NCBI RefSeq assembly: GCF_003852405.1
Contig: NZ_QAJM01000014.1
Location: 312,969-376,968, forward strand
Reading direction: 5' to 3'
DNA: 64,000 nucleotides
Source of the DNA: Pseudomonas sp. KBW05
Lineage (GTDB): Bacteria; Pseudomonadota; Gammaproteobacteria; Pseudomonadales; Pseudomonadaceae
The position numbers and the translations under genes were made by a program. The notes below the pieces were generated by a model, which worked only from the letters and a program-made list of their open reading frames with translations, had not been told where the DNA came from and made no database searches. How positions within the stretch are numbered: position 1 is the first letter of the stretch; each line of letters opens with the position of its first letter. Below are positions 1 to 64,000 of this stretch, piece by piece.

Positions 1-69
1 GCGGAGATTTTTTCGTATGACGACCATACCGAGACGTTTAGCCTGGAGGACGTTGAAGGCAGTATGTAA
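1..69 (+). CDS. 3' end of an unidentified protein (cut by window edge)
   Basis: Frame 1 is open from the first base to a TAA stop at 67-69 and gives 22 residues with an acidic, polar C-terminus (ends ...EDVEGSM). The codons are plausible for this genome, and a REPIN follows 25 bases later, as usual behind gene ends here. It converges on prpD. Too little is present to name a family. Confidence 0.5.
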   Translation, partial: AEIFSYDDHTETFSLEDVEGSM

Positions 70-93
70 TTAGCTGAGACTGGCGCAGCTCAA

Positions 94-186
94 AATGTGG
101 GAGCGGGCTTGCTCGCGAATGCGGTGTGTCAGCCACAGATGTGTCGACTGATCCACCGCATTCGCGAGCAAGCCCGCTCCCACATT
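94..186. repeat. REPIN (GAGCGGGCTTGCTCGCGAA family)
   Basis: Two inverted REP arms, each about 30 bp (TGTGGGAGCGGGCTTGCT...GCGGT and its complement), are separated by a short variable centre. It lies between the convergent ends of the left-edge gene and prpD. Confidence 0.9.
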
Positions 187-217
187 GGCCTCCATTCACT
201 TCAGATCTCTGGTGGTT

Positions 218-1702
218 TCAGATCACGAACAGGTCCATAAACCGATTGACGGGCGTGGCCTCAAGCTTCGCCTGATCCTTGCACAACGCAAAAATCTCCC
301 CGCTGCGCTGCGCCGTAAAGCGCGTGGCCAGGTTGGCCTTGAACTTGTCTTCCAGCAACGGAATGCCCTCCACCCGACGGCGCCGATGCCCGATCGGGTA
401 TTCCACCGCCACTTGCTCAGTGCTGGAGCCGTCCGTGAAAAACACCTGCACCGCATTGGCAATGGAGCGCTTGTCCGCCTCCAGGTATTCGCGGCTGTAG
501 CGCGGGTCTTCGACGATGACCATCTTGGCGCGCAGCGCGTCGATGATCGGCTGGGCGGCGTGGAATTCATCCTCGTACTGCTCGGCCACCAGGTTGCCGA
601 ACGCCAGTGGCACGGCGGTCATATATTGCAGGCAGTGGTCGCGGTCAGCGGCGTTGGCCAGTTGGCCGACCTTGGAGATGATGCGGATCGCCGATTCATG
701 GGTGGTGATCACGATACGCTCGATTTCGTGCAGGCGATCCTTGACCAACGGGTGCAAGGTCACGGCGGCTTCGCAGGCGGTTTGCGCGTGGAATTCGGCG
801 GGAAAGCTGATCTTGAACAGCACGTTTTCCATCACGTAGGTACCGTAGGGTTGGGACAGGCTGAACGCGCGCTTGTCCTCGGGCTTGAGGGCCAGGTCCT
901 TGTTGGTGTGGCTGAACAGCACGTCGTAGAAACCCCATTGCGCTGCGCTCAAGACGCCGGGGATGCCCATCTCGCCACGCAAGGCGATGTCGGCCAGGCG
1001 CACGCCCCGACTCGATGCATCCCCCGCCGCCCACGATTTGCGCGAGCCGGCATTCGGCGCATGGCGGTAGGTGCGTAACGCTTGGCCATCGACAAAGGCA
1101 TGGGACAAGGCCGCCAGTAGTTGCTCACGGTTGGCGCCCATCAACTTGGCGGTCACGGCGGTGGAAGCCACTTTTACCAGCAACACATGGTCAAGGCCGA
1201 CACGGTTGAAGGAGTTTTCCAGGGCAATCACGCCCTGGATTTCGTGGGCCATGATCATCGCGTCCAGCACCGCGCGCACGGTCAGCGGCGCGTCGCCGTT
1301 GGCCACGCGTTTTTGCGAGAGGTGGTCGGCCACGGCGAGGATGCCGCCGAGGTTATCCGAAGGGTGGCCCCATTCGGCGGCGAGCCAGGTGTCGTTGTAG
1401 TCGAGCCAGCGCACGATGCAGCCGATGTCCCAGGCGGCCTTGACCGGGTCGAGCCGGAACGAAGTGCCGGGCACCCGTGCGCCAAACGGTACCACCGTGC
1501 CTTCGACAATCGGCCCCAGGTGCTTGGTGCACTCCGGGAAACGCAGGGCCAGCAGGCCGCAACCCAGGGTGTCCATCAGGCAGTTGCGGGCGGTGTCCAG
1601 CGCGGCCGGGGAGTCGATCCGGTAGTTGAGGACGTAGTCGGCGATGTCCTGCAAGACCTGGTCGTAGTCGGGGCGGTTGTTCTGGTCGACGTTGGCGCTC
1701 AT
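218..1702 (-). CDS. prpD: 2-methylcitrate dehydratase PrpD (MmgE/PrpD family)
   Basis: 494 residues, the usual PrpD length. PrpD dehydrates 2-methylcitrate to 2-methyl-cis-aconitate in propionate breakdown, in the cytosol. The sequence is a full-length MmgE/PrpD protein: N-terminal helical domain with a [13 protein letters not shown]-type segment, then the alpha/beta lid domain, ending in RFMDLFVI. It is the last gene of the prp cluster, 233 bases behind prpF with a REPIN between them, so its expression may be uncoupled from the upstream genes. It is unusual that both PrpD and the AcnD/PrpF pair are present, since AcnD+PrpF can replace PrpD. The ATG start is preceded by GGAGTA. Confidence 0.95.
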
Positions 1703-1794
1703 GGCAGTACTCCAAGAATGGGTTGGGGTTGGTCCTCGGGCTCACGGTTGTTGGAGAGCAGATCTTGAATGCCTGCCTTGGAATACAGATCCCC

Positions 1795-1915
1795 TGTGGG
1801 AGCGGGCTTGTGTGGGAGCGGGCTTGCTCGCGAAAGCGGTGGGTCAGTGAAATATGTATCGACTGAAACACCGCATTCGCGAGCAAGCCCGCTCCCACAC
1901 AAGCCCTATCCCACA
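1795..1915. repeat. REPIN, nested, between prpF and prpD
   Basis: A complete REPIN (1811-1900) is flanked by an extra partial REP arm on each side (TGTGGGAGCGGGCTTG at 1795 and a degenerate partner to 1915), so the element is doubled. It sits inside the prp gene series. Confidence 0.88.
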
Positions 1916-1935
1916 TTGGGGATGGGTGTTGGGGC

Positions 1936-3126
1936 TTAGAACGCGTCGCCGGGAATGCGCACAAAGCCCTCCATCAATACCCGCGCACTGCGGCTCATGA
2001 TGGCCTTCTTCACCACCCACTCCCCGTTGACTTCACTGGCCTCGGCGCCCACCCGCAACGTGCCGGACGGATGCCCGAAGCGCACCGCATTACGCTCCAC
2101 ACCGCCAGCGGCAAGGTTGACCAAGGTCCCGGAAATCGCCGCTGCCGTGCCGATCGCCACCGCCGCCGTGCCCATCATCGCGTGGTGCAGCTTGCCCATG
2201 GACAGCGCACGCACCAGCAGATCCACATCAGCGGCCTTGATCGCCTTGCCGCTGGAGGCCACGTAGTCCGCAGGCTTGGCGACAAACGCGACTTTCGGCG
2301 TGTGCTGGCGCTGGGCGGCTTCGTCCAGGTGTTTGATCAGGCCCATACGCAGCGCGCCGTAGGCCCGCACGGTTTCGAACATCGCCAGGGCCTTGGGGTC
2401 GCTGTTGATCGCACCTTGCAGCTCGGTGCCGGTGTAGCCGAGGTCTTCGGCGTTGATAAAAATCGTCGGGATGCCGGCGTTGATCAGCGTCGCCTTGAAG
2501 GTGCCGACGCCGGGTACTTCGAGGTCATCCACCAGATTGCCGGTGGGGAACATCGAACCACCGCCGCCCTCTTCTTCTGCGGCCGGGTCCATGAACTCCA
2601 ACTGCACTTCAGCGGCCGGAAAGGTCACGCCGTCCAGCTCAAAGTCGCCGGTTTCCTGCACCGCACCGTCGGTGATCGGCACGTGGGCAATGATGGTCTT
2701 GCCGATATTGGCCTGCCACACGCGCACCACGGCCACGCCGTTGTGGGGGATGCGGGATGGGTCGACCAGCCCCGCGCTGACGGCGAACGAACCCACCGCC
2801 GCCGACAGGTTGCCGCAGTTGCCGCTCCAATCCACAAACGGTTTGTCGATGGAGACTTGGCCGAACAGGTAGTCCACGTCGTGATCGGCGCGGGTGCTCT
2901 TGGCCAGGATTACCGTCTTGCTGGTGCTGGACGTGGCGCCGCCCATGCCGTCGATCTGCTTGTCGTAGGGATCGGGGCTGCCGATCACCCGCAGCAGCAG
3001 GGCATCCCGCGCAGCCCCCGGCACCTGCGCCGCCACGGGCAGGTCGGTGAGGCTGAAAAACACGCCCTTGCTGGTGCCGCCACGCATATAGGTGGCGGGG
3101 ATCTTGATTTGCGCTACGTGTGCCAT
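1936..3126 (-). CDS. prpF: AcnD-accessory protein PrpF (2-methylaconitate isomerase)
   Basis: 396 residues, normal PrpF length. PrpF isomerises 2-methylaconitate so that the product of AcnD can be used by the next hydratase step. The protein opens with a conserved ATYMRGGTSKG segment and contains SGNCGNLSAAVG, the conserved Cys region of the PrpF / diaminopimelate-epimerase-like fold. It lies 9 bases downstream of acnD, so the two are cotranscribed and probably translationally coupled. The next gene, prpD, is separated by a REPIN. Confidence 0.95.
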   Translation of the reverse strand: MAHVAQIKIPATYMRGGTSKGVFFSLTDLPVAAQVPGAARDALLLRVIGSPDPYDKQIDGMGGATSSTSKTVILAKSTRADHDVDYLFGQVSIDKPFVDWSGNCGNLSAAVGSFAVSAGLVDPSRIPHNGVAVVRVWQANIGKTIIAHVPITDGAVQETGDFELDGVTFPAAEVQLEFMDPAAEEEGGGGSMFPTGNLVDDLEVPGVGTFKATLINAGIPTIFINAEDLGYTGTELQGAINSDPKALAMFETVRAYGALRMGLIKHLDEAAQRQHTPKVAFVAKPADYVASSGKAIKAADVDLLVRALSMGKLHHAMMGTAAVAIGTAAAISGTLVNLAAGGVERNAVRFGHPSGTLRVGAEASEVNGEWVVKKAIMSRSARVLMEGFVRIPGDAF

Positions 3127-3135
3127 GGTTACCCC

Positions 3136-5730
3136 TCAGGCCGTCGCCGCCGATTCCAGGAAGTCCTGGGCAAAACGTTGCAACACGCCGCCCGCCTCGT
3201 AGATCGACACTTCTTCGGCGGTGTCCAGGCGGCAGGTCACCGGCACTTCGACACGTTCGCCATTCTTGCGGTTGATCACCAGGGTCAGCGTCGCACGCGG
3301 GGTGCGCGCGCCGATCACGTCATAGGTTTCACTGCCGTCGATCTGCAAGGTGTTGCGGTCGGTGCCCGGCAGGAATTCCAGGGGCAACACGCCCATGCCC
3401 ACCAGGTTGGTGCGGTGGATGCGCTCGAAACCTTCGGCGGCAATCGCTTCCACACCGGCCAGGCGTACGCCCTTGGCCGCCCAGTCGCGGGACGAGCCCT
3501 GGCCGTAGTCAGCGCCGGCGATGATGATCAGCGGTTGCTTGCGTTCCATATAGGTTTCGATGGCTTCCCACATCCGCGTGACCTGGCCTTCAGGCTCGAT
3601 CCGCGCAAGGGAACCCTGCTTGACCTTGCCGTTTTCCATCACCATTTCGTTGAACAGTTTCGGGTTGGCAAACGTGGCGCGCTGCGCGGTCAGGTGGTCG
3701 CCCCTGTGAGTTGCGTAGGAGTTGAAGTCCACTTCCGGCAAGCCCATTTTCGCCAGGTATTCGCCGGCGGCGCTGTCGAGCATGATCGCGTTGGACGGCG
3801 ACAGATGGTCCGTGGTGATGTTGTCCGGCAGCACCGCCAGCGGGCGCATGCCCTTGAGCGGACGCGCCCCGGCCAGCGCGCCTTCCCAGTAGGGTGGGCG
3901 GCGGATATAGGTGCTTTGCGGACGCCAGTCGTACAGCGGCGCGACTTTCGGGCCCGTGTCTTCGTGGATCGCGAACATCGGAATGTAAACTGCGCGGAAC
4001 TGCTCCGGCTTGACCGACGCCTTGACCACCGCGTCGATTTCTTCGTCGCTCGGCCAGATGTCCTGCAGGCGGATTTCCTTACCGTTGGCGTCGAGACCGA
4101 GCACGTCTTTTTCGATGTCGAAGCGGATGGTGCCGGCAATCGCGTACGCCACCACCAACGGCGGCGAAGCGAGGAAGGCCTGCTTGGCGTACGGGTGAAT
4201 GCGCCCGTCGAAGTTGCGGTTGCCCGACAGCACAGCGGTGGCGTACAGGTCGCGGTCGATGATCTCTTGCTGGATCACCGGATCGAGTGCGCCGGACATG
4301 CCGTTGCACGTGGTGCAGGCAAACGCCACCACGCCGAAACCGAGTTTCTCCAACTCATGGTCCAGGCCTGCGTCTTCGAGGTACATCGCCACAGTTTTCG
4401 AACCCGGCGCCAACGACGATTTGACCCACGGCTTGCGCGCCAGCCCCAGCTTGTTCGCATTGCGTGCCAACAGGCCGGCGGCAATCACGTTGCGCGGGTT
4501 GCTGGTGTTGGTGCAACTGGTGATGGCTGCGATGATCACCGCGCCGTCGGGCATTTGCCCCGGCACGTCGTCCCACTGGCCACTGATGCCTTTGGCTGCC
4601 AAATCGCTGGTGGCCACGCGGGCGTGGGGGTTGCTCGGGCCAGCCATGTTGCGCACGACGCTAGACAGGTCAAACGTGAGGCCGCGCTCGTATTGCGCGC
4701 CCTTGAGGTCATCGGCCCACAGGCCGGTGTGGCGGGCGTATTGCTCGACCAGGGTGACCTGTTCGTCTTCACGGCCGGTGAGTTTCAGGTAGGCGATGGT
4801 TTGCTGGTCGATATAGAACATCGCCGCCGTCGCGCCATATTCCGGTGCCATGTTGGAGATGGTTGCACGGTCGCCCAGGGTCAGCGCCGAGGCGCCTTCG
4901 CCGAAGAACTCCAGCCACGCGCCAACCACTTTCTGTTTACGCAGGAACTCGGTCAGCGCCAGCACCATGTCGGTGGCGGTGATGCCCGGTTGCAGCTTGC
5001 CCGTCAGTTCCACGCCGACGCTTTCCGGCAGGCGCATCCACGAGGCGCGGCCGAGCATCACGCTCTCGGCTTCAAGGCCGCCGACGCCGATGGCGATCAC
5101 GCCCAGCGCATCCACATGCGGCGTGTGACTGTCGGTGCCGACGCAGGTATCCGGGAAGGCCACGCCCTCACGCACCTGGATCACCGGCGACATTTTCTCC
5201 AGGTTGATCTGGTGCATGATGCCGTTGCCCGGCGGAATCACGTCGACGTTCTTGAAGGCCTTTTTGGTCCACTCGATAAAGTGGAAACGGTCTTCGTTGC
5301 GGCGGTCTTCGATGGCGCGGTTCTTCTCGAAGGCGTCCGGGTCGAAACCACCGGCTTCGACGGCCAGGGAGTGGTCGACAATCAGCTGGGTCGGCACCAC
5401 CGGGTTGACCTGCGCCGGGTCGCCACCTTGCAGGGCGATGGCATCGCGCAGGCCGGCGAGGTCGACCAGGGCGGTCTGGCCAAGGATGTCATGGCACACC
5501 ACGCGGGCCGGGAACCATGGGAAGTCGAGGTCACGCTTGCGCTCGATCAACTGGCTCAGGGACGCATTGAGGGTGGCCGGGTCGCAGCGACGCACGAGGT
5601 TCTCGGCGAGCACGCGGGAGGTGTAAGGCAACGTGGCGTAGGCGCCGGGGGTGATGGCCTCGACAGCCGCACGGGCGTCGAAGAAATCCAGGCGGCTGCC
5701 GGGGAGCGGTTTGCGGTGTTCAGTGTTCAT
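3136..5730 (-). CDS. acnD: Fe/S-dependent 2-methylisocitrate dehydratase AcnD
   Basis: 864 residues, aconitase A family. With PrpF it converts 2-methylcitrate to 2-methyl-cis-aconitate/2-methylisocitrate. The three [4Fe-4S] cysteines are visible: C406 in ITSCTNTSNP and C472/C475 in ACTTCNGMSG. The C-terminal swivel domain carries GSSRDWAAKG. The frame stays open 38 codons upstream, but those codons run into the REPIN (SRASPLPH peptide). The start used here is the ATG at 5730 (MNTEHRKPLPG), which fits AcnD proteins. Upstream is a REPIN and then prpC; downstream prpF follows directly. Confidence 0.95.
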   Translation of the reverse strand: MNTEHRKPLPGSRLDFFDARAAVEAITPGAYATLPYTSRVLAENLVRRCDPATLNASLSQLIERKRDLDFPWFPARVVCHDILGQTALVDLAGLRDAIALQGGDPAQVNPVVPTQLIVDHSLAVEAGGFDPDAFEKNRAIEDRRNEDRFHFIEWTKKAFKNVDVIPPGNGIMHQINLEKMSPVIQVREGVAFPDTCVGTDSHTPHVDALGVIAIGVGGLEAESVMLGRASWMRLPESVGVELTGKLQPGITATDMVLALTEFLRKQKVVGAWLEFFGEGASALTLGDRATISNMAPEYGATAAMFYIDQQTIAYLKLTGREDEQVTLVEQYARHTGLWADDLKGAQYERGLTFDLSSVVRNMAGPSNPHARVATSDLAAKGISGQWDDVPGQMPDGAVIIAAITSCTNTSNPRNVIAAGLLARNANKLGLARKPWVKSSLAPGSKTVAMYLEDAGLDHELEKLGFGVVAFACTTCNGMSGALDPVIQQEIIDRDLYATAVLSGNRNFDGRIHPYAKQAFLASPPLVVAYAIAGTIRFDIEKDVLGLDANGKEIRLQDIWPSDEEIDAVVKASVKPEQFRAVYIPMFAIHEDTGPKVAPLYDWRPQSTYIRRPPYWEGALAGARPLKGMRPLAVLPDNITTDHLSPSNAIMLDSAAGEYLAKMGLPEVDFNSYATHRGDHLTAQRATFANPKLFNEMVMENGKVKQGSLARIEPEGQVTRMWEAIETYMERKQPLIIIAGADYGQGSSRDWAAKGVRLAGVEAIAAEGFERIHRTNLVGMGVLPLEFLPGTDRNTLQIDGSETYDVIGARTPRATLTLVINRKNGERVEVPVTCRLDTAEEVSIYEAGGVLQRFAQDFLESAATA

Positions 5731-5799
5731 CGTCAGGACTCGGTCACGGTAGTTGCAAAAGGAAGACCTGTGCCTATCCAGAATTGAAATGCGATCCAA

Positions 5800-5891
5800 G
5801 TGTGGGAGCGGGCTTGCTCGCGAAAGCGGTGTGTCATTCAACACACCTGCGACTGAGACACCGCTTTCGCGAGCAAGCCCGCTCCCACATT
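5800..5891. repeat. REPIN between prpC and acnD
   Basis: Inverted arms TGTGGGAGCGGGCTTGCTCG / complement with centre GGTGTGTCATTC. It lies in the 199-base gap inside the prp operon. Confidence 0.9.
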
Positions 5892-5929
5892 TGATCCGGT
5901 TTCCAATTCAGGGTCGCCGGTCTTCTTAC

Positions 5930-7057
5930 TCAGCGACGTTCGATTGCCACGAACTTGCGCTGCTCAACGCCGACGTACTCGGCGCTTGGACGGATGATGC
6001 GGTTGTTGGCGCGTTGCTCGAACACGTGTGCCGCCCAGCCGGTCAGGCGTGAGCAAACGAAGATCGGCGTGAACAATTTGGTCGGGATGCCCATGAAGTG
6101 GTACGCCGAGGCATGGTAGAAGTCGGCGTTGGGGAACAGTTTTTTCTGCTCCCACATGGTCTTGTCGATGGCTTCCGAAACCGGGAACAGCACCTTGTCA
6201 CCCACTTCGTCGGCGAGCTTTTTCGCCCAGCCCTTGATCACTTCATTGCGCGGGTCGTTGTCTTTGTAGATCGCGTGGCCGAAGCCCATGATCTTGTCCT
6301 TGCGCGCCAGCATGCCAAGGGTGCCTTCGACGGCCTCTTCAGCCGAGCTGAAACGCTCGATCATTTCCATCGCCGCTTCGTTGGCGCCGCCATGCAGCGG
6401 GCCACGCAGGGAGCCAATGGCCGCAGTGACGCAGGAGTACAAATCCGACAGGGTCGAGGCGCACACGCGGGCGGTGAACGTCGACGCGTTGAATTCGTGC
6501 TCGGCGTAGAGGATCAGCGACACGTTCATCACCTTGACGTGCAATTCGCTTGGCTTTTTACCGTGCAGCAGGTGCAGGAAGTGGCCGCCGATGCTTGGCT
6601 CGTCGGTCACGCAGTCGATGCGCTTGCCGTCGTGGCTGAAGCGGTACCAGTAGCACATGATCGCCGGGAACGCGGCGAGCAGGCGGTCGGTCACGTCGTG
6701 CTGGGCACTGAAGTCTTTTTCCGGTTCGATATTGCCGAGGAACGAGCAGCCGGTGCGCATCACGTCCATCGGGTGGGCGTCGGCGGGGATGCGTTCCAGC
6801 ACTTCCTTCAGGGTTTGGGGCAGGTCGCGCAGCTTGCTCAGCTTGGCGCTGTAGGCGGCCAGTTCGGTTTTGCTTGGCAGCTCGCCGTACAACAGCAGGT
6901 AGGCGACTTCTTCGAACTGCGCATCGGCGGCCAGTTCGCGCACGTCGTAGCCGCGATAGGTCAAGCCGGCACCGGCCTGGCCCACGGTGGACAGTGCGGT
7001 CTGCCCGGCCACCTGGCCACGCAGGCCGGCACCACTCAGTACTTTTGCTTCAGCCAT
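5930..7057 (-). CDS. prpC: 2-methylcitrate synthase PrpC
   Basis: 375 residues, typical for PrpC and shorter than GltA. It condenses propionyl-CoA with oxaloacetate to 2-methylcitrate. The citrate-synthase catalytic residues are visible: H222 in PLHGGANEAAM, H261 in GFGHAIYKDNDPR and D312 in NADFYHASAY. It sits 40 bases downstream of prpB in the prp operon. Context in the methylcitrate operon makes PrpC the call rather than housekeeping citrate synthase. Confidence 0.96.
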   Translation of the reverse strand: MAEAKVLSGAGLRGQVAGQTALSTVGQAGAGLTYRGYDVRELAADAQFEEVAYLLLYGELPSKTELAAYSAKLSKLRDLPQTLKEVLERIPADAHPMDVMRTGCSFLGNIEPEKDFSAQHDVTDRLLAAFPAIMCYWYRFSHDGKRIDCVTDEPSIGGHFLHLLHGKKPSELHVKVMNVSLILYAEHEFNASTFTARVCASTLSDLYSCVTAAIGSLRGPLHGGANEAAMEMIERFSSAEEAVEGTLGMLARKDKIMGFGHAIYKDNDPRNEVIKGWAKKLADEVGDKVLFPVSEAIDKTMWEQKKLFPNADFYHASAYHFMGIPTKLFTPIFVCSRLTGWAAHVFEQRANNRIIRPSAEYVGVEQRKFVAIERR

Positions 7058-7097
7058 GTCTGTTCTCCAATCTTGTATTTATAAGGAGGCGCGTTTG

Positions 7098-7994
7098 TTA
7101 CTTCTTGGCAGCAAACAGCGCGTCGAGCTTCTGCTCGAAGGTGTGGTAGTCGATGCGATCGTAAAGCTCCATGCGGGTTTGCATGGTGTCGATCACGTTC
7201 TGTTGGGTGCCGTCGCGGCGGATCGCGGTGTAGACGTTTTCGGCGGCCTTGTTCATGGCGCGGAAGGCCGAGAGCGGGTACAGCACGATGGACACATCGG
7301 CAGCTTTCAATTGTTCGGTGGTGTACAGCGGCGTGGCGCCGAACTCGGTGATGTTGGCCAGGATCGGCGCTTTCACCCGGGCGGCGAACAGCTTGTACAT
7401 CTCCAGCTCCGTGATGGCTTCGGGGAAGACCATGTCTGCGCCGGCTTCGATGCAGGCGGCGGCGCGCTCAAGGGCCGATTCCAGGCCTTCGACGGCCAGG
7501 GCGTCGGTGCGCGCCATGATCACAAAGCTGTCATCGGTGCGCGCATCCACGGCGGCCTTGATGCGGTCGACCATTTCCTGCTGGGACACGATTTCCTTGT
7601 TCGGGCGATGGCCACAGCGCTTGGCGCCGACCTGGTCTTCGATGTGGATCGCGGCCGCGCCGAACTTGATCATCGACTTGACGGTGCGCGCGACGTTGAA
7701 CGCCGAGGAACCGAAGCCGGTGTCCACGTCCACTAGCAGCGGCAGGTCGCAGACATCGGTGATGCGGCGCACGTCGGTGAGCACGTCATCCAGGCCGGTG
7801 ATGCCCAGGTCCGGCACGCCGAGGGAGCCAGCAGCAACACCGCCACCCGACAGGTAGATCGCCTTGAAGCCCGCGCGCTTGGCCAGCAGCGCATGGTTGG
7901 CGTTGATCGCGCCCACCACCTGCAACGGGTGCTCACTGGCGACGGCGTCACGGAAACGCTGGCCTGGGGTGCTCTTATTATTGGAACTCATCAT
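7098..7994 (-). CDS. prpB: 2-methylisocitrate lyase PrpB
   Basis: 298 residues, isocitrate lyase/PEP mutase superfamily. It splits 2-methylisocitrate into succinate and pyruvate. The active-site motif KRCGH is at 125-129 with catalytic C127, and VDVDTGFG (88-95) supplies the metal/substrate region. The start overlaps the end of the GntR regulator gene by 4 bases, so the two are cotranscribed. A second ATG directly follows the first (MMSS), so the start is uncertain by one codon. Confidence 0.96.
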
Positions 7995-8701
7995 TCACCT
8001 CGTGATTGGGCTGCGCCGTCGGGGAAGTGACGGGCGATGTTGCGTTTGGATGCGCCGATATGGCGGCGCATCAACAGTTCGGCCAGTTCACCGTCGCGAT
8101 CGGCAATCGCGTCCAGAATGCGGTGGTGCTCGGCAAAGGCCTGGCGTGGACGATTGGGGGTGGCGGAGAACTGGATGCGGTACATGCGCACCAACTGATA
8201 CAGCTCGCCGCAGAGCATTTGCGTGAGGGTGCGGTTGCCGGCGCCCTGGATGATCCGGTAGTGAAAGTCGAAATCGCCTTCCTGCTGGTAATAGCCGACG
8301 CCGGCCTGGAACGCTTCGTCGCGTTCATGGGTGTGCAGCACCTGGCGCAGTTCTTCGATCTCGGCGTCGGTCATGCGCTCGGCGGCCAGGCGGCAAGCCA
8401 TGCCTTCGAGGGACTCGCGGATTTCATAGAGTTCGATCAGCTCGGCGTGGCTCAGCGACACCACCCGTGCGCCAACGTGCGGCACGCGCACCAGCAGGCG
8501 CTGGCCTTCCAGGCGGTGGATCGCCTCGCGCAGCGGGCCACGGCTGATGCCGTAGGTGCGCGCCAGTTCCGGTTCGGAGATCTTGCTGCCAGGGGCGATC
8601 TCGCCCTTGACGATGGCGGCCTGGATACGGCGGAAGACGTTCTCGGACATGGTCTGGGACTCGTCCGTTGTCGCCACCGCGGCTTCCACTTGATCCAGCA
8701 T
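7991..8701 (-). CDS. GntR-family (FCD) regulator of the prp operon
   Basis: 236 residues from the ATG at 8701. An N-terminal winged helix (about 21-85, with [16 protein letters not shown]) is followed by an all-helical FCD ligand domain with conserved His/Asp positions. It is the first gene of the prp operon and overlaps prpB by 4 bases. The frame remains open 14 codons upstream, but those codons cover the promoter/operator region. An operator-like ATTGTCGACA overlaps this start codon, and a second copy lies 74 bases upstream, which suggests autorepression. By family and context it probably senses a methylcitrate-cycle intermediate (inference). Confidence 0.9.
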
Positions 8702-8711
8702 ATTGTCGACA
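8702..8711. promoter_or_regulatory. Operator-like palindrome O1 for the prp GntR regulator
   Basis: ATTGTCGACA overlaps the start region of the regulator gene. It repeats the core TTGTCGACA of the perfect palindrome at 8775-8786. TTGT-N2-ACAA is a common half-site pattern for FCD-type GntR proteins. Confidence 0.6.
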
Positions 8712-8732
8712 CCTTTAAAAGCAATGTGGCAA

Positions 8733-8761
8733 AAACTAGCCAATCAGCCTTGGATAGTCAA
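8733..8761 (-). promoter_or_regulatory. Sigma-70 promoter of the prp operon
   Basis: On the minus strand, TTGACT (8761-8756), a 17-base spacer, then TAGTTT (8738-8733). It lies between the two TTGTCGACA operators and 32 bases upstream of the regulator start. The -35 is good and the -10 is weak. Confidence 0.5.
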
Positions 8762-8774
8762 AGAATAAATGCAC

Positions 8775-8786
8775 ATTGTCGACAAT
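8775..8786. promoter_or_regulatory. Operator-like palindrome O2 (ATTGTCGACAAT)
   Basis: A perfect 12-bp palindrome 13 bases upstream of the prp -35 hexamer. With O1 it brackets the promoter, which would allow repression by blocking or looping. Confidence 0.65.
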
Positions 8787-8973
8787 CGTCTAATAACCAC
8801 TTCCGCACCCCAACGGGGCATGGCCGCCTGCCAGCGCTGGCGCCAAAAAAGCATCATGTTAGAATGCCCGCCGCTTTTGCCTGACATCACCTGATGAAAC
8901 GGCGCACGAGGGAGTTTGCGCAGTAATGCCAGTCGCCTTGAACTCAACATCGCACTGCACCGCCTCGGGATTT

Positions 8974-9510
8974 ATGACACTCAAGCCCTTCCTTCTATTG
9001 ATCTGCCTGCTGCTCGTGCCGGGCCTTGGCGTTGCCGCCGAGAAGACCGTGTATGGCCTCAACGAATACGCCAAGCTGGCGGGTATCGACCTTGAAGTCG
9101 CCGCCAAACTCGACACCGGCGCCAAGACCGCCTCCCTCAGCGCCCGCGATATCAAGCGTTTCAAGCGCAACGGCGAATCCTGGGTGCGTTTCTACCTGGC
9201 CATCGACACCGCCCATTCCCACCCCATCGAACTGCCCCTGGCCCGCGTCAGCAAGATCAAGCGCCGCGCCGGTGACTACGATCCCGACGAGGGCAAGAAC
9301 TACACCGCTCGTCCGGTGATTGCCCTCGATGTGTGCATGGGCACTGCTTTACGCAGCATCGAAGTGAACTTGACTGACCGCAGCACCTTCCAATACCCGC
9401 TGCTGATTGGCTCCGAAGCGCTGAAACGCTTTGATGCGCTGGTCGACCCTAGTCTTAAATACGCAGCAGGCAAACCCGCCTGCGCCACCGACGCTCATAC
9501 CGCCGAGTAA
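8974..9510 (+). CDS. Retropepsin-like aspartic peptidase (PF05618, formerly 'ATP-dependent zinc protease')
   Basis: 178 residues from the ATG at 8974. An upstream in-frame ATG at 8926 would only add a polar leader ahead of the signal peptide. Residues 1-22 form a clear Sec signal peptide (FLLLICLLLVPGLGVAA), so the protein is periplasmic. The aspartyl-protease-type D47-T48-G49-A50 motif supports a retropepsin fold. It is followed after 5 bases by the 7TM gene and then the RimK-like ligase gene, a set described by comparative genomics of ATP-grasp amidoligases. Homologues have been tied to osmotic stress tolerance in Pseudomonas (recalled, not checked). A TAGAAT -10-like hexamer lies at 8860-8865. 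Confidence 0.85.
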   Translation: MTLKPFLLLICLLLVPGLGVAAEKTVYGLNEYAKLAGIDLEVAAKLDTGAKTASLSARDIKRFKRNGESWVRFYLAIDTAHSHPIELPLARVSKIKRRAGDYDPDEGKNYTARPVIALDVCMGTALRSIEVNLTDRSTFQYPLLIGSEALKRFDALVDPSLKYAAGKPACATDAHTAE

Positions 9511-9515
9511 ACCGA

Positions 9516-11048
9516 ATGCGCTCTCTGACCCTGCACCTGAAAATCCTGATCACCATCCTGGTGGTGCTGGGTATTTCGGTCACCGCCTACCAGATCTTCG
9601 TGCTGGGGATCCCCGTCACCGAGGACGCCACCGACGACTTGTGGAACATCGACGCCAAGGTCGAGTTCGTCGCCAACCCGAAAGACCCGGTGAAGATCCA
9701 GATGTTCGTGCCGCCGCTGAGCCGCGACTTTGTGAGCCTCAACGAGAGTTTTATCTCGAACAACTATGGGGTCAGCGTCAACCGCATCGACGGCAACCGC
9801 AAGGTCACCTGGTCGGCACGCCGCGCCAAGGGCAACCAGACCCTGTACTACCGCCTGGTGCTGACCAAGCGTTACAGCGGTGAAAAGGTCAAGGTCAAGG
9901 GCCCGACCTTCCGCGACAGTATCGCCGTGGAAGGCCCCGAGAAAATCGCCGCCGAAGCCCTGCTGGCGCCGATCCGCCAGCACTCGGCCGACGTCGAGAC
10001 CTTTATTACCGAAGCGATCAAGCGCACCAACAACCTCAACGACGACAACGTCAAGCTGCTGCTGGCGGGCGACCCGTCGACGCCGCACAAGGCCAAGATC
10101 GTCGAGTTGCTGCTGTCCATCGCCCACGTGCCGGTGGAAAAAGTCCACACCATCCGCCTTGTCGCCGACCAGCCACAAACCCCGGAACTGTGGTTGCGCA
10201 GCTTCAATGGCAATGACTGGCTGTACTTCAACCCGGAAACCGGCGAACAAGGCCTGCCCGCCGACCGCCTGCTGTGGTGGACCGGCGATGAAAACCTGAT
10301 CACGGTGGATGGCGGCAAAAAAGCCATGGTGACCTTCAGCCTGAACAACAGCGAAATGAACGCGATTCGCCTGGCCAAGCTGACCGACGAAAACACCGAC
10401 GCCAACTTCCTCGAATACTCGCTGTACGGCTTGCCGCTGCAAACCCAGCAGACCTTCATGATCATGGTGATGATCCCGATTGGCGTGCTGGTGATCCTGA
10501 TCCTGCGCAACCTGATCGGCCTGCAAACCCTGGGCACGTTTACCCCGGTGCTGATCGCCCTGGCGTTCCGCGAGACGCAACTGGGCTTCGGCATTGTGCT
10601 GTTTACGATTATTACGGCGCTGGGGCTTTCGTTGCGCTCGTACCTGGAACACTTGAAGTTGCAGATGCTGCCGAGGCTGTCGGTGGTGCTGACGTTTGTG
10701 GTGGTGTTGATTGCGGCCATCAGCCTGTTCAGCCACAAGCTTGGCCTGGAGCGCGGCTTGTCGGTGGCGCTGTTCCCGATGGTGATCCTGACCATGACCA
10801 TCGAACGCCTGTCGATCACCTGGGAAGAACGCGGCGCCAACCATGCGCTGAAAGTCGCGATTGGCACGCTGTTCGCTGCGTCCCTGGCGCACCTGATCAT
10901 GAGCGTGCCGGAACTGGTGTACTTCGTGTTTACCTTCCCGGCGATCCTGTTGATCCTGGTGGGCTTCATGCTGGCCATGGGTCGTTATCGCGGGTACCGC
11001 CTGACCGAGCTGGTGCGTTTCAAGGCGTTCTTGAAGGCTGATAAGTAA
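9516..11048 (+). CDS. Inactive transglutaminase-domain, 7-TM membrane protein
   Basis: 510 residues. One N-terminal TM anchor (about 7-30) is followed by a periplasmic transglutaminase-like region (about 35-290), then about seven TM helices from residue 308 to the C-terminus. No usable Cys-His-Asp triad is visible in the periplasmic part, matching the 'inactive transglutaminase' family. Its stop codon overlaps the next gene's ATG (TAATG), so translation is coupled to the ATP-grasp ligase. Predicted role: membrane partner of a peptide/amide-forming ligase and periplasmic peptidase. The substrate is unknown. Confidence 0.85.
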   Translation: MRSLTLHLKILITILVVLGISVTAYQIFVLGIPVTEDATDDLWNIDAKVEFVANPKDPVKIQMFVPPLSRDFVSLNESFISNNYGVSVNRIDGNRKVTWSARRAKGNQTLYYRLVLTKRYSGEKVKVKGPTFRDSIAVEGPEKIAAEALLAPIRQHSADVETFITEAIKRTNNLNDDNVKLLLAGDPSTPHKAKIVELLLSIAHVPVEKVHTIRLVADQPQTPELWLRSFNGNDWLYFNPETGEQGLPADRLLWWTGDENLITVDGGKKAMVTFSLNNSEMNAIRLAKLTDENTDANFLEYSLYGLPLQTQQTFMIMVMIPIGVLVILILRNLIGLQTLGTFTPVLIALAFRETQLGFGIVLFTIITALGLSLRSYLEHLKLQMLPRLSVVLTFVVVLIAAISLFSHKLGLERGLSVALFPMVILTMTIERLSITWEERGANHALKVAIGTLFAASLAHLIMSVPELVYFVFTFPAILLILVGFMLAMGRYRGYRLTELVRFKAFLKADK

Positions 11049-12034
11049 TGTTCGGTTTCTGGAAGACCTGGAAAGCCCTGGAAGCGCGGGGAATCATGGG
11101 CATCAACCGGCGTAACGCCGACTACGTGCTCAAGTACAACAAGCGCAGCCTGTACCCGATCGTGGATGACAAGATCATCACCAAGGAACGGGCCATCGCC
11201 GCTGGCATCCACGTGCCGGAAATGTACGGGGTGATCTCCACCGAGAAGGAAATCGACAAGCTCGACGAGATCATCGGCGGGCGCAGCGACTTTGTGATCA
11301 AGCCAGCCCAGGGCGCCGGCGGCGACGGCATCCTGGTAGTGGCGGACCGCTTCGAGGGGCGCTATCGCACGGTGTCGGGCAAGATCATCAGCCACGAGGA
11401 GATCGAGCATCAGATCTCCAGCATCCTCACTGGCCTGTATTCCCTGGGCGGCCACCGTGACCGCGCGCTGATCGAATACCGCGTGGTGCCCGACCAGATC
11501 TTCAAAAGCATCAGCTACGAAGGCGTGCCGGACATCCGCATCATCGTGCTGATGGGCTACCCGGTGATGGCCATGTTGCGCTTGCCGACACGCCAGTCCG
11601 GCGGCAAGGCCAACCTGCACCAGGGTGCCATCGGCGTGGGTGTGGACCTGGCCACCGGCCTGACCCTGCGGGGCACCTGGCTGAACAACATCATCACCAA
11701 ACACCCCGACACCACCAACGCGGTGGATGGCGTGCAACTGCCCAACTGGGACGGTTTCATGAAGCTCGCGGCCGGTTGCTATGAGTTGTGCGGGCTGGGT
11801 TATATCGGCGTGGACATGGTGCTCGACCAGGAAAAAGGCCCACTGATCCTGGAGCTGAACGCGCGGCCGGGGCTGAATATCCAGATCGCCAACGACTGCG
11901 GTTTGACCTTGCGTACCCATGCGGTGGAAGCGCGACTGGAAGAGTTGAAGGCCGCTGGCGTGACGGAAACCCCAGAAGAACGGGTGAAGTTTGTGCAGGA
12001 GATGTTTGGGCATATTCCGCCGGTTGAAGGCTGA
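11048..12034 (+). CDS. RimK-like alpha-L-glutamate ligase-type ATP-grasp protein
   Basis: 328 residues, cytosolic, no signal peptide. ATP-grasp features are present: DFVIKPAQGAGGDGI (nucleotide-binding lysine and glycine-rich loop, about 80-95) and LILELNARPGLNIQ near the C-terminus (the metal-binding E-x-N pair). Such enzymes join a carboxylate to an amine using ATP, often adding glutamate-like residues to a peptide. It is the third gene of the retropepsin/7TM/ligase operon and its ATG overlaps the preceding stop codon. A REPIN follows 11 bases after the stop. Confidence 0.87.
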   Translation: MFGFWKTWKALEARGIMGINRRNADYVLKYNKRSLYPIVDDKIITKERAIAAGIHVPEMYGVISTEKEIDKLDEIIGGRSDFVIKPAQGAGGDGILVVADRFEGRYRTVSGKIISHEEIEHQISSILTGLYSLGGHRDRALIEYRVVPDQIFKSISYEGVPDIRIIVLMGYPVMAMLRLPTRQSGGKANLHQGAIGVGVDLATGLTLRGTWLNNIITKHPDTTNAVDGVQLPNWDGFMKLAAGCYELCGLGYIGVDMVLDQEKGPLILELNARPGLNIQIANDCGLTLRTHAVEARLEELKAAGVTETPEERVKFVQEMFGHIPPVEG

Positions 12035-12044
12035 ACACCAATCA

Positions 12045-12137
12045 AATGTGGGAGCGGGCTTGCTCGCGAATGCGGTGGATCAGTTGAAATATCTGTGACT
12101 GACACACCGCATTCGCGAGCAAGCCCGCTCCCACATT
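12045..12137. repeat. REPIN downstream of the ATP-grasp operon
   Basis: Inverted arms ATGTGGGAGCGGGCTTGCTC / complement, GAGCGGGC family, between the ligase gene and pabB. Confidence 0.9.
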
Positions 12138-12214
12138 TGAACCGCGCTCTAGGACCAAATTCTTCGGGGAGCTACAATCCCCTCCCCCACGCCAACGGCT
12201 GATCCATCCCACGC

Positions 12215-13558
12215 ATGCCAACCTGCTCCGTACACCCGCTGCCCTACCGGGCCAACCCCGCCGAGTACTTCACGGCGATTCGCCATGCGCCTGGCGCGGT
12301 GCTGCTGGACAGCGGTCGCCCGGCGGCTGAACGTGGGTGCTATGACCTGCTCAGCGCTTGGCCACAGGCCACGCTGACGGTTTCACCAGACGAAAGCGGT
12401 AGTGATTTCCTGCAACGCTTGCGGGAAAACCTCACGCAACTAGGTGAAGCAGCGTTGCCAGCCGGTTATGTATTGCCGTTTGCGGGCGGTTTGATCGGCT
12501 ACCTGAGCTACGATTTCGGCCGGCACCTGGAGCAGATGCCGCACCTCGCGGTGGACGACCTGCACCTGCCGGACGCACGTTTCGGGCTGTATGCCTGGGC
12601 ACTGATCAGCGATCACCAGGCGCAGACCAGCCAGCTAGTGTTTCATCCAACGCTGGCCGACAGCGAACGGCAACGCTTGATTGCGCTGTTCAGCACCGGC
12701 ATGACCGGCACGCCCGCAACCTTCAAACTCCAAGGCCCCATGGCCCCAGACCTCAGCGCCGAGGCCTATCGCCAGGCCATCGTGCGCATCCAGGACTACA
12801 TCCAGGCCGGCGACTGCTACCAGGTCAACTTTGCCCAACGCTTTCGCGCGCCGTGCAGCGGTGATCCGTGGGTCGCTTATTGCGCCCTGCGCGCAGCCTG
12901 CCCTACGCCCTTCTCCGGGTTCCAGAGCCTGCCCGATGAGGGTGCCGTGCTGAGCCTGTCACCGGAGCGCTTCGTGCACATCAGCGAACGCCGCGTCGAA
13001 ACCCGCCCGATCAAAGGCACCCGCCCCCGTGGCCTGACGCCAGAAGAAGACGCCGCCAACGCCGTCGAACTGCTGGCCAGCCCCAAGGACCGCGCGGAAA
13101 ACCTGATGATCGTCGACCTGCTGCGCAACGACCTCGGCCGCACCTGCCGCACCGGCTCGGTCAGCGTGCCGGAGTTGTTCAGCCTGGAAAGCTACCCCAA
13201 CGTGCACCACTTGGTGAGCAGCGTCATCGGCGAATTAGCCGATGACAAAGACGCCCTCGACCTGATCGCCGGCAGCTTCCCCGGCGGCTCCATCACCGGC
13301 GCGCCGAAGATCCGTGCGATGCAGATCATCGACGAGCTTGAACCTACAAGGCGCGGTTTGTATTGCGGCTCGTTGGTGTACCTCGACGTGCGTGGCGAAA
13401 TGGACAGCTCCATCGCCATCCGCAGCTTGCTGGTCAAGGACGGGCAAGTGTGCTGCTGGGGCGGCGGCGGGATTGTCGCGGACTCGGAGTGGGAGGCGGA
13501 GTACCAGGAGTCGCTGACGAAGGTGCGGGTGTTGTTGGAGACACTGGAAGGTTTGTAG
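12215..13558 (+). CDS. pabB: Aminodeoxychorismate synthase component I PabB
   Basis: 447 residues, the usual PabB length. It converts chorismate plus ammonia to 4-amino-4-deoxychorismate for folate. The chorismate-binding domain is intact: catalytic K267 in RPIKGTRPRG, DRAENLMIVDLLRNDLGR, and GSITGAPKIRAM. The N-terminal beta-sandwich (1-150) is present. There is no adjacent pabA. A TACAAT -10-like hexamer is at 12173-12178, so it seems to have its own promoter. A mosaic REPIN follows the stop. Confidence 0.95.
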   Translation: MPTCSVHPLPYRANPAEYFTAIRHAPGAVLLDSGRPAAERGCYDLLSAWPQATLTVSPDESGSDFLQRLRENLTQLGEAALPAGYVLPFAGGLIGYLSYDFGRHLEQMPHLAVDDLHLPDARFGLYAWALISDHQAQTSQLVFHPTLADSERQRLIALFSTGMTGTPATFKLQGPMAPDLSAEAYRQAIVRIQDYIQAGDCYQVNFAQRFRAPCSGDPWVAYCALRAACPTPFSGFQSLPDEGAVLSLSPERFVHISERRVETRPIKGTRPRGLTPEEDAANAVELLASPKDRAENLMIVDLLRNDLGRTCRTGSVSVPELFSLESYPNVHHLVSSVIGELADDKDALDLIAGSFPGGSITGAPKIRAMQIIDELEPTRRGLYCGSLVYLDVRGEMDSSIAIRSLLVKDGQVCCWGGGGIVADSEWEAEYQESLTKVRVLLETLEGL

Positions 13559-13568
13559 TGACAGGGCT

Positions 13569-13662
13569 GGCCTCTTCGCAGGCAAGCCAGCTCCCACACT
13601 TGACCGCGTTCCAACATGAGAATGCAGTCAAATGTGGGAGCGGGCTTGCCCGCGAAGAGGCC
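13569..13662. repeat. Mosaic REPIN, reversed arm order
   Basis: The left arm reads GGCCTCTTCGCAGGCAAGC...CAGCTCCCACA (GAGCTGGC-type core). The right arm reads TGTGGGAGCGGGCTTGCC...GAAGAGGCC (GAGCGGGC-type core). The arms face opposite to most REPINs here and join two subfamilies. It lies between the convergent pabB and thrH. Confidence 0.8.
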
Positions 13663-13681
13663 ATCCGCCGCGCTGAAGAAC

Positions 13682-14299
13682 CTACAGGCTCAACGACCGA
13701 TTCGACGCCTTGATAAACTCCTGCTTCAAATCCTCAAACGTATGCACCGCCGGGAATTGCGGGAACTCGCGGATCACATTCTCCGGCGCATGGAACAGAA
13801 TCCCACGATCAGCCTCGCCCAGCATGGTGGTGTCATTGTAGGAATCACCCGCAGCGATCACGCGGTAGTACAGGCTCTTAAAGGCCAATACCGACTGGCG
13901 CTTGGGATCTTTCTGACGCAGCTGGTAACTCACCACACGGTCGGTTTCATCGGTGATGAGGCGGTGGCACAACAGGGTCGGAAAACCCAACTGGCGCATC
14001 AGCGGCTGGGAGAATTCGTAGAAGGTGTCCGACAGGATCACCACCTGGAAGCGCTCGCGCAGCCAGTTGACGAACTCGATGGCACCGTCCAGCGGCGTGA
14101 GGGTGGCGATCACTTCCTGGATATCGGCGAGCTTGAGCCCATGTTCGTCGAGGATGCGCAGGCGTTGCTTCATCAGCACGTCGTAGTCGGGAATGTCGCG
14201 GGTGGTGGCCCGCAGGGATTCAATACCGGTTTTTTCAGCGAAGGCGATCCAGATTTCCGGGACCAATACCCCTTCCAGGTCGAGACAGGCAATTTCCAC
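13682..14299 (-). CDS. thrH: Bifunctional phosphoserine phosphatase / homoserine phosphotransferase ThrH
   Basis: 205 residues, HAD superfamily. ThrH dephosphorylates phosphoserine and can pass the phosphate to homoserine. The N-terminal motif is [13 protein letters not shown], with D7 as nucleophile and E9 in place of the usual second Asp, which is a ThrH hallmark. [11 protein letters not shown] (motif II), a lysine before it, and [12 protein letters not shown] (metal-binding motif) are all present. It converges with pabB and diverges from cysH. Confidence 0.93.
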
Positions 14300-14451
14300 A
14301 AGACACTCCCATTAGATGTTGTTGGTTGAGCGAGCAAAAGGACTGCCGAACTCTAGCGATTCATGCTCGCCGCCGCAACGCAGAGCGGATTTTGATACCA
14401 TCGCCCACCTATAGAGCGCTTAGCGCCACTGACCTTGTAGGAACCGTGCTG

Positions 14452-15186
14452 ATGAACCAAGCCTTCGACGTCGTTGAACTCGCCGCGACTTATGCCAACA
14501 AGTCCGCCCAGGACATCCTCAAGCTGGCGTTCAGCCAGTTCGGCGATGACCTGTGGATTTCCTTCAGCGGTGCCGAGGACGTGGTGCTGGTGGACATGGC
14601 CTGGAAGCTGAACAAGAACGTCAAGGTGTTCAGCCTCGACACCGGCCGCCTGCACCCGGAGACCTACCGGTTTATCGAGCAGGTGCGTGAGTTCTACAAG
14701 ATCGACATCGAACTGATCTCGCCAGACCAGACCAAGCTGGAACCCTTCGTCAAGGAAAAGGGCCTGTTCAGCTTCTACAAGGACGGCCACGGCGAATGCT
14801 GCGGCGTGCGCAAGATCGAGCCGCTGCGCCGCAAACTCTCCGGCGTCAGCGCCTGGGCCACCGGCCAGCGTCGCGACCAGAGCCCCGGCACCCGCAGCCA
14901 GGTGGCGGCGCTGGAAATTGATGGCGCGTTTTCGACCCCTGAGCGCACCTTGTACAAGTTCAACCCGCTGGCACAGATGACCAGCGAAGAGATCTGGGGC
15001 TACATCCGCATGCTGGAACTGCCGTACAACAGCCTGCATGAGCGCGGTTTTATCAGCATCGGCTGCGAGCCCTGCACCCGCCCGGTGTTGCCGAACCAGC
15101 ACGAGCGCGAAGGCCGCTGGTGGTGGGAAGAAGCGACGCAGAAGGAATGTGGGTTGCACGCGGGGAACATCATCAGCAAGGCTTGA
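14452..15186 (+). CDS. cysH: APS-type phosphoadenylyl/adenylyl-sulfate reductase CysH
   Basis: 244 residues from the ATG at 14452. The frame is open upstream to 14326, but the protein family begins at [10 protein letters not shown]. It reduces activated sulfate to sulfite. Two cysteine pairs, C116-C117 ([12 protein letters not shown]) and C205/C208 (CEPCTRP), bind a [4Fe-4S] cluster, so it is expected to use APS rather than only PAPS, as in other Pseudomonas. [13 protein letters not shown] is the nucleotide-binding loop. A REP fragment follows the gene. Confidence 0.95.
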
Positions 15187-15217
15187 AGCTGATGCAGTAA
15201 ACCATCTGGAATGAGCT

Positions 15218-15256
15218 TGTGTGGGAGCCCGCTCCCACACAAGCCCGCTCCCACAT
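15218..15256. repeat. REP remnant
   Basis: TGTGGGAGCCCGCTCCCACA is a collapsed palindrome, followed by AAGCCCGCTCCCACA. The outer arms of a REPIN are joined without the centre, behind cysH. Confidence 0.7.
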
Positions 15257-15507
15257 TTGCTTTGTGTTGGTTGCTAGAGATGTACACACAGATGTAACCA
15301 TCGGTGCCATTTATGTGTGCAATTTTTCTTTACCCGCACCATTACGTAACACCTCTTTGCGCCTATCTTCTCCTCTCATGAATCACTCCCTTCCCACCGA
15401 AAAATAAATACCTGTTCAATCGGTCAATTTATATTTCTTCTAATTCAGCTAGTTATTCAACTCACCTATAAAAACGAAATTAACCCAAGTTTTCATAGAT
15501 CAAAAAC

Positions 15508-15523
15508 TGGCACGCATGTGGCT
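15508..15523 (+). promoter_or_regulatory. Sigma-54 (RpoN) promoter of the NCS1 permease/racemase genes
   Basis: TGGCACGCATGTGGCT matches the consensus TGGCACG-N4-TTGCW at 11 of 12 fixed positions, with correct -24/-12 spacing. It is 94 bases upstream of the permease start. No sigma-70 promoter is obvious in the gap 15257-15616, and the upstream AT-rich stretch (about 15350-15480) could hold the activator sites. No NtrC site was clearly recognised. Confidence 0.7.
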
Positions 15524-15539
15524 TAAGGTGAAAAGTGCT

Positions 15540-15549
15540 TTGTATACAA
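15540..15549. promoter_or_regulatory. Palindrome TTGTATACAA downstream of the sigma-54 promoter
   Basis: A perfect 10-bp palindrome starting 17 bases after the -12 element, so close to the start of transcription. The TTGT-N2-ACAA form suits a GntR-type repressor. No such regulator gene is adjacent. Confidence 0.45.
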
Positions 15550-15616
15550 TAAATACAAAATCTACATACACTTTGCCATCCGCGGATCTCTCGCAGATGT
15601 GCTGGAGCCTGCCGGA

Positions 15617-17142
15617 ATGCGTACAAGTCTCTCGAATAACATCGCACTGGATCTGCCCTCCTCCCTGACCCCTGCAGCCGAGGGCCCCGGCCCATTGGTG
15701 CTGAGCCCGCGCCTGCACAACAAGGACCTGGCGCCACCAAGGTCGAAGGCCGACGCTGGGGGCGCTATAGCATCTTCGCGCTGTGGACCAATGACGTGCA
15801 CAACATCGCCAACTATTCGTTCGCCATTGGTTTATATGCATTGGGCTTGGGCGGCTGGCAGATTTTGCTGTCCTTGGGGATAGGTGCCGCACTGGTGTAC
15901 TTCTTCATGAACTTGTCGGGGTATATGGGCCAAAAGACCGGGGTGCCGTTCCCGGTAATCAGCCGTATCAGTTTCGGCATTCATGGCGCGCAGATTCCGG
16001 CGTTGATCCGCGCGGTGATTGCGATTGCCTGGTTTGGTATTCAGACCTACCTGGCCTCGGTGGTTTTCCGCGTCTTGCTGACGGCTATTCATCCAGGTTT
16101 TGCCGACTATGACCACGACTCGATCCTCGGCCTGTCGTCCCTCGGCTGGGCGTGTTTTGTCGCGATCTGGCTGGTGCAACTGGTGATCCTGGCTTACGGC
16201 ATGGAGATGGTACGTCGCTACGAAGGCTTCGCCGGGCCGGTGATTTTGCTGACGGTGGCGGCGTTGGCCGGCTGGATGTACTTCCAGACGGGCGGCAACA
16301 TCGCCTGGTCGATCCGCGAACCGCTCAGCGGCGGCGAGATGTGGCGCAATATCTTCGCCGGTGGCGCGCTGTGGCTGGCGATCTACGGCACGCTGATCCT
16401 CAACTTCTGTGATTTCGCCCGTTCCTCGCCGTGCCGCAAGACCATTCAGGTCGGCAACTTCTGGGGCCTGCCGGTGAATATCCTGGTGTTTGCCGCGATC
16501 ACCGTGCTGCTGTGCGGCGGGCAATTCCAGCTCAATGGCCGGGTGATCGAAAGCCCGACCGAGATCATCGCCGCGATCCCCAATACCTTCTTCCTGGTGC
16601 TCGGCTGCCTGGCGTTCCTGATCGTCACCGTCGCGGTGAACATCATGGCCAACTTCGTGGCGCCGGCGTTTGTGCTGAGCAACCTGGCGCCCAAGTACCT
16701 GAACTTCCGCCGTGCCGGGTTGATCAGCGCCACCGTTGCGGTGCTGATCCTGCCGTGGAACCTCTACAACAGCCCGCTGGTGATCGTGTATTTCCTTTCC
16801 GGCCTGGGCGCGCTGCTGGGGCCGCTGTACGGGATCATCATGGTCGATTACTGGCTGATCCGTAAAAGCCAGGTCGACGTGCTGCAACTGTATAGCGAAG
16901 ACCCGAACGGCGTTTATTACTACAGCCGGGGCGTCAACCTGCGCGCAGTGGCGGCGTTTATTCCTGCTGCCGTGATCGCCATTCTCCTGGCATTGCTGCC
17001 CGGTTTCGCCAGCGTGTCACCGTTTTCCTGGATGTTTGGCGCCGGTATTGCAGGGTTGCTGTACCTGCTGATCGCCAAGCGCCAGCCGTTCTACGCCGAT
17101 GTCAGCGGCGAAAGCATTGCCGTCGATAACGTCAGCCATTAA
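15617..17142 (+). pseudogene. NCS1-family nucleobase/hydantoin:cation symporter, one-base frameshift near the 5' end
   Basis: The start ATG at 15617 (MRTSLSNNIAL) leads into LSPRLHNKDLAP. The reading frame then breaks at 15735/15736, where one base is missing. The next frame continues TKVEGRRWGRYSIFALWTND and on to the stop at 17142. With the base restored the length is 508 residues, normal for NCS1 carriers with about 12 TM helices. The intact part begins inside the conserved TNDVHNIANYS motif, so a shorter native start is unlikely. The family imports allantoin, hydantoins, uracil or other nucleobases. The racemase-like gene follows 13 bases later. The rest of the frame is undamaged, so the change is recent or a sequencing error. 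Confidence 0.8.
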
Positions 17143-17155
17143 TCAAGGACATTCC

Positions 17156-17884
17156 ATGCGCATCCTCGTGGTCAACGTCAACACCACCGAATCCATCACC
17201 GACACCATCGCCCAGCAGGCACGGGCCGTGGCCGCGCCAGGCACCGAGATTGTCGGGCTCACGCCGTACTTCGGCGCGGAATCAGTGGAGGGCAATTTTG
17301 AAAGCTACCTGGCCGCCATCGCGGTGATGGACCGGGTGATGGCCTACGACCAACCCTTCGACGCGGTGATCCAGGCCGGCTACGGCGAACACGGCCGCGA
17401 AGGCTTGCAGGAGTTGCTCAACGTGCCAGTGGTGGACATCACCGAAGCGGCCGCCAGCACCGCGATGTTTCTGGGCCACGCCTATTCGGTGGTGACCACC
17501 CTCGACCGCACGGTGCCCCTGATCGAAGACCGCCTGAAACTCGCCGGGCTGTACCAACGCTGCGCGTCGGTGCGAGCCAGCGGCATGGCGGTGCTGGAGC
17601 TGGAAGAAAACCCGCTGGCCGCGATGGAAGCCATCGTGCGCCAGGCGGAACTGGCGATCAGCGAGGACAAGGCCGAGGTGATCTGCCTGGGCTGCGGCGG
17701 CATGGCCGGGCTGGACGAGCAGATTCGCCAGCGCACCGGCGTGCCGGTGGTGGATGGGGTGACGGCGGCGGTGACGATTGCGGAAGCGTTGGTGCGGTTG
17801 GGGTTGTCGACGTCTAAGGTGAGGACCTATGCGACGCCAAGGCCGAAGAAAGTCATTGGCTGGCCTAGCCGGTTCGGGCGGTAG
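17156..17884 (+). CDS. Asp/Glu/hydantoin (allantoin) racemase-family protein
   Basis: 242 residues from the ATG at 17156, preceded by AAGGAC. The family interconverts enantiomers of hydantoins or allantoin using two cysteines. The C-terminal Cys motif CLGCGGMAG (C180) is present. At the position of the first catalytic Cys this protein has AGYGEHG (G75/Y76) where racemases usually have a cysteine, so racemase activity is doubtful and it may be a related hydrolase-like subgroup. It is cotranscribed with the NCS1 permease behind a sigma-54 promoter, which points to nitrogen scavenging from a purine-derived or hydantoin compound. Confidence 0.8.
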   Translation: MRILVVNVNTTESITDTIAQQARAVAAPGTEIVGLTPYFGAESVEGNFESYLAAIAVMDRVMAYDQPFDAVIQAGYGEHGREGLQELLNVPVVDITEAAASTAMFLGHAYSVVTTLDRTVPLIEDRLKLAGLYQRCASVRASGMAVLELEENPLAAMEAIVRQAELAISEDKAEVICLGCGGMAGLDEQIRQRTGVPVVDGVTAAVTIAEALVRLGLSTSKVRTYATPRPKKVIGWPSRFGR

Positions 17885-17898
17885 ACCGAGGCGCCTGC

Positions 17899-17982
17899 AT
17901 CGCAGGCAAGCCAGCTCCCACCGTTGATCGCATTGCAACTTTGGAATGCATTCCCCTGTGGGAGCTGGCCTGCCTGCGATGG
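17899..17982. repeat. REPIN (GAGCTGGC family), reversed arms
   Basis: CATCGCAGGCAAGCCAGCTC ... GAGCTGGCCTGCCTGCGATG. It lies between the racemase-like gene and the convergent LysR gene. Confidence 0.8.
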
Positions 17983-18006
17983 CCACGACTCGGTCTGACA
18001 GTGTGA

Positions 18007-18930
18007 TCAGACCGCACTGAACCGCCGCCCCCACCCCTGCTCGGCAAACTGCTCAATAATGAAATCCACGAACGCCCGAGTCTTGCCCGGCAACAACTTA
18101 TGCTCGGCGTAATAGATGGAAATGTTGCCATCATCCACATACCAGTCCGGCAACACCCGCACCACCGCGCCACTGTCCAGGAACGGCACGGCCATCGGCA
18201 TGCTCACCAGCGCAATGCCCAAGCCTTGGGCACTGGCGCAGCAGGCGGCTTCGGAGTCGCTCATGGTCATGCCCGGCTTGAGCACCAGCGGGCGGTGTTC
18301 TCGCTCGACGCTGGTCAGTTGCCACGAGCGCACGCGCCCGGTTTGTGGTGAACGGATCAGGATGCCGCTGCAGCGCGCCAGGTCTTCTGGCGCGTTGACC
18401 GGCGGGCGTTGCGCCAGGTAATCCGGCGCGGCCACCAACACCCGATGGGCCGGCGTCAACTTGCGCGCCACTACACCCTGGGGCAGCTCAAAACCGCCGC
18501 CGATGGCTGCATCAAAACCTTGGCCGATCAGGTCCACCTGGCGGTTATCGAAATGCCAATCCGGGCTGATATCCGGAAAGCGCTGCATGAACGCGCCCAG
18601 CAGCGGCACTACGTAGCGATTGCCAAACACCGTGCCCATGCTGACTTTGAGGGTGCCCACCGGCCGCCCTTCGGCGCTGGCCAAATTGGCCACCGCATTC
18701 TGGATGGTGGTGAGGCTGGCGCCGACTTCGTCGAGGAACAACTTGCCGGCTTCGGTCAGGGTCAGGCGCCGAGTGCTGCGCTGGAACAGACGCACGCCCA
18801 GACGCGCCTCCAACTTGGCGACACTTTTGCCCACCGCCGCCGGGGTGAGGCTCAGGTGCCGCGCGGCCTCGGCAAAACTGCCACCTTCGGCGCTGCGCAC
18901 AAAGCATTCGATACTGCCAAAGCTTTCCAT
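18007..18930 (-). CDS. LysR-family transcriptional regulator
   Basis: 307 residues. The N-terminal winged helix (about 1-65; FAEAARHLSLTPAAVGKSVAKLE) is followed by the LysR substrate-binding domain. It diverges from the SDR gene at 19057 with 126 bases between them, the classic arrangement for a LysR protein controlling its neighbour. A TAAAC-N5-GTTTA palindrome lies 13 bases upstream of its start. The effector is unknown. Confidence 0.9.
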   Translation of the reverse strand: MESFGSIECFVRSAEGGSFAEAARHLSLTPAAVGKSVAKLEARLGVRLFQRSTRRLTLTEAGKLFLDEVGASLTTIQNAVANLASAEGRPVGTLKVSMGTVFGNRYVVPLLGAFMQRFPDISPDWHFDNRQVDLIGQGFDAAIGGGFELPQGVVARKLTPAHRVLVAAPDYLAQRPPVNAPEDLARCSGILIRSPQTGRVRSWQLTSVEREHRPLVLKPGMTMSDSEAACCASAQGLGIALVSMPMAVPFLDSGAVVRVLPDWYVDDGNISIYYAEHKLLPGKTRAFVDFIIEQFAEQGWGRRFSAV

Positions 18931-18942
18931 GTCGCCTCACTC

Positions 18943-18957
18943 TAAACTTTTGGTTTA
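18943..18957. promoter_or_regulatory. LysR-type operator candidate
   Basis: TAAACTTTTGGTTTA is a perfect 5-bp inverted repeat with a 5-base centre, containing a T-N11-A pattern. It lies in the divergent region between the LysR gene and the SDR gene. Confidence 0.5.
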
Positions 18958-19056
18958 CACAGACTATAGCAATCACGGTCTACCGGCGCCCCAGGGCGAG
19001 GCGGATACTCGGCTCCAACAACAAGGCATTCCGCCTTGAACAGCTAGGAGATCGAC

Positions 19057-19803
19057 ATGACCACACAAAACCTCAGCGGCAAAGTCGCCTTGATTCAAGG
19101 CGGTTCCCGCGGTATCGGCGCCGCCATCGTCAAACGCCTGGCCGCACAGGGCGCAACAGTTGCCTTTACCTACGTCAGCTCGGCCGCCAAGGCTGAAGAA
19201 CTGCAGAACAGTGTGATCAGCGCCGGCGGCAAAGCCCTGGCGATCCACGCCGACAGCGCCAGTGCCGATGCGATCCGCAACGCGGTCAACGCCACCGTCG
19301 AAGCCTTTGGGCGCCTGGACATCCTGGTGAACAACGCCGGCGTACTGGCCATCGCCCCGCTGGAAGACTTCAAACTGGAAGATTTTGACCAGACCCTGGC
19401 GATCAACGTGCGCAGCGTGTTTATCGCAACTCAGGAAGCGGCCAAGCACATGGGTGACGGTGGCCGGGTGATCAATATCGGCAGCACCAACGCCGAGCGC
19501 ATGCCCTTTGGTGGCGGCGGGCCTTATGCAATGAGCAAGGCCGCGCTGGTGGGCCTGACCAAGGGCTTGGCACGGGACCTGGGGCCGCGCGGGATTACCA
19601 TCAACAATGTGCAGCCAGGGCCGGTGGACACAGATATGAACCCGGCGAACAGTGATTTTGCCGAGAGCTTGATGGGGTTGATGGCGGTCGGCCGGTATGG
19701 GCATGTGGAAGAGATTGCCAGCTTCGTTGCCTACCTGGCAGGCCCGGAGGCCGGCTACATCACCGGTGCCAGCCTGACCATCGATGGTGGCTTCAGCGCC
19801 TGA
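19057..19803 (+). CDS. SDR-family oxidoreductase (3-oxoacyl-ACP reductase-like)
   Basis: 248 residues, classical short-chain dehydrogenase. Cofactor motif GGSRGIG (15-21), NNAG (92-95), catalytic S143, Y157 and K161 (YAMSK). The arginine after the glycine motif suggests NADP(H) preference. The exact substrate cannot be read from the sequence. It diverges from the LysR gene, which probably controls it. AGGAGATC precedes the ATG. Confidence 0.9.
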   Translation: MTTQNLSGKVALIQGGSRGIGAAIVKRLAAQGATVAFTYVSSAAKAEELQNSVISAGGKALAIHADSASADAIRNAVNATVEAFGRLDILVNNAGVLAIAPLEDFKLEDFDQTLAINVRSVFIATQEAAKHMGDGGRVINIGSTNAERMPFGGGGPYAMSKAALVGLTKGLARDLGPRGITINNVQPGPVDTDMNPANSDFAESLMGLMAVGRYGHVEEIASFVAYLAGPEAGYITGASLTIDGGFSA

Positions 19804-19828
19804 GTCCTCAAGCACACTGCAAAACCAA

Positions 19829-19896
19829 ATGTGGGAGCTGGCTTGCCTGCGATGGCGTCTTCAAGATCGCTATCACAGGCAAGCCAGCTCCCACAT
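19829..19896. repeat. REPIN (GAGCTGGC family)
   Basis: ATGTGGGAGCTGGCTTGCCT / complement with a short centre, between the convergent SDR and HAD genes. Confidence 0.88.
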
Positions 19897-19914
19897 TTTT
19901 TTGACCGCGTTTAT

Positions 19915-20601
19915 TCAGCGCAATGGCGGCAGGCCATAGGCCGCCAGGTCAAACTCCGCGAGCTTGCGGATGATCTGGTCGGCATGCTGGTACTTGCTGT
20001 CGGCCATGGCCTCATCCGGCACGGCAATGGCGGTCATGTTGGCAGCCTTTGCAGCAGTCACACCGAACGGCGAATCCTCGAACACCAGGCAATCCTCAGG
20101 CGCAACGCCCAGGCGGCGGGCGGCAGTGAGGAAGATGTCGGGCGCAGGCTTGGCGGCACCAACTTCCGGGTCATCGGCGGTGACGATGGTGTCGAACAAG
20201 CCAAACCATTCGCGGTGCAAGGTGGTCTTGTGGCCAAACGAATTGCGCGACGAGCTGGTGCCCACGGCAATCGGAATATTGTGTGCCTTCAAGTGCCGCA
20301 CCAGCGCTTCGGCACCGGGCATGCCCAGGGCCTTGGGGAAACGCTCACTCATCAACGGCTCGCGAATCACCAGGAACTCCGCCGGCGTGATCGGCAGATC
20401 CAGCGCCTTGACCACATACTCGGCCAAGTCCTGCGCGCCGCGGCCGATGATGTGCTGCTTGATCCCCCAGTCGTAGGTGCGACCGTAACGTTCAGCGATG
20501 ATCTGTGTGACTTCGGTGTAGATGCCTTCTGTATCCAGCAACAAACCGTCCATATCGAAAATCACGGCCTTGATCGGGCCGGCGGTACGCGGTGCGTTCA
20601 T
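19915..20601 (-). CDS. HAD-IA family phosphatase (beta-phosphoglucomutase-like)
   Basis: 228 residues from the ATG at 20601. The frame extends 36 codons further, but those codons are promoter-like sequence. HAD motif I FDMDGLLLDTEG (D16, D18), motif II VGTSSSRNSF and motif IV VFEDSPFGVTAAKAA are present, with the alpha-helical cap between them. Similar proteins dephosphorylate small sugar phosphates or phosphoglycolate-like compounds, and the specific substrate is not evident. It diverges from the DUF2784 gene. Confidence 0.88.
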   Translation of the reverse strand: MNAPRTAGPIKAVIFDMDGLLLDTEGIYTEVTQIIAERYGRTYDWGIKQHIIGRGAQDLAEYVVKALDLPITPAEFLVIREPLMSERFPKALGMPGAEALVRHLKAHNIPIAVGTSSSRNSFGHKTTLHREWFGLFDTIVTADDPEVGAAKPAPDIFLTAARRLGVAPEDCLVFEDSPFGVTAAKAANMTAIAVPDEAMADSKYQHADQIIRKLAEFDLAAYGLPPLR

Positions 20602-20707
20602 CAAAACAGATCCTTGGGGGGAAGGACTAAAAGGATTCAGCACAATAACGGCCACGCTTGCCGGCAGGCAACCCTTTAGACTGTGCGCCTCTCCTTTTGA
20701 AGTGACC

Positions 20708-21076
20708 ATGATGCTCTACCGCCTTGCCGCCGACAGCCTGGTGCTGTTTCACCTCAGCTTTATCCTGTTCGTCTTGTTTGGCGGGCTGCTCGCCCTCAAA
20801 TGGCGCCCGGTGCTGTGGCTGCACCTGCCCGCTGTAGCGTGGGGAATCGCCGTCGAGGTGCTGCACCTGCCCTGCCCGCTGACCCACTGGGAAAACCTGC
20901 TGCGCCACCTCGCCGGGCAGGACGGCTATGGCGCTGGGTTTATCGAGCACTACATCCTCGCGCTGATTTATCCCGCCGGGCTGACGCCCGATATCCAGTT
21001 GGTGCTGGGCGCGGTGGTGGTGGCGATCAATGTCGCGGTGTACGGCTGGCTGATCCGGCGTTACGTACAGGCTTGA
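20708..21076 (+). CDS. DUF2784 family inner-membrane protein
   Basis: 122 residues. The start is ATG at 20708, with a second ATG directly after it. Three to four TM helices are evident (about 6-28, 35-52, 88-115). Conserved PCPLTHWENLLR in the middle is typical of DUF2784. Function unknown. It is a short monocistronic unit, followed after 54 bases by the DUF4337 gene on the same strand. Confidence 0.85.
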   Translation: MMLYRLAADSLVLFHLSFILFVLFGGLLALKWRPVLWLHLPAVAWGIAVEVLHLPCPLTHWENLLRHLAGQDGYGAGFIEHYILALIYPAGLTPDIQLVLGAVVVAINVAVYGWLIRRYVQA

Positions 21077-21130
21077 GACAGCTCTGCTGGTGAAGAATCA
21101 GGCTCCCTCAGTCCGTTCGTAGCCGAGCCC

Positions 21131-21709
21131 ATGTCCGAAGCCTTCGAAGTCCCCAGCCCCCACGAAAAACACATCGAACACACCACCGAACATGCCCACG
21201 GTCGCGGGGACAATTTCGCCAGCCGCATTGCGGTGATGACAGCACTGATGGCCACCCTCGGCGCCATGCTCAGCTACCAGGCCGGCTCCACCGAAAGCGA
21301 AGCGGCGATGGACAAGAACAACGCCGCCATTATCAAGACCGAGGCCGCCAACCAGTGGAACTACTACCAGGCCAAATCCAGCCGGCAGAACCTGGCGGAA
21401 CTGGCCACCCACATACCCGGAGTAGACGCGGCGCATTACAAGGACGAGATCGAGCGCTACAAAAGCCAGAAGGAAGACGTGCGCAAACAGGCCGAGAAGC
21501 TTGAGGCCACGTCGAAGGCATGGGACGAAAAGTCGGAACAGGCGCTGCACCAGCACCACCGCTGGGCCCAGGCGATGACCGCGATTCAGATCGCGATTTC
21601 GCTGGCGGCGATTACGTTGTTGACGAGGAAGGAGTGGTTGAAGCGCATGTCGTATGCGGCAGCGGGTGTGGCGGTGGTATTGGGCAGCCTGGCGTGGCTA
21701 CATATCTGA
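21131..21709 (+). CDS. DUF4337 domain-containing membrane protein
   Basis: 192 residues. Sequence order: an acidic/His-rich N-terminus (HEKHIEHTTEHAHGR), one TM helix (about 32-52), a charged coiled-coil stretch (about 60-145; many Lys/Glu/Gln), then two TM helices (about 150-190). This matches DUF4337. Function unknown. It lies behind the DUF2784 gene and is followed by a REPIN. Confidence 0.85.
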   Translation: MSEAFEVPSPHEKHIEHTTEHAHGRGDNFASRIAVMTALMATLGAMLSYQAGSTESEAAMDKNNAAIIKTEAANQWNYYQAKSSRQNLAELATHIPGVDAAHYKDEIERYKSQKEDVRKQAEKLEATSKAWDEKSEQALHQHHRWAQAMTAIQIAISLAAITLLTRKEWLKRMSYAAAGVAVVLGSLAWLHI

Positions 21710-21767
21710 CACACCGCAGTCCCACTGTCTTAAGAGCTTCAGCGAGACAGCCGGTAGAGTGGTTGCC

Positions 21768-21903
21768 TGAGCCACCGCTATCGCAGGCAAGCCAGCTCCC
21801 ACAGGGGATCAGCTGTGTCTGGGGGATCTCCAGCCGAACACTGACAGCCCAACAACGCCGATCAACTGTGGGAGCTGGTTTGCCTGCGATAGCGGTGGCT
21901 CAG
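21768..21903. repeat. REPIN (GAGCTGGC family), reversed arms, long centre
   Basis: TGAGCCACCGCTATCGCAGG... and its inverted partner ...GCGATAGCGGTGGCTCAG, with a centre of about 60 bases. The arms face outward relative to the common REPINs. Confidence 0.85.
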
Positions 21904-21991
21904 CCAGCACAATTTGCACTGTCACTCCACCGCTCCATCGCTATATAGTAAAAAGCATAACGAAAAACCGACACAAGCCGAGGAACCGCTG

Positions 21992-22651
21992 GTGACCGCA
22001 CAACCCAAGGAAGCCGTGGGCGCCGCCTACAGCATCGAATCCATGCGCTACGCCCAGGCCATGACCTGGCAAGCGATCGAACAACTCGCCCAACGCATCC
22101 GCCCCGGCATGCTCGAATCCCAAGCCCGCGAACTGGGCAAGCAGGTCCTCGCCGACCTCGACATGCAACGCATCTGGCACCCGCTGCTGGTGCGCTTCGG
22201 CGCCAACACCCTGAAAGCCTTCAACCAGCGCTCCGACGGCGACCCCGTGCTGGGCGAAGACGACATCTTCTTCATCGACATGGGCGCCGTGTGGCAAGGC
22301 CACGAAGGTGACGCCGGCGCCACGTTCACCACCGGCAACGATGCACAAATGATCGCCTGTGCCAGCGCCGCCAAAGCGCTGTTCGACCGCGTCCAGGCGC
22401 GCTGGAAAAACGACCAGGTTGTCGGCCTTGAACTCTACCGCTACGCCGAAGAACAAGCCCAGGCCATGGGCTGGCAACTGAACCTCGACATCAAGGGCCA
22501 TCGCGTCAGCGACTTCCCCCACGCCATCCACCGTGGCGGCGACCTCGGCGACTTCGAGCACTACCCGAACGCGGGATTGTGGATCCTCGAAATCCAGATC
22601 GCCCACCCCACCAAGCCCTACGGCGCTTTCTACGAAGACCTGCTTGCCTGA
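21992..22651 (+). CDS. M24-family metallopeptidase (Xaa-Pro aminopeptidase-like)
   Basis: 219 residues from a GTG start at 21992, chosen because GAGGA lies 7 bases upstream. An in-frame ATG at 21914 would add residues encoded in the REPIN flank. The pita-bread fold is recognisable: FFIDMGAVWQGHEGDAGATF supplies the metal-binding Asp pair, and HRVSDFPH and a glutamate in WILEIQI supply the rest. It lacks the N-terminal creatinase domain. It is cotranscribed with the gamma-glutamylcyclotransferase-like gene 17 bases downstream, suggesting peptide turnover. Confidence 0.85.
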   Translation: MTAQPKEAVGAAYSIESMRYAQAMTWQAIEQLAQRIRPGMLESQARELGKQVLADLDMQRIWHPLLVRFGANTLKAFNQRSDGDPVLGEDDIFFIDMGAVWQGHEGDAGATFTTGNDAQMIACASAAKALFDRVQARWKNDQVVGLELYRYAEEQAQAMGWQLNLDIKGHRVSDFPHAIHRGGDLGDFEHYPNAGLWILEIQIAHPTKPYGAFYEDLLA

Positions 22652-22668
22652 CTCCCTAAGGAACATCC

Positions 22669-23022
22669 ATGGAACGCTCCACCGAATACCCCGTACTGCT
22701 TTTTTCCTACGGCACATTGCAGGACAAAGCCGTGCAACTGGCCAACTTCGGCCGCGAACTGGCGGGCCAGCACGATGCAATGCTCGGCTACTCGAAAAGC
22801 TGGGTAGAGATCACCGACCCCGAAGTACTGGCCACCAGCGGCAAGACCCATCACCCGATCGTGGCGCCAACCTTGGAAAACGGCGACAGCGTTGAAGGCA
22901 TGGTCTTTCAGATCACCGAGCAAGAACTGGCGGCAGCGGATGCCTATGAAGTTTCGGACTACAAGCGGGTGTCGGTGGCCCTGGCGTCAGGGCTGACGGC
23001 CTGGGTGTACGTGCAGGCATAA
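22669..23022 (+). CDS. Gamma-glutamylcyclotransferase (AIG2-like) family protein
   Basis: 117 residues. The N-terminal FSYGTLQDKAVQ (YGTL at 14-17) is the substrate-cradle motif of the GGCT/AIG2 fold, and VEGMVFQIT and LAAADAYE follow the family pattern (Glu as general base). It may cleave gamma-glutamyl amines to pyroglutamate; the substrate is unknown. It follows the M24 peptidase gene closely. A GGGGGCC/GGCCCCC hairpin without a T-tract follows at 23031-23056. Confidence 0.85.
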   Translation: MERSTEYPVLLFSYGTLQDKAVQLANFGRELAGQHDAMLGYSKSWVEITDPEVLATSGKTHHPIVAPTLENGDSVEGMVFQITEQELAAADAYEVSDYKRVSVALASGLTAWVYVQA

Positions 23023-23108
23023 TTAGCCGTGGGGGCCTGAACACTTGCCGGCCCCCAGCCAAGCACGCCTTCGACCCAAACCTTCTTTATGAAAAAGGCC
23101 ATCTATCA

Positions 23109-23486
23109 ATGAGGATGTCACTCATCGCTGCGTTGGGATTTTTATCGCTGATACAGGCGCCACTCTCCCTCGCGGAGACTATCAACGGGAAGAATCTCTT
23201 TTCACAGCGATGCGCCATGTGTCACGGAGCCGACCTCAAAGCCACAGGACCACTGGCCAACAAAAGCACCCCGCCTACCCCCAACCTGACCACACCCGCC
23301 TTCAAGAAACGTCTGAGTGATTATCCGGGCGTCATCGTGTCTTCGATCATACTTCGCCCCAATGGCGACTTGATTCCGAGAACCTTACGAGAGAATGGGG
23401 TAAAGCTCGCGCCGCATACGTGGACCATCCAGGACCTGCGCGACTTGAATGAATACATGAGCGGCGCGATCACCAAAGCCCGATGA
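23109..23486 (+). CDS. Small secreted mono-haem cytochrome c
   Basis: 125 residues. Signal peptide 1-22 (ending LSLAE), one haem site C35-A-M-C38-H39, then a Pro/Thr-rich loop (STPPTPNLTTPAF). The distal Met ligand is not certain: there is a late Met in LNEYMSGAI but none in the usual mid-region. Probably a periplasmic electron carrier; the partner is unknown. No oxidase or dehydrogenase gene is adjacent. Confidence 0.8.
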   Translation: MRMSLIAALGFLSLIQAPLSLAETINGKNLFSQRCAMCHGADLKATGPLANKSTPPTPNLTTPAFKKRLSDYPGVIVSSIILRPNGDLIPRTLRENGVKLAPHTWTIQDLRDLNEYMSGAITKAR

Positions 23487-23590
23487 GCAGGCTGAAAGTG
23501 CACAGCAATCAATTAGGGAACGTCTGATATTCGCAGGCTTCGATGCTGAATAGAGTGCTTCATTCTTCAGATCACTCTATCGGTATCAAC

Positions 23591-24537
23591 ATGACGTTTT
23601 GGAAAAGTTTATTGGCCAGCGCTGCCGCAGTATTGCTGGCTTACTCATCATCGAGTGCTGCAGCAAGCTGTTACTTGAGTAATAGCAACGCACTTACCGT
23701 TAATTTCGGAAAAATCTAACTCAGAGTATTTCGACACCCCAAGATGCACCGAACGGAACGGTAATTTACTCGGAAACTTCCGAAGTAATGCAAAAATTTG
23801 ACCTTTTTTGCCAAAACGGAATAATCGGTTTTAACGTCAATCCTGCCTTGGGTAGTGCGACCACTGGAACGGTCTTTCCTTTAGGAGTGCCTGGGCTCGC
23901 GTTCCGAATATCTTTCGGTAACTATTATGTATCCACGCCAACACTTCAATCCGGTAACATCACCTTTTTCTACCCCTCTACAAGCTACCGCCTTGAAATC
24001 ATCAAGTCTGGCGAGACTTTATCACAGAGCCCGGTCCCTGCAATCTCACTGGGAGAGTTCCGAGGCGACAACTTGAAAGTAATCACCTTCAACCTAATCA
24101 ACCCAGTGACGGTGAATGCTGCATCCTGCCAAACGCCCTCGGTATTCGTGGCGATGGGTGACGACTATCAACTGTTTGAATTCGATAACGCTGGCGACGC
24201 ACCTCGGCCGATAAAATTCGACTTGTCGTTGAACAACTGCCAGCGCGGAATACAAAAAGTAACTTACCAACTCCAGGCCAATACGCCGGTAATCGACGCG
24301 CAAAAAGGCATTGTCGCACTGAGCGGCGCATCAACTGCCAAAGGCATCGGCTTGCAGTTGAAGAACGATGCAGGCCAACCCATTGTGCTAAATACCCCTT
24401 ACGTGTTCAGCGGGTTCAACACCACGGGCACCGACTTCAAAATCCCTTTGTCCGCTGCTTACATTCGCCTGGCGGACAGCGCCCTTCAAGCCGGCAGCGC
24501 CAATTCTGAAGTCACCTTTATCGTGAACTACTTATAG
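23591..24537 (+). pseudogene. Fimbrial (type 1-like) adhesin, frameshift in a poly-A run
   Basis: The ATG at 23591 opens a signal peptide (WKSLLASAAAVLLAYSSSSAAA) and mature SCYLSNSNALTVNFGK. It then meets TAA at 23717. With one extra A in the A5 run (23710-23714), the frame reads ...FGKNLTQSIS and runs to the stop at 24537, for 315 residues. The C-terminal part (NCQRGIQKVTYQL...SEVTFIVNYL) is a classical fimbrial domain with its two cysteines. No chaperone or usher genes are nearby, so it is an orphan adhesin. Base composition is more AT-rich than its surroundings, which suggests transfer. Phase variation or a sequencing error are alternatives to decay. Confidence 0.78.
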
Positions 24538-24885
24538 CCGAGAAGACCGTTTCATTTAGTCCAGAAGCGGCCTCTCAAAAAGCGCGGACTCGCAACCAAG
24601 GCCTGGGTTTACAAGCGCCTCATCCCGTTCAGACCTACCCATTACTAAAATTTCCTTTTTCCCACACCGTGCCCGAAAAATAGCCATGCGCTAACCGTTT
24701 TGGCGTTTTTCCTCATGCTTTCGATCGGCACAGACCGCCTGAAATTAATGACGATGCTGCGCAATGTCCCGAAATGGCGCCCCCTCTGACCACACGTAAT
24801 GGCAAAATGCTTCATATAACCAAATGTATCAGGCATGATACATCGTTAAGCTAGTCCTCTACGCAACGGAAATGGATAGTTCTCA
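24538..24885. other. AT-rich gap between adhesin and acyltransferase
   Basis: No gene found. It contains the inverted repeat ATGTATC-N6-GATACAT at 24824-24843, 43 bases before the acyltransferase start, which could be an operator. No REPIN is present, unlike most gaps in the window. Confidence 0.5.
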
Positions 24886-26823
24886 GTGCAAAAAGCTACT
24901 TTTAGAAAAGATATTAATGGGCTTCGAGCAGTCGCTGTAATCGCAGTAATTCTTTACCACTTTGGCATCACTGCTTTCGGAGGAGGGTTCGTTGGGGTCG
25001 ATGTATTCTTTGTTATTTCTGGGTACTTAATGACCGAGATAATCACCTCTAGAATTGAGCAAAAAAAGTTTAGCCTTTTCGATTTCTACTTATCTCGAGC
25101 CTCGCGTATATTCCCAGCATTAATTGCACTTTGCGCGCTCCTTTTGCTCCTGGGATGGTTCTACCTGCCGCCCAACGAGCTCAAAGAGTTGGCAAAACAG
25201 GTAAAGTCCAGCCTGCTTTTTTATTCAAACCAGAAGTTCATGGCAGATGCCGGCTATTTTGATAGCGCCTCCCATGAAAAATGGTTACTGCACACCTGGT
25301 CGCTTTCAGTTGAGTGGCAATTCTACCTGGCCTATCCGTTGTTTATCCTGGGTGTATTGAAATTATCCAAGAAAAACACAGTGTTAATTTGCGCACTGGC
25401 CTTACTGGCAGTCGCCTCATATGTTTTCTCCAGCCTGGTAGCTGAAAGCAAAGCCTCTTTGAACTTTTACTCGCTTGGCACACGCGCCTGGGAAATGGCT
25501 GTTGGCGGACTCGTGTGTTTGTTAGCTGCCAAAAAGCCAAGCACACATTCCAAATATTATCTCGGGCTCCTCGGTCTGGCGCTTGTGATCCTATCCAGCC
25601 TTTTTCTCAAAGGAGGCGGGAAATGGCCAGGCATTTCAACAATCGCCCCCGTACTGGGTTGTGCTCTGGTGATATGGAGTGCAAGTAAACTATGGCTGCT
25701 TGAAAACCGCGCCATGCAATGGTGCGGCAAAATATCCTACTCGCTGTACCTATGGCACTGGCCTGTCGTCGTGACGCTCGTGTACTTCCAGCTCCTAGAG
25801 AAATCAACATGGATGCTGGCTGGTTTACTACTAACCGTTCTCTTAGGCACTGCCTCCTATTTGCTTTTCGAACAAGCACCACAACGCCGACTAAAAAGCA
25901 CAACACCCCGCAAAAGTTTTTTTGCTCTTGCGTGCGCGATGGTACTCATCATCGGATCAGCGCAAGTCTTCAGAGGCACTGGTTTCCCGAGCCGAACGCC
26001 TGCCGCCATTGCAGTCGCCGAAAATGAGGCGGGAAACATGAACCCAAGAAGACGAGAATGCATGATTTCGTCGGGCGTGGAGTCGCCATCTTGCAACTAT
26101 GGTGGGCCGGGCGAGATAGCGGCCATCGTATTAGGGGACAGTCACGCAGATTCTGCGGTGACCGCCGTTTTAGAGGCGCTACCCGATAAAAACCTGAAGG
26201 TTCAAGAATGGAGTTACGCAAGCTGCCCGACCATATTTGGCTTGAATCTGGTTATTAATGATCGTCAATGCAGGGAGTTCAATGAGTGGGCAGCCGAAAA
26301 GCTCAACGCCCTAGACACAAAAATCCCTGTCATCATTGTCAATCGTTCATCGTCCTATCCCATGGGTGACGAAGGCGGGACAACACATCCAAAGGGGGCA
26401 CCCTATATTTACTTCAGCAAACCGTATGACCGTGCAACCCCGGAGTTCCTCGCCGAATACAAGACCCATTACATCAAGACGATCTGCGAAATATCTAAAA
26501 AACGAAAGGTGTACCTGGTCCGTCCCTTCCCTGAAATGCCGCTGAACGTACCAAAGCTCCTCTCGAGAAAGCTCATGGTCAGTGAGCGGGCTGAAGTATC
26601 GATCAGCATGGACGCCTATACAAAAAGGCACGCGGTTGTGTTCTCAGCTCAAGATGCCGCAGCAGAAGAGTGTGGCGCGACCATTCTTGACTCCGTCGCC
26701 TATCTTTGCGACCCGGCAACCTGTTATGGAAGTGAGTCAGGCAGACCTTATTATTATGACGCCAGCCATCTAAGCGAGTTTGGCAACAGACGATTGATTC
26801 CGATGTTTCAAGCGGTCTTTTAA
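24886..26823 (+). CDS. OafA/YrhL-type O-acyltransferase with C-terminal SGNH domain
   Basis: 645 residues from a GTG start. The N-terminal acyltransferase-3 domain (about 1-360) has about 10-11 TM helices and the family signatures DINGLRAVAVIAVILYHF and FVGVDVFFVISGYLMT. The C-terminal periplasmic SGNH hydrolase-like domain has LGDSHADS (D418, S419) and DASHLSEFG near the end (catalytic Asp/His). Such proteins acetylate O-antigen, peptidoglycan or exopolysaccharide sugars. The gene is AT-rich with codon use unlike its neighbours and probably horizontally acquired. The hairpin GAAGGGGATC-N6-GATCCCCTTC follows at 26864-26889 but has no T-tract. Confidence 0.9.
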   Translation: MQKATFRKDINGLRAVAVIAVILYHFGITAFGGGFVGVDVFFVISGYLMTEIITSRIEQKKFSLFDFYLSRASRIFPALIALCALLLLLGWFYLPPNELKELAKQVKSSLLFYSNQKFMADAGYFDSASHEKWLLHTWSLSVEWQFYLAYPLFILGVLKLSKKNTVLICALALLAVASYVFSSLVAESKASLNFYSLGTRAWEMAVGGLVCLLAAKKPSTHSKYYLGLLGLALVILSSLFLKGGGKWPGISTIAPVLGCALVIWSASKLWLLENRAMQWCGKISYSLYLWHWPVVVTLVYFQLLEKSTWMLAGLLLTVLLGTASYLLFEQAPQRRLKSTTPRKSFFALACAMVLIIGSAQVFRGTGFPSRTPAAIAVAENEAGNMNPRRRECMISSGVESPSCNYGGPGEIAAIVLGDSHADSAVTAVLEALPDKNLKVQEWSYASCPTIFGLNLVINDRQCREFNEWAAEKLNALDTKIPVIIVNRSSSYPMGDEGGTTHPKGAPYIYFSKPYDRATPEFLAEYKTHYIKTICEISKKRKVYLVRPFPEMPLNVPKLLSRKLMVSERAEVSISMDAYTKRHAVVFSAQDAAAEECGATILDSVAYLCDPATCYGSESGRPYYYDASHLSEFGNRRLIPMFQAVF

Positions 26824-26992
26824 TTTCAAGGCAACACCCAATAAATCGCCGATGGTATTTGCCGAAGGGGATCCCCTCAGATCCCCTTCAAGCAGAAACA
26901 CCCATAGCACGCATCTCATGCAAATCACTGCACGTTGATTGCCCTACCCAACGCCGAGGTGACAGCCAGGTATTTTTCCAGACGCCAGAAAC

Positions 26993-27033
26993 CACAAACC
27001 CCCGGTTTCCTCTAGGAAAACCGGGGGTTTGTG
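26993..27033. terminator. Strong hairpin downstream of tRNA-Ser
   Basis: Stem CACAAACCCCCGGTTTCC / GGAAAACCGGGGGTTTGTG with a four-base loop and one bulge. It starts 12 bases beyond the tRNA 3' end and probably ends the tRNA transcript. T-tracts are short on both strands. Confidence 0.65.
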
Positions 27034-27044
27034 TTTACTTAATG

Positions 27045-27134
27045 TGGCGGTGAAGGAGAGATTCGAACTCTCGATACAATTTCTTGTATACACACTTTCC
27101 AGGCGTGCTCCTTAAGCCACTCGGACACTTCACC
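27045..27134 (-). tRNA. tRNA-Ser(GGA)
   Basis: 90 nt on the minus strand. The acceptor stem GGTGAAG pairs with CTTCACC, followed by discriminator G and encoded CCA. The anticodon loop CTGGAAA gives GGA. A long variable arm is typical of serine tRNA, and the T arm contains GTTCGAATC. Its 3' end faces the AT-rich adhesin/acyltransferase patch. Confidence 0.96.
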
Positions 27135-27172
27135 GTATCTCGTCAAACTAGTTCAGTCTGTCGAGGCGCGCT

Positions 27173-27201
27173 AATGTAGTCGAAAGCCTTTCAGATGGCA
27201 A
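27173..27201 (-). promoter_or_regulatory. Promoter of tRNA-Ser(GGA)
   Basis: On the minus strand, TTGCCA (27201-27196), a 17-base spacer, then TACATT (27178-27173), followed by a GC-rich discriminator AGCGCGCC, the pattern of a stringently controlled stable-RNA promoter. An A-tract just upstream of the -35 could act as an UP element. Confidence 0.7.
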
Positions 27202-27470
27202 AGGTTTTTTTCAGAATTTTCATGCGCTTAGCGGGAAATGCCATTTCCTCCCCAGCAAGGTGCGGTGTTTCTGCCATTCTCGGGCATCGGCAGCGCACGC
27301 CCGGGGAGGCTGTTGTGCCCTGCCCTAGGCCGCCCAGCGCGGGGCAGGCGGGAAAAGTCTGACTGGGTAGTCAGTCATGGCGCTTTACCGGGAAGGGCGT
27401 GGTGGGTAACGTCTGTGCATGCTCGTCTATAAACAGCCTATCTATAACAAGTCCTACAAGGAACCGCGTC
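27202..27470. other. Gap upstream of the crotonase gene
   Basis: No gene found. It contains the inverted repeat CTGACT-N4-AGTCAG (27359-27374) and a GC-rich inverted repeat GCCCTGCCC/GGGGCAGGC (about 27317-27350), either of which could be regulatory for the crotonase gene. Confidence 0.4.
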
Positions 27471-28163
27471 ATGAGTGAGTTGATTGCTTACCACCTCGAA
27501 GACGGTATCGCGACCCTGACGTTGAGCAACGGCAAGGTGAATGCCATTTCTCCGGATGTGGTCAGTGCGTTTAACACAGCGCTGGATCAGGCGGAGAAGG
27601 ATCGGGCGGTGGTGATTATCACCGGCACGCCGGGGATTTTGTCCGGTGGTTATGATTTGAAGGTGATGACCGCCGGCCCTAAAGAGGCGATTGGTTTGGT
27701 GACGTCGGGTTCGACGCTGGCACGCCGTCTGTTGTCGCACCCGTTCCCGGTGATTGTGGCGTGCCCTGGGCATGCGGTGGCCAAGGGCGCGTTCCTGTTG
27801 TTGTCGGCGGATTATCGGATTGGGGTCGAGGGCCCGTTCAGCATTGGCCTGAATGAAGTGGCCATCGGCATGACCATGCACCATGCCGGGATCGAATTGG
27901 CGCGGGATCGCCTGCGCAAGTCGGCGTTTCATCGTTCGGTAATCAATGCCGAGATGTTTGACCCGCAGGGCGCGTTGCAGGCTGGCTTCCTGGATAAGGT
28001 GGTGGCGCCTGAAGAACTGCACGCGGCAGCGCTGGAAGCAGCGCGACAGCTGAAGAAGATCAATATGAATGCGCACAAGCACACCAAATTGAAGGTGCGC
28101 AAAGAACTGCTGGAGGCCCTGGACGACGCCATCATCCAGGATCAGGGGCATAACCTGAGCTGA
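27471..28163 (+). CDS. Crotonase/enoyl-CoA hydratase family protein
   Basis: 230 residues from the ATG at 27471 with AAGGA upstream; shorter than classical enoyl-CoA hydratases (about 260). Crotonase fold with oxyanion-hole segments ILSGGYDLKVM and GHAVAKGAFLLLSADYR. The catalytic glutamates of true hydratases are not obvious. It may be a hydrolase or isomerase of acyl-CoA thioesters; the substrate is unknown. Monocistronic, ending in a good terminator. Confidence 0.85.
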   Translation: MSELIAYHLEDGIATLTLSNGKVNAISPDVVSAFNTALDQAEKDRAVVIITGTPGILSGGYDLKVMTAGPKEAIGLVTSGSTLARRLLSHPFPVIVACPGHAVAKGAFLLLSADYRIGVEGPFSIGLNEVAIGMTMHHAGIELARDRLRKSAFHRSVINAEMFDPQGALQAGFLDKVVAPEELHAAALEAARQLKKINMNAHKHTKLKVRKELLEALDDAIIQDQGHNLS

Positions 28164-28185
28164 CCGCCTACATCCGCAGCACTAG

Positions 28186-28212
28186 AGCCCGACCTTGAGT
28201 CGGGCTTTTTCT
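28186..28212 (+). terminator. Terminator of the crotonase gene
   Basis: Stem AGCCCGAC / GTCGGGCT with a 5-base loop, followed by TTTTTCTT. Confidence 0.88.
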
Positions 28213-28376
28213 TACAAAGAAATCCGAAACACCTTTAACCGCTCTAGCCAGACGCTGCTGGCACAGGCTGAAACATGTACTTAAACATCGCCTATCTCCT
28301 ACCTCTACAGGGGTAATTGCCGAATACAGTGCACATCCGTACACTGCGCCACCTTTTGTCTCGATAGGCCGTGTCG

Positions 28377-29099
28377 ATGCTTTTTCTGTTGCGTATGTTG
28401 TTGATGGGCCTGCATTTTATGATCGCTGGTGTGTTGGGCGTTTTCATCGGGATCTGCCGGCCGTTCAACCCGGACAACAGTCGCCTGTGTGCACGCCTCT
28501 ACGCGCTGCCGGCCATGTGGATTCTGGGGCTGAACGTCAAGACCGAGGTGGACTCGCTGCGAGACAAGCCGAGCGGTTGCGTGATCATCGCCAACCACCA
28601 GTCCAACTATGACCTGTTTGTGTTCGGCAACGTGGTGCCCTATCGCACCGTGTGCATCGCCAAGAAAAGTCTGAAATGGGTGCCGCTGTTCGGCCAGTTG
28701 TTCTGGTTGGCGGGCAATGTGCTGATCGACCGGGGCAACGCGCACAAGGCGCGCCGGGCGATGCTCACCACCACCGATACCCTGCAACACAAAGACACCT
28801 CGATCTGGGTGTTCCCCGAGGGCACGCGCAACCTGGGCAAAGGTCTGCTGCCGTTCAAGAAAGGCGCGTTCCATATGGCGATTGCGGCCGGCGTGCCCAT
28901 CGTGCAGGTGTGCGTGAGCAATTACGTCACGCATATGCGGCTGAATCGCTGGAACAGTGGTGATGTGCTCATACGCTCGTTGCCGCCGATTCCTACGGTG
29001 GGGATGACGGTGGATGACGTGCCGAGGTTGATGCAGGCGTGTCAGGTGCAGATGGAGGCGTGTATTACGCAGATGGATCAGGAGCTGCGGGCGGGCTGA
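28377..29099 (+). CDS. 1-acyl-sn-glycerol-3-phosphate acyltransferase (PlsC family)
   Basis: 240 residues from the ATG at 28377; an in-frame GTG two codons earlier is possible. Makes phosphatidic acid from lysophosphatidic acid at the inner membrane. The acyltransferase motif H74-QSNY-D79 (HX4D) and FPEGTR (146-151) are intact, and one or two hydrophobic N-terminal segments anchor it. A TACACT -10-like element lies just upstream. It may be a second PlsC copy rather than the essential one. Confidence 0.9.
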   Translation: MLFLLRMLLMGLHFMIAGVLGVFIGICRPFNPDNSRLCARLYALPAMWILGLNVKTEVDSLRDKPSGCVIIANHQSNYDLFVFGNVVPYRTVCIAKKSLKWVPLFGQLFWLAGNVLIDRGNAHKARRAMLTTTDTLQHKDTSIWVFPEGTRNLGKGLLPFKKGAFHMAIAAGVPIVQVCVSNYVTHMRLNRWNSGDVLIRSLPPIPTVGMTVDDVPRLMQACQVQMEACITQMDQELRAG

Positions 29100-29254
29100 G
29101 AATCGTTGGGGGCGCTTCGCACCCCAGCGCGAGCAAGCTCGCTCGCCACAACAAGCTCGCCACCGCCACAACAAGCTAGCTCGCCGCAACAACGGAACGC
29201 CTTTCAGGCTAAGCTGCCCAACACCTGTCCTCCTAATAAGAAGTGATCAGCACC

Positions 29255-30226
29255 ATGGGTAGAGTTGTTGCGGCCGCCGTCTACAGCGCCGGTAAGAAAG
29301 TTACTGATATCACCCTCGACGAAGGCGCGGCCTGGGCCGCCAAACCCGGCCACTTTGTATGGATCGGCCTGGAAGAACCCAGCGCCCAGGAGCTGGCCAA
29401 CCTGCAACGCCAGTTCAACCTGCATGAACTGGCCATCGAAGACGCCCTGGAAAAACACAGCCGCCCGAAGCTGGAAACCTTCGGTGACGCGCTGTTTATC
29501 GTCACCTACTCACCGGTGCGCGAGAACGGCAAGCTGGTGTTTATCGAGACCCATATCTTTGCCGGCAACGGCTATATCATCACCGCACGTAACGGCCACT
29601 CGGCATCCTACGGTTTTGTGCGCCAGCGCTGTGAGGCGCGGCCGCTGTTGCTGGAGCATGGGGAGGATTTCGTACTCTATGCGCTGCTGGATTTTGTCAC
29701 CGAGAACTACCAGCCGGTCAGCGAAGCGATCCATGCCGAGATCGATGAGCTGGAGCGCAACGTGCTGTGCAGCTCATTGAATGAACGCGATATCCAGAAG
29801 ATTCACGGCCTGCGCCGCGATGTGCTGCGACTCAAGCGTTATGTCGCGCCGATGGTGGAGATCAGCCAGGAGTTGCAGAAGCTGAGCTTCCCGTTTATCG
29901 ACAAGAACATGCGCCCGTATTTCCGTGACGTGCAGATCCACGTGACGCGGCAAATGGAAGACCTCACCACCCTGCGCGATATCGCCAGCCAGACCATCGA
30001 GATCGGTGTGTTGCTGGAGGCGTCGCGCCAGAGCGTGGTGCAGCGCAAGTTCGCCGCGTGGGCGGCGATCCTCGCGTTCCCCACGGCGGTCGCAGGGATT
30101 TATGGGATGAACTTCCAGAACATGCCCGAGCTGCAATGGCACTACGGCTATTTTGCGGTGCTCGGGTTTATCGCGTTTGGCTGCACAGGGCTGTGGGCCA
30201 GCTTCAAACGTTCGGGCTGGCTTTAA
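29255..30226 (+). CDS. corA: CorA-family magnesium/cobalt transporter
   Basis: 323 residues from the ATG at 29255; a GTG four codons upstream overlaps the ribosome-binding AAGAAG. A long cytoplasmic N-domain and stalk helix, then two C-terminal TM helices joined by the selectivity loop G284-M285-N286 (YGMNF). It forms a pentameric Mg2+/Co2+ channel. The stop codon overlaps that of the convergent amidotransferase gene within TTAA. A degenerate REP-like GC-rich tract lies upstream (about 29124-29193). Confidence 0.92.
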   Translation: MGRVVAAAVYSAGKKVTDITLDEGAAWAAKPGHFVWIGLEEPSAQELANLQRQFNLHELAIEDALEKHSRPKLETFGDALFIVTYSPVRENGKLVFIETHIFAGNGYIITARNGHSASYGFVRQRCEARPLLLEHGEDFVLYALLDFVTENYQPVSEAIHAEIDELERNVLCSSLNERDIQKIHGLRRDVLRLKRYVAPMVEISQELQKLSFPFIDKNMRPYFRDVQIHVTRQMEDLTTLRDIASQTIEIGVLLEASRQSVVQRKFAAWAAILAFPTAVAGIYGMNFQNMPELQWHYGYFAVLGFIAFGCTGLWASFKRSGWL

Positions 30227-30948
30227 GCCACAGCGCCAGGTTTGTGCGCGACAAAACGCATCATCCATTCCGCCACGGTCACGCCGTGGTGGTCATGCTC
30301 CAGGCTCGCCACACCGCTGCTGTAGATCTTCTCGCCGAGGTTTTGCTGGCGAATATCCAGCAAGGCGCGGGAATAATCGTGGATAAATTCCGGGTGGCCC
30401 TGGAAGCACAACACCTGGTCATTGATGTGGTACGCGGCAAACGGGCAGAAATCGCTGGAAGCAATGACGGTGGCGTTTTCCGGTAGCGCGGTGACCTGGT
30501 CCTGGTGGCTGATCAGCAGGGTCAGTTCCTCCACCACCGGGCTGATCCACGGCGCCTTGGCGGCCATTTGATAGTTGTGGATGCCCACGCCCCAGCCTTG
30601 GCTCGCGCGCTCGCTCTTGCCGCCCAGCAGCAGTGCCAGCAACTGGTGGCCGAAGCAGATGCCCAAGAGTTTGTCGCCGCGCTCGTAGCGGTTGAGCAGG
30701 TAGGTCTTGAGGGTCTGGATCCACGGGTCGGTGCCGAACGAGTCGGCCTTGCTGCCGGTGACGAGGTAGGCGTCGAACACCTGCTCGTCCGCTGGGTAAT
30801 CGCCGTTCATCACGTTGTACACGGTGAACTCGGCCGCGATCGGCTGCTGGGAAAACAGACGCTGGAACATCTGCCCGTAACCCTGATATTGATCCACCAA
30901 CTCCGGGCGCAAAAAATCGGTTTCCAGAATGCAGACGCGTAGCGACAT
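30223..30948 (-). CDS. Class I glutamine amidotransferase-like protein
   Basis: 241 residues, a stand-alone GATase-1 domain. The Cys-His-Glu triad is C98 (GICFGHQLLA), H185 and E187 (QGHPEF). There is no synthetase domain, so it may hydrolyse gamma-glutamyl compounds or glutamine for an unknown partner. Its stop codon overlaps that of corA; the genes converge. Confidence 0.9.
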   Translation of the reverse strand: MSLRVCILETDFLRPELVDQYQGYGQMFQRLFSQQPIAAEFTVYNVMNGDYPADEQVFDAYLVTGSKADSFGTDPWIQTLKTYLLNRYERGDKLLGICFGHQLLALLLGGKSERASQGWGVGIHNYQMAAKAPWISPVVEELTLLISHQDQVTALPENATVIASSDFCPFAAYHINDQVLCFQGHPEFIHDYSRALLDIRQQNLGEKIYSSGVASLEHDHHGVTVAEWMMRFVAHKPGAVA

Positions 30949-31042
30949 AAAAAATACCTGACACGGTGATGGGAATAATGCACACCCCAGAGCCTGCCTT
31001 GAAATACCCCTTCAAGGCAAGCCCTGCCCGTGCGCCCATGCC

Positions 31043-33187
31043 CTAGAAGCTAGCACCCTGCGCGGCTTTTTCCAGCAGCAACGCCGGCGGTGAGAAGCGC
31101 TCACCATACTGCTCGGCCAGATAGCGGGCGCGGGCGATGAAGTCGTTCAAGCCATACTGATTGATGAACTGCAACGCGCCGCCACTCCAGGCGGCAAAGC
31201 CGATGCCGAAGATCGAGCCGACGTTGGCGTCAGCCGTGGACAGCAGCACGCCTTCCTCCACACAACGCACGGTTTCGATGGCCTGGATAAACAGCAAGCG
31301 GTCACGCACATCCTGCGCCGAGATGCGTTGCCCAGGCCGTTCGAAGCGGCTTTTCAGTTCAGGCCACAGCTGCTTCTGACCATCGGCGGGATAATCGTAA
31401 AAACCGCCGCCTGCCGCCTTGCCCAAGCGCTTGTACTCGTTGACCAACAGATCAATCACCAGCGTCGCCGGATGCGTCGGCACGGCCTTACCTTCGGCCT
31501 GTAGATCCTTGGCCGTCTGCTGTCGGATATGGCTCATAAGGCTGAGGGACACTTCATCGGATACCGCCAACGGCCCCACCGGCATACCGGCCTTGCGTGC
31601 TTCGGTCTCGATCATGGGCGCGGCCACGCCTTCGCCAAGCATGGCGATGCCTTCGTTGGTAAAGGTGCCGAACACCCGCGAGGTGAAAAAGCCGCGACTG
31701 TCGTTGACCACAATCGGGGTTTTCTTGATTTGCAGTACGAAGTCGAAACCGCGGGCCAGGGTTTCGTCCGAGGTGTGGGCGCCCTTGATGATTTCCACCA
31801 AGGGCATCTTGTCCACCGGGCTGAAGAAATGCAGGCCGATAAACTTGCCTTGGTCCGGCACGGCCGTCGCCAGCCCGCTGATGGGCAAGGTCGAAGTGTT
31901 GGAGGCGATCACCGCGTCGGTACCGACCACACGTTGCGCCGCAGCGGACACCTTGGCCTTGAGTTCGCGTTCTTCGAACACCGCCTCGATGATCAAATCA
32001 CACCCCGCCAGGTCGGCGTCCTCCGCCGTAGGATGAATCCGCGCGAGGATGGTTTCGCGCTGTTCGGCGGTCAATTGCCCACGGCTGACTTTCTTGTCCA
32101 GCAACGCCGCCGAGTGTGCCTTGCCCTTCTCGGCCGCCGCCAGGTTGATGTCCTTGAGCACCACCTCAACCCCGGCACTGGCGCTGACATACGCGATACC
32201 CGCGCCCATCATCCCGGCGCCGAGCACGCCGACCTTACGCGTGACGTAGGGCGCAACGCCTTGTGGCCGCGAGCTGCCGGCGTTGATTTCATTGAGTTGA
32301 AACCAGAAGGTGCCGATCATGTTTTTCGCCACCTGCCCGGTCACCAGTTCGGTGAAGTAGCGGGTTTCGATCAAATGCGCGGTGTCGATATCCACCTGGG
32401 CACCTTCCACGGCGGCACACAGGATTTTCTCCGGGGCGGGGAAACAGCCCTGGGTTTTACTGCGCAGGATCGACGGTGCGATGGCCAGCATCTGCGCCAC
32501 CTTCGGATTCGACGGCGTACCGCCGGGGATTTGGTAACCCTTGTTGTCCCAAGGCTGCCAGGCCTCGGGGTTGGCCAGGATCCAGGCGCGGGACTTGGCC
32601 AACAGTTCATCGCGATCCGCCGCCAGTTCATTGACCAGCCCGGCCTGCAACGCCTGTTGTGGCCGGACTTTTTTGCCCTCCAACAAGTACGGCAGGGCCT
32701 TTTCCAGCCCGAGCATGCGCACCATGCGCACCACGCCGCCACCGCCAGGCAGTAAACCCAGGGTGACTTCCGGCAGGCCGAGCTGCACCGATTTATCGTC
32801 CAGCGCGACGCGGTAATGGCACGCCAGGCAAATCTCCCAGCCGCCGCCCAGCGCTGCGCCATTGATCGCGGCGACCACCGGCTTGCCGAGGGTTTCCAGG
32901 CGGCGCAGTTGTGCCTTGAGCACCCGTACGCCGTCGTAGAAATCCTTGGCGTGGGCCTTGTCGACCTTGATCAGTTCATTGAGGTCGCCACCGGCAAAAA
33001 AGGTCTTCTTCGCTGAGGTGATGACCACGCCGGCCAACGCGTCTTTTTCTGCTTCCAGGCGCTCGACCGTCGCGGCCATGGCCTCGCGGTACACGCCGTT
33101 CATGGTGTTGGCACTCTGGCCGGGCATGTCGAGGGTGAGCACGACGATCTGGTCCTGGCCTTTTTCGTAACGAATAGCTTGGGTCAT
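31043..33187 (-). CDS. FadJ-like 3-hydroxyacyl-CoA dehydrogenase / enoyl-CoA hydratase
   Basis: 714 residues from the ATG at 33187; the longer open frame upstream lies within the thiolase gene. The N-terminal crotonase domain (about 1-190; INGAALGGGWEICLACHYR with a catalytic Glu) is followed by the NAD-binding domain with GVLGAGMMGAGIAYVSA (about 315-332) and the 3HCDH C-terminal domain. It does the hydration and oxidation steps of fatty-acid beta-oxidation. It lies 16 bases downstream of the thiolase gene, forming a two-gene unit. The N-terminus is closer to FadJ than to Pseudomonas FadB. Confidence 0.92.
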   Translation of the reverse strand: MTQAIRYEKGQDQIVVLTLDMPGQSANTMNGVYREAMAATVERLEAEKDALAGVVITSAKKTFFAGGDLNELIKVDKAHAKDFYDGVRVLKAQLRRLETLGKPVVAAINGAALGGGWEICLACHYRVALDDKSVQLGLPEVTLGLLPGGGGVVRMVRMLGLEKALPYLLEGKKVRPQQALQAGLVNELAADRDELLAKSRAWILANPEAWQPWDNKGYQIPGGTPSNPKVAQMLAIAPSILRSKTQGCFPAPEKILCAAVEGAQVDIDTAHLIETRYFTELVTGQVAKNMIGTFWFQLNEINAGSSRPQGVAPYVTRKVGVLGAGMMGAGIAYVSASAGVEVVLKDINLAAAEKGKAHSAALLDKKVSRGQLTAEQRETILARIHPTAEDADLAGCDLIIEAVFEERELKAKVSAAAQRVVGTDAVIASNTSTLPISGLATAVPDQGKFIGLHFFSPVDKMPLVEIIKGAHTSDETLARGFDFVLQIKKTPIVVNDSRGFFTSRVFGTFTNEGIAMLGEGVAAPMIETEARKAGMPVGPLAVSDEVSLSLMSHIRQQTAKDLQAEGKAVPTHPATLVIDLLVNEYKRLGKAAGGGFYDYPADGQKQLWPELKSRFERPGQRISAQDVRDRLLFIQAIETVRCVEEGVLLSTADANVGSIFGIGFAAWSGGALQFINQYGLNDFIARARYLAEQYGERFSPPALLLEKAAQGASF

Positions 33188-33203
33188 GTTGGAATCCTTG
33201 GGC

Positions 33204-34409
33204 TCAGAGCCGTTCGATGATGGTGGCGATGCCCATGCCACCGCCGACACACAGGGTGGCCAGGCCGTAGCGCTGCTGGCGCGCTTCCAGCTCGTCGAGC
33301 AAGGTGCCGAGAATCGCGCAGCCGGTGGCGCCCAAGGGATGGCCCATGGCGATGGAGCCGCCGTTGACGTTGACCCGGTCGGCGTCGATGCCCATGTCCT
33401 TGATGAATTTGAGGACCACCGAGGCAAACGCTTCGTTGACTTCAAACAGGTCGATGTCTCCCACGCGCAAGCCGGCCTTGGCCAGGGCCTTGCGCGTCGC
33501 CGGCGCAGGGCCGGTGAGCATGATGGTCGGGTCGGTGCTGGTCACCGCCGTGGCGACGATGCGCGCACGGGGTTGCAGGCCCAGCTCGCGGCCCTTGGCT
33601 TCGGAGCCGATCAGCATCAGCGCCGCGCCGTCGACAATCCCGGAACTGTTGCCCGGCGTGTGAACATGGTTGATGCGCTCCACATGGCTGTAGACCCGCA
33701 GCGCGGTGGCGTCGAAGCCCATCTGCCCGATCATCTCAAAGCTGGGCTTGAGCTTGCTGAGGCCTTCGAGGGTGGAGTCGCCACGGATGAATTCATCGTG
33801 GTCGAGCAATACGATGCCGTTCTGGTCCTGCACCGCGATCAGCGATTTGTTGAAGGAACCGTCTGCACGAGCCCTGGCCGCTTTCTGCTGGGAATGTAGG
33901 GCGAAAGCGTCCACATCCTGGCGCGTGAAGCCTTCCAGGGTGGCGATCAGGTCCGCGCCGATGCCCTGGGGCGTGAAATGGCTGTGCAGATTGGTGTGCG
34001 GGTCCAGCACCCAGGCGCCACCGTCGCTGCCCATGGGCACGCGGGACATGGACTCGACGCCGCCGACCACCACCAGGTCTTCAAAGCCGGAACGTACTTT
34101 CATCGCGCCAAGGTTCACCGCTTCCAGGCCCGAGGCGCAGAAGCGATTGACCTGCACGCCGGCGACGCTGATGTCCCAGTCCGCCACCAGCGCAGCGGTC
34201 TTGGCGATGTCGGCACCCTGGTCGCCCACCGGGGTGACGCAGCCGAGGACGATGTCATCCACCTGGTGCGTGTCGAGGTCCGTGCGCCGCGCCAGCGCAC
34301 TGAGCAGGCCGGCCACCAGGTTTACCGGCTTGACGCTGTGCAAGGCGCCGTCGGCCTTGCCTTTGCCACGGGGCGTGCGTATCGCATCAAAGATCAAAGC
34401 TTGGGTCAT
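33204..34409 (-). CDS. Acetyl-CoA C-acyltransferase (thiolase)
   Basis: 401 residues from the ATG at 34409. It carries out thiolytic cleavage of 3-ketoacyl-CoA, partner of the FadJ-like enzyme just downstream. Nucleophile C91 ([10 protein letters not shown]), the conserved [15 protein letters not shown] with active-site His, and the second Cys in LCVGGGMG are present. The minus-strand promoter TTGAAA-N16-TAAGGT lies at 34471-34444. No PsrA-type CAAAC/GTTTG box is seen upstream. Confidence 0.92.
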
Positions 34410-34443
34410 GACGTCCTCGAACCGCTGTGCATGTGTGCCCCTT

Positions 34444-34471
34444 ACCTTAGGCCCGATTGACACGGTTTCAA
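34444..34471 (-). promoter_or_regulatory. Promoter candidate of the thiolase/fadJ-like unit
   Basis: TTGAAA and TAAGGT with a 16-base spacer on the minus strand, 35 bases upstream of the thiolase ATG. The rest of the gap to 34800 shows no further gene on either strand. Confidence 0.4.
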
Positions 34472-34800
34472 TGACGGATGCGCTCATTGCTTTTGACCCC
34501 CACGCTCGGACGAACGGTAGGCAGTGGAAGCGATCAGCGGGTTAATCGTTTTAGCTGTCTAGCCAACGGTCTGGCGCCAAGATGGCGTTACGCCTCATGC
34601 CTTTTTTAGCGCAAATATTGATTAGCTGATATGAAATGGATCTAAGCCACGCAGAACGAGGGCTCTAAGGTTGAATCAGTAGGAGGCTGCTGCCGGGTTT
34701 TGCTGGAGCAGCTGTAAGAAAAGTGTCACGCCACAGCGCAATACTGAAATTGACCGGCACGTATTTGACGCTCAGGAATAACAACAAAAGGCAGTCAGCC

Positions 34801-34896
34801 ATGTTCAAACATTCGAAAGTACGTCAGGCGGGACTTATTCTGTTCGCCACCACACTGATTCTGATCTTGCCCAATCTGACCAAGGTCATTGGGTGA
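34801..34896 (+). CDS. 31-residue hydrophobic membrane peptide
   Basis: ATG-to-TGA frame: a basic N-terminus (MFKHSKVRQ), one hydrophobic helix (AGLILFATTLILILP) and a short tail. AAAGGCAG precedes the ATG, and a Rho-independent terminator follows 52 bases after the stop, so it looks like a real monocistronic small-protein gene. Topology N-in is suggested by the basic residues. Function unknown. Confidence 0.65.
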   Translation: MFKHSKVRQAGLILFATTLILILPNLTKVIG

Positions 34897-34948
34897 CCCT
34901 TCAGCCCACACATTCCGTGCACACACAGCATCAGGACTGCAGCTTTTG

Positions 34949-35002
34949 GCAGCTCCTGCCGGGACATTGCGCATAGCGGTCCTGTTGCAGGAGCTGTCTT
35001 TT
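34949..35002 (+). terminator. Terminator behind the 31-residue gene
   Basis: Stem CAGCTCCTGC / GCAGGAGCTG with a branched loop (inner GGGAC/GTCC pairing), followed by TCTTTTT. Confidence 0.75.
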
Positions 35003-35059
35003 TGCCTGCGCATTTCCGGTATCGTGGGCGCCATCGCCACTTTGTATCGGGCCTTCCTC

Positions 35060-35866
35060 TTGAAATCGATCCTCGCCCTCCTCGCCTTGTTCTTCACCCT
35101 GCCGGTCGCGGCGGCGCAATTGACCGTCGAACTGGACCACGCCAGCAAGACCTGGCAGACCGCCGAGCTGCTCAAGCATCCGGATGCGCAAACGGTGCAG
35201 ATCGTCGATGACGTTTCCTACAAGCGCAGCATGAAATATCGCGCAGTGCCCCTGGCGGTGCTCCTACCCGGCCTTGACCCGCAGAGCCATCTGCAAGCGG
35301 TTGCCCTGGATGGGTTCGCGGCCGAACTCGCTGCTGCCCCGTTGCTGGAGAAACGTGGCGCCCGCGCCTGGCTGGCGGTGGAAGACCCGGCGGATCCGTG
35401 GCCCGCACTGGCGCCGGGCAAACCGAGCGCCGGGCCGTTTTACCTGGTGTGGACGGACCCGCAAACCGGCCATATCAGCCCGGAGCAGTGGCCCTTCCAG
35501 GTTGCCGTGATCAAGCAGTTGAAGGGCGTGGCCGAACGGTTTCCGGCCCTGTTGCCGGACCCGAAACTGGCCGCCGATGATCCGATCAACCAGGGCTTTG
35601 CGCTGTTCCAGAAGAACTGCCTGGCCTGCCACCGCCTCAATGGCGCTGGCGATGCGCAGGTGGGGCCGGACCTGAATATTCCCTACAACCCCACGGAGTA
35701 TTTCGGCGGGGATTTCCTCAAGCGTTATATCCGTGACCCGCAAAGCCTGAGGCATTGGCCGCAGGCGAAGATGCCGGGGTTTGCGGCCAGTGTGTTGCCG
35801 GACAGCGAGTTGGAGTTGTTGGTGAGTTACCTGAAACATATGTCAGGGCGTAAACAACAGCCTTGA
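35060..35866 (+). CDS. Secreted cytochrome c with N-terminal oxidoreductase-like domain
   Basis: 268 residues if TTG at 35060 is the start. It is chosen because it places a signal peptide (KSILALLALFFTLPVAAA) at the N-terminus; the frame is open back to 34889 but crosses a terminator. Residues about 20-160 form a soluble domain that looks like a molybdopterin-independent SUOX-like fold (unsure). The C-terminus is a class I cytochrome c with C-L-A-C-H (about 191-195) and a KMPGF Met ligand. Periplasmic electron transfer is likely; the partner is unknown. Confidence 0.8.
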   Translation: MKSILALLALFFTLPVAAAQLTVELDHASKTWQTAELLKHPDAQTVQIVDDVSYKRSMKYRAVPLAVLLPGLDPQSHLQAVALDGFAAELAAAPLLEKRGARAWLAVEDPADPWPALAPGKPSAGPFYLVWTDPQTGHISPEQWPFQVAVIKQLKGVAERFPALLPDPKLAADDPINQGFALFQKNCLACHRLNGAGDAQVGPDLNIPYNPTEYFGGDFLKRYIRDPQSLRHWPQAKMPGFAASVLPDSELELLVSYLKHMSGRKQQP

Positions 35867-35921
35867 GCCCAGCGCAGTCCCCTGTGGGAGCGTCCACAGT
35901 TGATCTGCTCCGCTCTGCCGA

Positions 35922-36725
35922 TTACTGTTGCTGCACCGCAATCACCGGCGTCGGCGCCACAAACACCTTGGCATGCATCTGCTCATGCCCGCCGCCACGG
36001 CGCATGCCGCGCACCGGGCAGGCGTCGAGGTAGTCCAGGCCCACGGCCAGCTTCAGGTGCCGCTCGGGCCGTGCGAGCTGGTTGGTCACGTCAAAGCTGT
36101 ACCAGGCGTCATCCAGCCAGGCTTCGGCCCAGGCGTGGCTGGCCAGGTGCGCGCTGTCTTCTGTGTACAAATACCCCGACACATACCGCGCCGGCACTCC
36201 CAGGCTGCGGGCGCAGGCCAGGAACGCGTGGGTGTGGTCCTGGCACACGCCTGCGCGGCCAGCGAAGGCTTCGGCGGCGCTGGTGTCCACTTCGGTGGCG
36301 CCGGGGGTGTAGACCATCGAGTGATTCAGCGCCTGCATCAGGTCGATCAATGCGCTGCGGTCGCGACGTTGCTGGCAGTGTTGCCGGGCAAAGCCGCGCA
36401 GGGCCTCGTCGGCCTCGGTCAGGCGTGTGCTGCGCAGGAAGGGGAACGCGGACTGGCTCTCGTGTTCGGCCTCGCGCAGTTCGTCGATGTCGACCTGGCC
36501 ACGGGCGCCGATGATGATGGCGTCGTGGGGTTCGTCCAGAGTCAGCACGTGCAGGATATTGCCGAACGGGTCCACTTGGGCGCGCACCGGGCGTGGCAGG
36601 TCCAGCTGCCAACTGAGGACGTGCTGGCGCTCGCTGTCGTGGGGCGTAAGGCGCAGGTACTGGATGCTGGCGCGAACCTGGTCGTCATAGTGGTAGGTGG
36701 TTTCGTGGCTGATGGAGAGTCTCAT
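35922..36725 (-). CDS. Transglutaminase-like cysteine peptidase
   Basis: 267 residues. An N-terminal beta domain (1-100) precedes the transglutaminase core with full catalytic triad C161 (GVCQDHTHAF), H197 (SHAWAEAWL) and D212 (FDVTN). It is the last gene of a three-gene minus-strand operon (circularly permuted ATP-grasp, alpha-E, transglutaminase) and overlaps the alpha-E gene by 4 bases. Such operons were predicted from comparative genomics to make and process an amide-linked product. The substrate is unknown. No signal peptide, so it is cytosolic. Confidence 0.9.
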   Translation of the reverse strand: MRLSISHETTYHYDDQVRASIQYLRLTPHDSERQHVLSWQLDLPRPVRAQVDPFGNILHVLTLDEPHDAIIIGARGQVDIDELREAEHESQSAFPFLRSTRLTEADEALRGFARQHCQQRRDRSALIDLMQALNHSMVYTPGATEVDTSAAEAFAGRAGVCQDHTHAFLACARSLGVPARYVSGYLYTEDSAHLASHAWAEAWLDDAWYSFDVTNQLARPERHLKLAVGLDYLDACPVRGMRRGGGHEQMHAKVFVAPTPVIAVQQQ

Positions 36726-37672
36726 GCGGCCTCCAGGTAGGAACTGTAGATGGCGTCGCCCAATTGGCGTACCAAGGGGATAAAGTCGGTCAGCCAGGCG
36801 TGCAGGCCTTCCTCGAGGATTTCATCGATAGCGGTAAAGCGCAGGCGCGCGTCCATCTCCGCGGCCAGGCGCTGGGCCGGGCGGCCGTTGAGGCCGGGCA
36901 GGCTGGCGAGGATCTGGTCGATTTCTTCGCTGCAGGCGCGCAGCGAACGCGGCACATCGGCGCGCAACAGCAGCAACTCGGCGACTTGCCGCGCGCCAGG
37001 CGCATCACGGTAGATCTCGGTGTAGGCCTCGAACGACGACAGCGCGCGCAGCAAGGCGCTCCATTGATAGTAGGCGTGGGCCGTGCCGTCGGTGACCGCA
37101 GCGGCTTGGTCGCCGGCCATTTCGTAGCGCGCATCCAGCAGGCGCAGGGTGTTGTCGGCCCGCTCGATAAAGGTGCCCAGGCGAATAAACCGAAAGGCGT
37201 CGTTGCGCATGATGGTGCCGTAGGTCGCGCCGCGAAACAGGTGGGAGCGCTCCTTGACCCACTCACAAAATCGGCTCATGCCGTAGCGGCTCAAGCCTTG
37301 CTGGGCGATATCGCGGATATCCAGCCAAGTGGCGTTAATGTTTTCCCACATGTCGGCGGTGATTCGCCCACGCACGGCATGGGCGCTGGCCCGCGCCGCA
37401 CCGAGGCAGCTGTAGATGCTCGCCGGGTTGGCCGCATCCAGGGCGAAAAAGTGCAGCAGGTGTTCGGCGTGCAGTTCACCGTGGCGCTCGCGGTAATCAT
37501 CCAGCGTGCCGGTGATCAGCAGCGGCATCGCCAGTTCATGCAGGCCATCACCGCGCCCATCCTGGGGCATCAGCGACAGCGAATAGCTGACATCGAGCAT
37601 GCGCGCGAGGTTTTCCGCGCGCTCCAGGTAGCGCGACATCCAGTACAAATCCGAGGCAGTTCTACTCAGCAT
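36722..37672 (-). CDS. Alpha-E domain-containing protein
   Basis: 316 residues, nearly all helical. It opens with LSRTASDLYWMSRYLERAENLARMLDV, the alpha-E family signature. No known catalytic motif. It sits 4 bases behind the ATP-grasp gene and overlaps the transglutaminase gene by 4 bases, so the three products are made together and probably form a complex. Confidence 0.9.
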   Translation of the reverse strand: MLSRTASDLYWMSRYLERAENLARMLDVSYSLSLMPQDGRGDGLHELAMPLLITGTLDDYRERHGELHAEHLLHFFALDAANPASIYSCLGAARASAHAVRGRITADMWENINATWLDIRDIAQQGLSRYGMSRFCEWVKERSHLFRGATYGTIMRNDAFRFIRLGTFIERADNTLRLLDARYEMAGDQAAAVTDGTAHAYYQWSALLRALSSFEAYTEIYRDAPGARQVAELLLLRADVPRSLRACSEEIDQILASLPGLNGRPAQRLAAEMDARLRFTAIDEILEEGLHAWLTDFIPLVRQLGDAIYSSYLEAA

Positions 37673-37676
37673 GGCA

Positions 37677-39086
37677 TCAGTCCTCCACCACCCAAGTGTC
37701 TTTGGTACCGCCGCCCTGGGATGAGTTGACCACCAGCGAGCCTTCGCGCAAGGCCACGCGGGTCAAGCCACCCGGCACAACGCGGGTTTCCTTGCCGGAC
37801 AAGACGAACGGGCGCAGGTCGATATGGCGCGGCGCGATGCCGTTTTCGACAAAGGTCGGGCACGTGGATAAACACAAAGTGGGCTGGGCGATATAGGCGT
37901 GGGGCTTGGCCTTGATGCGCGCGCGGAAAGCTTCGATCTCTGCCGCAGTGGACGCAGGGCCCACCAGCATGCCGTAACCGCCGGAGCCTTGGGTTTCCTT
38001 TACGACCAGATCCGGCAGGTTGGCCAGCACGTGGGACAGTTCGTCGGGCTTACGGCACTGGAAGGTCGGAACGTTCTTCAGGATCGGTTCTTCATCGAGG
38101 TAAAAACGGATCATATCGGTGACGAAGGGGTACACCGACTTGTCATCCGCGACCCCGGTGCCGATGGCGTTCGCCAGCACCACATTGCCGCAGCGATAGG
38201 CCGCGAGCAGGCCGGGCACGCCGAGCATGGAGTCGGGGTTGAACGCCAGCGGATCGAGGAAGGCGTCGTCGAGGCGGCGATAGATCACGTCCACCGCTTT
38301 GGGGCCGTCGGTGGTGCGCATGAAGACGCGGTCGTCGCGCACGAACAGGTCGGCGCCTTCCACCAGCTCCACGCCCATTTCCCGGGCCAGGAAGGCATGC
38401 TCGAAGAACGCGCTGTTGAAACGCCCCGGCGTCAGCACCACCACGCTGGGGTTGTCCAGGGGGCTGGAGCTTTTCAGGGTGTCGAGCAGCAGGTTGGGGT
38501 AATGGTCGATGGGGGCGATGCGCTGGGCAGCGAACAGTTCGGGGAACAGGCGCATCATCATCTTGCGGTCTTCGAGCATATAGCTGACGCCGCTCGGGGT
38601 ACGCAGGTTGTCTTCCAGCACGTAGTAGGTGCCGTCGCCATCACGTACGAGATCAACCCCGGAGATGTGGGAATACAGGTCGCGGTGCAGGTCCAGGCCC
38701 TGCATCGCCAACTGGTACTGCTCGTTGGCCAACACCTGCTCGGCGGGGATGATCCCGGCCTTGATGATGCGTTGCTCGTGGTACAGGTCGGCGAGAAACA
38801 TGTTCAGCGCCTTGACCCGCTGGATGCAGCCGCGCTCGACAATCCGCCATTCGCTGGCAGGAATGCTGCGCGGGATCGTGTCAAAGGGGATCAGGCGCTC
38901 GGTACCCTGTTCGTCGCCGTAAAGGGTGAAGGTGATCCCGGCGCGGTGAAACAGCAAATCGGCTTCGCGCCGGCGCTGGGCCAGCAGTTCAGCAGGGGTT
39001 TCGGCCAACCAGCGGGCGAATTCGCGGTAATGGGGGCGGACCTGCCCTGCCCCATCGTACATTTCATCGTAATAAGTGCGGATCAT
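37677..39086 (-). CDS. Circularly permuted type 2 ATP-grasp protein
   Basis: 469 residues from the ATG at 39086 (MIRTYYDEMYDG); the frame is open further, but that start matches the family. Conserved blocks: YYVLEDNLRTPSGVSYMLEDR, VVLTPGRFNSAFFEHAFLAREMGVELVEG, and LVVKETQGSGGYGMLVGP (the ATP-binding glycine-rich loop). Expected to form an amide or peptide bond at the expense of ATP. First gene of the operon with alpha-E and transglutaminase. Confidence 0.92.
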   Translation of the reverse strand: MIRTYYDEMYDGAGQVRPHYREFARWLAETPAELLAQRRREADLLFHRAGITFTLYGDEQGTERLIPFDTIPRSIPASEWRIVERGCIQRVKALNMFLADLYHEQRIIKAGIIPAEQVLANEQYQLAMQGLDLHRDLYSHISGVDLVRDGDGTYYVLEDNLRTPSGVSYMLEDRKMMMRLFPELFAAQRIAPIDHYPNLLLDTLKSSSPLDNPSVVVLTPGRFNSAFFEHAFLAREMGVELVEGADLFVRDDRVFMRTTDGPKAVDVIYRRLDDAFLDPLAFNPDSMLGVPGLLAAYRCGNVVLANAIGTGVADDKSVYPFVTDMIRFYLDEEPILKNVPTFQCRKPDELSHVLANLPDLVVKETQGSGGYGMLVGPASTAAEIEAFRARIKAKPHAYIAQPTLCLSTCPTFVENGIAPRHIDLRPFVLSGKETRVVPGGLTRVALREGSLVVNSSQGGGTKDTWVVED

Positions 39087-39249
39087 GCCGTACTCCTTGT
39101 CACCCGGACGCAAGAACCATCGCAAGGCCCGTGCCAGCGGCATAAACACTTAAAAATCAGTGAGTTGAATAGAAACAGAAATCCAGCCGCACCGTCCTGG
39201 TGCGCAGAATGCCCGCTGTCCTGTCGCACGCTTCATCGCAATGCGGGCT

Positions 39250-39386
39250 TTGACTATCAACAGCATAGTCAGAGTTGATTTCACTGCCCGGCCCAGCCTG
39301 CGGATAATCGCGCTCATCTGCTGAACCCGCTCCTTTCAGCACATCGCTCTTCCCTTTAGGCCACCCTCGTTGGGTGGCTTTTTTTT
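39250..39386 (+). ncRNA. Candidate small RNA ending in an orphan terminator
   Basis: A strong plus-strand terminator at 39360-39386 has no plus-strand protein gene upstream for about 3.5 kb. A TTGACT hexamer at 39250 and the inverted repeat GACTAT-N7-ATAGTC (39252-39270) lie about 110 bases before it. No open frame of useful length is present. The -10 element is poor, so start and existence are uncertain. Confidence 0.3.
39360..39386 (+). terminator. Rho-independent terminator without an upstream gene
   Basis: Stem GCCACCC / GGGTGGC with loop TCGTT, followed by eight T. Oriented on the plus strand. Confidence 0.85.
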
Positions 39387-39436
39387 GGTGCTGAAAAAGG
39401 GTTCGCAAGTTCCGAAAAGTTTTCCTACGGCACAAA

Positions 39437-39466
39437 CAAAATCGGCCGACCCAAAGGTCAGCCGAT
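39437..39466 (-). terminator. Terminator of the RraB-like gene
   Basis: On the minus strand, ATCGGC-T-GACC / GGTC-G-GCCGAT is followed by TTTTGTTTG, 21 bases after the RraB-like stop. Confidence 0.75.
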
Positions 39467-39486
39467 ACGCTGTGTTTCTCATACTG

Positions 39487-39828
39487 CTACATGGGTAACC
39501 CACGCACCTCCTGCTTGACGCCCCAGCCTTCGATGATCCCGCCCAACGGTTCGACCACGGCTTCAAAGTCTTGCTCGAAGTCGCCTATGCCGTCGTAGGT
39601 GGCAAACATGATCTTGCTCAGTTCCAGGTACCAGGCGCCATCGTCGCGCGCGCTGACCTGGGCATTCAGGGATTCCCCACGAAACTCACCCGCAGCTCTG
39701 CGCGCCCGTTCCTCATCCGGGAAAATGGCGTAGAACTCAATGGGGTGAAAACGCGAGAAGTCGAAGCCGCCTTCTTTCATGCGGCGCAGAACGTTGGTGC
39801 TGATGTCTTCTTGATAGGCTGTGCTCAT
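39487..39828 (-). CDS. rraB: Ribonuclease E inhibitor RraB-family protein
   Basis: 113 residues from the ATG at 39828 (MSTAYQEDIS). RraB binds RNase E and modulates RNA turnover. The family pattern is seen: an acidic helical N-terminus with NVLRRMKEGGFDFSRFHPIEFYAIFPDEE, then an alpha/beta domain ending FEAVVEPLGGIIEGWGVKQEV. The frame extends 39 codons upstream, but those codons have no family similarity. Its own terminator follows. Confidence 0.8.
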   Translation of the reverse strand: MSTAYQEDISTNVLRRMKEGGFDFSRFHPIEFYAIFPDEERARRAAGEFRGESLNAQVSARDDGAWYLELSKIMFATYDGIGDFEQDFEAVVEPLGGIIEGWGVKQEVRGLPM

Positions 39829-40041
39829 GAAAAGTGCTCCTCTAACCGATGGATAGACTTTCCGTGCTTCCCGAAGCCCACGCCGTAATAGCGTGGGTAC
39901 TACGGCAATAACAACACCGCTGGAAAACAAGCATGTAGCTGACAAGACCAGACCTTAGCGATTCATTCGCTGATCTCGATTGCAGAGTAGCGCGAAGCTA
40001 TCACCTCCACCAGAGGCGCTTTAATGGCAATCAGGGAATGT

Positions 40042-40278
40042 TCAGGCGGCAGGCGAGATGTCGAGGATTTGAATGCTGTTCTGGTCTTTGAGGATCTTGA
40101 CCGTGGGCTCGGACTCCCGGCCATCGTAGTCATTGAGGTCAAGTTCGGCGGCGACAGGTACCACGCTGCTGCGAATCAAGTGCGCAGCGTCTTCGAGGCT
40201 GGGCTTTTGTTCGCAGTTGAACTCACGCACGGCCGTTTCACCGTGATCATCAACGAAGGTAATTTGCCACGTTTGCAT
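40042..40278 (-). CDS. Small conserved hypothetical protein
   Basis: 78 residues from the ATG at 40278 (MQTWQITFVDDHGE). GAGG lies 7 bases before the ATG. An acidic single-domain alpha/beta sequence with no recognised motif, signal peptide or TM helix. Monocistronic on the minus strand between the RraB-like and START genes. Function unknown. Confidence 0.65.
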   Translation of the reverse strand: MQTWQITFVDDHGETAVREFNCEQKPSLEDAAHLIRSSVVPVAAELDLNDYDGRESEPTVKILKDQNSIQILDISPAA

Positions 40279-40381
40279 CGGTGCCTCCTCGATAAAGCCC
40301 GCGTGTGGGCTCACATCTATCTGGACCTTGAGGGTTCGCCAAACGTTCCACTCAAGGCCGGAGACACCTGATCGGCTGCGC

Positions 40382-40987
40382 TTACTTCTCAGCGTGATCC
40401 TTGAGGGCTTTCAAGGTGTTGAACGGCGCGTCCACCACGAACTTGTTGGCCAACCACGATGGCACGCTGCCGCCTGGCTCGGTGTGTACTTGATAGGTGA
40501 CTTCGGTCAGGTTGTCGCCTTTGGGCACCAGCTTCCAGAAACCTTCGACCTGGGCGACACGCACGTAGCCTTTGACTTCCGGCTGATAGGTGGGCACTTC
40601 CAGCAGCTTGCGGGTGAGCGTGCCATCGGCGGCCTTGGAGGTGGTGATCTCCAGGATGGAATCACGGTCGGTCACCGGGAACGGTGCCTTGAACTGGGTG
40701 TAGGTCCAGCTCTTGTCGCCTTCCTGCTTGAGCAGTTTTTGCGATTTGCACTCGTGAATCCAGGAGCAGGCGCCCGCCACGTCTTCTTGCAGTGCCTGGA
40801 TCTTGGCCACCGGCGCCTTGATCGTGGTCACACCGCGATACGCCTTGTACTTGGAGCCGGCGACTTCGCTCAACGACACCTTGATCCCGTCTTCGTCCTT
40901 GGCGACCTGCCAATCCTCAGCCTGGGCAGTGGCAGCAAACATCACCGTAAAACCGCACAACACAGCCATTCGTTTCAGCGAACCCAT
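40382..40987 (-). CDS. Secreted START-domain protein
   Basis: 201 residues from the ATG at 40987. A signal peptide (about 1-23, ending ATAQAED) precedes a START/Bet v1-like lipid-binding domain (about 25-195) with the family segments IKVSLSEVAGS and PFPVTDRDSILEITT. Likely a periplasmic protein with a hydrophobic cavity; the ligand is unknown. Confidence 0.88.
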   Translation of the reverse strand: MGSLKRMAVLCGFTVMFAATAQAEDWQVAKDEDGIKVSLSEVAGSKYKAYRGVTTIKAPVAKIQALQEDVAGACSWIHECKSQKLLKQEGDKSWTYTQFKAPFPVTDRDSILEITTSKAADGTLTRKLLEVPTYQPEVKGYVRVAQVEGFWKLVPKGDNLTEVTYQVHTEPGGSVPSWLANKFVVDAPFNTLKALKDHAEK

Positions 40988-41028
40988 TGTTGTATTCCTT
41001 ATTGTTGAAGTTCCGATAGTAAAGCCCA

Positions 41029-41283
41029 TCAAGCCGCCGTCATCTGCTCCCACCAGCCGATCAACCGGATCGCATCGGCCTGGTCGGTGCCGCAGACCTC
41101 GATATCCGCCTTGAAATCACTGCACACCGCCGGGCGCTCCGGTTGCCCGAACAGTTGGCACAGCTGTTCGACCGACAGGTGCAGGCAGCGTTCGCCCGCC
41201 GGTTTGCCCTGCGGCATTCCGGGGAGTGGCGAACTGATGGAGGGGGCGATGCAGCATGCGCCACAGCCTTCACGGCATTTCAT
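41029..41283 (-). CDS. YkgJ-family cysteine cluster protein
   Basis: 84 residues. The N-terminal CREGCGACC and later Cys residues (ERCLHL, EQLCQLF, AVCSDF, EVCG) make the metal/Zn- or Fe-S-binding cluster of the YkgJ family. Function unknown. It lies 41 bases upstream of the START-domain gene on the same strand and could be cotranscribed with it. Confidence 0.88.
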   Translation of the reverse strand: MKCREGCGACCIAPSISSPLPGMPQGKPAGERCLHLSVEQLCQLFGQPERPAVCSDFKADIEVCGTDQADAIRLIGWWEQMTAA

Positions 41284-41445
41284 GACCAGCAGGTCCTCGA
41301 CGACTCAATGTGGATGGCCGGGCTAGAGTACGCCCTTAAACAGCCGTTTTAAAATGGTCTAACAGGGGTTTTTCGCAGAAAACAAAAGTGACTGACCAGT
41401 CTGCGACAGATGGTCGAAGAGCGCCGTCACGTTTGTGGGAAAAGT

Positions 41446-41910
41446 TTACTGCTTGAACTCGAATTCCAGCGCTGCGCCTTCCACGTCACGGCGCTCTTCA
41501 TTGCGCAGTTGCAGCTTCATCTCATTGCTGAGCAGGCGACCGTTGATCTGGAAGGCGCTGTTGTCGGTGGGTTTCTCACCAAACATCGGCGGCAGCAAGG
41601 GCACGCTCTTGGGTTTGGGCATGGTGCCAATGGGCTGCAAGTGCCTGACCATGTCCGAAGGCAGGGACAGGTCCAACTGTGCCGGTGGCAATTTAGTCTG
41701 GGCCACTTCGCTGGCGGACTTGCTGGCTTTCGCTGCGCGCTTTTTCACTGCTGGGGCTTTCTTTTTCGCCACCGGGGCTTTTTTCGCCGGCGTCTTTTGC
41801 TCGGCAGCGGCAGGTGCGCGTTCAGTCACAGGCGCCGCCGCCAGCACGGTGCCGACATTGCACAGGCTTAGCAGGCCAATCACCCAGACAGCACGAAAAA
41901 TAGAGGTCAT
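41446..41910 (-). CDS. Secreted Lys/Ala/Pro-rich hypothetical protein
   Basis: 154 residues from the ATG at 41910. Signal peptide 1-25 (IGLLSLCNVGTVLAAA), then a Lys/Ala/Pro-rich low-complexity stretch (about 35-70, KKAPVAKKKAPAVKKRA), then a conserved C-terminal part (LPSDMVRHLQPIG, MKLQLRNEERRDVEGAALEFEF). Such proteins are sometimes misnamed translation initiation factor 2 because of the low-complexity region. Function unknown. Confidence 0.75.
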   Translation of the reverse strand: MTSIFRAVWVIGLLSLCNVGTVLAAAPVTERAPAAAEQKTPAKKAPVAKKKAPAVKKRAAKASKSASEVAQTKLPPAQLDLSLPSDMVRHLQPIGTMPKPKSVPLLPPMFGEKPTDNSAFQINGRLLSNEMKLQLRNEERRDVEGAALEFEFKQ

Positions 41911-42014
41911 ATCGCCAACAGCATTAACGGCAGAGGGCCATATGCTCGCTTGTTGCGCGCGGCATGACAAGCGCGGTGATTAGCCCGCTACCGATCATGC
42001 CCCTGTTCCTGGGT

Positions 42015-43454
42015 TCAAAAGCCCGCTGCGGTTTCCTGGCACAGCTGGCTGGCGAGCATCCCCAAGGTCATCAGCGCGCGCTCTGCCTCGCGGTTCCACG
42101 GCGTGCCGCAGTTGAGACGAATACAGTGGTTGAACTGCTCGGTGTTACTGAAAATCAACCCCGGCGCAATGCTGATGCCCTGTTGCAGGGCGCGTACGTG
42201 CAGTTCCTGGGTATTGACCCGCCCCGGCAAACTGACCCATAGGATAAAACCACCACTGGGGCGGGTCATCTGCGTGCCTTCGGGGAAGTACTGCTGCACC
42301 GCCAGCTGGAAAGCGTTGAGATTTTTGCGGTATTCCTGGCGGATATAGCGCAGGTGGCGGTCATACCCACCGTTTTCCAGGTAGGCGGCAACGCCCATCT
42401 GCGTGACGCTGCACGCCGAATGGGTGCTGAACATCTGCAAGCGCTGGATTTCCTGCTGGTATTTGCCGGCAATCATCCAGCCGATCCGCACGCCGGGGGA
42501 CAAGGTCTTGGAAAAGCTCGAGCAGTAGATCACCCGATCCAGGCGGTCATAGGCTTTCAGGGCCTTGGTGCGGCCGACTTCGAACATCAGCTCGCCGTAG
42601 ATATCATCCTCGACGATCTGGATATCGAAATCCGAGGCCAGGCGCAGCAATTGTTTCTGCCGTTCCTCGGGCATGGTGCCGCCCAGGGGATTGCTCAGGC
42701 GTGTGGTCAGCACCAGGGCCTTGATCGACCATTGGTTGGCCGCCAGTTGCAGGGCTTCCAGGCTCATGCCCGACGCCGGGTCGCTGGGAATTTCGATGAC
42801 CTTGAGGCCGAGCAGGTCCGCCAGTTGCAGCAAGCCGTAGTACGTCGGCGATTCCGCAGCGATCAGGTCGCCGGGCCGCGTCAGCACCCGCAGCGACATC
42901 TGCAACGCATCCACGCAACCGTGGGTGATCACCACTTCGGACGGATCCACCACCACGCCGGCATCGCGCATGCGGATCGCCACCTGGCGCCGTAGCGGCT
43001 CGAAACCGGGGCTGAACATGTAGCTGAACGCCCGTGGGCTCTGGAATCGCGTGACCTTGGCCAACTGCTGGTGCAGTGCACGCACCGGCAAGTAATCGAC
43101 ACTCGGCACAGCCGCGCCCAACGGGAACACGCCTTCGCGGCGCGACTCGACCAATACCTGCTGGATGATGCTGCTGCGGGTGACCAACCCCGGGCGCTCT
43201 ACACGGGCGATGTCTGGCGTCGGCGCGGTGAGTGCTGGCGTCTGGTGCACGTAGTAGCCAGACTGCGGCCGCGCGCGGATCAGCCCCTGGTCTTCCAGGT
43301 TGGCGTAGGCCTGCAGCACCGTGGCATGGCTGACGTTGAGCTGAGAGCTCATCTTGCGCACCGAAGGCACGCGCTCGCCCGGTTGATAGACACCGCGCCG
43401 GATATCCTCAGCCAGTTGCTGGGCGATACGTTGGTAGAGCAACAGATTGGTCAT
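42015..43454 (-). CDS. MocR-type regulator (GntR helix-turn-helix fused to aminotransferase domain)
   Basis: 479 residues. The GntR winged helix at 1-75 (GVYQPGERVPSVRKMSSQLNVSHATVLQAY) is joined by a linker to a PLP-dependent fold type I domain with the PLP lysine in CSSFSKTLSPGVRIGW. The aminotransferase part is used for sensing a PLP or amino compound. The target is unknown; no divergent catabolic gene is adjacent. Confidence 0.92.
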   Translation of the reverse strand: MTNLLLYQRIAQQLAEDIRRGVYQPGERVPSVRKMSSQLNVSHATVLQAYANLEDQGLIRARPQSGYYVHQTPALTAPTPDIARVERPGLVTRSSIIQQVLVESRREGVFPLGAAVPSVDYLPVRALHQQLAKVTRFQSPRAFSYMFSPGFEPLRRQVAIRMRDAGVVVDPSEVVITHGCVDALQMSLRVLTRPGDLIAAESPTYYGLLQLADLLGLKVIEIPSDPASGMSLEALQLAANQWSIKALVLTTRLSNPLGGTMPEERQKQLLRLASDFDIQIVEDDIYGELMFEVGRTKALKAYDRLDRVIYCSSFSKTLSPGVRIGWMIAGKYQQEIQRLQMFSTHSACSVTQMGVAAYLENGGYDRHLRYIRQEYRKNLNAFQLAVQQYFPEGTQMTRPSGGFILWVSLPGRVNTQELHVRALQQGISIAPGLIFSNTEQFNHCIRLNCGTPWNREAERALMTLGMLASQLCQETAAGF

Positions 43455-43614
43455 GACGCAGCACTCGATTTCACGGGTATTTTATTTTTGTGTGAAACAT
43501 ACCGGCACAGTTTAGAAGTGTACGGGGACAGTTGCCACAATAGTCGAGCGCGGGCGGGAGTGACAGTAAAAACTGTAGGGGTGGTGACGAGTATTTCAGG
43601 AGTACACAGGCCAA

Positions 43615-43705
43615 ATGTGGGAGCGGGCTTGCTCGCGAAGGCGGTGTTCCAGTCACAACATCTATTGACTGACAGACCGTATTCGCGAGCAAGCCCGCTC
43701 CCACA
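43615..43705. repeat. REPIN (GAGCGGGC family)
   Basis: ATGTGGGAGCGGGCTTGCTC / complement, between the MocR start and the OmpA-family stop. Confidence 0.9.
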
Positions 43706-43740
43706 AAAGCCGGTTTTCACATTTTAATTTGTGTCGAGCG

Positions 43741-44556
43741 TTAGCGAGCAGCGCCCAGTTGGCCTTTCTCGTCAGAGAACACAATCTCCACCCGACGGTT
43801 CTGCGCCCTGCCCCGCTCGGACGCGTTGGCCTCTACCGGATACTGGTCGCCATACCCTTCGACCTGGATGCGTTTTTCATCGATCCCCAGGTCCACCAGC
43901 ACATCGGCCACCGATTGCGCGCGGTCACGGGACAGTTTTACGTTTTCCTGCTCGCCACCGGTGCTGTCGGTGTAACCCTCGATACGCACCACGCGCTTGG
44001 GGTTCAGTTGCAGGAACTGGACGATTTTCAACACTGTGCGGTTCGCCGAGTTTTTCAGCTCCGCTTCGCCGGTATCAAACAGCACGTCGCCCAGGGTCAT
44101 CACCAAACCGCGATCGGTCTGGGTGGTGGTCAGGCTGGCGATCTGTTCTTCGAGCCATTTGCCCTGCTGCTGCACGCTGGTCAGCTTGTTTTCACGCAGG
44201 GCCAGTTGCAGGCGCTGGCGTTCCAGTTCGAGCTTGGCGCCACGTTCGGCGTTGAGCGCCTGCTCGGTGTGTTCGCGGGCGATGGCGCTGTAGCGCTGGC
44301 TCAGGTAAGCGTAATGCGCAACGTCGTTGCCGCTGCCCCAGTAGCTGGACAGGCGGTCGGCACGGGCCAGGGACTCGCCGGCACGGATCACATCCTTGGG
44401 CGCAAAACGCAGCACGTTGGCGTCTTCCTTGACCTTCTGGAAGTCGCTGCCCGCCTGCTGCAACGCCTGCTCACTGTTGGGATGGCTGGCACAACCGCCC
44501 AGCACTGCGCTACTCACCAGCAACGCGCAGCTCAGACCACGGATCAGCGGGCTCAT
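43741..44556 (-). CDS. OmpA-family lipoprotein with DUF4398
   Basis: 271 residues. Lipoprotein signal ending LGGC22. A DUF4398 helical region (about 25-130, coiled-coil rich in Gln/Glu/Leu) is followed by a C-terminal OmpA peptidoglycan-binding domain (about 150-260; FDTGEAELKNSANR, IEGYTDSTGG). Likely tethers the outer membrane to the cell wall. The start overlaps the stop of the upstream DUF4398 gene (ATGA). Ends at a REPIN. Confidence 0.9.
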   Translation of the reverse strand: MSPLIRGLSCALLVSSAVLGGCASHPNSEQALQQAGSDFQKVKEDANVLRFAPKDVIRAGESLARADRLSSYWGSGNDVAHYAYLSQRYSAIAREHTEQALNAERGAKLELERQRLQLALRENKLTSVQQQGKWLEEQIASLTTTQTDRGLVMTLGDVLFDTGEAELKNSANRTVLKIVQFLQLNPKRVVRIEGYTDSTGGEQENVKLSRDRAQSVADVLVDLGIDEKRIQVEGYGDQYPVEANASERGRAQNRRVEIVFSDEKGQLGAAR

Positions 44557-44915
44557 TGGGCTTCTCCCAACTGCAGCTGTTTGCGCAGGCGCGTGATGCG
44601 GGTGTTAAGCACGTTCAACTGCTCCTGGCTCTTGCGGGTCAGCACTTGGGCTTCGGCCAGGCGCGCATCCAGTTCAGCTTGTTCGGCACGCATGCGTGCG
44701 TTTTTGTAGGACTCATCGGCCATGCTGCCCTGGGCCCGTGCAAACTTGGCTTCGGCCAGTTTCAGTTCAGGCGATTCATCCGCGTTGGCACCCACGGCAC
44801 TGGCTTGTTCCAGGGCTTGCTGGGTGAGGCGCATTTGTTCAATCGGCGCAGGATCGCTCGCACATCCCGCCAGGGCGGCGACGGCGAGGGCCGCGAAAAG
44901 AGGTCGAAGAGTCAC
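44553..44915 (-). CDS. DUF4398 lipoprotein
   Basis: 120 residues. Lipobox LAGC18, then one DUF4398 helical region with repeated Ala/Leu/Glu heptads. It shares this domain with the OmpA-family product of the next gene, so the pair may interact through coiled coils. It overlaps that gene by 4 bases and follows the periplasmic binding protein gene by 9 bases. Confidence 0.88.
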   Translation of the reverse strand: MTLRPLFAALAVAALAGCASDPAPIEQMRLTQQALEQASAVGANADESPELKLAEAKFARAQGSMADESYKNARMRAEQAELDARLAEAQVLTRKSQEQLNVLNTRITRLRKQLQLGEAQ

Positions 44916-44924
44916 TGAAAATCC

Positions 44925-45740
44925 TTACTTTGCTGGGGTGCCGACAGGTTGCTGCAATTGCGCTTTCCAACGTTCCAGATTGCTCTGCAACGCTGCTTGC
45001 GCCACACCGGAGGCCGACAATTCTGTCATCTTTTTGGCCAACTGTCCGCGCAGCCACGGATCATTGCAGGCGGAGTTGTGGGAAATCGCCAGGTAGAGGC
45101 CGGGCTGATCGACCGGCACTTCGCGCGCGATCAAGTCATTGCTCATCCCCAGGGTCTGGGCCATGGCCATGCCGGAGTAACGTCCGGCGAGGACGTAGTC
45201 CACTTCGCCGAGCAGCAGTTTCTGGAAGGCCGGCGTCAAGCTGGGCAAGCGTTGCAGGGTGAGTTGCTGGCCGGCGAAGGTTTCGAAACCGGCGCTCAAG
45301 CGTGCACGCTCCGAGACCGCGCCCTTGTGCCCGTGCAGGTCGGCGGCGGTGGTGTAGGCCAGCGCCGAATCCTTGCGTGTCCACACCAGGTAATCGGTCT
45401 GCACCAGCGCCGGGTGGATGTAGTCGAGGGTGTCCAATTCGCCCAGGTTCAGCGGCGCATCGGCGAGGATGTCCATGCGCCCGCTGCGCACTTCGTCCAG
45501 GGCCAGGGAGCGTTTGCCGCCGTACAGCAGGTCAACCTTGAGGCCGAGGTCCTTGGCCACTTGCTGCAACACATCGGCGGTGGCACCGATCAGGCGCGTG
45601 GGGTCTTGGGGGGCGCGCCAGAGCAAGGGCGGTGCGTCCGGGCTGCCGGTAATGACCAGGCGTTCGCATTTGCCGGCGGCCAGCGTCAGGCCTGGCAGCA
45701 GCGTGAGGCCCAGCAGTACAGTCCAGCGACGCAATTCCAT
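44925..45740 (-). CDS. Periplasmic solute-binding protein (family 3-like), transporter-less
   Basis: 271 residues from the ATG at 45740. Signal peptide 1-21 (LLGLTLLPGLTLAAGK). A type II periplasmic-binding fold: GATADVLQQVAKDLGLKVDLL and RSGRMDILADAPLN. No permease or ATPase gene is nearby. It heads a minus-strand operon with two DUF4398 lipoproteins, so it may act as an envelope sensor or scaffold rather than a transport subunit (inference). Confidence 0.85.
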   Translation of the reverse strand: MELRRWTVLLGLTLLPGLTLAAGKCERLVITGSPDAPPLLWRAPQDPTRLIGATADVLQQVAKDLGLKVDLLYGGKRSLALDEVRSGRMDILADAPLNLGELDTLDYIHPALVQTDYLVWTRKDSALAYTTAADLHGHKGAVSERARLSAGFETFAGQQLTLQRLPSLTPAFQKLLLGEVDYVLAGRYSGMAMAQTLGMSNDLIAREVPVDQPGLYLAISHNSACNDPWLRGQLAKKMTELSASGVAQAALQSNLERWKAQLQQPVGTPAK

Positions 45741-45761
45741 GGGGAAGCTCTCCAGCAAGTC

Positions 45762-45792
45762 AAAAAAAAGCCCGGTCACAAGGACCGGGCTC
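45762..45792 (-). terminator. Terminator of etfBA
   Basis: On the minus strand, GCCCGGTC / GACCGGGC is followed by eight T, 23 bases after the etfA stop. Confidence 0.9.
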
Positions 45793-45813
45793 TTTATAAG
45801 TGAAGCGGCTGGA

Positions 45814-46743
45814 TTAGACCAGCTTCTCCAACTCAGGTACGGCTTCGAACAAGTCCGCGACCAGGCCGTAGTCAGCCACCTGGAAGATCGGTGCTTCTTC
45901 GTCCTTGTTGATCGCAACGATCACTTTGGAGTCTTTCATACCGGCCAAGTGCTGGATCGCGCCGGAGATACCGACCGCGATGTACAGCTGTGGCGCAACG
46001 ATCTTGCCGGTCTGGCCGACCTGCATGTCGTTGGGTACGAAACCTGCGTCGACGGCCGCGCGGGAAGCGCCGACCGCAGCGCCCAGCTTGTCGGCCAGGG
46101 CGTACAGGTGCTTGAAGTTGTCACCGTTCTGCATGCCACGGCCGCCGGAAACGACGATCTTGGCAGCGGTCAGCTCAGGACGATCCGACTTGGCCAGCTC
46201 TTCGCCAACAAAGCTGGAGGTGCCAGCGTCGTGGGCAGCGGCGACGGCTTCAACGGCAGCCGAACCACCTTCGGCGGCAACCGGGTCGAAACCGGTGGCA
46301 CGCACGGTGATGACTTTGACCGAAGCGGTCGATTGCACGGTGGCAATGGCGTTACCGGCGTAGATCGGGCGCTTGAAGGTGTCAGCGCTTTCAACCGAGA
46401 TGATCTCGGAGATCTGGTCAACGTCCAGCTGCGCGGCAACGCGTGGCAGGATGTTTTTGCCGTTGGAAGTGGCGGCAGCCAGGATGTGGCTGTAGCCAGC
46501 GCCAAGCTCTGCAATCAGCGGCGCGACGTTTTCCGGCAGCTGGTGAGCGTACGCGGCGTTGTCGGCCAGCAGTACCTTGCTCACGCCAGCGATTTTCGCG
46601 GCGGCTTCAGCCACGGCGCCAGCGCCTTGGCCGGCAACCAGCACGTGAATATCGCCACCGATTTTGGCGGCAGCAGCCACGGTGTTCAGGGTGGCCGGGG
46701 CCACAACCTTGTTGTCGTGTTCAGCGATTACCAAGATAGTCAT
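45814..46743 (-). CDS. etfA: Electron transfer flavoprotein alpha subunit
   Basis: 309 residues, the usual EtfA length. With EtfB it carries electrons from acyl-CoA dehydrogenases to ETF-quinone oxidoreductase. The FAD-binding C-terminal domain is intact: [41 protein letters not shown] and ATINKD-type segments near 260-285. It follows etfB by 2 bases; ends at a strong terminator. Confidence 0.96.
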
Positions 46744-46745
46744 TT

Positions 46746-47495
46746 TTAGATTACCTTCGCTTCGTTTTTCAGTTTCTCGACCAGTTCAGCCACCGACTTG
46801 ACCTTGATGCCCGCGCTGCGGGCAGCCGGTGCTTCAACTTTTACAGTCTTGTTGGTGGAGGCGGTGGAAACGCCCAAAGCTTCAGGAGTAACCGACTCAA
46901 GCGGCTTCTTCTTGGCTTTCATGATGTTTGGCAGGGACGCGTAGCGCGGCTCGTTCAAACGCAGGTCGGTGGTGACGATGGCCGGCAGTTTCAGGGAAAC
47001 GGTCTGGGCGCCGCCGTCGATTTCACGGGTGACCGCTACGCTGTCGCCGCTCACTTCAACCTTGGACGCGAAGGTGCCCTGGCCGTAACCGGTCAGTGCA
47101 GCCAGCATCTGGCCAGTCTGGTTGTTGTCGCTGTCGATGGCTTGTTTGCCCAGGATCACCAGCTGAGGCTGTTCCTTGTCGACAACGGCCTTGAGCAGCT
47201 TGGCCACGGCCAGGGAGGTCAGGTCTTCGGCAGACTCAACCAGGATGGCGCGGTCGGCACCCAGTGCCAGGGCGGTACGCAGCTGCTCTTGAGCAGTGGT
47301 AGGACCGATGGAAACCACGACGATTTCAGTTGCCACGCCTTTTTCTTTCAGGCGTACGGCTTCTTCCACGGCGATTTCACAGAAAGGGTTCATCGACATC
47401 TTGACGTTAGCAAGATCGACGCCGGAATTGTCCGCCTTGACGCGAACTTTCACGTTGTAATCGACAACGCGTTTGACAGCTACAAGAACCTTCAT
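46746..47495 (-). CDS. etfB: Electron transfer flavoprotein beta subunit
   Basis: 249 residues. The N-terminus [20 protein letters not shown] and the signature [25 protein letters not shown] mark EtfB. It binds AMP structurally and forms the heterodimer with EtfA. First gene of etfBA, divergent from the ETF-quinone oxidoreductase gene; the shared 506-base gap holds candidate operators. Confidence 0.96.
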
Positions 47496-47764
47496 GGATT
47501 CCTCGTTACTCTCCGGTGAAAAGAAAGTCGCCTAGGCGAACCTGGCGGTTGATGCTCATCGGCACACAAGGGCACCTCCAAAACCTTCGGCTGTGACCTT
47601 GCTCACGGGAAGTGATGACCGTTCGTCAGTGGTGACTGAGAGGTCATTCTTTATCGCGGCGTGTAAACTGCGCGCCATCATTTGGGCACGCATGCCTTTT
47701 GCCTGTCTTTGGACGTGCTCTTGAAACCCGCTGTCTGCCTACGGTAAGCGCAAAACCGACCGTA

Positions 47765-47794
47765 TATTGACCGGAACGCCTATTCTGGTCAATA
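47765..47794. promoter_or_regulatory. 30-bp inverted repeat in the etfB / ETF-QO divergent region
   Basis: TATTGACCGGAA-N6-TTCTGGTCAATA has arms of 12 bases with one mismatch, centred two helical turns apart. It is a candidate dimer operator between the divergent genes. The regulator is not identified. Confidence 0.5.
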
Positions 47795-47852
47795 CGCCAA
47801 AATAGCCAGTCATAAGCCGCGTTGCTTTGATTTACCTAGCCTGCGGCCAATT

Positions 47853-47866
47853 CAAACAAACGTTTG
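47853..47866. promoter_or_regulatory. PsrA-type operator
   Basis: CAAAC-AAAC-GTTTG exactly fits the published PsrA pattern G/CAAAC-N2-4-GTTTG/C. In P. aeruginosa PsrA targets include etfBA and the ETF-quinone oxidoreductase gene. It lies directly upstream of the -35 of the etfD promoter. Confidence 0.75.
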
Positions 47867-47868
47867 TA

Positions 47869-47897
47869 TTGGACGCTAGCAGTGGTCTATATATAAT
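47869..47897 (+). promoter_or_regulatory. Promoter of the ETF-quinone oxidoreductase gene
   Basis: TTGGAC, a 17-base spacer, TATAAT. The -10 is perfect and the -35 weak, about 105 bases upstream of the start codon. It abuts the PsrA-type box. Confidence 0.6.
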
Positions 47898-48001
47898 GCG
47901 CCACCTAGAGAGAAAGGTGGGTCGGGCCTTCGCGCCAGACGACACCAAACCTCCACCCCATTAGAAAAAAAGCCTGTTGAGCCTTGAGTAGGAGATAACC
48001 T

Positions 48002-49666
48002 GTGGAACGCGAATACATGGAATTCGACGTGGTCATCGTCGGCGCTGGCCCGGCGGGCCTGTCTGCCGCCTGCCGACTGAAGCAGAAGGCCGCCGAAGCC
48101 GGTAAGGAAATCAGCGTCTGCGTGGTCGAGAAAGGCTCCGAAGTCGGCGCACACATCCTCTCCGGTGCGGTGTTTGAACCCCGGGCCCTGAACGAATTGT
48201 TCCCGGACTGGAAAGAACTCGGCGCCCCGCTCAACACCCCCGTGGTGCGCGATGACATCTATGTACTGCGCAGCCCCGAAGCCTCCACCAAGGTTCCCGA
48301 CTTCTTTGTGCCCAAGACCATGCACAACGAAGGCAACTACATCATCTCCCTGGGCAACCTGTGCCGCTGGCTGGCCCAGCAGGCCGAGAACCTGGGCGTG
48401 GAAGTCTACCCAGGCTTCGCCGCCCAGGAAGCGCTGTTCGACGAAAACGGCGTGGTACGCGGGATCATCACCGGTGACCTCGGCGTCGACCGCGAAGGCA
48501 ATCCGAAAGAAGGCGTGTACACCCCAGGCATGGAGCTGCGTGGCAAGTACACGCTGTTCGCCGAAGGCTGCCGCGGCCACATCGGCAAGCAACTGATCCA
48601 GCGTTTCAACCTGGACAGCGACGCCGACGCCCAGCACTACGGCATCGGCCTGAAAGAAATCTGGGAAATCGACCCGGCCAAGCATCAGCCAGGCCTGGTG
48701 GTGCACACCGCCGGCTGGCCGCTGGACATCATGAGCGCCGAAAACACCGGTGGCTCGTTCCTCTATCACCTGGAAAACAACCAGGTGGTCGTGGGCCTGA
48801 TCGTCGACCTGTCCTACAGCAACACCTTCCTGTCGCCGTTCGACGAGTTCCAGCGCCTCAAGCATCACCCGGTGCTGGCCCAGTACCTGGAAGGCGGCAA
48901 GCGCATCAGCTACGGCGCCCGCGCCATCTGCAAAGGCGGCCTGAACTCGCTGCCGAAGATGGTCTTCAACGGCGGCGCGCTGATCGGTTGCGACCTCGGC
49001 ACCCTGAACTTCGCCAAGATCAAGGGCAGCCACACCGCGATGAAGTCCGGCATGCTCGCTGCCGACGCCGTGGCCGACCGCCTGTTCGCCGACTCCGAGG
49101 GCGGTGACGAACTGACCGCTTACGTCGAGAGTTTCAAATCCAGCTGGTTGTACGAAGAACTGTTCGCCAGCCGCAACTTCGGCCCGGCGATGCACAAGTT
49201 CGGCCCGATCATCGGCGCCGGCTTCAACTGGTTCGACCAGAACATCCTCGGCGGCAAGATGCCGTTCACCTTGCACGACACCAAGCCGGACTACGCCTGC
49301 TTGAAGCTTGCGAAAGACAGCCAGAAGATCGACTACCCGAAACCCGACGGCAAGCTGAGCTTCGACAAGCTGAGCTCGGTGTTCCTCTCCAGCACCAACC
49401 ATGAAGAAGAGCAGCCGTGCCACTTGAAGTTGAAAGACCCGAGCATCCCGATCGGCACCAACCTGCCGCTCTACGATGAACCGGCGCAGCGCTACTGCCC
49501 GGCCGGCGTGTATGAGGTGATCACCAAGGAAGATGGCGAGAAGCGCTTCCAGATCAACGCCCAGAACTGCGTGCACTGCAAGACCTGTGACATCAAGGAC
49601 CCTTCGCAGAACATCACGTGGGTTACGCCGGAAGGCGCGGGTGGGCCGACTTACCCGAATATGTAA
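48002..49666 (+). CDS. etfD: Electron transfer flavoprotein-ubiquinone oxidoreductase
   Basis: 554 residues from a GTG start at 48002, supported by TAGGAG 7 bases upstream; ATG at 48017 is an alternative. It passes electrons from ETF to ubiquinone at the inner membrane. The FAD motif VIVGAGPAGLSAACRL is at about 9-24, and the C-terminal [4Fe-4S] ligands are C499, C523, C526 and C529 (NCVHCKTCDIKDP). It diverges from etfBA and ends at a strong terminator. Confidence 0.96.
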   Translation: MEREYMEFDVVIVGAGPAGLSAACRLKQKAAEAGKEISVCVVEKGSEVGAHILSGAVFEPRALNELFPDWKELGAPLNTPVVRDDIYVLRSPEASTKVPDFFVPKTMHNEGNYIISLGNLCRWLAQQAENLGVEVYPGFAAQEALFDENGVVRGIITGDLGVDREGNPKEGVYTPGMELRGKYTLFAEGCRGHIGKQLIQRFNLDSDADAQHYGIGLKEIWEIDPAKHQPGLVVHTAGWPLDIMSAENTGGSFLYHLENNQVVVGLIVDLSYSNTFLSPFDEFQRLKHHPVLAQYLEGGKRISYGARAICKGGLNSLPKMVFNGGALIGCDLGTLNFAKIKGSHTAMKSGMLAADAVADRLFADSEGGDELTAYVESFKSSWLYEELFASRNFGPAMHKFGPIIGAGFNWFDQNILGGKMPFTLHDTKPDYACLKLAKDSQKIDYPKPDGKLSFDKLSSVFLSSTNHEEEQPCHLKLKDPSIPIGTNLPLYDEPAQRYCPAGVYEVITKEDGEKRFQINAQNCVHCKTCDIKDPSQNITWVTPEGAGGPTYPNM

Positions 49667-49670
49667 GCCC

Positions 49671-49702
49671 AAAAAAAGGCTCCCAGATGGGAGCCTTTTT
49701 TT
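49671..49702. terminator. Terminator behind the ETF-quinone oxidoreductase gene
   Basis: A7-GGCTCCC-AGAT-GGGAGCC-T7: a symmetrical, bidirectional-looking hairpin. Confidence 0.9.
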
Positions 49703-49725
49703 ATAGCTGACACAACGCGTGTCAA

Positions 49726-49816
49726 TTGTGGGAGCTGGCTTGCCTGCGATAGCGGTGTATCAGTACCCGATATGTGGCTGACCCACCGCTATCGCAGGCA
49801 AGCCAGCTCCCACATT
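49726..49816. repeat. REPIN (GAGCTGGC family)
   Basis: TGTGGGAGCTGGCTTGCCTG / complement, with CGATAGCGGT inner stems. It lies between the convergent ETF-QO and AraC genes. Confidence 0.9.
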
Positions 49817-49838
49817 GACCGTGTTGAGCCAGCAAGAC

Positions 49839-50732
49839 CTACGCCGCCCGCTCTTCGCCGGGGTTGCGCTCGAAGTAGCGCTTATATTCGCGGCTGAACT
49901 GCGACGTACTCTGATACCCCACACTGTGCGCCGCCTGCGCCACGCCCATCCCCTCCACCAGCAGCAACTGCTGCGCCTTCAACAACCGCAGACGCTTCAG
50001 ATACTGCACCGGCGACAACAACGTGCAGCGCTTGAAATGCTCATGAAAGGTCGACGCACTCATGTGCGCATACCCGGCCAACGTCTCGATATTCAGCGGC
50101 TCGTCGAAATGCGCATGCAGGTGGTTCAACGACGTGGCAATCCGCGAAAACTGCCCTTGCTGCTCCACCAACGCGCGCAACACATCCGCCTGCGGCCCGC
50201 GCAGCGCGGTGAACAACAATTCACGCACCCGCGCCGGGCCCATGATCCGGCTTTCCAGCGGATCGTGCAGGCACTGCAACAGCCGCTCGACGCAGCCGCG
50301 CATGGCATCATCAAGCACCACTGAGCTCATCGACTCCAACGTCTGCGCCGTCGGCGGCGGCCCGGCCTGAATGCCCATGGCCATCACCAACTCGCCCAAT
50401 ACCACGCGGTCGATGCCCACCGTCACCCCGTACAGCGGCGCGTCCGGCGCCATGGCAAACGTCTCGCACTCGAACGGCACCGGCATGGCCTGGATCAGGT
50501 AATGCCCGGCGCCATACTCCAGCGTGCGCGGGCCCAGATAGGCGAGTTTGCTGCCCTGGGCCACGAACATCAGGCTCGGCTCATAGATCTGCGGCCCGCG
50601 TGCCACATCGCAACTGGCGCGCAACACCTTCACGCCCGGCAGGTTCGTCGGGGAGAAACCGTCGCAGGGCGTCAGCCCCTCGATCAAGGAGACCAGCGTG
50701 GCGTTGGCGTCGAGATGGCGGGTCAACAACAT
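49839..50732 (-). CDS. AraC-family regulator (AraC_N / CuRS-type)
   Basis: 297 residues. The N-terminal AraC_N cupin (about 20-165; GPQIYEPSLMFVAQGSKLAYLG) precedes two C-terminal helix-turn-helix motifs (about 195-290; LAGYAHMSASTFHEHFKR and VAQAAHSVGYQSTSQFSREYKRYF). It diverges from the alcohol dehydrogenase gene 180 bases away, which it probably activates. The inducer is unknown. Confidence 0.92.
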   Translation of the reverse strand: MLLTRHLDANATLVSLIEGLTPCDGFSPTNLPGVKVLRASCDVARGPQIYEPSLMFVAQGSKLAYLGPRTLEYGAGHYLIQAMPVPFECETFAMAPDAPLYGVTVGIDRVVLGELVMAMGIQAGPPPTAQTLESMSSVVLDDAMRGCVERLLQCLHDPLESRIMGPARVRELLFTALRGPQADVLRALVEQQGQFSRIATSLNHLHAHFDEPLNIETLAGYAHMSASTFHEHFKRCTLLSPVQYLKRLRLLKAQQLLLVEGMGVAQAAHSVGYQSTSQFSREYKRYFERNPGEERAA

Positions 50733-50912
50733 GGCAAAAAACTTCGCGAAAAAGGGATGAGAGCATCATCGCAGGTCTGGCGACACATAAATCCAAACAC
50801 AGGGCACTCCCGGACGAATAGGCATGAGACTCGGAGCAATCGCCATGGCCGCACCCTGGCCCGGCGCGGAGAATGCGCCGCCTCTCCTGTGATTGTTTTT
50901 GCGAGGTTCCCC

Positions 50913-51965
50913 ATGTACACCGCCATCGGTTATGCCGCCCAGTCGGCCACCACTCCCCTCGCCCCCATGTCGTTCCAGCGCCGCAGCCCGCGCGTGGATG
51001 ATGTGGCGATCGAGATCCTCTACTGCGGCGTGTGCCACTCCGACATCCACCAGGCACGCAACGAGTGGGGCATCGCCGTGTACCCGCTGATGCCGGGCCA
51101 CGAGATCGTCGGCAAGGTCACCGCGGTCGGCGCCAATGTCACCGCGCATAAAGTCGGCGACCTGGTCGGTGTGGGCTGCATGGTCGATTCGTGCCGCCAC
51201 TGCGACGCGTGCAAATCGGACCTGGAGCAATACTGCCTCGAAGGCCCGACCATGACCTACGCCACCCCGGACCGCGTCGACGGCAGCAACACCATGGGCG
51301 GCTACTCCGACAGCATCGTCGTCAGCGAGCACTTCGTGGTGAAGATCCCGGCCACGCTCGACCTGGCCAGCGCCGCGCCGATCCTCTGCGCAGGCGTGAC
51401 TATGTACTCGCCGATCAAGCACTACGGGATCAAGGCCGGCGACAAAGTCGGTGTATTGGGCATGGGCGGCCTGGGCCATATGGGCATCAAGCTGGCCAAG
51501 GCGATTGGCGCTGAGGTGACCCTGTTCACCCGTTCCGCGAGCAAGGCCGAGGAAGGCCGTCGCCAGGGCGCCGACCATGTGATCGTGTCCACCGACGACG
51601 CGCAGATGCAAGCCGCTGCCGGGCAGTTCGATTTCCTGCTGGACACCATCCCGGTGCAGCACGACCTCAACCCTTACCTCGACGTGCTGCGTTTTGACGG
51701 TGTGCATATTTTGGTGGGCCTGATCGAACCGGTGGACCCACCGGTCAACGCCGCCAAGCTGATCCTCGGCCGCAAAGTGCTGGCCGGTTCGCTGATCGGT
51801 GGCATTGCCGAAACCCAGGAAGTCCTGGATTTCTGCGCCGAACACGGCATCAGCTGCGACATCGAAATGCTCGACATCCGCAACATCAACGAAGCCTACA
51901 GCCGGATGATCGCCGGTGATGTGAAGTACCGCTTTGTCATCGACATGGCGACCCTGAAGGCCTGA
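50913..51965 (+). CDS. Zinc-dependent alcohol dehydrogenase (YahK/CAD type)
   Basis: 350 residues from the ATG at 50913; the open frame upstream overlaps the AraC region. Catalytic zinc site C38, H63, E64; structural zinc C94, C97, C100, C108. The nucleotide loop GMGGLGHMG (183-191) suggests NADP(H). Close in pattern to the broad-range aldehyde reductases YahK/AdhA. It diverges from the AraC regulator and abuts the IclR stop tail to tail. Confidence 0.92.
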   Translation: MYTAIGYAAQSATTPLAPMSFQRRSPRVDDVAIEILYCGVCHSDIHQARNEWGIAVYPLMPGHEIVGKVTAVGANVTAHKVGDLVGVGCMVDSCRHCDACKSDLEQYCLEGPTMTYATPDRVDGSNTMGGYSDSIVVSEHFVVKIPATLDLASAAPILCAGVTMYSPIKHYGIKAGDKVGVLGMGGLGHMGIKLAKAIGAEVTLFTRSASKAEEGRRQGADHVIVSTDDAQMQAAAGQFDFLLDTIPVQHDLNPYLDVLRFDGVHILVGLIEPVDPPVNAAKLILGRKVLAGSLIGGIAETQEVLDFCAEHGISCDIEMLDIRNINEAYSRMIAGDVKYRFVIDMATLKA

Positions 51966-52769
51966 TCAGGCCTTCGCGCCCAACTCCGCTGACAGCCGGG
52001 CTGCGACCTGTTTGATCACAGGGATCAGCTCGGCCATTTTTTCCAGCGGCATGTAGGGCACGGTACTGGCGATGCTGATGCCGGCGACAATTCGCCGGCT
52101 GGCATCGCGCACCGGTGCCGCGACACAACGGATCGACGGTTCGTTGTCTTCCAGATCGAACGCAAAACCACCCACCACGTATTCGCGCATGCGCTGCTCG
52201 AACTGCGCCCAGGATTGCTCCGGGTGCTGCGGCCACTGCAGGCTTTTGCCGGCAGCCGGCTGGCTGACGTCGTACAGGCGCTGCCACTCGTCTACCGGGT
52301 CATCCAACAACAACGCCTTGCCGATACCGGTGCGCGCCAGCGGCATGCGATGGCCGACCCGCGAGCGCATTTCCGGGCCGTTGCGGCCGGGGTTCTTGTG
52401 CAGGTAGAGCACGTCGTCGTATTCGCGGATTGCCAGGTGGATGGTGTCACCGGTCAGCGCCGACAACTCGTCCAGGTACGGCACCGCCAGCGTCACCAAT
52501 GGCAGTTCTTCACGCGCCTGGAAACCCAGCTCGATCAGCTTCGGCCCCAACAGGTAACCGACTTGCGGCACCACGCGCAGGTAACGCTCCTCCACCAGGC
52601 AACTGGCCAGGCGGTGGGTGGTGCTGCGGGTGGTGCCGATGCGCTTGGCGATCTCTTTGAGATCCCGCGCACCGGCCGCCACCGCATGCACCACGCCCAG
52701 GCCACGGAGCAGGGTCTGGGTGCCGGTGGGGGCGGTGTCTTTGGTGGGGGTGGGGGCGTTTTCCTGCAT
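51966..52769 (-). CDS. IclR-family transcriptional regulator
   Basis: 267 residues. Winged helix at about 15-80 (DLKEIAKRIGTTRSTTHRLASCL) and IclR effector domain at about 90-260 with RTGIGKALL. It lies downstream of araH on the same strand with a REPIN between, so it probably regulates the SDR-araFGH genes. An operator candidate, TTGA-N6-TCAA, overlaps their promoter. Confidence 0.9.
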   Translation of the reverse strand: MQENAPTPTKDTAPTGTQTLLRGLGVVHAVAAGARDLKEIAKRIGTTRSTTHRLASCLVEERYLRVVPQVGYLLGPKLIELGFQAREELPLVTLAVPYLDELSALTGDTIHLAIREYDDVLYLHKNPGRNGPEMRSRVGHRMPLARTGIGKALLLDDPVDEWQRLYDVSQPAAGKSLQWPQHPEQSWAQFEQRMREYVVGGFAFDLEDNEPSIRCVAAPVRDASRRIVAGISIASTVPYMPLEKMAELIPVIKQVAARLSAELGAKA

Positions 52770-52837
52770 GTCGGGCCTATAAGTGTGAAAGCGCGGGCAT
52801 TATGGCAAAAGCTGAACCTGAGCACAGCGAAGATCAA

Positions 52838-52931
52838 AATGTGGGAGCGGGCTTGCTCGCGAATGCGGTGTGTCAGTCACCTGATGAGCTAGCTGGCCCA
52901 CCGCATTCGCGAGCAAGCCCGCTCCCACATT
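52838..52931. repeat. REPIN between araH and the IclR gene
   Basis: ATGTGGGAGCGGGCTTGCTC / complement with a centre containing GAGCTAGCTGG. It lies inside the same-strand ara gene series. Confidence 0.9.
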
Positions 52932-52951
52932 TAGTCCTCACATGGCATGGC

Positions 52952-53920
52952 TTAGCGTTGTTTCATGCGGTCAATGATGACCGCCAACAGCAAGATCGAG
53001 CCCCGAATCACATACTGGTAAAAGGTATCGATGTTCTTCAGGTTCATCGCATTCTCAATGATCGCCAAAATCAACACCCCGGCAATCACATGCCGGATCA
53101 TGCCGATCCCCCCGCTCAACGACACCCCGCCCAGCACGCACGCCGAAATCACCGTCAACTCGAACCCCTGGCCAATCATCGGCTGGCCCGAGGTCATGCG
53201 TGAGGCGAGGATCACCCCCGCCAACGCACCAATCAAGCCGTGCACGGCAAAGATGATGATCTTGGTGCGATCAACGTTCACCCCCGCCAGCAACGCGGCT
53301 TCCTGGTTGCCGCCAATGGCCATGGTGTTGCGCCCGTAGGTGGTGTAGTTCAGCAGCCAGCCGAAGAACACAAAGCACAGCACGGTGATGATGATCGGCA
53401 CCGGCACGCCCAGCAGTTGGCCGTTGCCGAACACGAAGAAGCGCTCATCCATCACCCCCACCGCCTTGCCGTTGGAGAAGATGTACGCCAGGCCCCGCAC
53501 AATCTGCATGGTCGCCAGCGTCGCGATCAACGCGTTGATGCGCAGCTTGGCAATGACGATGCCGTTGATCAGCCCCACCACCAGGCCCATGGCCAACGCC
53601 GCCGACACGCCGAGCACCACGCTGTCGGTATCACGAATCACGATGCCCGCCACCACGCCGGCGCAAGCAATCACCGAGCCCACCGACAAGTCGAAGTGCC
53701 CCGACGCCAGGCAGAACAGCATGGTGCACGCCGCAATGCCGACAGTAGAAATCGCCAGGCCCAGGCCGCGCATGTTCAGCGGCGAAAGAAAGTTGTCGAT
53801 AAACAGCGCGCTGAGCACAAAAATGCCCAGCGCCGCGAGCAGCATCACCCAGTCATCGAGGAACTTGCGCTGGTTGAAACCCGGCCAGAAACCCTTTGCA
53901 GTTTTTACGTCGGACATCAT
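52952..53920 (-). CDS. araH: L-arabinose ABC transporter permease AraH
   Basis: 322 residues, about 9-10 TM helices. BPD_transp_2 family with the EAA-like segment GNQEAALLAGVNVDRTKI. Forms the membrane channel for the AraF/AraG importer. It is 14 bases behind araG. A very close relative of AraH (ASGHFDLSVGSVIACAGV). The start could be the second Met. Confidence 0.92.
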   Translation of the reverse strand: MMSDVKTAKGFWPGFNQRKFLDDWVMLLAALGIFVLSALFIDNFLSPLNMRGLGLAISTVGIAACTMLFCLASGHFDLSVGSVIACAGVVAGIVIRDTDSVVLGVSAALAMGLVVGLINGIVIAKLRINALIATLATMQIVRGLAYIFSNGKAVGVMDERFFVFGNGQLLGVPVPIIITVLCFVFFGWLLNYTTYGRNTMAIGGNQEAALLAGVNVDRTKIIIFAVHGLIGALAGVILASRMTSGQPMIGQGFELTVISACVLGGVSLSGGIGMIRHVIAGVLILAIIENAMNLKNIDTFYQYVIRGSILLLAVIIDRMKQR

Positions 53921-53934
53921 TCACCTCGAATTCT

Positions 53935-55434
53935 TCAAGCCCGCGAACGCGGGAGAGCCAGTTGCAACAGCCGCGCTTCATCCGCCTGATCACGGTTCAA
54001 CTCGCCGGTCAGGGCGCCTTCGCTCATCACCAGGATGCGGTCGCTGATGCCCATCACTTCCATCAGGTCGCTGGACACCACGATCACCGCAATACCTTGA
54101 GCTGCGAGGTTATGGATGATCTGGTAAATCTCCGACTTGGCGCCGATATCGATACCGCGCGTGGGTTCATCCAGCAGCAGGACTTTCATCGGCATCGACA
54201 GCCAGCGGCCGAGAATGGCCTTCTGCTGGTTGCCGCCCGAGAGGTACATGATTTTCTGCTCGGCGTTCGGCGTCTTGACTTTCATCGCCTTGATTTGATG
54301 CTCTGCGTTGCCCTTTTCCCAGCCTTCACGCAGCAGCCAACCGAATGCGGAATGGGCGCCACGGGCACTGATATTGATGTTTTCGGCAACGCTGGACAGC
54401 GGGATGATGCCTTCCTTCTTGCGATCCTCGGGGCACAGCAACACCCCGGCGCCGATGGCATCGCGCGGTGAATGCAGTTGCAGTTTTTTGCCACAGAGTT
54501 CCAGGCTTCCGGCGGTGCTGCGGGTCAAACCGCTCAACAACCGAAACAGCTCGGTGCGCCCTGCCCCCACCAACCCGAACAGGCCGAGGATCTCGCCCTT
54601 GTGCACCTGAAAACTGATCGGCTCGCGCAAGCCGGGGCCGAGCAAATCCTTGGCCTTGAGCGCCACCTCGGCATGCTCGCGCGGGCGATAATCGTAGATG
54701 TCGTGAATATCGCGACCGACCATGCAGGTCACCAACTGGTCATGGCTCAGGGCGCTCATGTCGTCGAAGGTGCGTACAAAACGGCCGTCCTTGAACACCG
54801 TCACCGCGTTGCAGATGCGGAACACTTCTTCCATGCGGTGGGACACGTAGAGCACCACTTTGCCCTCATCGCGCAGGCGCGTGATGATCGCCATCAGCCG
54901 GTCGATTTCCCGCGCGGAGAGGCTGCTGGTGGGTTCATCAAAGGCGATCACATGGGCGCCACGGGACAACGCCTTGGCGATTTCCACCAGTTGGCGTTGG
55001 CCCAGGGACAGGCGACCGAGCTTCTCCGCCGGGTCGATTTCATCCGCCAGGCCCTTGAGGCAAGCGAGGGCTTGCTTGCGCAACTGCCCCCGATTGACCA
55101 CGCCAAACCGCGAGGGCAAATGCCCGAGGAACAAGTTCTCGGCCACGGTCATTTCCGGCACCAGGTGCAGTTCCTGGTGGATCACCGCCACGCCGCTGGC
55201 GATGCTGTCGGCGGCGTTTTTGAAGGCCATCGTCTGCTCGCCGATGTGCAGCGTGCCGCTGCTGGGAATGTAGGCGCCGCCTAGAATCTTCAGCAACGTC
55301 GACTTGCCCGCGCCGTTCTCGCCCATCAGCGCATGCACTTGATGCGGCCGCGCTTCAAAGCTGATCTGCGCCAGAGCCTTGACCCCGGGAAACTCCTTGC
55401 CGATGCCGTTGAAGCGCAGGGCCGCGCCGGTCAT
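53935..55434 (-). CDS. araG: L-arabinose ABC transporter ATP-binding protein AraG
   Basis: 499 residues from the ATG at 55434. A double ABC protein: first Walker A GENGAGKST (38-46) with LSLGQRQ signature; second domain with degenerate Walker A GLVGAGRTE, signature LSGGNQQK and Walker B LLLDEPTRGID. Powers sugar import. The ATG overlaps the araF stop (ATGA), so translation is coupled. Confidence 0.94.
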   Translation of the reverse strand: MTGAALRFNGIGKEFPGVKALAQISFEARPHQVHALMGENGAGKSTLLKILGGAYIPSSGTLHIGEQTMAFKNAADSIASGVAVIHQELHLVPEMTVAENLFLGHLPSRFGVVNRGQLRKQALACLKGLADEIDPAEKLGRLSLGQRQLVEIAKALSRGAHVIAFDEPTSSLSAREIDRLMAIITRLRDEGKVVLYVSHRMEEVFRICNAVTVFKDGRFVRTFDDMSALSHDQLVTCMVGRDIHDIYDYRPREHAEVALKAKDLLGPGLREPISFQVHKGEILGLFGLVGAGRTELFRLLSGLTRSTAGSLELCGKKLQLHSPRDAIGAGVLLCPEDRKKEGIIPLSSVAENINISARGAHSAFGWLLREGWEKGNAEHQIKAMKVKTPNAEQKIMYLSGGNQQKAILGRWLSMPMKVLLLDEPTRGIDIGAKSEIYQIIHNLAAQGIAVIVVSSDLMEVMGISDRILVMSEGALTGELNRDQADEARLLQLALPRSRA

Positions 55435-56411
55435 TTCCACAGCCCGATCTTGGTCAGTTCTTCCTGGAAGTTGGCGCGGGTGATCAGGGTCACTTCGTCC
55501 ATGGCCGTGTACTTCGCGGGCTCCTTGCCGGTGGTGACCCACTCGTACATCGCCAGCGCGGTGTTGTAGCCCTCGATGTGCGGACTCGGCAGCATGGAGC
55601 CAAAGAAGCCGCTGTCGGCTTTCTTCAATTCACCGATGGCGTCGGTGCCATTGATGCCGATACCGATCACATTGGCCGCCTTGAAGCCGGCGCTTTCGGT
55701 GGCGCGTACGCCGCCGAGCACGGTGTTGTCGTTCATGCCGCCGATGATCAGGTTTTTCGCGGCGCTGGGCAGTTTGACCAGGGCCGAGTTGGTGGCGTCC
55801 ATGCTGCCGGGAACATCGAGGGTTTTCAGCGCGGCGGTGAGGATGTGGTCCTTGGGAATGCCGGCGTCTTCGAGGGATTTGATCGAGCCGTCGGTGCGTT
55901 TTTTACCGGTGTCGAGTTCGTTGTAGGTGTTGATCACGGCGTAGGTGTCTTTCCAGTCCCAGCCGCGTTTTTTCGCTTCGGCGGCCATGGCCGCGCCCTG
56001 CTTCTGGCCCACTTCAAACGCCGCCATACCGAGGTACGGCACGTCTTCCATGAAGTTGCCCTTGGCATCGACGAAGCGATCATCCACCGCCATCACTTTC
56101 AGGCCGTTGGCCTTGGCCTTGGCGACAATGGCAGGGCCGAGGGACACGTCCGGTGGGCAGATCACAAAGCCCTTGGCGCCGTTGGCGGCGAGGCTGTCGA
56201 TGGCCGACAGGGTTTTCTCGCCATCGGGCACGGCAATCTTGATCACCGTGAACCCGTGTTCCTTGCCGGCTTTTTCGGCGAAGGCCCATTCGGTCTGGAA
56301 CCACGGCTCTTCGGCCTGCTTGACCAGGAAGCCGATCTTCACTTCTTCGGCGAATGCCACACCGCTGAAGGCCATCGCAAGGGCCAGGGTGCCGAGTGTC
56401 TTCTTCAACAT
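55431..56411 (-). CDS. araF: L-arabinose-binding periplasmic protein AraF
   Basis: 326 residues. Signal peptide 1-21 (LGTLALAMAFSGVAFA), then a type I periplasmic-binding fold (EEVKIGFLVKQAEEPWFQTEW, NDNTVLGGVRATESAGF). The mature start and length match AraF of E. coli. It lies 30 bases after the SDR gene. Confidence 0.94.
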   Translation of the reverse strand: MLKKTLGTLALAMAFSGVAFAEEVKIGFLVKQAEEPWFQTEWAFAEKAGKEHGFTVIKIAVPDGEKTLSAIDSLAANGAKGFVICPPDVSLGPAIVAKAKANGLKVMAVDDRFVDAKGNFMEDVPYLGMAAFEVGQKQGAAMAAEAKKRGWDWKDTYAVINTYNELDTGKKRTDGSIKSLEDAGIPKDHILTAALKTLDVPGSMDATNSALVKLPSAAKNLIIGGMNDNTVLGGVRATESAGFKAANVIGIGINGTDAIGELKKADSGFFGSMLPSPHIEGYNTALAMYEWVTTGKEPAKYTAMDEVTLITRANFQEELTKIGLWK

Positions 56412-56441
56412 GAACCACCTCTTCTTGTTATTGGAAAAGTG

Positions 56442-57263
56442 TTAGTCGTGGTACATCACAGACCGCCCGCCATCGATCATCAGGCAGGTGGCATTGATAA
56501 AGGGCGCCTCGTCGGTGGCCAAAAACAGCGCGGTCATCGCCACCTCGACCGGTTGGCCGATGCGCTTGGGCGGGTGCAGGTCGAAGGCGCGCTGGCGCTC
56601 GGCGTGGGGGTCGGCAAAGCCGTTCCAGTAATCGACGTTGAGTTGGGTCTCGATATAGCCCGGCGCGATGGCATTCACGCGGATGCCCTTGGGCGCGTAT
56701 TCGATGCCCAGCGCCCGGGTCAGGCCGAGCAGGCCATGCTTGGCCACAGGATAGGGAAAGCAGCCGGGAATGATGTGGCTGGAATGGGTGGAGGCGATAT
56801 TGATGATGTTGCCGATGCCCTGCGCAATCATGTGCGGCAACACCGCGCGGCAGCCGAACCAGGCGCCGTCGAGGTCGATGGCGAAGCAACGGCGCCAGTC
56901 TTCGTCGCTCATTTGCAGCGGGTCGCGGAACACGTTGACCCCGGCGCAGTTGACCAGCACGTCGACGCGACCGAAGCGTGCGATGGCCAGGTTGACCAGC
57001 GACTGCCATTGCTCGTTTGAGGTGATATCGACGGGTTGCGCGTAGATTTCAGCGCCGCGTTCGCGCCAGTGGGCGGCGACTTTCTCGACCTTTTCGGCCT
57101 GGATATCGGCGATGACCAGGCGCGCCTGCTGGGCCTGGAAGCACGCGACGATGGCCTCGCCAATGCCTTGGGCGGCGCCGGTGATGATCACCACCTTGTC
57201 TTTGAGCCGCTCGCCATAGGTTGGCTCGGGCACGGCGGGGAGTGACAACGGTTGTGCCTGCAT
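56442..57263 (-). CDS. SDR-family sugar dehydrogenase (arabinose/galactose/fucose dehydrogenase-like)
   Basis: 273 residues. Rossmann motif TGAAQGIGE (29-36), NCAG (104-108), catalytic S158, Y171 and K175 (YPVAK). First gene of SDR-araF-araG-araH, so it probably oxidises the imported sugar (L-arabinose to L-arabinono-lactone is the natural reading; inference). The non-phosphorylating downstream enzymes (lactonase, dehydratases) are not in this window. Confidence 0.85.
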   Translation of the reverse strand: MQAQPLSLPAVPEPTYGERLKDKVVIITGAAQGIGEAIVACFQAQQARLVIADIQAEKVEKVAAHWRERGAEIYAQPVDITSNEQWQSLVNLAIARFGRVDVLVNCAGVNVFRDPLQMSDEDWRRCFAIDLDGAWFGCRAVLPHMIAQGIGNIINIASTHSSHIIPGCFPYPVAKHGLLGLTRALGIEYAPKGIRVNAIAPGYIETQLNVDYWNGFADPHAERQRAFDLHPPKRIGQPVEVAMTALFLATDEAPFINATCLMIDGGRSVMYHD

Positions 57264-57307
57264 CGCTTCACCTGTTTTATTTTTGGTAGTGAGTGCTGAT
57301 GCAGGCG

Positions 57308-57337
57308 ACTATAAACCGATCTTTTGAAACATCTCAA
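57308..57337 (-). promoter_or_regulatory. Promoter and operator candidate of the SDR-araFGH operon
   Basis: On the minus strand, TTGAGA (57337-57332), 18-base spacer, TATAGT (57313-57308). TTGA-AACATC-TCAA (57324-57337) is a 4+4 palindrome overlapping the -35, a plausible IclR binding site. Confidence 0.5.
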
Positions 57338-57378
57338 TATATAAATTTGCATCCCACATTATGAGCAAAATGCAAAAA

Positions 57379-57471
57379 AATGTGGGAGCGGGCTTGCTCG
57401 CGAATGCGGTGTGTCAGTCACACATTAATTGACTGGCCCACCGCATTCGCGAGCAAGCCCGCTCCCACATT
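57379..57471. repeat. REPIN (GAGCGGGC family)
   Basis: ATGTGGGAGCGGGCTTGCTC / complement, between the SDR promoter region and the GNAT stop. Confidence 0.9.
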
Positions 57472-57501
57472 TTGATCTTCAATGCTTTCGGGAGGGTATT
57501 T

Positions 57502-57981
57502 TCAACCCAGCGCAAAATCCCGCAGCGCATCGCCTTCCATGCGATAACGCACCCACTCTTCCTGCGGCTGCGCGCCAATGGATTTGTAAAAGGCAATCGC
57601 CGGTTCGTTCCAGTCCAGCACGCTCCACTCGAACCGCCCGCAACCGTTGTCAAAAGCGATCTTGGCCAGGTGGCGCAGCAACTTCTTGCCTGCCCCGCCG
57701 CCGCGTTGTTCCGGGTTGATGTAGAGGTCTTCGAGGTACAGGCAGTTGCTGCCCAGCCACGTGGAATAGCTGAAAAAGAACACCGCGAAACCAATCGGCA
57801 AGCCGTCGCGCAAACAGATCAGGCCATGGGCGGTGGCGCCCTCGCTGAACAGGCTGCGCTCGATGTCCACCACGCTGGCGATCACTTCGTGCCGGGCCTT
57901 CTCGTACTCGGCCAGTTCGGTGATGAAAGTCAGGATCTGCGCAGCATCGCTGGGCACGGCGGGGCGAATCTCGATGGTCAT
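57502..57981 (-). CDS. GNAT-family N-acetyltransferase
   Basis: 159 residues from the ATG at 57981 (MTIEIRPAVP). Acetyl-CoA pyrophosphate loop RGGGAGKKLL (about 104-113) and the C-terminal NEPAIAFYKSIGAQ of the spermidine/diamine acetyltransferase-like group. The substrate is unknown. Diverges from the MFS gene. Confidence 0.9.
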   Translation of the reverse strand: MTIEIRPAVPSDAAQILTFITELAEYEKARHEVIASVVDIERSLFSEGATAHGLICLRDGLPIGFAVFFFSYSTWLGSNCLYLEDLYINPEQRGGGAGKKLLRHLAKIAFDNGCGRFEWSVLDWNEPAIAFYKSIGAQPQEEWVRYRMEGDALRDFALG

Positions 57982-58165
57982 GGGCGAGCCTTGGGCAATT
58001 GCAAAGCACACATACTAAGGGGGTTTGATGACTGATTGCAGTGCATTTTGATAGGCACCGTTACTCCGTCACCTGGTAACGCTGGCACCAGCAACCACAC
58101 AACAATCGCCCTGCGCGTGCATGGTAAAAAGTTGCGCATAATTCCAACGACGTCCAGGCCTTCCC

Positions 58166-59368
58166 ATGCATGCCTCATCCCCGGTGAGCACCAAGCTGTT
58201 CGCCCTGTTTTGCCTTGCCAGTTTTTTGCTGTCGCTGTCTTACGGCTCGACCTTTTTGCTGTCGCTGCTGATTCATACACGCGGCGGTGACGAGCACGAT
58301 GCGGGCAGTGTGATTTCCACGGCGATGCTCAGCACTTTTGTGGCGGTGATGATCTCCGGGCACTTATCCGATGCATGGGGCGCGGCCCGCACGATTGCCG
58401 GGATGGGCTTGCTGTTGGTGGTGGCCTGCCTGGGATTTGCGCTGATGCCCGGCTTTGGCCAGGGCTTGCGGGTGTTTGGCCTGGCCTTGGGCCTGGGTTG
58501 GGGGGTGTTCTATACCTTGGGTCCGATCATCGTCGCGATGTTGGTTGCACCAGAGCAACGGGCCAAGTACTTCGCGTTGCTGTCGGGCAGCATGATGAGT
58601 GGCATCGGTGCCGGGCCATTGCTGGGGCGTGCGGCGAGTGCGCTGGGGTTGCCGCTGACCACGGCGTTTTACATCGCCGCACTGGCCAGCCTGGTTGGGG
58701 TGCTGGTGTTTTGGCGCCTGAGCCGGCATCTCAAGCAGGAAGCGACAGTGGCGAAAATCTCCTGGGCCGCCACGCGCCAGGTGCTGTCCTCCAAAGCAGC
58801 GTTCGCGATCATCATGGTCGGCCTCGGCGGTTGCGTGTTTGGCGGGTTGTCGTCGTTCCAGACCAGCTATGCGGCGGCGCACGCGCTGGACTATTCGCTG
58901 TTCTTTGGCGGCTTCCTGAGCGCGGCGATCACCAGCCGCTTGCTGATCGCCGGGTGGGTGGTCAAGCGTGATGCCTACGCCGCGGCGTGTGTGTTGTCGG
59001 GGCTGATGCTGCTGTCGGTATTGATGTTTGGCTTCACGGTGTCGGGGCCCTTCAGTTACCTGCTGGCGGCGGTCACCTTGGGCGTGGGTTACGGCCTGAC
59101 GTACTCGGTGATCAACGGGTTGGTGGCCAATGAAGCACCGGCGGGCACCACGCCCCAGGCGCTGTTGCTGTTCAGCCTGGGCTACTTTGTCGGGGTGTTC
59201 GGGTTTCCGTTGCTGGCGGGGCGGATCATCGTCGAATACGGGCTGACGACCTTGCTGCTGACGGTCGTGGCAGTGGCGCTGTGCAATTGGTTGATCACCG
59301 TGGTGCGGCTGATCTGGCGCCGTTCGTCGCCAGCCAGGCACCAACAGCCGATGGGGGCGGACCAATAG
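58166..59368 (+). CDS. MFS transporter
   Basis: 400 residues, 12 predicted TM helices. Motif A-like GHLSDAWGAARTIAGMGL follows TM2, and a second half-repeat is visible. Sugar or drug efflux cannot be decided. Downstream is a short gap and the small secreted protein gene on the same strand. Confidence 0.9.
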   Translation: MHASSPVSTKLFALFCLASFLLSLSYGSTFLLSLLIHTRGGDEHDAGSVISTAMLSTFVAVMISGHLSDAWGAARTIAGMGLLLVVACLGFALMPGFGQGLRVFGLALGLGWGVFYTLGPIIVAMLVAPEQRAKYFALLSGSMMSGIGAGPLLGRAASALGLPLTTAFYIAALASLVGVLVFWRLSRHLKQEATVAKISWAATRQVLSSKAAFAIIMVGLGGCVFGGLSSFQTSYAAAHALDYSLFFGGFLSAAITSRLLIAGWVVKRDAYAAACVLSGLMLLSVLMFGFTVSGPFSYLLAAVTLGVGYGLTYSVINGLVANEAPAGTTPQALLLFSLGYFVGVFGFPLLAGRIIVEYGLTTLLLTVVAVALCNWLITVVRLIWRRSSPARHQQPMGADQ

Positions 59369-59402
59369 AGGGTAAGGACAATCATCCTAAGGAGACACAC
59401 TC

Positions 59403-59723
59403 ATGAAGCATTCCCAGTTTGCTGCCCTCGCCCTCACCGGCCTGTTGTCTGCGGTTTCCCTGAGTGGTTTTGCGGCCACGTCGTCCACCGGCCCGACCAA
59501 CCCGTCTACCAGCGAGACCCAGAAATCCATGGGCACCGGCATGGAGATCAACGGCGGCGCCGTCGACAACAGCAACAGTGCCGACCCGCACACCAAAGGC
59601 CAGGACACCCAGCGCCAGGCACCCGCTGCCGTGGGCAATGGCAAGATGGGGCCGGCGGTGAATGAGCCGAAGGTGCACAAGGATGACAACCTGCCGGGTG
59701 CGCCGAAGCAGCCGGCAGAGTAG
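59403..59723 (+). CDS. Small secreted protein, Thr/Ser/Asn-rich
   Basis: 106 residues. AAGGAGAC precedes the ATG. Signal peptide 1-24 (ALTGLLSAVSLSGFAA). The mature part is polar and low-complexity (Ser, Thr, Asn, Gly) and ends PGAPKQPAE. No Cys. Probably disordered in the periplasm. Function unknown. Confidence 0.72.
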   Translation: MKHSQFAALALTGLLSAVSLSGFAATSSTGPTNPSTSETQKSMGTGMEINGGAVDNSNSADPHTKGQDTQRQAPAAVGNGKMGPAVNEPKVHKDDNLPGAPKQPAE

Positions 59724-59759
59724 TTTCGTCGCACACACAGCCAGACTGTGGCGGGCTTT

Positions 59760-59848
59760 TGTGGGAGCGGGCTTGCTCGCGAATGCGGTGTGTCAGCCAC
59801 ACATTAATTGACTGATACACCGCCTTCGCGAGCAAGCCCGCTCCCACA
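59760..59848. repeat. REPIN (GAGCGGGC family)
   Basis: TGTGGGAGCGGGCTTGCTCG / complement with a centre TCAGCCACACATTAATTGAC, between the convergent small secreted protein and PfkB genes. Confidence 0.9.
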
Positions 59849-59862
59849 GTTTTTGATTGGGT

Positions 59863-60768
59863 TTATTCAGTGAGAAGCGCGTCTACTTCGGCAGTGCCGG
59901 GTGATGTGGCCGGGCCCCAGCGTGTCACGGCCAGCGCCGCTGCGGCATTCGCTCGGCGCGCCGCTTGGGCGGGCGTCAAGCCACTCGCCAACCCAGCGAT
60001 AAACACACCCGCATGGGCGTCCCCTGCACCATTGCTGTCCACGGCCTTCACCTTGAAGCCCGGCACGTGTTGCTCGTTCACCCAGCAGCCGTTCGGCCCA
60101 TCCCGAACCACGCGCAATGCGCCCTCGGGCAGATGGCGTTGCAGGTCGCCCAAGGCTTGCGCCAGCGAATCCGCACCGGTAAATGCCAAGGCTTCCGGGC
60201 CGTTGCTGGTCCAGATATCGATGCGCGGCAGCAACGCGACCATCAACGGCGAATCCACCGCCCTGACCAGCGGGCCCGGGTCGAACACCACGCGGATCTC
60301 ACGCGGCAGCGCCAGCAACCAATCGAGCAACGCCTGCGCCTTGCCGTCCAGCAACAAGCTGTAGCCGCTGACGTAGACATAGTCGTCCGCACGCGGCAGC
60401 ACGCCGGCCAAATCCTCGGCGCTCAAATCTCCCTCGGCGCCGAGGTGGGAAATGAACGTGCGCTCGGTGCTCGCCTCGGTCAGAGACACACATAAGCCGG
60501 TGTCTTTATCGGTGCTGGCCACCAGGGCCATCTCCACGCCTTCGGCCTGCATCGCCGCGCGCGCCAGGTCGCCAAAACGGCCATTGCCGTGGCGCCCGAG
60601 GTACACCACCGGCAAGCCATTGCGCTTGGCGGCGGCCATCACGTTGAAACCGCCGCCGGCTTCAAAACTGGCAGACCGCGCCAGCACATCGCCGCCGCTG
60701 ACGGGCAGGGAATCCAGGGCCATGACCAGGTCGACGATGACCTGGCCGGTATGCAGCAATCTAGACAT
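59863..60768 (-). CDS. PfkB-family (ribokinase-like) carbohydrate kinase
   Basis: 301 residues from the ATG at 60768. GGGFNVMAA (38-46) is the substrate/lid signature and SNGAGDAHAG (245-254) carries catalytic base D250. Ribokinase-like kinases phosphorylate ribose, nucleosides or pseudouridine. It overlaps the NCS1 permease gene stop by 8 bases. Together with the ADP-ribosylglycohydrolase-family gene, phosphorylation of a freed ribose or ribosyl product is expected (inference). Confidence 0.9.
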   Translation of the reverse strand: MSRLLHTGQVIVDLVMALDSLPVSGGDVLARSASFEAGGGFNVMAAAKRNGLPVVYLGRHGNGRFGDLARAAMQAEGVEMALVASTDKDTGLCVSLTEASTERTFISHLGAEGDLSAEDLAGVLPRADDYVYVSGYSLLLDGKAQALLDWLLALPREIRVVFDPGPLVRAVDSPLMVALLPRIDIWTSNGPEALAFTGADSLAQALGDLQRHLPEGALRVVRDGPNGCWVNEQHVPGFKVKAVDSNGAGDAHAGVFIAGLASGLTPAQAARRANAAAALAVTRWGPATSPGTAEVDALLTE

Positions 60769-62227
60769 GGTGGCTCTCAACTAACGCCGGGCGACGATCA
60801 GCCGCGCCGCCCAGTACCGCATAAATCCCACCGGCCACCAGGAAAGTCACGATCCAACCCAGGCCGTTGTGGCCCAACCAGGAGTCAGACAGCGGCCCGG
60901 CGAACCAGATATTTTCGGCGGTGGTACCAATGGTGGTGAAGCTGAAGCCCAGCACAATCGCCACCGCCCACGCGCCGAACGCACGCCATTCCACGCCGCC
61001 GCGATACCAGTAGGCGCTGCTGGGGCTGACGTCCAGCAAGTCCTTGGGGCTGTAGTAGTGACGGTGGATCAGGTCGACCACGAAGATCCCGACCCACGCG
61101 GTAATTGGCACCGCCAGCAGCGAGATGAAGGTGATGAATGGGCCGTAGAAGCTGTCGGCGATCAGCATGAAGTAGATGGAACCGGCAAAGATCGCGACGA
61201 TATCGACGATCACCGCGTGCACGCGCTTGACCTTCAAGCCGAGGGTCAAGGTGGTGAGGCCCGCCGAGTACACCGAGAGGTTGTTGGACAGCAGCAACCC
61301 GCCGAAGGCCGTGATCAGGTACGGCACGGCCATCCAGGTCGGCAGCATATCGCGGATCGCGATGATCGGGTCGGTGGCCGAGGCCAGGTCATTGTTGCCC
61401 ACCGACAGCAGGCCGCCGAGGGTGATCAGCAACACCAGCGGAATGCCCGCGCCAAACGCCGCCGACGCCACCAGGCGCACGGCCTTGACGCTGCGGCGCT
61501 GGTAACGCGACATGTCGGCACCGGCGTTGGCCCAACCAATCCCGGTGCCAGCCGCCATGGTGCCGACGCCGATGATCATCGCGCTGAGCGGCGCCGGGGT
61601 CGCATTGAACACGGCGCTCCAGTCGATGGTGGCGCACAGGAAGCCGCCCACCAGCAGGTTCAGCGCGCCGAACACGTAGGTCGCCCACTTCTGGATCACC
61701 AGCAAAGTGGCGTGGCCCAGACCGGACACTGCCAGGGTCAGCAGCACAAAAATGGCGATAAACAGCAGGGTCAGCAGGGGTGCGCTTTTCGCGGCGACGG
61801 GCGAACCAAACAGGATCGAGCACAACGACAGCAGCACGAAGGCGGCGGTGGTGGTGTTAACAGTTTCCCAACCCAGGCGCGACATCAGCGAGACCAGCGT
61901 CGGGCCGATATTGCCGCGCACGCCGAAGATCGCCCGGGACAGCGTCAGGCTCGGCGCACGCCCACGCCGGCCGGCGATAGAGATGATGCCCACCACGGCG
62001 AACGAACCGGCCGCGCCAAGGATCGCAACGATGATCGCCTGCCAGATGGCCAGGCCACGAAACGCCACCAGCGTCGCGCCCAAGGGCAAACCGAGGATGC
62101 TGATATTGGCCGCGAACCATACCCAGAACAGTTGCAGCGGATGGCCGTTGCACTCGCCTTCCGGGACCGGCTCGATGCCGCGTGTTTCCAGTTGCCCGGC
62201 GCTTTGGCCGGAAGAGGTGTTGCTCAT
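60761..62227 (-). CDS. NCS1-family purine/cytosine permease-like transporter
   Basis: 488 residues, about 12 TM helices. Purine-cytosine permease family: WFAANISILGLPLGATLV, TGIGWANAGADMSRYQRR. It would import a nucleobase or nucleoside. Second NCS1 carrier in the window, but of a different subgroup from 15.6-17.1 kb. Located between the ADP-ribosylglycohydrolase-family gene (117-base gap) and PfkB (overlap). Confidence 0.92.
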   Translation of the reverse strand: MSNTSSGQSAGQLETRGIEPVPEGECNGHPLQLFWVWFAANISILGLPLGATLVAFRGLAIWQAIIVAILGAAGSFAVVGIISIAGRRGRAPSLTLSRAIFGVRGNIGPTLVSLMSRLGWETVNTTTAAFVLLSLCSILFGSPVAAKSAPLLTLLFIAIFVLLTLAVSGLGHATLLVIQKWATYVFGALNLLVGGFLCATIDWSAVFNATPAPLSAMIIGVGTMAAGTGIGWANAGADMSRYQRRSVKAVRLVASAAFGAGIPLVLLITLGGLLSVGNNDLASATDPIIAIRDMLPTWMAVPYLITAFGGLLLSNNLSVYSAGLTTLTLGLKVKRVHAVIVDIVAIFAGSIYFMLIADSFYGPFITFISLLAVPITAWVGIFVVDLIHRHYYSPKDLLDVSPSSAYWYRGGVEWRAFGAWAVAIVLGFSFTTIGTTAENIWFAGPLSDSWLGHNGLGWIVTFLVAGGIYAVLGGAADRRPALVESHHV

Positions 62228-62291
62228 GAAGGGATACTCCGGGTGCCGATATTGTTGTGGTTGTGGCAGAGGTTCTATTCAACTCGGTTGA

Positions 62292-62332
62292 ATGTGGGAG
62301 CTGGCTTCTGTGGGAGCTGGCTCCCACATTTT
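62292..62332. repeat. REP remnant (GAGCTGGC family)
   Basis: TGTGGGAGCTGGCTTC followed by TGTGGGAGCTGGCTCCCACA: two collapsed REP arms between the permease and ADP-ribosylglycohydrolase-family genes. Confidence 0.7.
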
Positions 62333-62344
62333 TATCGGTGGCGC

Positions 62345-63346
62345 TTATCGAATTGCGAGCAGCCCTTCGACCAGCGGCTGCAAGTCCAAACCATTCACCC
62401 GCTTGACCTGCTCCACCATCTCCTGCGGCCAGCACTGCATGCCCAGGCAGGCACCCAGCATGGCGCCGAGAATCGCGGCGATGGTGTCGGTGTCGCCGCC
62501 AAGGCTGGCGGCCAGGCACAGGGCTTCGAAGGCATTCATCTCGCCCACCGCCACTTGCTGGGCCAGGGCAAACGACACCACCACCGACTCCTGGGACGCA
62601 ACCGAGGTGCCGATCAACTCGTAGAGCAAATCGGCAAACAAGGCTTTATCACCACTGCCGACACTCAAGGTGCGCGCCCAGCTGATACGGGTGGAGATGC
62701 GCCCGCCAGCGATCCAGTGGCCATGGTGCTCGGCCTGCTGGGCAATCTGGGTGCCGATGTTCAGTGCTTCGCCCAGGTCCACGCCGTTGATGCCGGCCGA
62801 GACCACGGCCGCCACGGCGGCGGCGCTGGAGATGCCCAGGCTGGTGTTGTGGGTGACCTGGCACGCCTGGATCACGGCCTGGATAAAGTGCGCGGGGTCG
62901 CTGACATCGGCGGCAATACCGACGGGCGTGATACGCATCGCCGCGCCATTGGTGGTGCCATAACGCCCGGACTCTTCCGGCGTGTGGCCGGCGAGGATCA
63001 TGTCGATCGCGCGTTTGGTCGAGGGGCCGAGCAAATCCTGGGAGCCCTTGGCGCGCATCACCGCCTCCCAGTCGATCAGGCGCTGGGCAAGCACGGTGGG
63101 TTCGATGCGGCCTTGGCCTTCTACCAGCAACTCGCCCACCAGGATCGCCTGCTCAGTGTCATCGGTGATGGAACCGGCGGGCATGTCTGGCGCGATGGGT
63201 TGGTCGGCGCCGGCATCTTCCAGAGCGGTGATGGCACCGAAGCGGGCGCGCACTTGCTCGCGGCTCAAGGACTGGGTCGGCATGCCCAGGGCGTCGCCCA
63301 AAGCCAGGCCATAGAACGCGCCGAGGGCGCGGTTGTGCGGGGTCAT
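62345..63346 (-). CDS. ADP-ribosylglycohydrolase-family protein
   Basis: 333 residues, DraG/ARH fold. Dinuclear Mg2+ ligands T61-D62-D63 (ITDDTEQA) and D285/D287 (GGDTDTIAAI). Family members cleave N-glycosidic bonds of ADP-ribosylated targets or of small ribosyl compounds. Here the operon context with a permease and a sugar kinase favours a catabolic role on a ribosylated small molecule. The ATG overlaps the GntR stop by 4 bases. Confidence 0.9.
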   Translation of the reverse strand: MTPHNRALGAFYGLALGDALGMPTQSLSREQVRARFGAITALEDAGADQPIAPDMPAGSITDDTEQAILVGELLVEGQGRIEPTVLAQRLIDWEAVMRAKGSQDLLGPSTKRAIDMILAGHTPEESGRYGTTNGAAMRITPVGIAADVSDPAHFIQAVIQACQVTHNTSLGISSAAAVAAVVSAGINGVDLGEALNIGTQIAQQAEHHGHWIAGGRISTRISWARTLSVGSGDKALFADLLYELIGTSVASQESVVVSFALAQQVAVGEMNAFEALCLAASLGGDTDTIAAILGAMLGACLGMQCWPQEMVEQVKRVNGLDLQPLVEGLLAIR

Positions 63347-64000
63347 TTCGAACTCCCAAATTGCAGGTGCAGGCGAAAGTGCAGAGGATCGAGCAAGCTT
63401 TCGACGTATTCCATAAAGCGCTCGCGACGGTCATAGGTGGTGCGCGAGGCCTTGAGAAACACACTGCCGGCCGGACGGCCGAGCAGCTCGGCGTCTTCGG
63501 CACTGAGGGGCTCGGCGCCGATCCATTGGTCACCTTCAGCGCCGACATAGCCGTAGGCCGCCAGCGTGATGGTCAGCGAGCTCTCGATCAGGCCGACTGT
63601 TGGCAGGCTCTCCAGGCCACCGGACGCCGGCATCAACGAGCGCTCCAGGGACACGGCGGTGCCATCGCTGGTGTAGCGCAGGCGGTCGAGGGCAATGAAT
63701 TGATCGCTGCCGAAACGGCTGAGCAAGTCAGGCCGGGTCACGGCTTCGAGGCGCAGGATATCGGTGCTAACCCGCGCACCGGTGTCAGCCAGGGCCTGGG
63801 CCCAGCCGCTGCGTTGGTCGAGCACCATGCCGTCAAAGGTGACGATGGAGCCGACGCCGCTTTGGGTGGCGATGTAGTTGCGTCGTTTGAGTTCGGCGAG
63901 GGCTTCACGCAAGGTGCCGCGACTGACCGAAAACTCTTCGGCCAGTTGGTGCTCGCCAGGCAACAGGAAGCCGTCGGCCATCACCCCACCTTCGATACGG
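63343..64000 (-). CDS. GntR-family (UTRA) regulator, 5' end beyond the window
   Basis: The frame is open to the right edge. The visible part starts in the helix-turn-helix region (RIEGGVMADGFLLPGEHQLA, SRGTLREALAELKRR) and contains the UTRA ligand domain (about 80-215) ending FRLHLQFGSSK. It is the first gene of the permease/hydrolase/kinase operon and overlaps the hydrolase gene by 4 bases, so it is probably the local regulator. Confidence 0.88.
   Translation of the reverse strand, partial: RIEGGVMADGFLLPGEHQLAEEFSVSRGTLREALAELKRRNYIATQSGVGSIVTFDGMVLDQRSGWAQALADTGARVSTDILRLEAVTRPDLLSRFGSDQFIALDRLRYTSDGTAVSLERSLMPASGGLESLPTVGLIESSLTITLAAYGYVGAEGDQWIGAEPLSAEDAELLGRPAGSVFLKASRTTYDRRERFMEYVESLLDPLHFRLHLQFGSSK

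Follow-up and report, generated by a model that had tools for sequence, protein, structure and literature searches.

The ADP-ribosylglycohydrolase (ARH) fold is known for enzymes acting on ribosyl bonds and for the removal of ADP-ribose from proteins, and the known ARH substrates bear a 5'-phosphorylated ribose. For pseudouridine, E. coli possesses the importer PsuT, the PfkB kinase PsuK and the intracellular glycosidase PsuG, with the kinase acting first and PsuG not known to belong to the ARH fold. From Bacteroides, the rus locus for ribose and nucleosides is said to carry an ARH-family gene together with genes for ribokinases and a nucleoside hydrolase, with uptake of the SusC/SusD type. 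The E. coli cluster yegTUV and its regulator gene yegW are presented as functionally unknown in a 2024 paper. PMC10819704 describes YegW as a repressor of yegTUV whose release in vitro was triggered by ADP-glucose, whereas neither glucose nor ADP had this effect. PMC6195507 lists a yegV deletion as glycogen-deficient on ADP-glucose medium and names NupC and NupG, not YegT, as ADP-glucose importers. A glycogen-related function is thus far the sole role proposed for yegT, yegU and yegV, and among open-licence PMC papers no substrate assignment was found for YegU or for any ARH of the cassette type described below.

Gene layout and relation to yegTUV

In the window, i.e., the complete analyzed stretch of 64,000 nucleotides from Pseudomonas sp. 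KBW05, the four same-strand genes proposed in the initial annotation are real, all lying on the minus strand and encoding proteins with Pfam domains above cut-off (Table 1). Two of the three junctions overlap, as had been claimed, by 4 nt between the GntR and ARH genes and by 8 nt between the NCS1 and PfkB genes, and the ARH and NCS1 genes are spaced by 117 nt. For the kinase, an alternative TTG start at position 60780 would result in 305 aa. The start codon of the regulator gene lies roughly 53 nt outside the window, and neighboring contig DNA (L002, 8312-9022) gives a full length of 236 aa. An open reading frame on the plus strand (60869-63436, 855 aa) was rejected as a gene because it is positioned antisense to three conserved genes. 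Scanning positions 59300-64000 for promoters did not reveal any candidate above chance, and the Rfam search of the window gave zero matches. By eye, a TTGCTG-N18-TATCAA-like element was spotted ahead of the GntR gene, outside the window.

Table 1. Genes of the cassette, with positions in the window.
Feature	Position	Strand	Domain evidence
GntR-UTRA regulator, YegW/GgaR-like	63343 to beyond 64000	-	PF07702 and PF00392 above cut-off
ARH of the YegU subfamily, 333 aa, proposed cassette glycosidase	62345-63346	-	PF03747, 197.9 bits (cut-off 26.2)
NCS1-family permease, 488 aa, proposed importer	60761-62227	-	PF02133, 184.7 bits
PfkB-family kinase, YegV clade, 301 aa	59863-60768 (from ATG)	-	PF00294, 141.7 bits

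Judged by sequence comparison, the cassette is a relative of E. coli yegTUV plus yegW. The ARH shows 31% identity to YegU over 328 aa (E 4e-47), the kinase 28% to YegV and the regulator, in a pairwise match, 32% to YegW over 130 aa (E 6e-12). Both systems combine a YegU-type ARH, a neighboring YegV-type PfkB kinase and a GntR-UTRA regulator in tight packing, and the ARH and kinase trees unite the E. coli proteins with those of the window. However, identity amounts to about 30%, the yegW gene is divergent and located at the opposite end, and YegT belongs to the nucleoside:H+ symporter family (PF03825) and gave no significant match with the NCS1 permease. Given this relative, which the initial annotation overlooked, the gene set itself does not represent a novelty.

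Conservation of the cassette and exchange of importers

The order GntR-ARH-NCS1-PfkB is kept in all 20 fetched same-genus loci, taken from the 68 of 150 searched genomes that gave a match, and in 76/80 named Pseudomonas loci, which represent the best 80 of 510 relatives; these were all Pseudomonas, phyla beyond Pseudomonadota being covered via plasmid records alone. The four exceptions are due to a split pfkB (L076 and L081) or a contig edge after the ARH gene (L117 and L122). Hence, the four-gene set is not a matter of chance. Outside the genus, the ARH, PfkB and GntR genes are retained in 20/20 cassette-type loci of the phylum sample, so that the co-occurrence on which the initial annotation had made its reading depend is borne out both within and beyond Pseudomonas. 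The importer varies among these 20 loci and is either an NCS1 permease, a nucleoside:H+ symporter or a polyamine-type ABC system, and polyamine/opine-type ABC importers were found in 13 loci. Including the plasmid records, ARH and kinase genes lie on the same strand, adjacent or an NCS1-sized gap apart, in 36 of the 38 subfamily loci outside the genus (20/20 from the phylum sample and 16/18 from plasmids), the two kinase-free cases being the loci of Listeria and Enterococcus in which a PTS replaces importer and kinase. There, a beta-glucoside PTS (733 and 816 bits at a cut-off of 614.7) adjoins the ARH gene and no kinase was found. A conserved ARH-kinase pair is thus combined with importers of four types that bear no relation to each other, and the kinase is lacking precisely in the PTS loci. 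This pattern provides a concrete hypothesis for yegTUV, in which the ARH-fold enzyme would serve as a metabolic glycosidase.

Neither a cassette-type kinase nor such an importer was found within about 5 kb of other ARHs (0/15). Among 398 genomes, the subfamily profile leaves a gap between 298 bits for members and 77 bits for the next match. In the class sample, the 15/369 matches comprise the own genome and 14 weak ARHs outside the subfamily; in the own genome, the cassette ARH is the single PF03747 match. Of 21 plasmid loci fetched, those from Salmonella, Yersinia frederiksenii and Klebsiella (L188, L189 and L190) were omitted from the cassette counts; they represent a more distant ARH group (210-238 bits), with a PfkB of another clade in two and no PfkB in one.

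Assignment of hydrolase, kinase and permease

The Pfam score and the metal ligands place the hydrolase in the ARH superfamily. The Mg2+ ligands T61-D62-D63 and D285/D287, described as intact in the initial annotation, are indeed present, and T61, D62, D63, H166, D285, D287 and T288 are invariant in 12/12 diverse cassette ARHs. With DraG, ARH3 and the ADP-ribosylarginine hydrolases, the protein shares the PF03747 family and the metal-ligand motifs, but its scores stay far below the cut-offs for DraG (TIGR02662, 94.9 of 337.05 bits) and Tri1 (NF041672, 64.5 of 490 bits), leading to rejection of both identities, and its genomic setting is one of uptake and phosphorylation by a kinase. As far as can be judged from sequence, the cassette ARH is a distinct subfamily and not DraG. 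The structure 8za7 (Lmo0067) was rejected as the Listeria cassette type, reaching 55.8 bits with the A2 profile.

The kinase belongs, like RbsK, to the PfkB family, its D250 (301-aa numbering), already pointed out as the catalytic base, aligns with the RbsK base D255, and the ribokinase model TIGR02152 is its top-scoring curated model. Nevertheless, it is not a plain ribokinase, since it attains only 98.6 of 299.65 bits with this model and 91.3 of 341 bits with another one, has GG-GFN in place of GGKGANQ, and falls outside the RbsK clade. All 23 cassette kinases fall into a single clade that excludes RbsK (SH-aLRT 95), whereas an RbsK-like PfkB protein of the own genome (L200) groups with RbsK and shares the GGKGANQ motif with the E. 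coli enzyme. The kinase tree mirrors the two main ARH groups, Pseudomonas/Burkholderiaceae/alphaproteobacteria versus enterics/Plesiomonas/Lactobacillaceae, both trees being quick reconstructions with long-branch warnings. The cassette NCS1 permeases likewise form one clade, uniting Pseudomonas with Burkholderiaceae, Plesiomonas and Lactobacillaceae (support 100/99). As the permease gave no PDB match at E up to 1, a substrate is not deducible from structure; NCS1 and nucleoside:H+ symporter proteins are generally associated with nucleosides and nucleobases.

Proposed pathway, alternatives and substrate

The cassette probably serves the regulated salvage of a small glycoside by import, phosphorylation and ARH-catalyzed cleavage, as a relative of yegTUV. 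A catabolic reading is well supported by the conserved gene set, the exchanged importers, the lack of such neighbors at the 15 other ARHs and the kinase and NCS1 clades. We infer a catabolic role, a kinase-first order, a regulator logic and an N-glycosidic bond as follows. The compound would be imported by the NCS1 permease and phosphorylated at the sugar by the PfkB kinase, most likely at the 5'-OH of the intact riboside; the ARH-fold enzyme would then cut the glycosidic bond to give free aglycone and a sugar phosphate, which would be ribose-5-phosphate in case of a riboside, and the GntR-UTRA protein would keep the genes repressed unless it has bound the compound or one of its derivatives. 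As the cassette does not encode an isomerase or aldolase, the freed sugar phosphate should enter central metabolism directly. By analogy, the sequence of importer, PfkB kinase and intracellular glycosidase would resemble PsuT-PsuK-PsuG, but PsuK is outside the cassette kinase clade and an ARH-fold enzyme is proposed in the place of PsuG. Ribose is tentatively considered as the sugar, at slightly less than an even chance, and this assignment and that of a cationic, e.g., nicotinamide-like aglycone are the least certain elements.

The initial annotation had assumed uptake and breakdown of a ribosylated base. Its idea of an uptake and catabolic operon stands in view of the conserved set, the exchanged importers, the GntR-type regulator and the distinct ARH subfamily, whereas ribose as the sugar and a ribosylated base as the substrate are called into question by a kinase outside the ribokinase clade that lacks GGKGANQ and by the two Firmicutes ARHs associated with a beta-glucoside-type PTS. 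Its main line, with the ARH splitting an imported N-riboside and the kinase phosphorylating the free ribose, is regarded as unlikely. It implies the same catabolic architecture, would require no extra genes for ribose-5-phosphate and agrees with TIGR02152 as the best kinase model, but not with the clade and motif of the kinase or the presence of a separate RbsK-like protein. Moreover, it leaves the PTS in the kinase's stead unexplained, since a PTS phosphorylates during uptake, i.e., ahead of hydrolysis, and the ARH there would therefore meet a pre-phosphorylated substrate. Together with the 5'-phosphorylated ribose of known ARH substrates and the alignment of H166 with the phosphate-contacting His of ARH3, these PTS loci are the reason for preferring the kinase-first order. 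The same loci favor a glucoside in Listeria and Enterococcus, and a substrate with a sugar other than ribose, either a glycoside or a glycosylamine (e.g., a glucoside, a conjugated amino sugar or an opine-like molecule), would also be compatible with the polyamine/opine-type ABC importers and the kinase unlike ribokinase. However, the PTS-linked ARHs may have altered specificity, the ties of both symporter families to nucleosides and the ribosyl bonds cleaved by the ARH fold point the other way, and a non-riboside substrate is considered somewhat unlikely.

Removal of ADP-ribose from protein or nucleic acid, as by DraG or ARH3, with the neighbors merely using the released parts, is highly improbable. 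Although the metal ligands are intact and the DraG and ARH3 structures show weak similarity, the low DraG and Tri1 scores, the separate subfamily always accompanied by importer plus kinase or by a PTS, and the varying DraG-type Asp97 column (D in the Pseudomonas branch, N in YegU, F in the PTS loci) argue against it. A role in the control of ADP-glucose or glycogen, as proposed for E. coli GgaR/yegTUV with the proteins acting on ADP-glucose or another ADP-sugar, is judged quite improbable. It would account for the release of YegW (PMC10819704) and the yegV phenotype (PMC6195507), but freely exchanged importers fit uptake better than internal control, NupC and NupG, but not YegT, serve as ADP-glucose importers (PMC6195507), and the excerpts of both papers describe neither another effector nor an enzyme assay for YegT, YegU or YegV.

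Concerning the substrate of the proposed salvage route, sequence-derived hints at a cationic N-riboside come from NAD-salvage neighbors, acidic PotD-site residues and the YegT family. In a more far-reaching version, which is doubtful, the ARH fold would have a metabolic branch for the salvage of cationic, perhaps alpha-anomeric N-ribosides, with the 5'-phosphate introduced by PfkB or PTS, ARH cleavage to ribose-5-phosphate and base, and yegTUV as the enteric version. Candidates would perhaps be alpha-nicotinamide riboside and N-ribosyl guanidino or amine compounds overlooked by beta-specific nucleosidases. If true, the ARH fold would extend from reversing ADP-ribosylation to nutrient salvage as a metabolic glycosidase. 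On Lactiplantibacillus plasmids, genes for an NrtR-type Nudix regulator, a nicotinate phosphoribosyltransferase and an isochorismatase-family hydrolase are located directly upstream of ARH-NCS1-PfkB; the two plasmids have identical protein accessions and count as one lineage, and NAD-salvage neighbors are absent at the cassettes L185 and L191. In the binding proteins of the ABC variants, the PotD residues W34, Y37, D168, E171, W229, W255 and D257 are kept in 13/13, possibly for reasons other than cation binding, and Y85 and Y293 are replaced by small residues.

The four-gene cassette in Pseudomonas

As predicted in the initial annotation, the GntR-UTRA, ADP-ribosylglycohydrolase-fold (ARH), NCS1 permease and PfkB kinase genes of strain KBW05 lie on one strand with two overlapping junctions (GntR/ARH by 4 nt, NCS1/PfkB by 8 nt), and 117 nt separate the ARH from the NCS1 gene. 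The residues highlighted there are likewise present, namely T61, D62, D63, D285 and D287 of the ARH, conserved without exception in 12 diverse relatives, and D250 of the kinase (301-aa numbering). The cassette ARH is the only PF03747 match of its genome, in which 7 NCS1 and 9 PfkB matches were counted.

Cassette genes in the window and related gene sets in fetched plasmid-record loci (L-numbers)
Feature	Position	Strand	Remark
GntR-UTRA regulator	window, 63343 to past 64000	-	gene completed in DNA outside the window
ARH	window, 62345-63346	-	PF03747
NCS1 permease	window, 60761-62227	-	PF02133
PfkB kinase	window, 59863-60768 from ATG	-	PF00294
PRD regulator, beta-glucoside-type PTS and cassette-subfamily ARH, no kinase nearby	L177, 5072-7981; L179, 4076-6981		Enterococcus raffinosus, Listeria
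Genes for an NrtR-type Nudix regulator, a nicotinate phosphoribosyltransferase and an isochorismatase, followed directly by ARH-NCS1-PfkB	L184, 2821-9193; also L192		Lactiplantibacillus plasmids

At 15796-17884 (+) of the window, a second NCS1 permease gene adjoins a gene of the Asp/Glu/hydantoin racemase family. On the strand opposite to the ARH and permease genes runs an 855-aa open frame (60869-63436, +), which most likely arose as a side effect of GC-rich codon use. Inverted repeats of the GTGGGAGC type, a kind common between Pseudomonas genes, are found in the ARH-NCS1 gap (62309-62328) and after the kinase gene (about 59757-59855); a scan for terminator-like sites gave a count not above that of shuffles.

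Within the genus, an ARH match at E up to 1e-10 was obtained in 68 of 150 genomes, and all 20 of these that were fetched for a gene-order check have the complete set, in unchanged order and on a single strand. Among 80 named Pseudomonas loci, the best of 510 relatives, 76 show all four genes in order, two have a split pfkB and two end at the contig end after the ARH gene. Pseudomonas cedrina subsp. fulgida (L076) and P. lactucae (L081) are the species whose cassette pfkB is broken into two frames. Across the 20 fetched loci, the permease is the best conserved protein (80-98% identity), ahead of the ARH at 68-94% and the kinase at 60-86%. Of the 70 loci longer than 12 kb, 34 share the upstream neighbours seen in the window; therefore, the cassette occupies more than one place.

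Distribution, importer exchange and relation to yegTUV

Of 398 genomes of the phylum searched with a profile, 27 matched, 26 at 298 bits or above and, after a clear gap, one at 77 bits. The high-scoring genomes comprise that of the window, five more Pseudomonas and 20 others, whose surroundings were fetched. In all 20, a cassette-type kinase lies on the same strand and a GntR-type gene is present, so that the gene set is conserved together outside the genus as well, with varying importer type (nucleoside:H+ symporter in 10, polyamine-type ABC set in nine, NCS1 in one). Separate searches of plasmid records gave 51, 56 and 61 matches; among 21 loci fetched, 18 belong to the cassette subfamily and have NCS1 (eight), symporter (four), ABC (four) or PTS (two) importers. 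The kinase is present in 16 of these 18 and a GntR gene in 10; none was seen in six, in one case because the record starts at the ARH gene. Both PTS loci have PRD-type regulators in place of GntR and are also the two kinase-less loci, their PTS beside the ARH being of the beta-glucoside subfamily (over cut-off). As a control, 14 non-subfamily ARHs of the class sample and the 77-bit match were inspected over about 5 kb on each side, and none of these 15 has a cassette-type kinase or importer there.

The gene set is already known as annotated E. coli genes without function, and the Pseudomonas form with its NCS1 importer is a variant of it. Compared with E. coli MG1655 (2176000-2190000), the ARH aligns with YegU at 31% over 328 aa (E 4e-47), the kinase with YegV at 28% over 299 aa (E 2e-25) and the regulator with YegW at 32% over 130 aa (E 6e-12), whereas the permease does not match YegT, a member of the nucleoside:H+ symporter family. 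Repression of yegTUV by YegW (GgaR), released in vitro by ADP-glucose but not by glucose or ADP, has been described in a report stating no clear function for yegT, yegU and yegV (PMC10819704), and a yegV deletion is listed among the glycogen-deficient ones on ADP-glucose medium (PMC6195507). Among the open-licence papers searched, none was found to name a substrate of YegU or of any cassette ARH. The Bacteroides rus locus reportedly holds an ARH-family gene among ribose genes. In several enteric genomes (L003, L150, L152, L155-L158, L186), yegTUVW adjoins thiM/thiD; the phylum sample includes 10 symporter loci, of which five have both genes beside yegTUVW and one more has thiM only. In L149 (7651-8919, MFS_1) and L154 (8079-9365), yegV and yegW are separated by a second MFS gene.

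In the ARH tree (56 rows, quick mode), the symporter group forms one clade (96), joined by the NCS1 cassettes from Plesiomonas and Lactobacillaceae (99), and the PTS pair forms another (100), other ARHs lying outside (93). The 23 cassette kinases (quick mode) form one clade (95) separate from RbsK, PsuK, FruK, FrlD and seven other kinases of the own genome, and their two main groups are identical to those of the ARH tree. Among permeases (careful mode), a branch (100/99) sets the seven cassette proteins apart from six other NCS1 proteins of the own genome and CodB. Long-branch warnings make deep positions in these trees unsure; importer exchange within an ancient NCS1-ARH-PfkB set is the most probable history.

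Proposed reaction order and substrate candidates

A set of importer, kinase, hydrolase and repressor, in which the importer is exchangeable, suits a pathway that takes up a small compound and degrades it. Loss of the kinase together with gain of a PTS suggests that the sugar part becomes phosphorylated and, as phosphorylation by a PTS accompanies import, that the ARH can act on a glycoside already bearing phosphate. We therefore favour a sequence like the kinase-before-glycosidase order of PsuK-PsuG, in which the compound would first be phosphorylated at its sugar part by the kinase and the resulting glycoside would then be the ARH substrate. The substrate ribose of ARH enzymes described so far bears a 5'-phosphate, and H166, aligned with a phosphate-contacting histidine of ARH3, is invariant in the alignment of cassette ARHs. 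The reverse order, in which ARH cleavage would precede a ribokinase-like reaction, agrees less well with the kinase, which lacks the GGKGANQ signature of RbsK and lies outside the RbsK clade, with which another PfkB protein of the own genome groups.

Ribose, as supposed in the initial annotation, is a plausible yet tentative assignment for the sugar, and a non-ribose glycoside is the less probable alternative. Hints at a cationic N-riboside come from the transporter family of YegT, from the ABC-type loci and from NAD-type genes. All 13 ABC binding proteins share about 30% identity with E. coli PotD. Of the spermidine-binding residues of PotD, they retain W34, Y37, D168, E171, W229, W255 and D257, and E36, S83, Y85 and Y293 are changed in every one. 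In two Lactiplantibacillus plantarum plasmids, NAD-type genes precede ARH-NCS1-PfkB, the two groups being 307 nt apart. One encodes a Nudix protein whose winged-helix domain is of the NrtR type (41.7 bits, cut-off 27), another a nicotinate phosphoribosyltransferase (683.5 bits, cut-off 469) and the third an isochorismatase-family hydrolase with nicotinamidase as best curated model, below cut-off. As the protein accessions of both plasmids are identical, this neighbourhood represents one lineage, and NAD-type genes are absent from two other Lactobacillaceae cassettes. Also speaking against a cationic N-riboside are the beta-glucoside-type PTS beside the ARH and a more distant ARH group with an SIS-domain protein, amidohydrolases or an MFS_2 sugar transporter, partners indicating that ARHs of the wider branch accompany varied sugar chemistry.

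A nucleoside hydrolase gene is located nearby in L184. Partner sets of the distant group (L188, L189, L190) are MFS_2 with a kinase annotated as aminoimidazole riboside kinase; an SIS-domain protein with a kinase, a phytase-like esterase and UshA; and a mannose-type PTS with amidohydrolases.
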